Positions 1-28,415 of a stretch of DNA of 28,415 nucleotides are shown in pieces. Every line of letters begins with the position of its first letter. Position 1 is the first letter of the stretch. The notes below the pieces were generated by a model. The model was not told the DNA's origin and did no database searches. It saw nothing but the letters and a program-made list of their open reading frames with translations. This DNA comes from a virus: positions 1 to 28,415 of the IMG/VR virus record IMGVR_UViG_3300025652_000385; one strand, written 5' to 3'. Made by a program: the position numbers and the translations under genes.

Positions 1-2
1 TG

Positions 3-356
3 AACAGTGCAGATTTAGAATTATTAATATATCTAGATTGTGTTGGTCTTTTTAACAGACTTGATTTTATAGACGGATCTTATTCATATAGTTGGGATAC
101 CAGAAGGTGGTCTAAGCTAAAGCAGAACGGTTGGATAACCTTGTTTTCAGCAAGGAACAGGACTACAGTTAAATCTAATATATATAAGGTGTCGTTTAAA
201 GGAAAGCAGCTTATAAGTAGAATATACAGAATTATGTTAGGGGAGGAGGATATACCCACCAGCACTAAACGTAACTCGATAATGAAGGGTAAGAAATACA
301 CAGACAAGGTACTTATAAAATCAATTAAAAACGTAAACAACGATAAATTATTATAG
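3..356 (+). CDS. Conserved phage protein, possible winged-helix fold (5' end missing)
   Basis: The reading frame is open from the left edge, so the N-terminus is lost; 117 residues plus a stop are visible. The pattern is a helical start, then SWDTRRWSKLKQNGWI, a strand-rich stretch with RNRTT and NIYKVSFKGKQLI, then a basic tail. A 'helix, Trp-rich turn, GWI, wing, KGKxLI' order is typical of winged-helix DNA-binding proteins, but this is inferred from pattern only. From memory, similar sequences (RIYRIMLGEEDIP, MKGKxYTDKV) occur in marine Bacteroidota phages next to structural genes. A TTG at 141 could start a shorter product, but the sense frame is uninterrupted and conserved-looking upstream of it, so I read it as one longer gene. 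The next gene starts right after its stop. It could be a regulator of late genes, which is not shown. Confidence 0.6.
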   Translation, partial: NSADLELLIYLDCVGLFNRLDFIDGSYSYSWDTRRWSKLKQNGWITLFSARNRTTVKSNIYKVSFKGKQLISRIYRIMLGEEDIPTSTKRNSIMKGKKYTDKVLIKSIKNVNNDKLL

Positions 357-899
357 ATGGGATACAAAACAAAATCAATGCTTCATGCTAAAAGTACAGG
401 GCCTATATCTGATTATTATGCTAAAATCAAGACAAAAATTAACGATTTAAATAAGGTTTCCGAAAACAAAAGTAGCGTTAATAAATATGGTGATGAAAGA
501 GAAAGTAGCGCAACTCGTTCAAGTTCTAGGTCAAAAATTAATCCTGGAACTGGTGCAAGGCTTGGTGACACGGCCAGCCTAGTTTGGGATTTTTTTAGTA
601 AAAAAAGCTCACCTGAAGGTTCAGGCAAAACTAAAACTGAAACTAAAGGTCAGTCACCAGTTTCTGGTAATAAAAATCCTTCCTCCGCTGAAGCTGCGGA
701 AACGTCAAGTTTTGGGCGTCAAGAATCGGGGTTTGAATCAGGGCTAGGTGTAAAATTGTCTCCAGCGTTTTCGGAAAAGCCTGATAGTATAGATCCTGTG
801 CAAAATATGATTAGTCCTGAAAATTTACCTACTAGCATTTCAATGAAGTCAGACGCTTTTTCTAAAGGAATGGAAAGAAAGAAAAAGTATAAAAAATAA
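357..899 (+). CDS. Ser/Lys-rich, probably disordered protein
   Basis: A 180-aa protein starting at an ATG directly after the previous stop codon (TAG at 354-356), so the two are probably translationally coupled. I do not recognise it. It is rich in Ser, Lys, Gly and Glu and mostly predicted disordered by eye. A short hydrophobic island (SLVWDFF, around residues 75-81) sits in the middle, and the tail is very basic (KGMERKKKYKK). The low complexity and position among small accessory genes suggest a minor virion or DNA-associated protein, but nothing in the sequence proves a role. The overlapping minus-strand frame is a shadow. Confidence 0.65.
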   Translation: MGYKTKSMLHAKSTGPISDYYAKIKTKINDLNKVSENKSSVNKYGDERESSATRSSSRSKINPGTGARLGDTASLVWDFFSKKSSPEGSGKTKTETKGQSPVSGNKNPSSAEAAETSSFGRQESGFESGLGVKLSPAFSEKPDSIDPVQNMISPENLPTSISMKSDAFSKGMERKKKYKK

Positions 900-911
900 A
901 AAACAATAATT

Positions 912-1166
912 ATGAAAAATATACTATATCAACTTGGCGATACAGCCGCAAACTTAGATGGGTCTACCCCTGCACAGGCAGGCGCAATAGGTATGAATCC
1001 TTCAGCTCCTGCTGTTACACCCGCTGTTGCTGCACCTGCACCAGTTGCGGCTCCTGCACCAGTTGTGGCTCCTGCACCAGTTAATGCTACAGCACAAAAT
1101 TTTTCACCACAAACTCAAAACTCAGCAGACTACATATATGGTAGCGAAGAGTCAAGAGGTTATTAA
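912..1166 (+). CDS. Small Ala/Pro-repeat protein
   Basis: An 84-aa protein with a short N-terminal segment (MKNILYQLGDTAANLDGS), then an extended Ala-Pro-Val tract (residues about 31-58) of repeated APAPV-type units, and a polar, aromatic tail ending YIYGSEESRGY. The Ala-Pro tract is encoded by three tandem 18-bp units (see the repeat entry). Such tracts form stiff extended linkers. The start is supported by an A/T-rich leader (CAATAATT before ATG) and by the frame beginning cleanly after the previous gene. I do not recognise a family. It may be a small virion decoration or linker protein; this is inference. Confidence 0.55.
   Translation: MKNILYQLGDTAANLDGSTPAQAGAIGMNPSAPAVTPAVAAPAPVAAPAPVVAPAPVNATAQNFSPQTQNSADYIYGSEESRGY
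1032..1085 (+). repeat. Three tandem 18-bp units inside an Ala-Pro tract
   Basis: Units at 1032-1049, 1050-1067 and 1068-1085 share the core CCTGCACCAGTT. Each encodes six residues of the type APAPVx. Differences lie mainly at the unit borders. In-frame copy-number change would shorten or lengthen the linker without disrupting the gene. Confidence 0.85.
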
Positions 1167-1176
1167 ACTAAAGATT

Positions 1177-1383
1177 ATGAAAAAAGGAAAAAGATTATAT
1201 GCCCCAGGACAAGGAAGTGATGCCATATGGGACGGCCCGTTGGACTTAGACTCTATGCCAAAAGGCAAAGGCTCTAGTAGAGGTGCTAATGGTATAAAGC
1301 TGTTTGCTCATAATGAGCCAGCTTATGTTTCTGGCCCTATTACAGAAAAAGCTAAAGGTACGGATGGATTAGGCATGAACTAA
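1177..1383 (+). CDS. Small basic Gly-rich hypothetical protein
   Basis: A 68-aa product starting at the ATG at 1177. The frame is open further upstream to 1027, but that part overlaps the Ala/Pro-repeat gene in another frame and its translation (LHQLRLLHQL) is a shadow of those repeats, so the internal ATG is preferred. The sequence begins MKKGKRLYAPGQGSDAIWDG and continues with Gly/Lys-rich and Asn-rich segments. No family recognised. Its stop codon overlaps the next start as TAATG, implying coupled translation with the small membrane protein and endolysin that follow. Confidence 0.5.
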   Translation: MKKGKRLYAPGQGSDAIWDGPLDLDSMPKGKGSSRGANGIKLFAHNEPAYVSGPITEKAKGTDGLGMN

Positions 1384-1550
1384 TGGACGTATCAGATTTG
1401 AAGATATGGGTGCTAAGTACTATCGTCATGTTTATGACATTGACTGATTTAGAGGTAATATTAAAAATATTTTTATTAATCTTAACAATAGCATACACTT
1501 CATATAAGTGGTTTTATTTTTATAAAAAGAAGAAGCATGGAAATAAGTAA
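1383..1550 (+). CDS. Small membrane protein, candidate holin or lysis helper
   Basis: A 55-aa ORF: MDVSDLKIWVLSTIVMFMTL, then TDLE, a second hydrophobic run (VILKIFLLILTIAYTSY), and a basic aromatic tail ending KKKKHGNK. Two hydrophobic helices (residues about 8-20 and 25-41) separated by a short acidic turn, with a Lys-rich C-terminus, fit a small holin-type membrane protein. It starts within a TAATG junction with the preceding gene and overlaps the M15 peptidase gene by 14 nt. This is the classic holin-endolysin arrangement, which is the main support. The short helices and size also allow a spanin-like or accessory role. From memory, small proteins with the same LKIW.LST opening are common in Bacteroidota phages. 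Confidence 0.65.
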   Translation: MDVSDLKIWVLSTIVMFMTLTDLEVILKIFLLILTIAYTSYKWFYFYKKKKHGNK

Positions 1551-1995
1551 GCATGTATCGTACAAGGAAGGTATAAGAAGCTCTACAGCAACTCGTATGG
1601 GGATAGATAACGACCCTAACGCCACTCAATTACTTAATATGTCATTGCTGTCCGAAGAAATATTTGAGCCGCTTAGAGAGTACGTAGGAGGCCCGATACG
1701 GATTAACAGTTTCTTTAGGTCTGAAAAATTAAACAGGGCACTTAAGGGAAGTTTTACTTCTCAGCATTGTAAAGGACAGGCTTTTGATTTAGATGATTCT
1801 TATGGGTATAAGACTAATGCTGAAATGTATGAGTTCATCAAAGACAATTTGTCTTATGATCAGCTTATATGGGAATTTGGTACGGATGAGAATCCAAGTT
1901 GGATACATGTGTCTTATGTCTCTGAAGAAGAAAATAGAAATATGAGATTAAAGGCTTACAAGCACAATGGTAGAACTAAATATAAATCAATATAA
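1537..1995 (+). CDS. M15-family peptidoglycan peptidase (endolysin)
   Basis: A 152-aa protein of the peptidase M15A (zinc D-Ala-D-Ala carboxypeptidase-like) family, expected to cleave the peptide part of peptidoglycan at lysis. The zinc signature is complete: SQHCKGQAFDLD gives H77 and D84 (the SxHxxGxAxD motif), and PSWIHVSY gives H124, with an acidic residue at E113 in IWEFG as in relatives. The substrate-binding segment INSFFRSEKLN (about 56-66) is also typical. The length is that of a single catalytic domain with no cell-wall-binding domain and no signal peptide, so it needs a holin for export. It overlaps the small membrane gene upstream and shares TAATG with the next gene. Confidence 0.88.
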   Translation: MEISKHVSYKEGIRSSTATRMGIDNDPNATQLLNMSLLSEEIFEPLREYVGGPIRINSFFRSEKLNRALKGSFTSQHCKGQAFDLDDSYGYKTNAEMYEFIKDNLSYDQLIWEFGTDENPSWIHVSYVSEEENRNMRLKAYKHNGRTKYKSI

Positions 1996-2315
1996 TGCCA
2001 TACGTCCAGTACGATAGCCCCTTCCTGGCCAAAAGTAAGCCACCAGCTCCTTCAAAGAAGAAGTCTTTAGGTTATTACAATAAAGCAAATCCTACAGGCA
2101 CAGGAACTGATGCGGGTGGAGGAATGAGTGAGAAGGGTGTTAAAAAATACCGAAAGGATAATCCTGGAAGTAAGTTGCAAACTGCTGTAACTAAAGACCC
2201 TTCTAAGATTAAAGCAGGTAGTAAAGACGCTAAAAGAAGAAAATCTTTTTGTGCTAGGTCCAAAGGCTGGAAAGGTGAGAGAGGATTAGCGGCAAGAAGA
2301 AGATGGAATTGTTAA
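1995..2315 (+). CDS. Basic Cys-containing protein, DUF6321-like
   Basis: A 106-aa, strongly basic protein. The N-terminal 35 residues are Pro/Lys-rich and probably flexible. The rest contains GGGMSEKGVKKYRKDNPGSKLQ, then KAGSKDAKRRKSFCARSKG and a C-terminal ARRRWNC. From memory this is the DUF6321 pattern often seen in marine phages, whose function is unknown to me. Two cysteines (in SFCARS and the terminal WNC) are spaced as in relatives and may pair or bind metal. The charge suggests nucleic-acid or capsid binding. The start overlaps the endolysin stop as TAATG. Family assignment is by recognition of the motif, not by search. Confidence 0.7.
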   Translation: MPYVQYDSPFLAKSKPPAPSKKKSLGYYNKANPTGTGTDAGGGMSEKGVKKYRKDNPGSKLQTAVTKDPSKIKAGSKDAKRRKSFCARSKGWKGERGLAARRRWNC

Positions 2316-2334
2316 TAGTAAACAAATAATAGAT

Positions 2335-2694
2335 ATGGATAAGTCAAGAAAAAGAATCTCACAGGATTACGCTCGTAACGCTATTGTGGACGGAGATACT
2401 AAAGAAGGTAGATATGAAAAGAAGATGGCAGTAAAAGAAGCTGCTGGAGAAGGGCCTTCTATGAAGTCTAGTCTTTACATGTCAGGAACGTCTATGGGTA
2501 GTGGTGTTAATATGAAGTCAGGTTGCACTATATCAAAGCACATGAAAGGTAGCGGAATGAATATGAGTTCTAGTTCAAGGCATGACTCTGGAGGCCCCAA
2601 AATGGCTCCGCTTATAGGAATGGCTGTAAAGGCTTTAGCTCCAATGGTAATGGATAAGATAGCGGATAAGTTGGGTAAAAAGTTTGATAAATAA
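2335..2694 (+). CDS. Met/Gly/Ser-rich hypothetical protein with C-terminal amphipathic helix
   Basis: A 119-aa protein with 13 methionines (about 11%). They are concentrated in a Gly/Ser/Met-rich middle (residues 43-90, for example MSGTSMGSGVNMKSG and KGSGMNMSSSS), which also holds one Cys in SGCTISKHMKG. The N-terminus is charged and helical. The C-terminus (APLIGMAVKALAPMVMDKIA followed by DKLGKKFDK) looks like an amphipathic or membrane-active helix. No family recognised. Its neighbours are small basic proteins, an endolysin upstream and a metalloprotease-like gene downstream, so a minor virion or lysis-linked role is possible. The start is the first ATG after an A-rich leader. Confidence 0.55.
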   Translation: MDKSRKRISQDYARNAIVDGDTKEGRYEKKMAVKEAAGEGPSMKSSLYMSGTSMGSGVNMKSGCTISKHMKGSGMNMSSSSRHDSGGPKMAPLIGMAVKALAPMVMDKIADKLGKKFDK

Positions 2695-2696
2695 AC

Positions 2697-3047
2697 ATGG
2701 CGTTTAAACTACAGTCACCTCCTTATGTAAAAGAAAAAGTACCTACCTATGAGGCAGATTTAGGAAAAGGCGTGCTTGGGCAAAGTAATAACAATGGAAC
2801 TATAGTGCTTAACAATAAGCTAGACCCTAAGTTCCACAAGGAAGTTATTGACCATGAGATGGTGCATATTAATCAGATGTCTAGAGGTGATTTAGATTAC
2901 GATGAAAACAATATATACTGGAAGGGTAAGGCTTACTCTAAGAGTGATAGCAAGATAGCTATGGCTAGCCCAAAGAACTCTCCTTGGGAAAGGGAAGCTT
3001 ACAGCAAATCAAAAACCAAATATAAAGATACAAAGTACAATGTTTAG
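2697..3047 (+). CDS. Small HExxH metalloprotease-like protein
   Basis: A 116-aa protein with an HExxH zinc-protease motif: VIDHEMVHINQM gives H53, E54 and H57. A downstream SPWEREAY (E98/E100) could supply the third zinc ligand, as in gluzincin-like small proteases. Between them are RGDLDYDENNIYWKGKAY segments that I recall from related phage proteins. The N-terminal part (VKEKVPTYEADLGKGVLGQS...TIVLNN) looks like beta strands leading to the active-site helix. There is no signal peptide, so it acts in the cell or in the virion. Possible jobs are capsid or tail maturation, or processing of a host target; the sequence does not decide. Its end overlaps the next gene by 8 nt. Confidence 0.6.
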   Translation: MAFKLQSPPYVKEKVPTYEADLGKGVLGQSNNNGTIVLNNKLDPKFHKEVIDHEMVHINQMSRGDLDYDENNIYWKGKAYSKSDSKIAMASPKNSPWEREAYSKSKTKYKDTKYNV

Positions 3048-3555
3048 ACCTAATGTAGTAACAAACGGCCTGTTGATGACAGGTAATAAGATAAAGGTAG
3101 TCAAGAAGAAAAAGAACTCAGAAGTAACTTCAGTGGAAACTGCAGACAACACTATGTTTGCGGCACCTAAAAAGCTTTCTTATAATGACCCTGTTGCAGT
3201 ACAAGGAAGAGCTGAGGAAAGATCATTTCAAAGGGAACAAGCCCAATCGGCTGCTAAAGAAAGAAGATCTAATCCAATGACTGCTAGTCAGCTTAAAGGA
3301 AAAATTAAGGAAGCAAAAAAATTCCATAAAAAAGTTGGCAAGAACCAAGCAAAATCTACAAAACAATCTTTTGACAGACAGAGCCTAGCTACTGGTGGTG
3401 TTCGAGATATGGTACAAAAAGCTGGTGATACGGCTCAACGTGATGGCTCGGCTTGTGGTCGAACATCTGCTTGTGCAAGAAAAGTTTATAATAAATTCAA
3501 GAAAGGGCAGGGTGGTAAAAAAGGAAAAGCACACGACAAACTAATGAAAAAATAA
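3040..3555 (+). CDS. Highly basic hypothetical protein
   Basis: A 171-aa, Lys/Arg-rich protein with no recognised domain. Features are a short N-terminal segment (MFRPNVVTNGLLMTGNKIKV), a run of lysines (KKKK), a long charged helical region (residues about 60-115, Gln/Glu/Lys/Arg-rich), a pair of cysteines in SACGRTSACARK, and a Lys/Gly-rich tail (KKGQGGKKGKAHDKLMKK-like). The composition fits a nucleic-acid-binding or DNA-condensing protein, perhaps packaged; this is inference. The start overlaps the metalloprotease gene, and its stop is immediately followed by the next ATG, so it is part of one co-translated string. Confidence 0.6.
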   Translation: MFRPNVVTNGLLMTGNKIKVVKKKKNSEVTSVETADNTMFAAPKKLSYNDPVAVQGRAEERSFQREQAQSAAKERRSNPMTASQLKGKIKEAKKFHKKVGKNQAKSTKQSFDRQSLATGGVRDMVQKAGDTAQRDGSACGRTSACARKVYNKFKKGQGGKKGKAHDKLMKK

Positions 3556-4011
3556 ATGAAAAAGAAATTTAAAGATACAAAGATAGCTGCGTTTTTAAAA
3601 AACAAAGCCCCTGGAATTTTAAATATGGTGGGCGATATACTACCTACTAACGGTGCACTTGGTGTTGTAAAGAATTTAATATCTAAAGACGATTCTATAT
3701 CTGTTGAAGATAAAGAAACGGCATTAAGACTTATAGACCAGGACACGGCAGAAATGAAAGAGGTTAGTAAGCGTTGGGCTGCTGATATGAAGTCTGATTC
3801 GTGGCTATCTAAAAATACTAGGCCAATGTCATTAATATTTTTAACCTTAATGACCGTAGCCCTAATATGGGTTGATAGCATTGAAGCCGCTAGTTTTTCC
3901 GTAGATACTGGGTGGGTTAATTTACTACAAACATTAACTACGACAGTATACGTTGCTTACTTTGGTTCAAGGGGAGCAGAAAAATGGAAAACTTTAGGTA
4001 ATAATAAATAG
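3556..4011 (+). CDS. Holin-like membrane protein (3TM-type holin family)
   Basis: A 151-aa protein with a charged N-terminal half (residues 1-75) and then RWAADMKSDSWLSKNTRPMS, a motif I recall from the '3TM holin' family first described in gene-transfer agents (PF11351-like). Two clear hydrophobic segments follow, about 91-106 (MSLIFLTLMTVALIWV) and 119-136 (GWVNLLQTLTTTVYVAYF), then FGSRGAEKWKTL at the C-terminus, also typical of the family. It would sit in the inner membrane and could form the pore for the M15 endolysin encoded 1.5 kb upstream. With the 55-aa membrane protein this gives two holin candidates. The next gene has its own AT-rich leader. Confidence 0.7.
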   Translation: MKKKFKDTKIAAFLKNKAPGILNMVGDILPTNGALGVVKNLISKDDSISVEDKETALRLIDQDTAEMKEVSKRWAADMKSDSWLSKNTRPMSLIFLTLMTVALIWVDSIEAASFSVDTGWVNLLQTLTTTVYVAYFGSRGAEKWKTLGNNK

Positions 4012-4037
4012 AGTATAATCAAATTTAATTTAATATA
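4012..4037 (+). promoter_or_regulatory. AT-rich leader before the packaging gene cluster
   Basis: The 26-nt gap is almost pure A/T and ends ATTTAATTTAATATA before the ATG. It resembles, less exactly, the leaders at 9957 and 12753. There is no Shine-Dalgarno sequence. It may act as an A/T-rich translation leader or mark a transcription start; the sequence does not decide. Confidence 0.35.
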
Positions 4038-4274
4038 ATGAATATAACTGAAAAAGAGTTAGAGGAAGTTAGGGAACAGCAAACTAAAATTGCAGAAATC
4101 AAGCAAGATTTAGGAACCCTAGAAATGCAAAAGCACGAGATACTTCATGTGTTGGTAGACATAAACAAAGAAGTTAACGATACCAAGAAATCACTAGAAG
4201 AGAAGTACGGGCGAGTTAATATAAATCTTAATGACGGTAGTTATACTGATATTGAGGAAGTCCCTAGCGAATAA
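4038..4274 (+). CDS. Small coiled-coil protein upstream of packaging genes
   Basis: A 78-aa protein. Residues 4-56 are a continuous heptad-like, Glu/Lys/Leu-rich helix (KELEEVREQQTKIAEIKQDL...), almost certainly a coiled coil, followed by a short beta-like tail NINLNDGSYTDIEEVPSE. From memory, small coiled-coil proteins of this sort precede the terminase genes in crAss-like and marine Bacteroidota phages; their role is unknown to me. It starts after an AT-rich leader, the first real intergenic gap in several genes, and its stop overlaps the next start as TAATG. It therefore likely heads a co-translated group with the packaging genes. Confidence 0.65.
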   Translation: MNITEKELEEVREQQTKIAEIKQDLGTLEMQKHEILHVLVDINKEVNDTKKSLEEKYGRVNINLNDGSYTDIEEVPSE

Positions 4275-4501
4275 TGGGAAGTGTTATAAGGAAAATTAGC
4301 ATTGGTGCTGATTACAAAAATGAAGCTATGCATTACGCTGTATCACAGCAAGTGTACGGTGGTCATGAAATATCTGATATTCTCCTAGATGAGAAAGATA
4401 ACTCTTATAACATTTACATAAAGAAGAACGATGAAGTATTGCCTTGGAAGAAGTTCAATTCTAACATGGCTATCTCTGTGGAGTACGATTTACAGTATTA
4501 A
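4274..4501 (+). CDS. Conserved 75-aa protein near terminase, function unknown
   Basis: A 75-aa protein: MGSVIRKISIGADYKNEAMH, then VSQQVYGGHEISDILLDE, and a strand-rich end (NIYIKKNDEVLPWKKFNSNM, ISVEYDL). I recall a family with the same layout (RK.SIG.DY..AMHY...GG....DI..E......I..E..V..WK.......SVEY) next to terminase genes of marine Bacteroidota phages, but know no function. It joins both neighbours by TAATG overlaps, so translation of the GroES-like gene downstream probably depends on it. The small alpha/beta size fits a packaging or assembly accessory factor; that is inference from position only. Confidence 0.65.
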   Translation: MGSVIRKISIGADYKNEAMHYAVSQQVYGGHEISDILLDEKDNSYNIYIKKNDEVLPWKKFNSNMAISVEYDLQY

Positions 4502-5097
4502 TGAAAAGCGTACATGATTTTATTGTAAAGCCTATAAACGGTAGATACAATAACACGGTAAAAGTCGGAGATGTCGATCTTGTAGTAAACACAAAAATAG
4601 AGGAGTTCAAAAGTATAAGCAAGATTGCTGAGGTAGTAGCTTTGCCGTTATCAATAAAAACAAATGTAAAGATAGGTGACAAGGTTGTTGTTCACCACAA
4701 CGTCTTTAGAAGGTTTTATGATATAAGAGGCAATGAAAAAAACAGTAGAAGTTTTATAAAAGAAGACATGTACGCTTGCTCACCAGAGCAGATATATATG
4801 TACGGAGCCAATACAGCTCATTTAGACTACTGTTTTGTGAAACCCTTAACTAACCATGATATTTTTATTACAAGCAAGGAGAAGCCTCTTATGGGCTTAT
4901 TAAAGCATGGTAATGAGGAGCTAGACAGACTAGGGGTTCATGAGGGTGATTTAGTGTCATTCAGGCCGACCTCTGAGTTTGAGTTTGTAATAGATGGAGA
5001 ATTATTATATTGTATGAAATTAATTAACGTTGTAGCAAAGCATGAACGTAAAGGAAACGAAGAAGAGTATAATCCAAGCTGGGCAAAAAGCAGTTGA
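4501..5097 (+). CDS. Tandem GroES-like co-chaperonin candidate
   Basis: A 198-aa protein that looks like two copies of a GroES-type beta barrel. Copy 1 (residues about 5-100) has DFIVKPI, SISKIAEVVALPLSI, VKIGDKVVVHHNVF and FIKEDMYACSPEQIY. Copy 2 (about 109-180) has DYCFVKPL, EKPLMGLLKHGNEEL, VHEGDLVSF and VIDGELLYCMKLINVVA. The order 'KPL, short loop, exchange strand, GD.V.F, acidic loop, DGE.Y, ..ILA' is that of GroES. If correct, it would cap the host or phage GroEL to fold the capsid protein, as T4 gp31 does. The mobile loop cannot be verified by eye. I recall similar proteins beside terminase genes in crAss-like phages. It overlaps the next gene by 56 nt. Confidence 0.55.
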   Translation: MKSVHDFIVKPINGRYNNTVKVGDVDLVVNTKIEEFKSISKIAEVVALPLSIKTNVKIGDKVVVHHNVFRRFYDIRGNEKNSRSFIKEDMYACSPEQIYMYGANTAHLDYCFVKPLTNHDIFITSKEKPLMGLLKHGNEELDRLGVHEGDLVSFRPTSEFEFVIDGELLYCMKLINVVAKHERKGNEEEYNPSWAKSS

Positions 5098-5326
5098 GGA
5101 ATTGATTAAGGTAGCCAAAGAGGCTATTGTAGATTCTGATGATGACTTAACAGCAGATAAGCTAAAGAATGCGGCGGCAACTAAAAAGCTAGCTATATTC
5201 GATGCTTTTGAAATTCTTAACAGAATACAAGAGGAAGAAGACATGCTAGATGATAAACCTAAAGACGACACAAAAAAGAAAAGTGAGTTTAAGGGTTTTG
5301 CAGAAGGTAGAGCAAAGTTCGAGTAA
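5042..5326 (+). CDS. Putative terminase small subunit
   Basis: A 94-aa, charged, mainly helical protein directly upstream of the large terminase. Residues 8-65 (AGQKAVEELIKVAKEAI, LKNAAATKKLAIFDAFEIL, RIQEEE) form two helices joined by an acidic loop; the tail (KKKSEFKGFAEGRAKF) is basic. From memory, the phrase LKNAAATKKLAIFDAFEIL is conserved in proteins just before TerL in marine crAss-like phages. Small terminase subunits recognise DNA for packaging and sit exactly here, so the assignment is by position and helical make-up, not by a diagnostic motif. The ATG at 5042 lies inside the GroES-like gene; the next Met is after the conserved region, so this start is kept. The terminase ATG follows one base after its stop. 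Confidence 0.5.
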   Translation: MNVKETKKSIIQAGQKAVEELIKVAKEAIVDSDDDLTADKLKNAAATKKLAIFDAFEILNRIQEEEDMLDDKPKDDTKKKSEFKGFAEGRAKFE

Positions 5327-5327
5327 T

Positions 5328-7544
5328 ATGTACGAGCAAACATTATATAAAGTACTGGATAACTATATAAAACCCAGTACTTTAAAAAAGAAAAATAGAG
5401 TCAAGTCCTGGAAGTATGGGTATGACGAAGACCATGATATGGTCGTTATAAGTAAAACTGGTAAGATAGGTGATATATACGAAATACAAAATCTTAAAAT
5501 AGCATTACCAGCTGAGTTTAAAACTCACAACTTTAAAGAAAAGAAATGGGGTAAGTTAGATTACCCTAAAGAGTTAAGCAGAATTAAAACAATATTTGAC
5601 TGGAAGGAATACCCAGAAGAATTTAAAGAAGACTGGTACGATTATATAGAAACGGAATTTGAAAGAAGAGATACTGGATTTTTCTTTTCCAACAAAGGCA
5701 AGTCTACTTATATTACAGGGTCACATTATATGTACTTACAATGGTCAAAGATTGACGTTGGAAATGCAGACTTCAGAGAATCAAACAGATTGTTTTATAT
5801 CTTTTGGGAAGCATGCAAGGCTGATGCAAGGTGTTTTGGAATGTGTTACTTAAAGAACAGGCGTAGTGGATTTTCATTTATGTCGTCAGGAGAAACAGTT
5901 AACCTTGCTACAATGTCTACAGATTCTAGATATGGCGTGTTATCAAAGTCAGGGCCTGATGCGAAGAAAATGTTTACTGATAAGATAGTACCTATATCTA
6001 TTAACTATCCGTTCTTCTTTAAGCCCATACAGGATGGTATGGATAGACCAAAGACGGAATTAGCATATAGAGTTCCTGCTTCAAAGCTTACTAGAAGAAA
6101 GCTTGATATAAACGAAACTGTTGCAGATATAAAAGGGTTGGACTCTACGATTGATTGGAAAAACACAGGAGATAACTCTTATGATGGGGAAAAACTAAAA
6201 CTGTTAGTGCACGATGAATCTGGAAAATGGGAAAAGCCTAATAACATATTAAACAATTGGAGGGTAACAAAGACTTGTCTAAGGCTAGGTAGTAGGATTA
6301 TTGGCAAGTGTATGATGGGATCAACAAGCAATGCCTTAGATAAAGGCGGTAGCAATTTTAAAAAATTATATTATGCCTCAGACGTTGAAAAAAGAAACAG
6401 TAACGGACAAACTGCTTCTGGATTATATTCTTTGTTCATACCTATGGAATGGAATTACGAAGGATACATTGATTCTTACGGAATGCCTGTCTTCGATACA
6501 CCAGAGAAACCAGTTAGCGACCCGTATGGAATGCCTATTAAACAAGGGGTAATAAGTTACTGGGAGAATGAAGTTAATGGCTTAAAGCAAGACCAAGACG
6601 GTCTAAACGAATTTTACAGACAGTTTCCTAGAACAGAGCAACATGCATTCAGAGATGAGGCAAAAGAATCATTATTTAACCTAACAAAGATTTACCAACA
6701 AATAGACCATAACGAGTCTATGGCTTCTAGTACTTTAGTTACAAGGGGTAACTTTCAATGGGAGAATGGTGTTGTAGATACAAAGGTGATATTTATGCCA
6801 AATAAAAATGGTAGATTTTATGTGAGTTGGATACCCTCAGTTAGCTTACAGAATAGGGTAGTAACAAAGCATAGTATTAAACACCCTGGTAATGAGCACT
6901 TAGGTGCATTTGGTTGTGATAGTTATGATATATCTGGAACAGTAGATAATAGAGGTTCTAATGGTTCTTTGCATGGTTTGACTAAGTTTAGTATGGAGGA
7001 TGCTCCTTCAAATCACTTCTTTTTAGAATATATAGCTAGACCACAAACCGCTGAGATATTTTTTGAGGACGTACTTATGGCTTGCGTGTTTTATGGCATG
7101 CCAATACTAGCAGAGAATAACAAACCTAGACTGTTATATCACTTTAAAAGAAGGGGTTACAGAGGGTACTCTATGAATAGACCAGATAAGTTATCAAATA
7201 AGTTATCTATAACAGAAAGAGAGATTGGAGGAATACCTAACTCTAGTGAAGATATAAAACAAGCGCATGCCGCTGCAATTGAAACTTATATAGAGGAATT
7301 AGTTGGAATACTAGGTGATGATGAGATGGGAGACATGTACTTTCAGAGGACGTTAGAGGATTGGGCTAGGTTTAATATTAATAACAGAACTAAGCACGAT
7401 GCCTCTATAAGCTCAGGACTAGCTATAATGGCTTGCAATAGAAACAGATACGCACCAATAAATAAAGTGGTACGAAAAAATATAAATCTAGGATTTAAGA
7501 AATACGATAATACTGGAGAATTTTCAAAAATAATAAATAAATGA
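5328..7544 (+). CDS. terL: Terminase large subunit (packaging ATPase-nuclease)
   Basis: A 738-aa motor protein that pumps DNA into the prohead and cuts it. The ATG at 5328 is preferred over upstream ones in frame, since it lies one base after the previous stop. The ATPase region has LKNRRSGFSFMSS (residues 175-187) where the P-loop sits, with no GKT/S; this deviant form fits crAss-like terminases. Walker B is LKLLVHDE (D296, E297) and the coupling motif is MMGSTSNALDKGG (around 331-340). The nuclease part contains FGCDSYD (D531, candidate first metal ligand) and FFLEYIARPQTAEIFFEDVL. The ATG of the portal gene overlaps the stop as ATGA. Assignment is firm from motif order, size and neighbours. 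Confidence 0.93.
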   Translation: MYEQTLYKVLDNYIKPSTLKKKNRVKSWKYGYDEDHDMVVISKTGKIGDIYEIQNLKIALPAEFKTHNFKEKKWGKLDYPKELSRIKTIFDWKEYPEEFKEDWYDYIETEFERRDTGFFFSNKGKSTYITGSHYMYLQWSKIDVGNADFRESNRLFYIFWEACKADARCFGMCYLKNRRSGFSFMSSGETVNLATMSTDSRYGVLSKSGPDAKKMFTDKIVPISINYPFFFKPIQDGMDRPKTELAYRVPASKLTRRKLDINETVADIKGLDSTIDWKNTGDNSYDGEKLKLLVHDESGKWEKPNNILNNWRVTKTCLRLGSRIIGKCMMGSTSNALDKGGSNFKKLYYASDVEKRNSNGQTASGLYSLFIPMEWNYEGYIDSYGMPVFDTPEKPVSDPYGMPIKQGVISYWENEVNGLKQDQDGLNEFYRQFPRTEQHAFRDEAKESLFNLTKIYQQIDHNESMASSTLVTRGNFQWENGVVDTKVIFMPNKNGRFYVSWIPSVSLQNRVVTKHSIKHPGNEHLGAFGCDSYDISGTVDNRGSNGSLHGLTKFSMEDAPSNHFFLEYIARPQTAEIFFEDVLMACVFYGMPILAENNKPRLLYHFKRRGYRGYSMNRPDKLSNKLSITEREIGGIPNSSEDIKQAHAAAIETYIEELVGILGDDEMGDMYFQRTLEDWARFNINNRTKHDASISSGLAIMACNRNRYAPINKVVRKNINLGFKKYDNTGEFSKIINK

Positions 7545-9949
7545 ACGTAGGCGCAAACCCAAATAGTGTATTTCCTAGCCAAGTAGTTAGTGATGCTGAA
7601 AAATCAAGTTTTGAGTATGGTGTGCAAGTTGGCAGGGCCGTAGAATCAGAATGGTTTATGCAGGGCGGTATGGGAAATAGATTTTCACAAAACTATAACC
7701 ATTTCCATAACTTAAGGCTATACGCAAGAGGGGAGCAGCCAGTACAGAAATACAAAGATGAACTAGCAATCAATGGTGATTTATCTTACCTAAACCTAGA
7801 CTGGCAGCCAGTTCCTGTTATATCTAAGTTTGTTGATATTGTAGTCAACGGTATTACTGAAAAAGATTTTAAAATAAAGGCATACGCACAAGACCCTGCG
7901 GCTATAAAGAAAAGAACAGACTACGCTGAGGCTATAATGCAAGACATGGTAGGCCGAGAGGAGATAGAGGAGTTAAACAGACAACTTGGGGTTAATACTT
8001 TTAACACTACAGACCCAGAAAATCTTCCTAGAAATCAAGAAGAATTATCCTTGCATATGCAATTAGACTACAAGCAGTCTATTGAGGTGGCTGAGGAGGA
8101 GGTTATAAATCATGTTCTAGATAAAAATAAATTTAACGAGGTAAAGAAAAGATTTAATTATGATTTAGCCGTACTAGGAATTGGTGCTGCTAAGACTACA
8201 TGGAATAAAGCAGAGGGTGTGGTTCTCGAATACTGTGACCCTGCTAGAATGATTTACTCCTATACTGATGATCCTAACTTTGAGGATGTGTATTATGTTG
8301 GTGAGGTTAAGTCCCTTACAATACCTGAGTTAAAAAAGCAATTTCCTAATATATCAAATGAAGAGTTAGAGAAGATAGAAAAAATGCCAGGTAACAGGGA
8401 ATACGTTACTGGGTGGAATGATTACGATAGAAATAGCGTTCAAGTTTTATTTTTTGAGTATAAGACTTATAATCATCAAGTATTTAAAATTAAGCAAGGT
8501 CTTAATGGTTTAGAAAAAGCAATACAAAAAACAGACGAATTTAATCCTCCTGAAAACGATACATTTAAAAAAGTGTCAAGAAGTATAGAGGTGTTGTACA
8601 GTGGTGCTAAAGTATTGGGTAATAATCAAATGCTTAAGTGGGAGCTGTCAGAGAATATGACTAGGCCATTTTCGGATACTACTAAGGTAGAAATGAACTA
8701 CGTTATGTGCGCTCCTAGGATGTATCAAGGTAGAATAGAGTCTATTGTAAGTAAGATAACTGGATTTGCTGATATGATTCAGCTTACACATTTAAAACTG
8801 CAACAGGTAATGTCTAGAATGGTTCCTGATGGAGTATTCTTAGATGTTGATGGATTAGCAGAAGTAGATTTAGGTAACGGAACAAACTATAATCCAGCCG
8901 AGGCACTTAATATGTACTTCCAGACTGGTAGTGTTCTAGGTAGGTCACTTACGCAAGATGGTGATATGAATAGAGCAAAGGTTCCTATTCAAGAGCTACA
9001 AACATCAAGCGGAGGTGCTAAGATACAGTCTCTAATACAGACCTATCAGTATTATTTGCAAATGATAAGAGATGTTACTGGACTTAACGAGGCTAGAGAC
9101 GGTTCTGCCCCAGCTAAAGATGCTTTGGTAGGATTGCAGAAGATGGCTGCTAATCAATCAAATGTAGCAACAAGACACATACTGCAGGCTAGTTGTTATA
9201 TATCACTTAGAATATGTGAAAACATATCATTAAGGGTGGCTGATTCACTAGAGTTTGCATTAACATCTAATTCACTTCAATCAAGCATTTCTAAATTTAA
9301 TGCAGCAACCTTAGCCGAAATAAGTAAATTAAACTTACACGACTTTGGTATCTTCTTGGAGTTAGAGCCAGATGATGAAGAGAAGTCTCAATTAGAGCAA
9401 AATATACAGGTTGCATTGCAAACAGGAGGTATTGACTTAGAGGACGCTATAGATATAAGACAGGTAAGAAACCTTCAATTAGCAAATGAAATGCTGAAGG
9501 ACAAGAGAAGGAAAAAACAAGCTGCCGCACAACAAGCACAACAGGCTAACATACAAGCACAAGCACAAGCTAATGCAGAGTTAGCTGAAAAAGCAGCAAT
9601 GTCTGAGGTGCAGAAACAGCAAGCGTTAACCGCTGAAAAGGTAAGTGTAGAGCAAGCTAAATCTCAATTTGAGATACAGAGAATGCGAGCTGAGGCACAA
9701 ATAAAAAGAGAGTTAATGACTGCTGAATTTAACTTCAATATGCAACTAGCTCAGGTTAGGGTAAAAGCTGAAGGGTTAAAAGAAAAAGAAATAGAAGATA
9801 GGAAAGATAAAAGGGTTAAGATAACAGGAACTCAACAATCCGAAATGATTGACCAAAGAAAAAACAATTTATTACCTAAAAACTTTGAATCTACAGGTAA
9901 TGATGTTTTAAGTGGAGGGTTTGGTTTAGGAGATTTTGACCCAAGTTAA
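7541..9949 (+). CDS. Portal protein
   Basis: An 802-aa protein of the crAss-like portal family, expected to form the dodecameric ring at one capsid vertex through which DNA enters and leaves. It begins with YNHFHNLRLYARGEQPVQKY and LNLDWQPVPVISKFVDIVVN (residues about 54-105), which I recognise as the conserved N-terminal part of these portals. A central region contains VTGLNEARDGSAPAKDALVG (around 510-530). The last ~120 residues are an Ala/Gln/Glu-rich coiled coil (about 650-770) that probably forms the barrel or reaches into the head. The start overlaps the terminase stop by 4 nt (ATGA), so the two are translationally coupled. Size, order and motifs agree. Confidence 0.92.
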   Translation: MNVGANPNSVFPSQVVSDAEKSSFEYGVQVGRAVESEWFMQGGMGNRFSQNYNHFHNLRLYARGEQPVQKYKDELAINGDLSYLNLDWQPVPVISKFVDIVVNGITEKDFKIKAYAQDPAAIKKRTDYAEAIMQDMVGREEIEELNRQLGVNTFNTTDPENLPRNQEELSLHMQLDYKQSIEVAEEEVINHVLDKNKFNEVKKRFNYDLAVLGIGAAKTTWNKAEGVVLEYCDPARMIYSYTDDPNFEDVYYVGEVKSLTIPELKKQFPNISNEELEKIEKMPGNREYVTGWNDYDRNSVQVLFFEYKTYNHQVFKIKQGLNGLEKAIQKTDEFNPPENDTFKKVSRSIEVLYSGAKVLGNNQMLKWELSENMTRPFSDTTKVEMNYVMCAPRMYQGRIESIVSKITGFADMIQLTHLKLQQVMSRMVPDGVFLDVDGLAEVDLGNGTNYNPAEALNMYFQTGSVLGRSLTQDGDMNRAKVPIQELQTSSGGAKIQSLIQTYQYYLQMIRDVTGLNEARDGSAPAKDALVGLQKMAANQSNVATRHILQASCYISLRICENISLRVADSLEFALTSNSLQSSISKFNAATLAEISKLNLHDFGIFLELEPDDEEKSQLEQNIQVALQTGGIDLEDAIDIRQVRNLQLANEMLKDKRRKKQAAAQQAQQANIQAQAQANAELAEKAAMSEVQKQQALTAEKVSVEQAKSQFEIQRMRAEAQIKRELMTAEFNFNMQLAQVRVKAEGLKEKEIEDRKDKRVKITGTQQSEMIDQRKNNLLPKNFESTGNDVLSGGFGLGDFDPS

Positions 9950-9956
9950 TTTTTAA

Positions 9957-9977
9957 TTTATATTATATTATATTATG
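9957..9977 (+). promoter_or_regulatory. AT-only leader repeated before two genes
   Basis: The 18 bases before and including the start read TTTATATTATATTATATT followed by ATG. The same element occurs at 12753-12773 with one mismatch (C for T) in 21 bases. It ends exactly at the start codon, so it may be a translation-leader element for Bacteroidota ribosomes; a promoter core is also possible. No Shine-Dalgarno sequence is present. Confidence 0.5.
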
Positions 9978-11180
9978 TCAGAAGAAAAAGAAGTAAAACA
10001 AGAGGGTGACTTTAAGATAAAGAAAAAATCTTCAATGAAAAAACTAGGTAAACAACCTGAAGTTATTAAGGTGGACTTGTCTGCTAAGAAAGCAGAAGAA
10101 TCAGAGGTAACTAAAGTTGTAATACCTTCTAGTGAAGAGAAAAAGGATGCCAATACAGAGCAAGAAACAACAAACTTGGTTGCAGATAAACAGGCCGAAA
10201 CTGTACAAGAAGTGGAAGCAGAAGTATCACCAAGGGAAGACTCCATTCAAGATGATGGGTTTTCAGCCATACAAGAAATAACTGACGAAGAAGAGGTTAG
10301 TGAAACGACCAAAGAAGTTGTTAACGCTATTAATGAGTCAGAGGAAACTGGAAATCCATTACCAGAAAACATTGAAAAGCTGGTCTCTTTTATGAAAGAC
10401 ACTGGTGGTAATATAGAAGATTATGTAAGATTGAATGCTGACTATAGCAATATAGATAGCAATACTCTACTAAGAGAGTATTATAGTAAAAGTAAACCTC
10501 ACTTAGACGCTGAGGAAATATCCTTTCTGATAGAAGACAACTTCAAATTTGACGAAGACTACGATGATGAAAGAGACATTCGCAAGAAAAAACTTGCGTT
10601 TAAGGAGGAGGTTGCAAGGGCTAATAGCTTTTTAGATGACTTAAAGGGTAAATATTACGATGAGATCAAGTTGAGACCAGGCGTAACCCAAGAGCAAAAG
10701 AGAGCTATTGACTTTTTCAATCGACACAAAAAAGAGGAAAGCAGGTTACAACAAAAAAGGGATGAGTTTAAAAAAGGCACATTTAATCTCTTAAACGATG
10801 ATTTCAAAGGTTTTGATTTCAATATCGGAGAAAAGAAATTTAGATATGGCATTAATAATCCTACTAAAGTTGCATCTGAACAATCTAATATATCCGATTT
10901 TGTTAGAAAGTTTCTAGACGATAAAGGAGATGTATCAGATTATAATGGCTATCACAAAGCTATGTATGCTGCCTCTAACGTGGACAAGATTGCAAGTCAT
11001 TTTTATGAGCAAGGCAAATCTGACGCTGTCAAGGAAGTTGTAGCTAGTTCTAAGAACGTTTCAACTAAACCTAGAGAGACTGCCAGTGGCAATGTTTTTA
11101 TTAATGGTTTAAAAGTTAAGGCCGTAAATGGAGTGGATTCTTCTAAATTAAAAATTAAAAAGAGAAGTTTTAACAATTAA
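9975..11180 (+). CDS. Probable capsid scaffolding protein
   Basis: A 401-aa, highly charged protein between portal and major capsid genes, the usual place of the scaffold. The N-terminus is basic (FKIKKKSSMKKLGKQPEVIK), then a long acidic, probably disordered stretch (residues about 35-130), a mostly helical middle (about 140-260, with EDNFKFDEDYDDERDIRKKK and an RLQQKRDEFKKG helix), and a basic C-terminus (FINGLKVKAVNGVDSSKLKI, KKRSF). Charged, elongated, helical proteins of this kind line up coat subunits during prohead assembly, with the basic C-terminal end binding the coat. From memory, relatives in crAss-like phages keep the YHKAMYAASN..KIASHFYEQGK.DAVKE segment (about 335-360). No protease domain is seen. 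The role is inferred mainly from order and composition. Confidence 0.65.
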   Translation: MSEEKEVKQEGDFKIKKKSSMKKLGKQPEVIKVDLSAKKAEESEVTKVVIPSSEEKKDANTEQETTNLVADKQAETVQEVEAEVSPREDSIQDDGFSAIQEITDEEEVSETTKEVVNAINESEETGNPLPENIEKLVSFMKDTGGNIEDYVRLNADYSNIDSNTLLREYYSKSKPHLDAEEISFLIEDNFKFDEDYDDERDIRKKKLAFKEEVARANSFLDDLKGKYYDEIKLRPGVTQEQKRAIDFFNRHKKEESRLQQKRDEFKKGTFNLLNDDFKGFDFNIGEKKFRYGINNPTKVASEQSNISDFVRKFLDDKGDVSDYNGYHKAMYAASNVDKIASHFYEQGKSDAVKEVVASSKNVSTKPRETASGNVFINGLKVKAVNGVDSSKLKIKKRSFNN

Positions 11181-11202
11181 TAATTAAAAAAAAACAAAAA
11201 AA
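11181..11202 (+). promoter_or_regulatory. Poly-A leader of the major capsid gene
   Basis: The 22-nt gap between scaffold and capsid genes is TAATTAAAAAAAAACAAAAA then AA before ATG, an almost pure A-tract after the stop. A-rich, unstructured leaders without Shine-Dalgarno sequences favour strong translation in Bacteroidota, fitting the need for hundreds of capsid subunits. Effect inferred. Confidence 0.5.
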
Positions 11203-12687
11203 ATGGGACAATTCGGATCAGGTGATCCACTAGGCAAATTTAGCTTAGTACCGACACCTACAAAACAAACCTTAATTGGTAATTATTTAGATTTTACTAG
11301 CGGAGCTGGTAATGATTTTTCACAACAGTATTTACCAGAAATTTATGAAGCTGAAGTAGAACGATACGGAAACAGAACTTTATCTGGATTCTTGCGTATG
11401 GTTGGAGCTGAAATGCCAATGACTTCTGACCAAGTTGTATGGTCTGAGCAAAACAGATTACATATTGGATATCAGAACGACACTGTAACTGCTAATTCTA
11501 CGGTATCAATTGTTGCCGCTACAGGTGTAGTTACATTGGGTAGTGCATTAAACAACTCTGTTAGAGTTGGAAATACTGTTGTTGTATCTAGTGCTGATGG
11601 CTTAAGAACATTGAAAGCATATGTATCTGATGCTGTTGCTGGAACACAAACATTTACTTTACTTCCTTATACGCAGGAACTTTTCACTTCTAATGCTGCT
11701 GGTGATGTAACTTTTGGTAATGAAGCTGTAAACTTATTCGTTTATGGTTCTGAATTTGCTAAAGGAACAACTGGAATGGTTGGTTCTCTTGAAGCTTCTT
11801 TCACACAGTTCAGTAACAAGCCAATTATTATTAAGGATACTTATGAAATAAATGGTTCTGACGCTGCTCAAATTGGTTGGGTTGAAGTTGCTGCTGAAGA
11901 CGGAACATCAGGATACCTATGGTATTTGAAATCAGAAGGCGAGACTCGTCTACGTTTTCAAGATTATCTAGAAATGGCTGTTGTTGAAGGCGAATTAGCT
12001 GGAAACGGTTCTACTGTTCCTGCCGCTTTAAATGCTACTGTTACTTCTGCTGGTACTGAAGGATTATTTGCTGCTATAAAAGGAAGAGGTAATGTGTACC
12101 AAAATTATGCTAGTGGTGATGTAACTCCAGGTGTTGGAAACAGAACAGCTTTGCAGGATTTTGATTTTATTCTACAGAATCTTGACAAGCAAGGAGCTAT
12201 TGAAGAAAACATGCTGTTTTTAAACAGGTCTACTTCTTTGGATTTTGACGATATGTTAGCTGCTCAGAACTCTTATGGAGCTGGTGGTACTTCTTACGGA
12301 GTTTTTGAAAACTCTGAAGAAATGGCATTGAACTTAGGATTTGATGGTTTCAGACGTGGTTCTTATGATTTCTATAAGACTGATTGGAAATACTTAAACG
12401 ATGCTTCAACTAGAGGATTAGTTAAAGATATTGACGGTGTTTTGGTTCCTGCTGGAACAAGCACAGTTTACGATCAAATGCTAGGAACTAACATCAGACG
12501 ACCATTTCTACATGTACGATACAGAGCTTCTGAAGCTGATGACCGTAGAATGAAGTCTTGGCTTACTGGATCTGTTGGTGGTGCTGCTACCTCTGATTTA
12601 GATGCAATGACTGTAAACTTCTTATCTGAGAGATGTTTAGTAACTCAAGCTGCTAACAATTTCGTATTGTTTACAGCTACTGTTTAG
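11203..12687 (+). CDS. Major capsid protein
   Basis: A 494-aa protein that I recognise as a crAss-like major capsid protein, expected to have the HK97 fold. The start GDPLGKFSLVPTPTKQTLIG, followed by FSQQYLPEIYEAEVERYGNR and SGFLRMVGAEMPM (residues about 40-75), is the conserved N-arm and first helix region. Residues about 88-180 form a Thr/Val/Gly-rich beta insertion. The C-terminal half carries the helices and strands of the core (QDFDFILQNLDKQGAIEENM, LNLGFDGFRRGSYDFY). The codon choice favours T-ending Ala, Ser and Gly codons and some CGT, in keeping with high expression. It has an A-rich leader and a strong hairpin terminator just downstream. Confidence 0.92.
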   Translation: MGQFGSGDPLGKFSLVPTPTKQTLIGNYLDFTSGAGNDFSQQYLPEIYEAEVERYGNRTLSGFLRMVGAEMPMTSDQVVWSEQNRLHIGYQNDTVTANSTVSIVAATGVVTLGSALNNSVRVGNTVVVSSADGLRTLKAYVSDAVAGTQTFTLLPYTQELFTSNAAGDVTFGNEAVNLFVYGSEFAKGTTGMVGSLEASFTQFSNKPIIIKDTYEINGSDAAQIGWVEVAAEDGTSGYLWYLKSEGETRLRFQDYLEMAVVEGELAGNGSTVPAALNATVTSAGTEGLFAAIKGRGNVYQNYASGDVTPGVGNRTALQDFDFILQNLDKQGAIEENMLFLNRSTSLDFDDMLAAQNSYGAGGTSYGVFENSEEMALNLGFDGFRRGSYDFYKTDWKYLNDASTRGLVKDIDGVLVPAGTSTVYDQMLGTNIRRPFLHVRYRASEADDRRMKSWLTGSVGGAATSDLDAMTVNFLSERCLVTQAANNFVLFTATV

Positions 12688-12705
12688 TATTAACTATTGT
12701 GATTC

Positions 12706-12732
12706 TTACCCTCGTCTTTTAGGCGGGGGTAA
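12706..12732 (+). terminator. Hairpin terminator after the capsid gene
   Basis: An 11-bp stem with a 5-nt loop (TTTTA): TTACCCTCGTC pairs with GGCGGGGGTAA including two G-U pairs, followed by a T-rich stretch (TTATTACTTTTATTATTTATTTT, read as two blocks). It lies 19 nt after the major capsid stop and looks like a rho-independent terminator or attenuator that limits read-through into the later tail genes. Confidence 0.85.
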
Positions 12733-12752
12733 TTATTACTTTTATTATTTAT

Positions 12753-12773
12753 TTTATATCATATTATATTATG
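12753..12773 (+). promoter_or_regulatory. Second copy of the AT-only start leader
   Basis: TTTATATCATATTATATT followed by ATG, matching 20 of 21 positions with 9957-9977. It sits between the capsid terminator and the next start. It could be where expression is re-initiated after the terminator, either as a promoter core or as a ribosome-loading leader. Confidence 0.5.
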
Positions 12774-13625
12774 GCAACAAAAGCCCCAAGAAGCAAGGTT
12801 ACTACAAAAGATGTAGCACCTGCACAAGAGTTTATTCAAGAAGAGACTGTAATTACAGCTCCTGTTGTTGAACAAAAAGATTTAACTCCTAAATGGGAAA
12901 TTAAGGATAGAAGATATTATTTAGCAAATGGAACGTCTCCACTGACATTTACCCTTTGCAGTAAGCATTCTTCAAGATTCCCTCTTTTGTATTTTGATGA
13001 AGAGACTGGAACTCAAAGAGAACTAAGATATGCTACAAATCAAAACTCTCCATTTGTGGATGAGCAAAAAGGGCATGTAACAATTGCACATATTGTTTTT
13101 GAAGACGGAGTACTATTAGTACCTAAAAGTAAACAAAATTTACAAAAATTATTATCGTTATATCATCCACAGAAAGGTGGTACGTATAAAGAGCAAGATG
13201 AGGTTAAAGAAGCTTCGAATGAGTTAGATAACATACAGCTTGAGATAGAGGCTTTAAACCTAGCTAATACTCTCGATGTAGACCACGCTGAGGCAATATT
13301 AAGAACTGAATTAGGTAGTGCTGTATCTAAAATGAACAGCAAAGAACTTAAAAGAGACTTACTGCTTTTAGCAAGAAGTAACCCAGCTTTATTTATAAGC
13401 CTAGCGCATGATGAAAATGTAGAGCTTAGAAGTTTTGGTATTAGAGCAGTGGAAGCAAACATAATAACTTTGTCTGATGACCAGAAAACATTCAAATGGG
13501 CTGCTAACGGCAAGAAGCTAATGACGGTTCCTTTTGATGAACACCCTTACTCAGCATTAGCTAGTTGGTTTAAAACTGACGAAGGAATGTTAGTATACAA
13601 AAGTATAGAGAAAAAATTCTCTTAA
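12771..13625 (+). CDS. Conserved structural-module protein, unknown role
   Basis: A 284-aa protein placed between the capsid and ring genes. The first ~45 residues are Thr/Val-rich and flexible. Then a beta-rich domain follows (KWEIKDRRYYLANGTSPLTF, and ELRYATNQNSPFVDEQKGHV), a helical linker of Glu/Leu-rich heptads (about 145-180), and a C-terminal domain with SKELKRDLLLLARSNPALFI, LSDDQKTFKW and KKLMTVPFDEHPYSALASWF. I recall the same segments in proteins of this position in marine crAss-like phages, but know no named function. A head-completion, decoration or assembly factor are options. It is enclosed by two hairpins with identical geometry, so it may be expressed separately from its neighbours. 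Confidence 0.75.
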   Translation: MATKAPRSKVTTKDVAPAQEFIQEETVITAPVVEQKDLTPKWEIKDRRYYLANGTSPLTFTLCSKHSSRFPLLYFDEETGTQRELRYATNQNSPFVDEQKGHVTIAHIVFEDGVLLVPKSKQNLQKLLSLYHPQKGGTYKEQDEVKEASNELDNIQLEIEALNLANTLDVDHAEAILRTELGSAVSKMNSKELKRDLLLLARSNPALFISLAHDENVELRSFGIRAVEANIITLSDDQKTFKWAANGKKLMTVPFDEHPYSALASWFKTDEGMLVYKSIEKKFS

Positions 13626-13646
13626 TATGTAACTATAATTTATGAT

Positions 13647-13673
13647 GGTAGGCTGACTTAATGTTGGCCTACC
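13647..13673 (+). terminator. Hairpin downstream of the 12771 gene
   Basis: An 11-bp stem and 5-nt loop (TTAAT): GGTAGGCTGAC pairs with GTTGGCCTACC with two G-U pairs. The seven outer pairs are perfect. The following bases are TTTATAAATAAAAC, a weak U-run, so termination efficiency is uncertain; it could instead be an RNA-stability or processing element. It lies 21 nt after the stop. Confidence 0.65.
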
Positions 13674-13698
13674 TTTATAAATAAAACAAAAAAATAAT

Positions 13699-14757
13699 AT
13701 GGCAATAAATATAAATACGGTATATAAGACTGTATTGTTAATACTCAACAAGGAAGAAAGGGGATATGTAACCCCAGACGAGTTTAATAAAATTGCTACT
13801 CAAGTTCAATTAGAAATATTTGAACAGTATGGCGAGGACTTAAATCAGCAACTGCGTGTACCTCAAACGGATACAGATTATGCAGATAGAGTTGCTGCTA
13901 TTGATGAACACCTTTCTATATTTAAAACATCAGGCCCTGCTACTTATGTAGCCGCTGCCTCTCCAACACCTGCTCACTTTACATTACCAACTACTGACGT
14001 TTTTAATAATACGGTAGAGCTTTACAGGCTAGGTGTTGTTAACTACAAAGAAGAAGTCGAACTCCAAAGACTTCAAAGAATGGATTTTTATAACATTCAA
14101 AAATCTCCATTAACAAAATCAACAGAAACATTCCCAACTTACCTATTAGAAAATGAAAGGCTATTCGTTAAGCCTAACACTATTACTAGTAATATTAACT
14201 GTGATTTCTTAAGAAAACCATTAGATCCTAGGTGGGGTTATTCAATTGGGCTTGTAGGTCAATATGTCTACGACCCTACTGTATATGGGCCATTACTATT
14301 AAACACTGGGTCAGGAACATTAACAAGTAGTATAACAGGTGTGAATCCAACAGATAAAAACCCAACGACTACCACTGGAGTCACTCAAAGTGGTACAACT
14401 GGTTCTGGTGTAGGTTTGACTGTTAGCATAACAACTACTGGTGCTGCTGGAGCTGCCACAGTAACGGATGTTAGTATTACTTCTGCTGGTACGGGATACG
14501 CAAGCACAGATACAGTAACCTTTTCTGGTGCAAGTTTTGGCGGTGGTGTAGGTGGAAACTTAGAAATAACGTTACAAGATTTTAATTTCAACTCTAACAG
14601 TACTTATGGTTCAACTCAAATAGAACTAGACGTATCGGAGCAAACAAGTTTTATATTAAAAACTTTATTCTACTTCGGTGTTGTAGTAAAAGACCCTCAA
14701 ATCATTCAAGTTGCTGCTTCTCAAATACAGCAAGAAGAAAACAACTCAAAAAGCTAA
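13699..14757 (+). CDS. Ring/connector protein with an inserted Gly-rich beta domain
   Basis: A 352-aa protein. Its start (YKTVLLILNKEERGYVTPDE, FNKIATQVQLEIFEQYGEDL) and end (LDVSEQTSFILKTLFYFGVV, KDPQIIQVAASQIQQEE) I recognise from tail-ring/structural proteins of crAss-like phages. Between GQYVYDPTVY (about residue 195) and the C-terminal helix there is a Gly/Ser/Thr-rich beta insert (about 202-292) with the phrase SITSAGTGYASTDTVTFSGA. Comparable domains occur in the two muzzle proteins here. The protein likely forms a ring under the portal. The next gene follows after six bases, and the leader is A-rich (ACAAAAAAATAAT) with no Shine-Dalgarno. The insert looks recently gained or variable. 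Confidence 0.75.
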   Translation: MAININTVYKTVLLILNKEERGYVTPDEFNKIATQVQLEIFEQYGEDLNQQLRVPQTDTDYADRVAAIDEHLSIFKTSGPATYVAAASPTPAHFTLPTTDVFNNTVELYRLGVVNYKEEVELQRLQRMDFYNIQKSPLTKSTETFPTYLLENERLFVKPNTITSNINCDFLRKPLDPRWGYSIGLVGQYVYDPTVYGPLLLNTGSGTLTSSITGVNPTDKNPTTTTGVTQSGTTGSGVGLTVSITTTGAAGAATVTDVSITSAGTGYASTDTVTFSGASFGGGVGGNLEITLQDFNFNSNSTYGSTQIELDVSEQTSFILKTLFYFGVVVKDPQIIQVAASQIQQEENNSKS

Positions 14758-14763
14758 TAAGAT

Positions 14764-15957
14764 ATGCCAAATCCAAATGGTGGTTTAATAACCGAAACTA
14801 ATGCACAGTATTACTCAGGTCAGCAAGGTTTTATACAAACAGCAATTGCTCCGTTCAAGACGGTATTTGTCTGTAATTTTAACACAGACTTAGCTAATGC
14901 TGTTGCTGGCGCTTCAAATGCAAACTATACGGTAACTTTAAACGGTATTGCATTACCAGCAACAATTAATAGCATTACGTATAGTTTTTCAATGGTAAAT
15001 AATACCGTAACGATTTCTCCTGCCCCTCCTGCTAACTCAATAATATTAGTTACCCTAAGTGTTAACGCATTAAGGTCTAACTATGGTGGCTATCAGTATA
15101 CTAGCCTTAATGATATAATCAATAACTTTATGGTTGCATACGTTGGTGCTGGCAAGCTTATACCTAGCGTTAAAAGGACTGACATTATATTTCATGCTAA
15201 ACGTGGAATGCAAGAGTTTAGCTATGATACACTTAAAAGTATTAAGTCTCAAGAGCTTACAATGTCACCTAGCTTAACAGCGGTGATACCTCAAGATTAC
15301 GTTAACTACGTTAGACTGTCATGGATAGATAACTTAGGCATTAAAAGAATAATATACCCAAATAATAACCTAACAATAAACCCAGCCGAACCAATAATTC
15401 AAGACAATACTGGTCTTCCAATACAAGATGCATTTGGTGAGAATATAGAATCTGATCCGCCTGAAACAGTTCAGAAGTGGAGAAAAGCTGATACAAGTAT
15501 AATCTCAGGGACTCCTAATAGCACTCAGCTAAATGAAGGTTTTGATTTTGACAGAGATTATTGGGGGGATAGCTTCTGGGGTGGGGTAAATGGCCAGCGT
15601 TACGGTATAGACCCAAAAATAACCCAAACTAACGGTTGGTTCGGAATTGACGAGGTTAGAGGAGTCTTCACGTTCTCAAGCAACTTAAAGGACGTTCTTA
15701 TAACCATAGAGTACATTTCTGACGGTTTAGCTTATGATTTGGATACTAGAGTCCCAAAGATGGTAGAAGACGCTATGTACAGCCATATAAGCCATGCGAT
15801 AATAGCCAGTAGAATTAATCAACCAGAGTATGTGGTTAGCAGATTGAAACGAGAGCGAAGCGCAAAGCTTAGAAATGCAAAAATAAGATTGTCTAACATA
15901 AAGCTTGGTGAAATAGTACAGGTAATGAGAGGTAAATCTAAATGGATAAAATCATAA
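14764..15957 (+). CDS. Tail tubular/ring protein (P22 gp4-like role)
   Basis: A 397-aa protein. The first 105 residues are a beta-rich, Asn/Thr-rich domain (VTLNGIALPATINSITYSFS, VTISPAPPANSIILVTL). Then comes the part typical of this family: DIIFHAKRGMQEFSYDTLKS, PQDYVNYVRLSWIDNLGIKR and YPNNNLTINPAEPIIQDNTG, followed by IEYISDGLAYDLDTRVPKM and a basic C-terminal helix pair (RLKRERSAKLRNAKIRLSNI). The helical ends and beta core fit a head-to-tail adaptor ring stacked on the portal. The N-terminal beta domain resembles phage fibre-attachment or glycan-binding modules and may be peripheral; this is inference. The next gene starts three bases after the stop. Family call is from recognition of the conserved core. 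Confidence 0.8.
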   Translation: MPNPNGGLITETNAQYYSGQQGFIQTAIAPFKTVFVCNFNTDLANAVAGASNANYTVTLNGIALPATINSITYSFSMVNNTVTISPAPPANSIILVTLSVNALRSNYGGYQYTSLNDIINNFMVAYVGAGKLIPSVKRTDIIFHAKRGMQEFSYDTLKSIKSQELTMSPSLTAVIPQDYVNYVRLSWIDNLGIKRIIYPNNNLTINPAEPIIQDNTGLPIQDAFGENIESDPPETVQKWRKADTSIISGTPNSTQLNEGFDFDRDYWGDSFWGGVNGQRYGIDPKITQTNGWFGIDEVRGVFTFSSNLKDVLITIEYISDGLAYDLDTRVPKMVEDAMYSHISHAIIASRINQPEYVVSRLKRERSAKLRNAKIRLSNIKLGEIVQVMRGKSKWIKS

Positions 15958-15960
15958 TAT

Positions 15961-18900
15961 ATGTCTGAGGCTAAAAATAATTTTACTGGTTCTAAAATGA
16001 ACAAGGATGTTAGCCCGAGGCTAATTCCAAACAATCAATATATAGATGCTAGAAATGCTGCTGTATTAAATTCAGAAGGTGGAGATTCTGGGGTATTAGA
16101 AAATGTTACAGGTACTTCTATACTTACTAATCTTAACCTAACAGGAGAAAACTTAGAGATAATAGGATTTCATTTAGAAGGAGAGCTAGATAGAATATTC
16201 TTATTTGTGACGAACTGGAACGATACGTCTCAAAGTAATACTCAACACTTTGCTTCACCTCAGTCTAGCCATTATATATGTATGTACGATACGGCTACAG
16301 AAGTGTCTACAACTCTAGTAAGTGGAAGTTTTTTGAATTTTAGCAAAACAAATGAAATACTTGGAATTAATATTCTAGAAGACCTGTTGTTTTTTACAGA
16401 TAACAGGAACCAACCAAGAAAAATAAACATTAGTCTAGCGTTAGAGAACCCTGCGTATTATACAACAGAAGACACTATTTCTATATTAAAGTATTTTCCA
16501 TGGAAAGCACCAAGATTATCAAAAAATATAGTGTCTCCTGGAAAGACTAACCAGTATGAACTTCTACAGAGAAGTGAGCTTATAATAAGTAAACCTGGCC
16601 CTACAACAACAATACCTGATAATACAGTTATTTATGTAAATGTAAATACTGACTTTAACCCTACTGCTAACTGGACGACAAGTGGTGATGGTCAATGCCA
16701 ATTAAAAATTACCTTTGTTCAGAATAGGGTAAGTCAAGTTTTAATTAGTGATTCTACTGTTACCAGCAAGGACTTTTCTATTGGGGACACTATAACTTCT
16801 ACTGATACTAGTACACCAAGTACTAATGGGCTGGAACTTACCATTGGAAGCCAGAATATAGCAAGGGTTCCAACAATGAAAGACGTTACCTCTGAAAACT
16901 TAGCAATTACACAACTCACTACAGTAAACAGCAATATCACTAACACTTCATTTGTAGGAAGTGCTAGTCCTGACGTTAATTGGATTGGTGCTATTTTAAC
17001 ATCAACAGACGCTAATGGTAATTCAAAAATAACTGTTTCTGATAATATTAAAGTAACTAATATTTCATCAACCACTGTAACTCATACTAGCACTACTAAT
17101 ATAGTGGTTGGTGATATAATTACAATTGGGGCTAATCCTTATTATAACAGTGAATTTACTGGAGATAAAGATTTTTTAAATGATAAATTCATAAGATTTA
17201 GCTATAGGTTTAAATTTGAAGATAACGAATACTCCTTAATAGCACCATTTACACAATCAGCTTTTATACCTAAACAAGATGGTTATTTTTTAGAACAATC
17301 AGTACCCACTGACATTGAAGATGAAGCGGCAGACTCAGATGAGAACAGGGCAATTAGAAGTGGTATTTTAGGTTTTTTTGAAAACAAAGTAGACTCTGTC
17401 GGAGTTACTATAGAATTACCAGAGGGAGTTTCTAGTCCAGATAAGTTATATGAAGAGCTAAAGGTAACAGAAATAGATATATTATACAAGGACTCTAATG
17501 ATACAGGCATTAGACTAATAGATACCATAACAAAAGACGACCTTGTTTCTATGGCTCAAACAAACGAGATAACATATTCTTATGACTCGCAAATGCCTAT
17601 AAGAACATTGCGTTCTGTAGACTTCTCTAGAGCATCTGACAAGGCCCCCATTAGGGCGAAGTCACAAGAAGTTGCTGGGAACAGAGTTATGTATGGAAAT
17701 TATCTGGCTAGAACGACAAGACCTACTAGCCTTTCTTATGCTATTACTGCTGATGAAAAATTTACTTCTGGTACTGGAAACTCATTTAATCAAGTAGAAT
17801 ACCCTAATCACACATTAAAACAAAACAGATCATACGAGGTAGGTATAGTCCTTTCTGATAAGTTCGGAAGGCAATCTGATGTTATTACATCAAACCTATC
17901 CAGCACTTTTAATCCGTATAAAGACCAGGCGTTTGTTACTAATCCAAATGGCTTGCTGTATTGGATGGGGGACTCTTTGAAGGTGAATTGGCTTAGTAAA
18001 ATACCAGATACCATAGCGTTAAACGGATATGCTGGGCTGTATAGCGACACAAATCCACTTGGGTGGTATAGTTATAAGGTAGTTGTAAAGCAGACAGCTC
18101 AAGACTACTACAATATTTACCTACCCACGATACTTAATAATTACCCTCAAACTGGAACAAACACATCTAATGAGGTGGCTTTTATAACTCTTTTTAGCGA
18201 TAATGTTAACAAAGCTCCTAGAGACTTATTAAAAGTAAGTTCTGGAGACGTTACATTTACTAGCTCTGTAGAAATGTATGGTAGAGTTAACAACAGTTTC
18301 TATAGTTCTACAAACGCATCAAGCACTCAATACTACCCGTCAGACATACCTGATAAGCTTGTTAAGATTGGTACTAGAAATGACTTAGGATTAAATTTTA
18401 CTCAGGATGGAGGCACATATACTGTATCTCCGTTTTATAGTATTCCAAAAGTAGATGAAAAAGGTTCTAACCCATTTATAGGTGAGGTCTCTACTAGAAA
18501 AACAATAGGTGCTAGAGGAGGCTCTGCGGCTACAAATAAAGTAACTTTTAATGCGGTAAGGCTTAATGTTTATGAAACGGCTCCATTTGAATCTAATCTA
18601 GATATTTATTACGAGTCAAGTTCTAGCGGGTTAATATCTGAGTTAAATTCATATATAAGTCAAGACCAGAGCATCGGAGCTCCTGCTAATATAAAAGACT
18701 GGACTTGGCAGTTATCCGAAAGCGACACATCTACCGATGTTTCACCTTATTACGTAAACACGGGGCCTTGGGATGTTGTGAATAACGAAGGTACAAGCCT
18801 TACGGCTGCTGGCGTTGTTACTTCCATAGAAGGGGTTCTGCTTAGTGTGACAAACGCAAATAATGCTAATGTCAATAGTTCAGGTGCATTTGTACTAGAG

Positions 18901-19581
18901 CAGATTACGAGTGGCCCTGACCTGAATAAATTTAGAGTGAAACTTGATGTAAATAATTACTTTATATACAATAGCAGTAGTTCTGCTGTAGACATTTACA
19001 CTTTTAATTTTAGATTTACTACAGTTAAAAATAACATAACTTATATTAGAGATATAGCGGCTGAATTTGGTAATGAGTTGGACAACACTCTACCTAGCTT
19101 AATAGGGTCTCAAGGGCCATTCTCTATACCACTAGCGAGTAGCCCTTACGAAATACCCACATCATCATCTAGCTTTTCTAACCTATACACCCTTACTCCT
19201 ACAAATGGAAGTTCGTCTCCTACTGGAAAAATGCAAGGGATTACAGCCTCTGTTGAGTCTGTTGAGTATAAAAAAACAAATGGTCAATACGCTCCGTACG
19301 TAACTTACGTAGAAGCATTTAATATATTTTACGGACAAAATGATACTGTTCCAGAATACTTAGATTTTGTTAATACACAATCGAATACAACTATTCTATA
19401 TAATAAGTATTTGCAATGTGTGAATCCTAGTGGGTTCAACTTAACCTCAGTATACTCATTCTCACAACGTACCGACACTGAATTTAGAATCACATTGAGA
19501 TTAAATGACGCTAGTAATGGCAACGGTACATTAGCAAGTTTACCAATAGTACTTACATTTACACTACTTAGATCTAATTAA
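15961..19581 (+). CDS. Muzzle/stabilisation protein, N-terminal part of tail apparatus
   Basis: A 1206-aa protein. Its start (FTGSKMNKDVSPRLIPNNQY, then IDARNAAVLNSEGGDSGVLE) is the hallmark of the crAss-like 'stabilisation protein', called muzzle in structural work. Further conserved parts are DNEYSLIAPFTQSAFIPKQD (about 421-440), ELKVTEIDILYKDSNDTGI, APIRAKSQEVAGNRVMYGNY and HTLKQNRSYEVGIVLSDKFG (about 617-636). Residues about 213-300 hold a Gly-rich beta domain (QLKITFVQNRVSQVLI, FSIGDTITS). The C-terminal 500 residues are Ser/Thr/Asn-rich and beta-like, probably peripheral. It would close the tail tip and gate ejection of DNA and internal proteins. The second tail protein starts one base after its stop, so both are probably made together. 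Confidence 0.85.
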   Translation: MSEAKNNFTGSKMNKDVSPRLIPNNQYIDARNAAVLNSEGGDSGVLENVTGTSILTNLNLTGENLEIIGFHLEGELDRIFLFVTNWNDTSQSNTQHFASPQSSHYICMYDTATEVSTTLVSGSFLNFSKTNEILGINILEDLLFFTDNRNQPRKINISLALENPAYYTTEDTISILKYFPWKAPRLSKNIVSPGKTNQYELLQRSELIISKPGPTTTIPDNTVIYVNVNTDFNPTANWTTSGDGQCQLKITFVQNRVSQVLISDSTVTSKDFSIGDTITSTDTSTPSTNGLELTIGSQNIARVPTMKDVTSENLAITQLTTVNSNITNTSFVGSASPDVNWIGAILTSTDANGNSKITVSDNIKVTNISSTTVTHTSTTNIVVGDIITIGANPYYNSEFTGDKDFLNDKFIRFSYRFKFEDNEYSLIAPFTQSAFIPKQDGYFLEQSVPTDIEDEAADSDENRAIRSGILGFFENKVDSVGVTIELPEGVSSPDKLYEELKVTEIDILYKDSNDTGIRLIDTITKDDLVSMAQTNEITYSYDSQMPIRTLRSVDFSRASDKAPIRAKSQEVAGNRVMYGNYLARTTRPTSLSYAITADEKFTSGTGNSFNQVEYPNHTLKQNRSYEVGIVLSDKFGRQSDVITSNLSSTFNPYKDQAFVTNPNGLLYWMGDSLKVNWLSKIPDTIALNGYAGLYSDTNPLGWYSYKVVVKQTAQDYYNIYLPTILNNYPQTGTNTSNEVAFITLFSDNVNKAPRDLLKVSSGDVTFTSSVEMYGRVNNSFYSSTNASSTQYYPSDIPDKLVKIGTRNDLGLNFTQDGGTYTVSPFYSIPKVDEKGSNPFIGEVSTRKTIGARGGSAATNKVTFNAVRLNVYETAPFESNLDIYYESSSSGLISELNSYISQDQSIGAPANIKDWTWQLSESDTSTDVSPYYVNTGPWDVVNNEGTSLTAAGVVTSIEGVLLSVTNANNANVNSSGAFVLEQITSGPDLNKFRVKLDVNNYFIYNSSSSAVDIYTFNFRFTTVKNNITYIRDIAAEFGNELDNTLPSLIGSQGPFSIPLASSPYEIPTSSSSFSNLYTLTPTNGSSSPTGKMQGITASVESVEYKKTNGQYAPYVTYVEAFNIFYGQNDTVPEYLDFVNTQSNTTILYNKYLQCVNPSGFNLTSVYSFSQRTDTEFRITLRLNDASNGNGTLASLPIVLTFTLLRSN

Positions 19582-19582
19582 T

Positions 19583-21589
19583 ATGGCTACAATAAGAGAG
19601 ATAACGTATTTTAATTCATTTGTAGTTAAGAAAGTAGTTAAAGATAAAATCCCTTCTGAACCCCCTTATACACCCGTTTTAGGTGGAGCGTCAACCTGGC
19701 CCTCTATGCCTTGGAATCCAGTAGGATACCCTACGTTTCCTTTGCTTGTATATAGCGCCTATAGATATTATTCTTGGTATGTAGAGGAGAATAGAATACG
19801 TGGAGGGTTTAATAACGTTCAGTCAGAGCTCGGAGTTAGAGCGTACATAAAGGAAACCACAGATAGTGAATTGATACTCGGTAATGGTCTTATATATTCA
19901 GGGCTTTACAACTCAACGACAGGCTTTAACGATACTAATGTATTCTCTGTTGCTGAAACTATTACAAAGCAAGTAGATCCTAGATACGGTGCTATACAAA
20001 AATTGTACACATCAGATACAAATTTAATAATATTTCAAACAGACAAAATAAGCAACGTCTTAGTAGACAAGGACGCTATATATACGGCTGATGGTAATCC
20101 AGCACTAACGGCTTCTACATTAGTACTGGGGCAAATAAAACAATATGCTGGAGAGTACGGAATAAGTGTCAATCCACAATCATTTTCTTTCAAAGGTAAT
20201 AGGCTATACTTTACTGACAAGGATAGAGGTGCGGTAATGAGGTTATCATTAGATGGTCTTACTGAAATAAGTACATATGGAATGCGTGATTATTTTAGAG
20301 ATAAGCTTGCTTCTATATCAAACACCCCTAGATTTAGTAATCTCACAAACGTTCTGCTTGAATATTACAACAAGTCAAATCAGATTGTATTTCCTACGGA
20401 CACTTTTATTGCAAGAGATACAACTACAGGGTTAGCTAGCGACTTGGAGCTTGGGGCTCAGTCAACAAAAACAATAGAAGGTAATAGTGGTGTGTATATA
20501 GTTAACAAACAGATTACGGGAGGATTGACTGGTTCTTTAGCAATAACGGACAATAGCACTACTCTAGGAATAGGGACTACTACACATACAGTTACTTCAT
20601 CAAGGTCAACAGCTTCTCAGGTTAGCGCAACGGTAACGGTGACTGTTAACCCTGCTTTTGAGGTATCTAGTATTGTTGTCGCTACTCCAGGTGATTTATA
20701 TTCGATGGGAGATGTGTTAACAATACCATCTATTGGTGATGTCACGTTTTCTATAGCTACAGATAACATAATACCAGACGCAACCGCACGTAGGATTACA
20801 TTTAACCGAACATTAGTTTATAATAATATTTTTTTACCTGCCCTTAGCAATGAATTTGTTTTTTATATTTTATTGCAGGACAAGATAGTAGGTGGGTATG
20901 ATAATTATTATGATAACTATGTTTTATCAATGCAAAAAAGTGTTGAAAAAACATATGATACATTGTCATTTTCAGAGAAAGTTAATGGGTGGACTAGCTT
21001 CTGGGATTACAAGCCATCGTTTATAGGTACATTAAGTAATGTGTATTATTCAGTAGAAGGAATTAATGTATGGAAACATTACAATGAATCAGTAATTAAT
21101 AATAGAGGGTACTTCTATGGAACTTATTATCCTACTTCGGTTGAGTTTGCTTTCAATCCAAGTGTGTCTAACTCTAAAAACTTCAATACTATAAACTATG
21201 AAGGAACAAATGGGTGGCAAGTAAACCATTTTTTATCGGATAGTACAGGAGCTACTAAATCAAGTTACGGAGTAAATAGTTATAAGGATGATTCTGCGTT
21301 AGTATACAGCTACGATGAGGGAGTTTATGTTGATGGAGGTGTTACTTATAGAGTTGGGTTTGACAGAAAAGAAAATAAATACGTAGCTAATTTAATTAAC
21401 AATGGCGTTGTCACTTCTACTACGAATACATTAGTGCCTGCTGGTCAGCCAGGACAAGTACTCCCAGGAACCAGTATGAGTGGGATAAAAGGATATTTTG
21501 CTACAGTTAAATTAAGTACGGATACAACTACAGAAATAGGAGGGTTAAAAAGTCTTTTTGCTGTGTCTTCAAATTTCGTTAAGTCTTAA
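19583..21589 (+). CDS. Second muzzle/tail protein (beta-propeller-like)
   Basis: A 668-aa protein. The segments YSWYVEENRIRGGFNNVQSE (about 63-82), SGLYNSTTGFNDTNVFSVAE (about 107-126), ITKQVDPRYGAIQKLYTSDT and VSNVLVDKDAIYT-like text are conserved in the later part of crAss-like stabilisation/muzzle proteins as I remember them. Repeated short beta units (ENRIRGGF, IQKLYTSDTNLIIFQ, RLYFTDKDRGAVMRLSLDG) suggest a propeller. Residues about 313-393 are a Thr/Val/Gly-rich insert with PGDLYSMGDVLTIP, like those in 13699 and 15961. The C-terminus has an aromatic-rich region (WTSFWDYKPSFIGTL) seen in phage tail tip proteins. It probably binds the preceding protein to complete the muzzle. Confidence 0.78.
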   Translation: MATIREITYFNSFVVKKVVKDKIPSEPPYTPVLGGASTWPSMPWNPVGYPTFPLLVYSAYRYYSWYVEENRIRGGFNNVQSELGVRAYIKETTDSELILGNGLIYSGLYNSTTGFNDTNVFSVAETITKQVDPRYGAIQKLYTSDTNLIIFQTDKISNVLVDKDAIYTADGNPALTASTLVLGQIKQYAGEYGISVNPQSFSFKGNRLYFTDKDRGAVMRLSLDGLTEISTYGMRDYFRDKLASISNTPRFSNLTNVLLEYYNKSNQIVFPTDTFIARDTTTGLASDLELGAQSTKTIEGNSGVYIVNKQITGGLTGSLAITDNSTTLGIGTTTHTVTSSRSTASQVSATVTVTVNPAFEVSSIVVATPGDLYSMGDVLTIPSIGDVTFSIATDNIIPDATARRITFNRTLVYNNIFLPALSNEFVFYILLQDKIVGGYDNYYDNYVLSMQKSVEKTYDTLSFSEKVNGWTSFWDYKPSFIGTLSNVYYSVEGINVWKHYNESVINNRGYFYGTYYPTSVEFAFNPSVSNSKNFNTINYEGTNGWQVNHFLSDSTGATKSSYGVNSYKDDSALVYSYDEGVYVDGGVTYRVGFDRKENKYVANLINNGVVTSTTNTLVPAGQPGQVLPGTSMSGIKGYFATVKLSTDTTTEIGGLKSLFAVSSNFVKS

Positions 21590-21609
21590 GAATTTAAAAA
21601 TAATTAGAA

Positions 21610-22389
21610 ATGGGTATAATTAAAAAAGTTATAGGTAAATCTATTGGAGCATTTGGCGATGTAGCGGGTGTTATAAAAAAGAACAAGCGTACTAGGGAAG
21701 ACCGAAATCAAGCTAATCTTGATAAGATGAAATCAGAGCTGGATTTAAAGATACTAGAATCAACTCGTCAAGAAATAATTAATCCATATGCAGACGTTGT
21801 TGATTTATCTGGGGGGTTAACTAATACGTTTGGAGACTTAGATAATAAGTTTGCAGATTTAGGAAATCCATTTGCTAATTTAGCCGTTGCTACTGGGGCA
21901 GCAGAAATACAAATGCAACAATCAGATGCTGCGTTAGCTAATACGCTAGACACATTAAGAGCTACTGGTGCAGGAGCAGGTGGCGCAACCGCATTAGCAC
22001 AAGCGGCATTACAAAGCAAGAAAGGTGTTGCGGCAAGCATAGAGACTCAAGAAGCTGCAAATTCAAAACTAGCGGCTCAAGGAGAGGCTAACAATCAAAA
22101 AATGGAAGCGGAAGCAGCCACAAACATTCAAATGGCAGCAGCTCAAGGAGAGAGTGATTTACAGAAAATTAAAATGGCTGAAGCGACAAGAGTTCAAGAC
22201 GCTGAGGTCGCAGGAAAAGCTTTTGTTTTTGGGGAAACTGAAAAAAGAGAACTAGCTGCACTAGACAGGTCTCAACAATTACTTGAAGAATCAAAACAAA
22301 ATCAAGTAGATGCTGAGAACAATAGAAGAGACTTTGAGGATTCTGCTTGGGAACAAGTATCTGAAGGAGGATATAAGTTTGGGAATTAG
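21610..22389 (+). CDS. Internal/ejected virion protein candidate, Ala-rich helical
   Basis: A 259-aa protein directly after the muzzle genes, where crAss-like phages encode cargo proteins. The N-terminus is a short amphipathic helix (MGIIKKVIGKSIGAFGDVAG), then a basic stretch. A repeated acidic motif follows (FGDLDNKFADLGNPFANLAV, about 73-92). The centre is an Ala/Gly-rich helix, DAALANTLDTLRATGAGAGG and ATALAQAALQSKKGVAASIE (about 105-145), which I recall as conserved in such proteins. The rest is a long Ala/Glu/Gln coiled coil to about residue 240. Small, Ala-rich, helical proteins such as T7 gp14 line the ejection channel, so a similar ejected role is plausible. No enzymatic motif is visible. 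Confidence 0.7.
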   Translation: MGIIKKVIGKSIGAFGDVAGVIKKNKRTREDRNQANLDKMKSELDLKILESTRQEIINPYADVVDLSGGLTNTFGDLDNKFADLGNPFANLAVATGAAEIQMQQSDAALANTLDTLRATGAGAGGATALAQAALQSKKGVAASIETQEAANSKLAAQGEANNQKMEAEAATNIQMAAAQGESDLQKIKMAEATRVQDAEVAGKAFVFGETEKRELAALDRSQQLLEESKQNQVDAENNRRDFEDSAWEQVSEGGYKFGN

Positions 22390-22423
22390 TAATTATAAAT
22401 AAAGAAATAAATATTAAGTTAAT

Positions 22424-24517
22424 ATGGGTACTTATAGAAATCCAAGTTCAGTAAGAAAATATCAAGATTCGCCTTCAACAGTAAATAATTCTGCTGGATA
22501 TGATTACTTAGCAGAACAAGCAAGTCAAATAAAGCAAGATAGAATTAGGGCAAAAGAAAACTGGGATATAAAAAGAAATATTCAAAATATTAGCGCAGGC
22601 ATATCAGCTGACATAGGTGTCATGGCTGGGAGTGAAGGATTTGACTATAATGGTATTGCTACAGGTACTAAGGCTATGATGGATCAATTCACTAAGAATA
22701 AGATACGAATGGAGACCTCATCTGAAGAGTACGAGGGGTATGAAGAAGAGTTAAAGTACAATGATGCCGTTATAAGCTTCATTAAAAATGCACCTGATGT
22801 TTTTGGAGCTTTAGCATACTCAAGAAGTGAGTGGGATAAGTCGATAGTAAAAGGGTTTGGTAATGGCCCTGGGCAAATAAGTGCTAGGCATACAGACCCG
22901 TATTTTAACTTATCTCAAAATTATGCTAGACCAAATAGCGAGTTGAAAGGGACTACTTATCTAGAGCAAAATTATGACAAGGAAGCGGGGCAAATAAAAT
23001 GGAGTTATGTAGTAGAGGGAGAGGAAGTACGTAAGCTTAATGAATCCAAATACAAGGAAACTGGTGACGAAAAATATAATACTGGTAATAAGCATTATAT
23101 CTCTTTAACAGAATTAAACTCTTTTCAAGAGAATTTTAATGGCGATGCCAATAATCATGGGTTATTTGTGACATCGGCAGATATGAGTGCAGTCAATAAA
23201 CCTGACCTTGTCACAGCTGGTGTAATTAAAGACGGAATGCTAACTGAAAAGTATATGACTACCGTAAGCTCAGAAAGGGGAAATACCGTAATAAACACCA
23301 CAACCCCAAATATAGATATGGTTCAATCAGCTTTAAACGCATCGACACAGTCGTTCGCACAGACGCTTTTAAATGGTACTGCCGAGACACTTGATGCTAC
23401 AATAAGGGCTTATGGTGAGCAAGGAAAAGGAGAGGATGAGGATAAGGTTTACTACAACCCATATGCGAGAGACCCTGAAACAAATAAATATCTAAAAGAC
23501 GAAAACGGATTTGCTTACCAGACTGGTAAAATAGAAATGCCTACTTTATTTGATAGAAGTGATTTACAGGGAAGAAGCTCAACAAATGGATATATCGAAG
23601 AAGATTATAAGAAGGTTATTAATTATTTTGAAGATATAAATATGGCAGAAAACGGAGGGTTTAGCAAAGGTCTTATTGAGGTAGACAAAGACGCAACAAA
23701 AGCTCTTCAGCAAAAAATTAAAGATAGCAAAGGAAAGCCGCTTACTCCAGCACAACTAGAAAAACAGCGAAGTCGTGATTTTATAAACCGCAGTATTGAT
23801 GATGTTCAAAAACAAATTGCTGATGGCAAGAACCCTTTAGAAGCTGTTAAGAGGCTTGTTAATTTAGGTGACGACAGAGTAACCGTTAATGCAATACCTA
23901 ATACGGGTTTTATTGAGCTTAATAAAACTAACGAAAATGGTACTGTAATTAAGACTCTTATAGATCCGAATACAGAAGTAGGTAGAGGTCTCATTCTAAG
24001 GGCTTACGGCCATGAGCTTCCAGGAGAGCTACAAGATAGAATAATTGCAGAACCAGATAATACGGAGCTAAATAAGTATAAAAAGAAATTTAAAGAACGT
24101 GAGGAGTATAAAAAAACTCAGGAGGAACAAGAGGCCATAGACGAAGATATATCTCAAGCAATGGCTCTATTAAAATCCGTAAATCCAGGCAAAGATACTA
24201 GGAAACGATTGTTAGACGCAAAGGATGAATATGCTGAAATAAATATTGGTATTAGAGCACCTGAAGATGATGATGATGGTACGATGTTAATCATTGAAGA
24301 TGTTACTGGGGGTACTCATACTTTGGATGCTACAGACGCTAAATTTAAACAAAAATTTGAAAAGATTTTACGAATAACAAAAGAATCAGTTGAAGCGGAA
24401 AAGCGTGATAATGCCTCTAAGGAATACAAGCTTGGACTTAAAGTGGATGAACTTTTAGGTAAACCTAAAGATAAAAATTTTGTAGAAGTAAAAAACGCAT
24501 CACGTTTTAATAAATAA
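22424..24517 (+). CDS. Large hypothetical virion-associated protein, probable internal protein
   Basis: A 697-aa protein with no domain that I recognise. The N-terminal ~60 residues are polar (MGTYRNPSSVRKYQDSPSTV, then AEQASQIKQDRIRAKENWDI), leading to a helical segment with an Ala/Gly-rich part (ISAGISADIGVMAGSEGF). The middle is mixed and acidic, with Asn-rich stretches. The C-terminal ~150 residues are strongly charged helices (KKFKEREEYKKTQEEQEAID) with a DDDD run in APEDDDDGTML. No signal peptide or membrane span is obvious. The size and location between a cargo-like protein and the giant polyvalent protein suggest an internal virion (ejected) component. An AT-rich leader (34 nt) precedes it, and 14 nt follow before the next start. 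Confidence 0.65.
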   Translation: MGTYRNPSSVRKYQDSPSTVNNSAGYDYLAEQASQIKQDRIRAKENWDIKRNIQNISAGISADIGVMAGSEGFDYNGIATGTKAMMDQFTKNKIRMETSSEEYEGYEEELKYNDAVISFIKNAPDVFGALAYSRSEWDKSIVKGFGNGPGQISARHTDPYFNLSQNYARPNSELKGTTYLEQNYDKEAGQIKWSYVVEGEEVRKLNESKYKETGDEKYNTGNKHYISLTELNSFQENFNGDANNHGLFVTSADMSAVNKPDLVTAGVIKDGMLTEKYMTTVSSERGNTVINTTTPNIDMVQSALNASTQSFAQTLLNGTAETLDATIRAYGEQGKGEDEDKVYYNPYARDPETNKYLKDENGFAYQTGKIEMPTLFDRSDLQGRSSTNGYIEEDYKKVINYFEDINMAENGGFSKGLIEVDKDATKALQQKIKDSKGKPLTPAQLEKQRSRDFINRSIDDVQKQIADGKNPLEAVKRLVNLGDDRVTVNAIPNTGFIELNKTNENGTVIKTLIDPNTEVGRGLILRAYGHELPGELQDRIIAEPDNTELNKYKKKFKEREEYKKTQEEQEAIDEDISQAMALLKSVNPGKDTRKRLLDAKDEYAEINIGIRAPEDDDDGTMLIIEDVTGGTHTLDATDAKFKQKFEKILRITKESVEAEKRDNASKEYKLGLKVDELLGKPKDKNFVEVKNASRFNK

Positions 24518-24531
24518 TAATATTACAAAAC

Positions 24532-27500
24532 ATGAACGAAGAGGCATTACAATATTCATTTGAATTATTCTCTAAAGATGGATACGAAGGTAGCATTGAG
24601 GATTATAAAGAGTTGATAGGTAGCAATAAAGAGGCTTTAGATTATTCTTACAGTCTATTCTCTGGTGATGGGTTTGATGGAGATAAATCTAAATTCTCCG
24701 AGTTAGTTGGTGTTACATCAGCAAAGACGATGGCTGTTGTGGGGGAAGATGCGGCCACACCAGCAGATACGGTTTTAGCATCGGAAAATGGTTCATTGGA
24801 ATCGCTAGAGATAAATCAGCCTGAACAGGATGAGACATCAAAGTTTCTTAGCGGATTAAATTACCTTCCACCTATATCAGATATAAAGGAGGACACTAAA
24901 GCTGTAGAAGAGAAAGTGGGGGCTGATAAAAAACCCTCCATAAAAGACCCTTTTAGTTTTCAGCCTTTAACTATGGCTTCAGAAGAAAGAGGCCCTAATA
25001 TTAACTCTCAAATTAATATTGATAAAGATAAGGAAAACCAGCTTAATTACTTAGCAAAAGAAAACCCTATAGTTCTCCCTTCTATTGAAGGTATGTCGTT
25101 AACTACAGAGGATGTAGAAAATAAGATACAGACTAAAAAAGACAGCATAGAGTATAATAACTCTTTCTTACGAACAAGAGGTTTAGACGAGCCTACTAGA
25201 AATTCATATAAAGATGATAACCGAAGTCTTAATTATGATATTATTAATCTACAGCTTGTTAAGGCTCAAAAAGATATTAATAATGAATCGTTTGACTACG
25301 GTGATTTTAATGAAATAAAAAGAAATTACAGTAACCTGTACGGGGGAGCTCTTCCGATGAATGTTGAGTTACTGGACAATGCAGAGCAGGCTTATTTAAA
25401 CATTGAGCAGTATATAGCTAAAGATCTAAATTCAGAAATTAAAAATCTGGATATGGATGCCTTAACTAAGATAGATAATAACGGATCTGAAAGGGCCGAT
25501 ATAGACAAAATAACAGAAGCAGCCGAGAAACTTACACTTAAAAAAACTGGAGTTCCTGCATACCAGAGTCCTGTTGTTTATAGCATGGCTTATGAGACAA
25601 TTAGAAATTTAGCAGAACAGAATGGTAAATTAAAGGCTGCTAATAAAATAGTATCGAATAACCCAGAGGCCGAAGAATTAAAAAATAAAATAGGGAGGGA
25701 TAGGTACGATGCTTTTATAAGTGGTAGTGAGTATTATAAAGTAGAAAGTAACGCATACAGCGAAAGGGAAAGCAAATTAAAAAATGAGTTTTATGAAAAG
25801 CAGTTAGAATTACAAAGTGAGTTTGAGTTATTTTCAAAAGAAAAAACTAGCGAACTGCAAGCTAACGTATCGAATGGCTTAATTTCCGCTGTAGACGCTA
25901 ATGAAGAATTAGCCAAGTATAATGCTGCTCTATTTAAAAATGTAAGAGCAAGAGAATCAAGTCTTGTAAGTATCACTAATAGAAAATCAGACTCTCTTCT
26001 CAATGACTTTAATAAAAAAATAGCTTCAGAGCAAGAGGAATTTAATAAAAAATACAAGATTCCTAATGAAGACCAAGAACTATTATCTAACATTTACAGT
26101 GAGGCATGGACAAAAGCGTCAGAGAATGAAAGGTATAGATTAAAATCCAATGAAGAAAGGTACAGTTCCATTTCGAAGGACAAGGTAAATCCCGCCTTGA
26201 AACTAATTTTATCTCCTTTAGCGGCAGTCGTACTAGAAGGCATACCTAACATCGGTAAGGAAATGAATAATGCTATAGGCAGGTCTATATCTTCTTTTGG
26301 CGTTATGTCTAACAATCCTCTGTTTATTGAGATTGGTGATGACATGAAGTCTAACTTTTCAGTTGCAGAAGATAATCTACAGAATTTTTCTGACTTGACA
26401 GATTTTAGTAAAGTAACTAAATCTATAGGTAGAGGGTTGGGATCAGCCTTACCTTCTATAGCTGTAGGGTCTACTGTTGCTGCCCTTAGTGGTGGTATCG
26501 GGACTATTCCAGCTATGGGTTTAGTTGCGTCTGCGGGGTGGATTAGCGAGACATCAGATATGGCTGGGTCTATATACCGAGACACTTATGCAGAAACTGG
26601 CAGTTTACTTAAGGCAGAACAAGCTAGTAGTGAATTGATTAGTAAACAACTTGGAAACTGGTATTTATACACACTAGACGGTATACCATTTGTAGGTAAG
26701 TCATTAAAAAGAATCCCTACTGCGGCAGGAAGAATAGCCGTTGCTGGGGGTGTCGAGTCTGTTACAGAGACAGGACAAGAAACTGTTCAGACGGCTCAGG
26801 AAGAGGCTATATCAAAAAGCGTTAGAAGTGGAGGCCCTATAACAGCCTCTGGGTGGGAAGAAAGAATAAATTCAGGAATGATTAAGAAAACTTTCTTGGA
26901 GGTCGCACCTAGTTCTATGCTTATGGGTATTGGCGGTAGAGCTGCTACTGAATATCAGGATGTTAGAAACAGAAATAAGTTTGCTGAAGGAATTATAAAC
27001 AAGTACAAGTTAAGTGCTGTAGACGAAAATGGTTCTTTTATCGCACAGAGAATAGCTGAGTCTGTGTTTCAGCATGGCGAAAACTTTACAACATCATGGA
27101 TATCAACCCTGTTGGAAACAGGTAAAATAACAGAGAGAGAATTTAGTAATCTATCAAGAAAAGTTACTGAGTATAACTTACTAAAACAAGATTATTCTTT
27201 TTTCAATAAGTTAAGCCCGAAAGATAAAAATATATACATATTACTATCACACAATGTATCAGCTTTAGAGCAGGAAGCTAAAGACTCTAAGGATGGGAAG
27301 GTGTTAAATACTGAGTCTACAGACAAAGCTAGAGCTGAATTAAAAGAATTTGTAAAAGACCCGATGCTTTGGAGTGGTGACTATGTTAATATATCTTTAG
27401 ATGACAAGTCATTTTTAATGACCTCTGCCCAGTTTTCTGATTTAATGTTAGCATCTCCAGAAATGTTTTCTGAAGGTAATAATGTATCAGTGAATATCTT

Positions 27501-28415
27501 TAATAACCCAGAACTATCTAAGGAGTTTAATAATTTACTTGACAATAAACAAGAAATAAATGAAACAGCAACCGAAACAACTGAGCAACCCACAGCAGAT
27601 GTGCAAGAGGATAAGCGAGATAGTGAAGAAGTACAGCAAGAAGTAAATAAAGGGTATAGAGCTGGAAACTTAATTGATAAGGCAGAGAAATTTGTAGATG
27701 GGTCTAGAAGTACGGGACATTTCGGAACTGGATTTTATTTCTTCGGAAAGAAAGATGCTGCCGTAAAACACGATGAAGGTGCGAAAAGAGGTGTTTCTGA
27801 GATAGACTTAGACGGATATAATTTAGCTGAAGGGACTAAGGAATTACATTCTGAACTTAAGAATATAAATAACAATGGCAATACGTACGAACAAAACATA
27901 ACGGGAGATGATATATCATCATTAATGAGTACTCTTGGGATGTTACCAAAAAACCCTATTAAAACACCTAGGAATCAATCAGAAGAACAGGCTTTATTAG
28001 ATGATGGAATGACTCAGAAAGAAATAGATGATTTATTTACTAAGGCAATAGAATGGGATTCCGATTTACAGCAAAAAAATGAAGATATAGCTAAAAGGGT
28101 TAATGAAGAGTTGAAAAACCCTAATATAAACTCTGAAAATAGAGAGTCTGGCTCTACGTTAGTAATGAAAGAGTTAGGGTTCGATGGTGTGGACTCCAGA
28201 AGTAATGCTGACTTAGATAATGGGGTATATGGTTCTGTTATTTATGACATAAAGGAATCTAAACCTAAACAAGAAACACAAAAAGACGGTGAAGAAGTAC
28301 AGCAAGAAGAAATAGATGGGGTTAAGGATGTCATCTTACAAGAAACAGATGAAGGTAATTTCGCAATAAAAGATGAGAATGAAAACCAAATCGGGTATTT
28401 AGATATTAATGATAT
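24532..28415 (+). CDS. Giant modular polyvalent protein with ADP-ribosyltransferase-like module (3' end cut off)
   Basis: The frame is open from ATG 24532 to the right edge: 1294 residues with no stop. In order: two 30-residue tandem repeats (residues 4-60, phases aligned as EALQYSFELFSKDGY / EALDYSYSLFSGDGF); a disordered Ser/Glu/Pro-rich linker (about 62-160); long coiled-coil-rich regions (about 180-550); a hydrophobic Gly/Ala stretch at 640-671 (ALPSIAVGSTVAALSGGIG); then a helical region. Next is an Ala/Glu/Thr linker and an ART-like module (GYRAG at 1041-1045, STGHFGTGFYFF at 1060-1071, GFDGVD at 1216-1221, VYGSVIYD ending at D1239). A second linker and the start of a further domain follow at the window end. 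Such multi-domain proteins are known as polyvalent proteins and are delivered with DNA to disarm host defences; delivery here is inferred from position after virion genes. Confidence 0.75.
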   Translation, partial: MNEEALQYSFELFSKDGYEGSIEDYKELIGSNKEALDYSYSLFSGDGFDGDKSKFSELVGVTSAKTMAVVGEDAATPADTVLASENGSLESLEINQPEQDETSKFLSGLNYLPPISDIKEDTKAVEEKVGADKKPSIKDPFSFQPLTMASEERGPNINSQINIDKDKENQLNYLAKENPIVLPSIEGMSLTTEDVENKIQTKKDSIEYNNSFLRTRGLDEPTRNSYKDDNRSLNYDIINLQLVKAQKDINNESFDYGDFNEIKRNYSNLYGGALPMNVELLDNAEQAYLNIEQYIAKDLNSEIKNLDMDALTKIDNNGSERADIDKITEAAEKLTLKKTGVPAYQSPVVYSMAYETIRNLAEQNGKLKAANKIVSNNPEAEELKNKIGRDRYDAFISGSEYYKVESNAYSERESKLKNEFYEKQLELQSEFELFSKEKTSELQANVSNGLISAVDANEELAKYNAALFKNVRARESSLVSITNRKSDSLLNDFNKKIASEQEEFNKKYKIPNEDQELLSNIYSEAWTKASENERYRLKSNEERYSSISKDKVNPALKLILSPLAAVVLEGIPNIGKEMNNAIGRSISSFGVMSNNPLFIEIGDDMKSNFSVAEDNLQNFSDLTDFSKVTKSIGRGLGSALPSIAVGSTVAALSGGIGTIPAMGLVASAGWISETSDMAGSIYRDTYAETGSLLKAEQASSELISKQLGNWYLYTLDGIPFVGKSLKRIPTAAGRIAVAGGVESVTETGQETVQTAQEEAISKSVRSGGPITASGWEERINSGMIKKTFLEVAPSSMLMGIGGRAATEYQDVRNRNKFAEGIINKYKLSAVDENGSFIAQRIAESVFQHGENFTTSWISTLLETGKITEREFSNLSRKVTEYNLLKQDYSFFNKLSPKDKNIYILLSHNVSALEQEAKDSKDGKVLNTESTDKARAELKEFVKDPMLWSGDYVNISLDDKSFLMTSAQFSDLMLASPEMFSEGNNVSVNIFNNPELSKEFNNLLDNKQEINETATETTEQPTADVQEDKRDSEEVQQEVNKGYRAGNLIDKAEKFVDGSRSTGHFGTGFYFFGKKDAAVKHDEGAKRGVSEIDLDGYNLAEGTKELHSELKNINNNGNTYEQNITGDDISSLMSTLGMLPKNPIKTPRNQSEEQALLDDGMTQKEIDDLFTKAIEWDSDLQQKNEDIAKRVNEELKNPNINSENRESGSTLVMKELGFDGVDSRSNADLDNGVYGSVIYDIKESKPKQETQKDGEEVQQEEIDGVKDVILQETDEGNFAIKDENENQIGYLDIND
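24541..24714 (+). repeat. Two 30-residue tandem repeats at the protein N-terminus
   Basis: Codons for residues 4-33 and 34-63 align in phase: EALQYSFELF / EALDYSYSLF, SKDGYEGS / SGDGFDGD, and Y25-F55 plus EL at 27-28 and 57-58, ending IG / VG. The nucleotide match is moderate, so the repeat is old or selected at protein level. From memory, similar N-terminal units occur on other large proteins of flavobacterial phages, possibly as a packaging or docking tag. Confidence 0.75.
27623..27643 (+). repeat. Direct repeat copy 1, left of ART-like module
   Basis: A perfect 21-nt copy of the element at 28289-28309, in the same reading phase, encoding EEVQQE (residues 1032-1037) within an acidic linker that precedes the ART-like module. 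Confidence 0.9.
27652..28263 (+). other. ADP-ribosyltransferase-like module (part of the 24532 gene)
   Basis: Module of about 200 residues (about 1041-1244). GYRAG could supply the NAD-binding Arg, STGHFGTGFYFF the Ser-Thr-Gly strand and aromatic motif, and the end GFDGVDSRSNADLDNGVYGS (then VIYDIKE) matches the closing 'GYDGV...Y.VxxDP.QIK' pattern of many phage ART domains. The third, usually acidic (Glu) catalytic residue is not obvious; D1239 or E1242 are candidates. Enzyme activity is therefore a prediction, not shown. Confidence 0.6.
28289..28309 (+). repeat. Direct repeat copy 2, right of ART-like module
   Basis: Identical to 27623-27643 over 21 nt and encoding EEVQQE (residues 1254-1259). 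Distance between copies is 666 nt (222 codons), so the ART-like module lies between them in frame. Confidence 0.9.

What the first reader, a model, noticed from the sequence alone, without database searches (positions are those of the whole stretch)
27623..28309. ART-like module bracketed by a perfect in-frame 21-nt direct repeat
Two identical 21-nt stretches, 666 nt apart and in the same frame, encode the linker EEVQQE on both sides of the ADP-ribosyltransferase-like module. Both lie in acidic linkers. This is what one expects if domains of this polyvalent protein are exchanged as cassettes through short homologous linkers, or lost by a clean in-frame deletion. Repeat identity is seen directly; the exchange mechanism is inferred.
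Basis: partly seen in the sequence, partly recalled or inferred. Interest (0 to 1): 0.75.

Follow-up and report, generated by a model that had tools for sequence, protein, structure and literature searches.

The report
Swappable domains between repeated phage linkers
In a giant protein that these phages probably package in the virion, an enzyme-like domain sits between two identical short DNA linkers, and related phages keep the same linkers while the domains between them are inserted, lost or replaced, so the gene behaves like a row of exchangeable cassettes.

Summary
A 21-nt repeat (27623-27643, 28289-28309; same frame, spacing 666) brackets an ART-like module and is the longest exact direct repeat in the window. 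The main prediction of the exchange idea was tested in relatives and held.

(1) Phages G002 and G003 carry the window's linker (72-79 nt, 92-96% identical). Blastn finds no other similarity between the window and these phages. Different cassettes follow it, each closed by a second core copy: spacing 666, 390 and 198 nt, all in frame.

(2) G002 and G003 share many blocks, mostly 80-97% identical. Inside this gene, DNA similarity survives only at three linkers and resumes just after the stop codon.

(3) L015 and L016, with a homologous ART module (97-99.5% identical where shared), differ by five clean in-frame module changes; three lie exactly at an 18-24-nt APRQQ linker.

(4) In 11 of 16 giant proteins a shared peptide of five or more residues brackets the module; six different linkers do this.

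The recombination mechanism is inferred; an ERF annealing protein occurs in G002 and G003. In some lineages the linker is conserved as peptide, not codons, so it may also have a protein role such as a cleavage site. Closest precedent: DOMO in restriction specificity genes.

The parts
24532..28413 (+). Giant polyvalent-type ORF, 1294 aa read, open at the right end of the contig
   Evidence: Syntenic with phi40:1 gp101, whose record says its annotation rests on MS/MS proteomics; no sequence match to it.
25777..27642 (+). Region upstream of the linker, about 29% aa identical to G003 codons 351-876
   Evidence: blastp E 2e-34, W 416-1037 vs G003 351-876; the alignment ends at the linker.
27574..27645 (+). 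Extended linker (ETTEQPTADVQEDKRDSEEVQQE): island of DNA identity with G002 (96% over 72 nt) and G003 (92% over 79 nt)
   Evidence: identity falls to background per 15-nt block beyond both edges.
27623..27643 (+). Linker core repeat, copy 1
   Evidence: Exact 21-nt repeat.
27646..28266 (+). ART-like module (cassette), 207 aa core
   Evidence: Relatives in 19 viral loci; weak DUF3990 / ART-PolyVal matches in relatives; weak fold matches.
28289..28309 (+). Linker core repeat, copy 2
   Evidence: Exact 21-nt repeat; 23/23 nt match to the G003 linker.
28310..28413 (+). Start of the next module, cut by the contig end
   Evidence: the sequence after the second core differs in G002 and G003.
5250..7544 (+). 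Terminase large subunit (context: virion module)
   Evidence: phrog_6681, E 4e-162.
7541..9949 (+). Portal protein (context)
   Evidence: phrog_6547, E 2e-139.
19583..21589 (+). Crass-type muzzle protein (context)
   Evidence: PF25729 crAss_MUZ_C, E 2e-10, above cut-off.

Best explanation
The ORF is a giant virion-cargo (polyvalent-type) protein built from domain cassettes joined by short, recurring linkers. The linker DNA (18-24 nt core, up to about 70-160 nt) is the homology at which recombination joins cassettes in frame. Pairing between two linker copies in one gene deletes or swaps the module between them; pairing with a linker in a co-infecting phage imports a different module. Shown: the repeats; the shared linker with different cassettes in other phages; clean loss, gain and replacement at linkers in near-identical relatives; in-frame spacing. 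Inferred: that the DNA repeat itself is the recombination substrate; that a phage single-strand annealing protein (ERF in G002 and G003) or a host system does it; that the protein is packaged and injected; and that cassette turnover adapts the set of injected enzymes to hosts.
For: 21-nt repeat beyond chance. The same extended linker occurs in G001-G003. It is the only blastn match between the 28-kb window and those phages (all but 144 bases of G002 and all of G003 were compared), with 20 of 23 codons identical and 2 of the 3 changes nonsynonymous, although the neighbouring module is only 29% aa identical. Different cassettes (spacing 666, 390, 198 nt) lie between two linker copies, all in frame. 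G002 vs G003: many shared blocks elsewhere at 76-100% DNA identity, but in this gene similarity only at three linkers (160 nt 96%, 89 nt 99%, 65 nt 86%), resuming at 97% six bases after the stop. L015 vs L016 (shared blocks 96.8-99.5%): one module gained, one lost and one replaced exactly at APRQQ, two gained at about 9 nt of shared sequence; a third state at one of these sites in L014. Same-codon counts between linker copies above expectation in L014-L016 (29/43, 46/67, 48/67 against 15.3, 24.9, 24.5) and in W, G002, G003 together (17/18 against 9.1). ERF annealing protein in G002 (7e-27), G003 (9e-14) and the record of L010 (2e-24).
Against: No recombination event was observed directly, and no close relative of the window lacking only the ART cassette was found. 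Four ART-bearing giant proteins show no clear bracketing repeat (L006, L009, L011, L022). No ERF, RecT or Rad52-type protein was found in the records of L015, L016 and L007 (some are fragments), so one annealing protein cannot be shown to be the general cause. Two of five L015/L016 changes use only about 9 nt. In L004, L010, L012, L017 and L007 the linkers are conserved as peptide without codon excess.
Confidence: 0.8

Rival explanations
1. The linkers are conserved because the peptide works, most likely as a processing site cut by a zincin-type metallopeptidase in the same polypeptide (or another protease) to release the domains. Exchange junctions fall there only because breaks elsewhere destroy a domain.
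For: The R-x-Q type peptide recurs with different DNA at one and the same junction (SIRMQ|VADIPQ in L014, APRQQ|VADIPQ in L016). R[QMFLY]Q is enriched in several of these proteins (10 vs 1.4 expected in L014; 5 vs 0.9 in L004). The lineages with R-x-Q linkers all carry an HExxH motif. No codon excess in L004, L010, L012, L017, L007. Iyer et al. 2017 predicted metallopeptidase processing of polyvalent proteins (PMC5512222).
Against: In the window's own group the synonymous positions are conserved between copies and between phages, and the complete G002 and G003 proteins have no HExxH. Few independent lineages. No cleavage data. This rival is compatible with recombination at linkers.
Confidence: 0.3
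2. The repeat is a coincidence of acidic, low-complexity linker composition.
For: Both copies lie in E/Q-rich stretches; four ART relatives lack a clear bracketing repeat.
Against: Codon shuffles never reach 21 nt; the longer linker is shared with other phages at 92-96%; 11 of 16 giant proteins have a bracketing linker of five or more residues.
Confidence: 0.02
3. Metagenome assembly chimeras: contigs of different phages joined at shared repeats.
For: All the swapping comparisons rest on metagenome contigs, and a shared 70-90-nt repeat is where assemblers can err.
Against: G001 and G003, from two metagenome records, have an identical gene. L015/L016 and G002/G003 return to the same backbone after each swap, which would need paired errors. 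The L015/L016 repeats are only 9-24 nt. Cultured Elemovirus isolates have a comparable 26-nt in-frame repeat, so such repeats are real.
Confidence: 0.05
4. The repeats are target-site duplications left by insertion of the ART module as a mobile element.
For: A direct repeat of different sequence flanks the module in the window and in L004.
Against: The same linker core flanks other cassettes in G002 and G003; APRQQ occurs four to five times in each of L014-L016; no mobility domain was found in the module by Pfam.
Confidence: 0.04

Closest known systems
DOMO, domain movement in type I and IIG restriction specificity genes (Furuta et al. 2011, PMC3077401)
   Same: Domains flanked by repeated DNA within one gene are moved, lost or gained, probably by recombination at the repeats.
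   Different: There, target-recognition domains at two positions of one fold; here, a string of unrelated domains in a phage virion-cargo type gene, joined by very short linkers.
Polyvalent proteins of phages and conjugative elements (Iyer et al. 2017, PMC5512222)
   Same: Giant multidomain effectors encoded among virion genes, with ART, metallopeptidase and LPD domains. The paper notes extensive mosaicism in Helicobacter jhp1044 proteins and raises cassette recombination for kinase loci.
   Different: The main text has no occurrence of 'linker'; the joints and their repeats are not described in the passages I read.
Polymorphic toxin systems (Zhang et al. 2012, PMC3482391; abstract only)
   Same: Recombination with standalone cassettes generates new effector domains.
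   Different: There the variable domain is the C-terminal toxin; here internal domains are exchanged. Immunity genes were not looked for.

Membership tests
DOMO-type domain movement | Repeated DNA on both sides of the moving domain | tested here: met
DOMO-type domain movement | Alleles at one locus differ by gain, loss or replacement at the repeats | tested here: met
   L014/L015/L016 and G002/G003.
DOMO-type domain movement | The same domain found at different positions within the gene | tested here: inconclusive
   Module LVYHVT.. precedes the ART in L014 and follows it in L015, but at only 39% identity.
Polyvalent protein (Iyer et al. 2017) | Very large multidomain protein encoded among virion genes | tested here: met
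   syntenic phi40:1 gp101 is annotated from MS/MS.
Polyvalent protein (Iyer et al. 2017) | Recognised effector or LPD domains in the same chain | tested here: inconclusive
   Window ORF: no Pfam family. Relative L002: LPD23 E 9e-14.
ART-PolyVal (PF18760) / DUF3990 | Recognised by the Pfam model | tested here: not met
   The window module has no such match at E up to 1; 8 of 17 aligned modules match DUF3990 (best 9e-4) and 5 of 17 ART-PolyVal (best 2e-3), weakly.
ART-PolyVal / Tox-ART-HYD2 | Active-site H in strand 1, Y in strand 2, D in strand 5 (Iyer et al. 2017) | tested here: not met
   The first strand is KGYRA, with R and no H; Y31 in the second strand is invariant; D201 follows the last strand.
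ART fold | Structural match to a solved ART | tested here: inconclusive
   VIA-align Z 4.2 over 80 residues to 6kyf, an anti-CRISPR protein (from memory AcrIF11, an ART), and Z 5.7 over 98 to a cyanophage pre-ejectosome chain; best BFVD hit is named PolyVal ADP-Ribosyltransferase, E 0.065.
Crass-like phage | Crass-type muzzle together with related terminase and portal | tested here: met
   PF25729, phrog_6681, phrog_6547; muzzle relatives in Cellulophaga phages phi38:1 and phi40:1.

The most novel reading that the evidence does not exclude
The linkers are dual-purpose joints: as DNA they are the recombination sites at which whole effector domains are exchanged between phages, and as peptide they are the sites at which the giant protein is cut into its working parts. 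The linker sequence would then be a lineage-specific exchange code that also matches the protease carried in the same protein.
Probability: 0.2. Interest if true: 0.85.

Novelty: new variant of a known kind. Interest (0 to 1): 0.65.

Why it matters
Phage polyvalent proteins are known to be mosaic, but how their domains are exchanged in frame was not described in the papers I could find. Here the joints can be read directly, and cassettes can be listed by cutting at linkers. Cultured Elemovirus phages carry a comparable 26-nt repeat, so loss between repeats can be tested at the bench. It also gives a practical way to find new candidate injected effector domains: look at what lies between repeated linkers.

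Tried and rejected
Relatives of the upstream part of the ORF and of ORF 22424-24517 by protein in viral contigs: none. ART module in annotated phages, plasmids and GTDB genomes: none. Isolate-level presence/absence in four Elemovirus records: none; the genes are 99% identical and colinear, so the partial tblastn matches were not module loss. Linker as a structured RNA element: no fold beyond shuffles. ART fold by Foldseek in the PDB: no match at E below 0.001. APRQQ linker DNA in further contigs: two hits (L023, L028) look like chance frames. RecT: none in seven records. Rad52: one match, in the record of L018. The 132-aa stretch between the Elemovirus repeats has no Pfam family and no profile match to the ART modules.

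Full report
Observation. The window is a 28,415-base linear virus record. It holds a crass-like virion module: terminase, portal and muzzle, with muzzle relatives in cultured Cellulophaga and Flavobacterium phages. The last ORF, 24532 to beyond 28413, is a giant protein open at the right end. Its syntenic counterpart in phi40:1, gp101, is annotated as structural from MS/MS, but the two do not match by sequence, so virion location here is by analogy. The 21-nt repeat is exact and in frame, and exceeds every one of 2000 codon shuffles of the gene.

The window's own linker in other phages. A scan for 19 nt of the repeat core found polyvalent-type ORFs in three contigs (L032, L038, L040), which lie in G001, G002 and G003. 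They carry ETTEQPTAD[VM]QE[DG]KRDSEEVQQE, as the window does, followed by different sequence. Blastn of the whole window against all but the last 144 bases of G002 and against all of G003 gave only this linker, and one 23-nt match of the second copy to it. Identity per 15-nt block is at background until about 60 bases before the core, 13-15 of 15 through the linker, and back to background after the core. Of 23 codons, 3 differ, two of them nonsynonymous, whereas the adjacent upstream module is 29% aa identical to that of G003. Constraint on the protein alone does not predict this; transfer of the linker DNA between lineages does. In each phage a second core copy lies downstream in frame: 666 nt (window, ART-like), 390 nt (G002) and 198 nt (G003, with E to K changes).

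G002 against G003. These two phages share many blocks, mostly 80-97% identical at DNA level. Within the giant gene (L058:9944-17497 against L060:13852-7445) similarity survives at only three places, at or next to linkers: 160 nt at 96%, 89 nt at 99% and 65 nt at 86%. It resumes at 97% six bases after the stop codon. At protein level two stretches still align at 33-44%, so some domains were replaced by distant homologues and others by sequence without detectable similarity. G001 and G003 have an identical gene in separate records.

Relatives with a homologous ART module. A two-sequence profile gave 19 viral loci. L015 and L016 are 96.8-99.5% identical in their shared blocks. L016 has two extra modules whose borders share about 9 nt and a third, of 141 aa, between APRQQ copies. 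It lacks a 246-aa module that L015 has between APRQQ copies, and it has a different module after the ART, again from APRQQ to APRQQ. L014 shows a third state at one of these sites. In L010, L012 and L013 the joint is R[MFL]QA, and L013 lacks modules that L010 and L012 have between such joints, as read from motif positions and shared blocks.

How general. Comparing 45 residues on each side of the module, 11 of 16 giant proteins share a peptide of at least five residues, with six linker types: EEVQQE, PQTRQQ, FKKQK, IRMQA, VAPRQQ and GAAEQR; position p-values are 0.0003 to 0.009. In L017 the shared peptide reflects a tandem copy of the ART-like module. L014 shares only four residues but has RQQ linkers on both sides. 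L006, L009, L011 and L022 show no clear bracketing repeat.

DNA or peptide? Same-codon counts between linker copies exceed the expectation from codon usage in W, G002, G003 and L014-L016, but not in L004, L010, L012, L013, L017, L007 or L008; L018 is in between (pairs are not independent, so no p-value is given). The first group fits recent DNA-level copying; the second fits constraint on the peptide. At one junction L014 has IRMQ where L016 has APRQQ, so R-x-Q is kept with different DNA. The R-x-Q lineages carry an HExxH motif, and G002 and G003 do not; these are few lineages and only a hint of processing. Iyer et al. 2017 predicted such processing on other grounds.

Machinery. An ERF-family annealing protein is encoded by G002, G003 and the record of L010. 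RecT was not found in the seven records tested. One Rad52-type match was found in the record of L018. That such proteins act at these linkers is inference.

The module. It should be called ART-like. Pfam has no ART match for the window copy; relatives match DUF3990 and ART-PolyVal weakly. The model (mean pLDDT 82.5) gave no significant Foldseek match in the PDB, weak second-look matches and a BFVD best hit named PolyVal ADP-Ribosyltransferase at E 0.065. The strand-1 histidine that Iyer et al. give for the polyvalent ART family is not there.

A cultured test case. The giant gene of four Elemovirus isolates has a 26-nt exact in-frame repeat, 396 nt apart, encoding QEDAVQKQ. The four genes are colinear, so exchange is not seen among them, but they offer a bench system.

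Verdict. It works like DOMO in a new setting.

Noticed in passing
L042:4570-15654 (Flavobacterium phage elemoA 7-9A; same in L041, L043, L044): A 26-nt exact in-frame repeat, 396 nt apart, encodes QEDAVQKQ on both sides of a stretch of about 124 aa in the giant structural protein of cultured phages.
   Followed up: partly
L004, L010, L012-L016, L018 giant ORFs: R-x-Q peptides (RQQ, RMQ, RFQ, RLQ) recur before domains, and these proteins carry an HExxH motif; possible processing sites.
   Followed up: partly
L017 giant ORF, codons about 2130-2520: The ART-like module is present as a tandem copy, each followed by YDVKPGAAEQRVS.
   Followed up: no
L019:8456-9340, L020:9896-10723, L021:5657-6736: Stand-alone short proteins with the same ART-like module.
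   Followed up: no
L058:10149-10308 and L060:13488-13647: A second, longer linker (MGKPEGSQEPLEQSEG...) shared by G002 and G003 at 96% with dissimilar DNA on both sides; not matched in the window.
   Followed up: partly
window 1049-1082: GGCTCCTGCACCAGTT occurs twice, 18 nt apart.
   Followed up: no
L060:3161-5302 (-): The gene downstream of the giant gene in G003 has its own repeats (30 nt exact, 186 nt apart; LGISLENEQELSADLKIA units).
   Followed up: no
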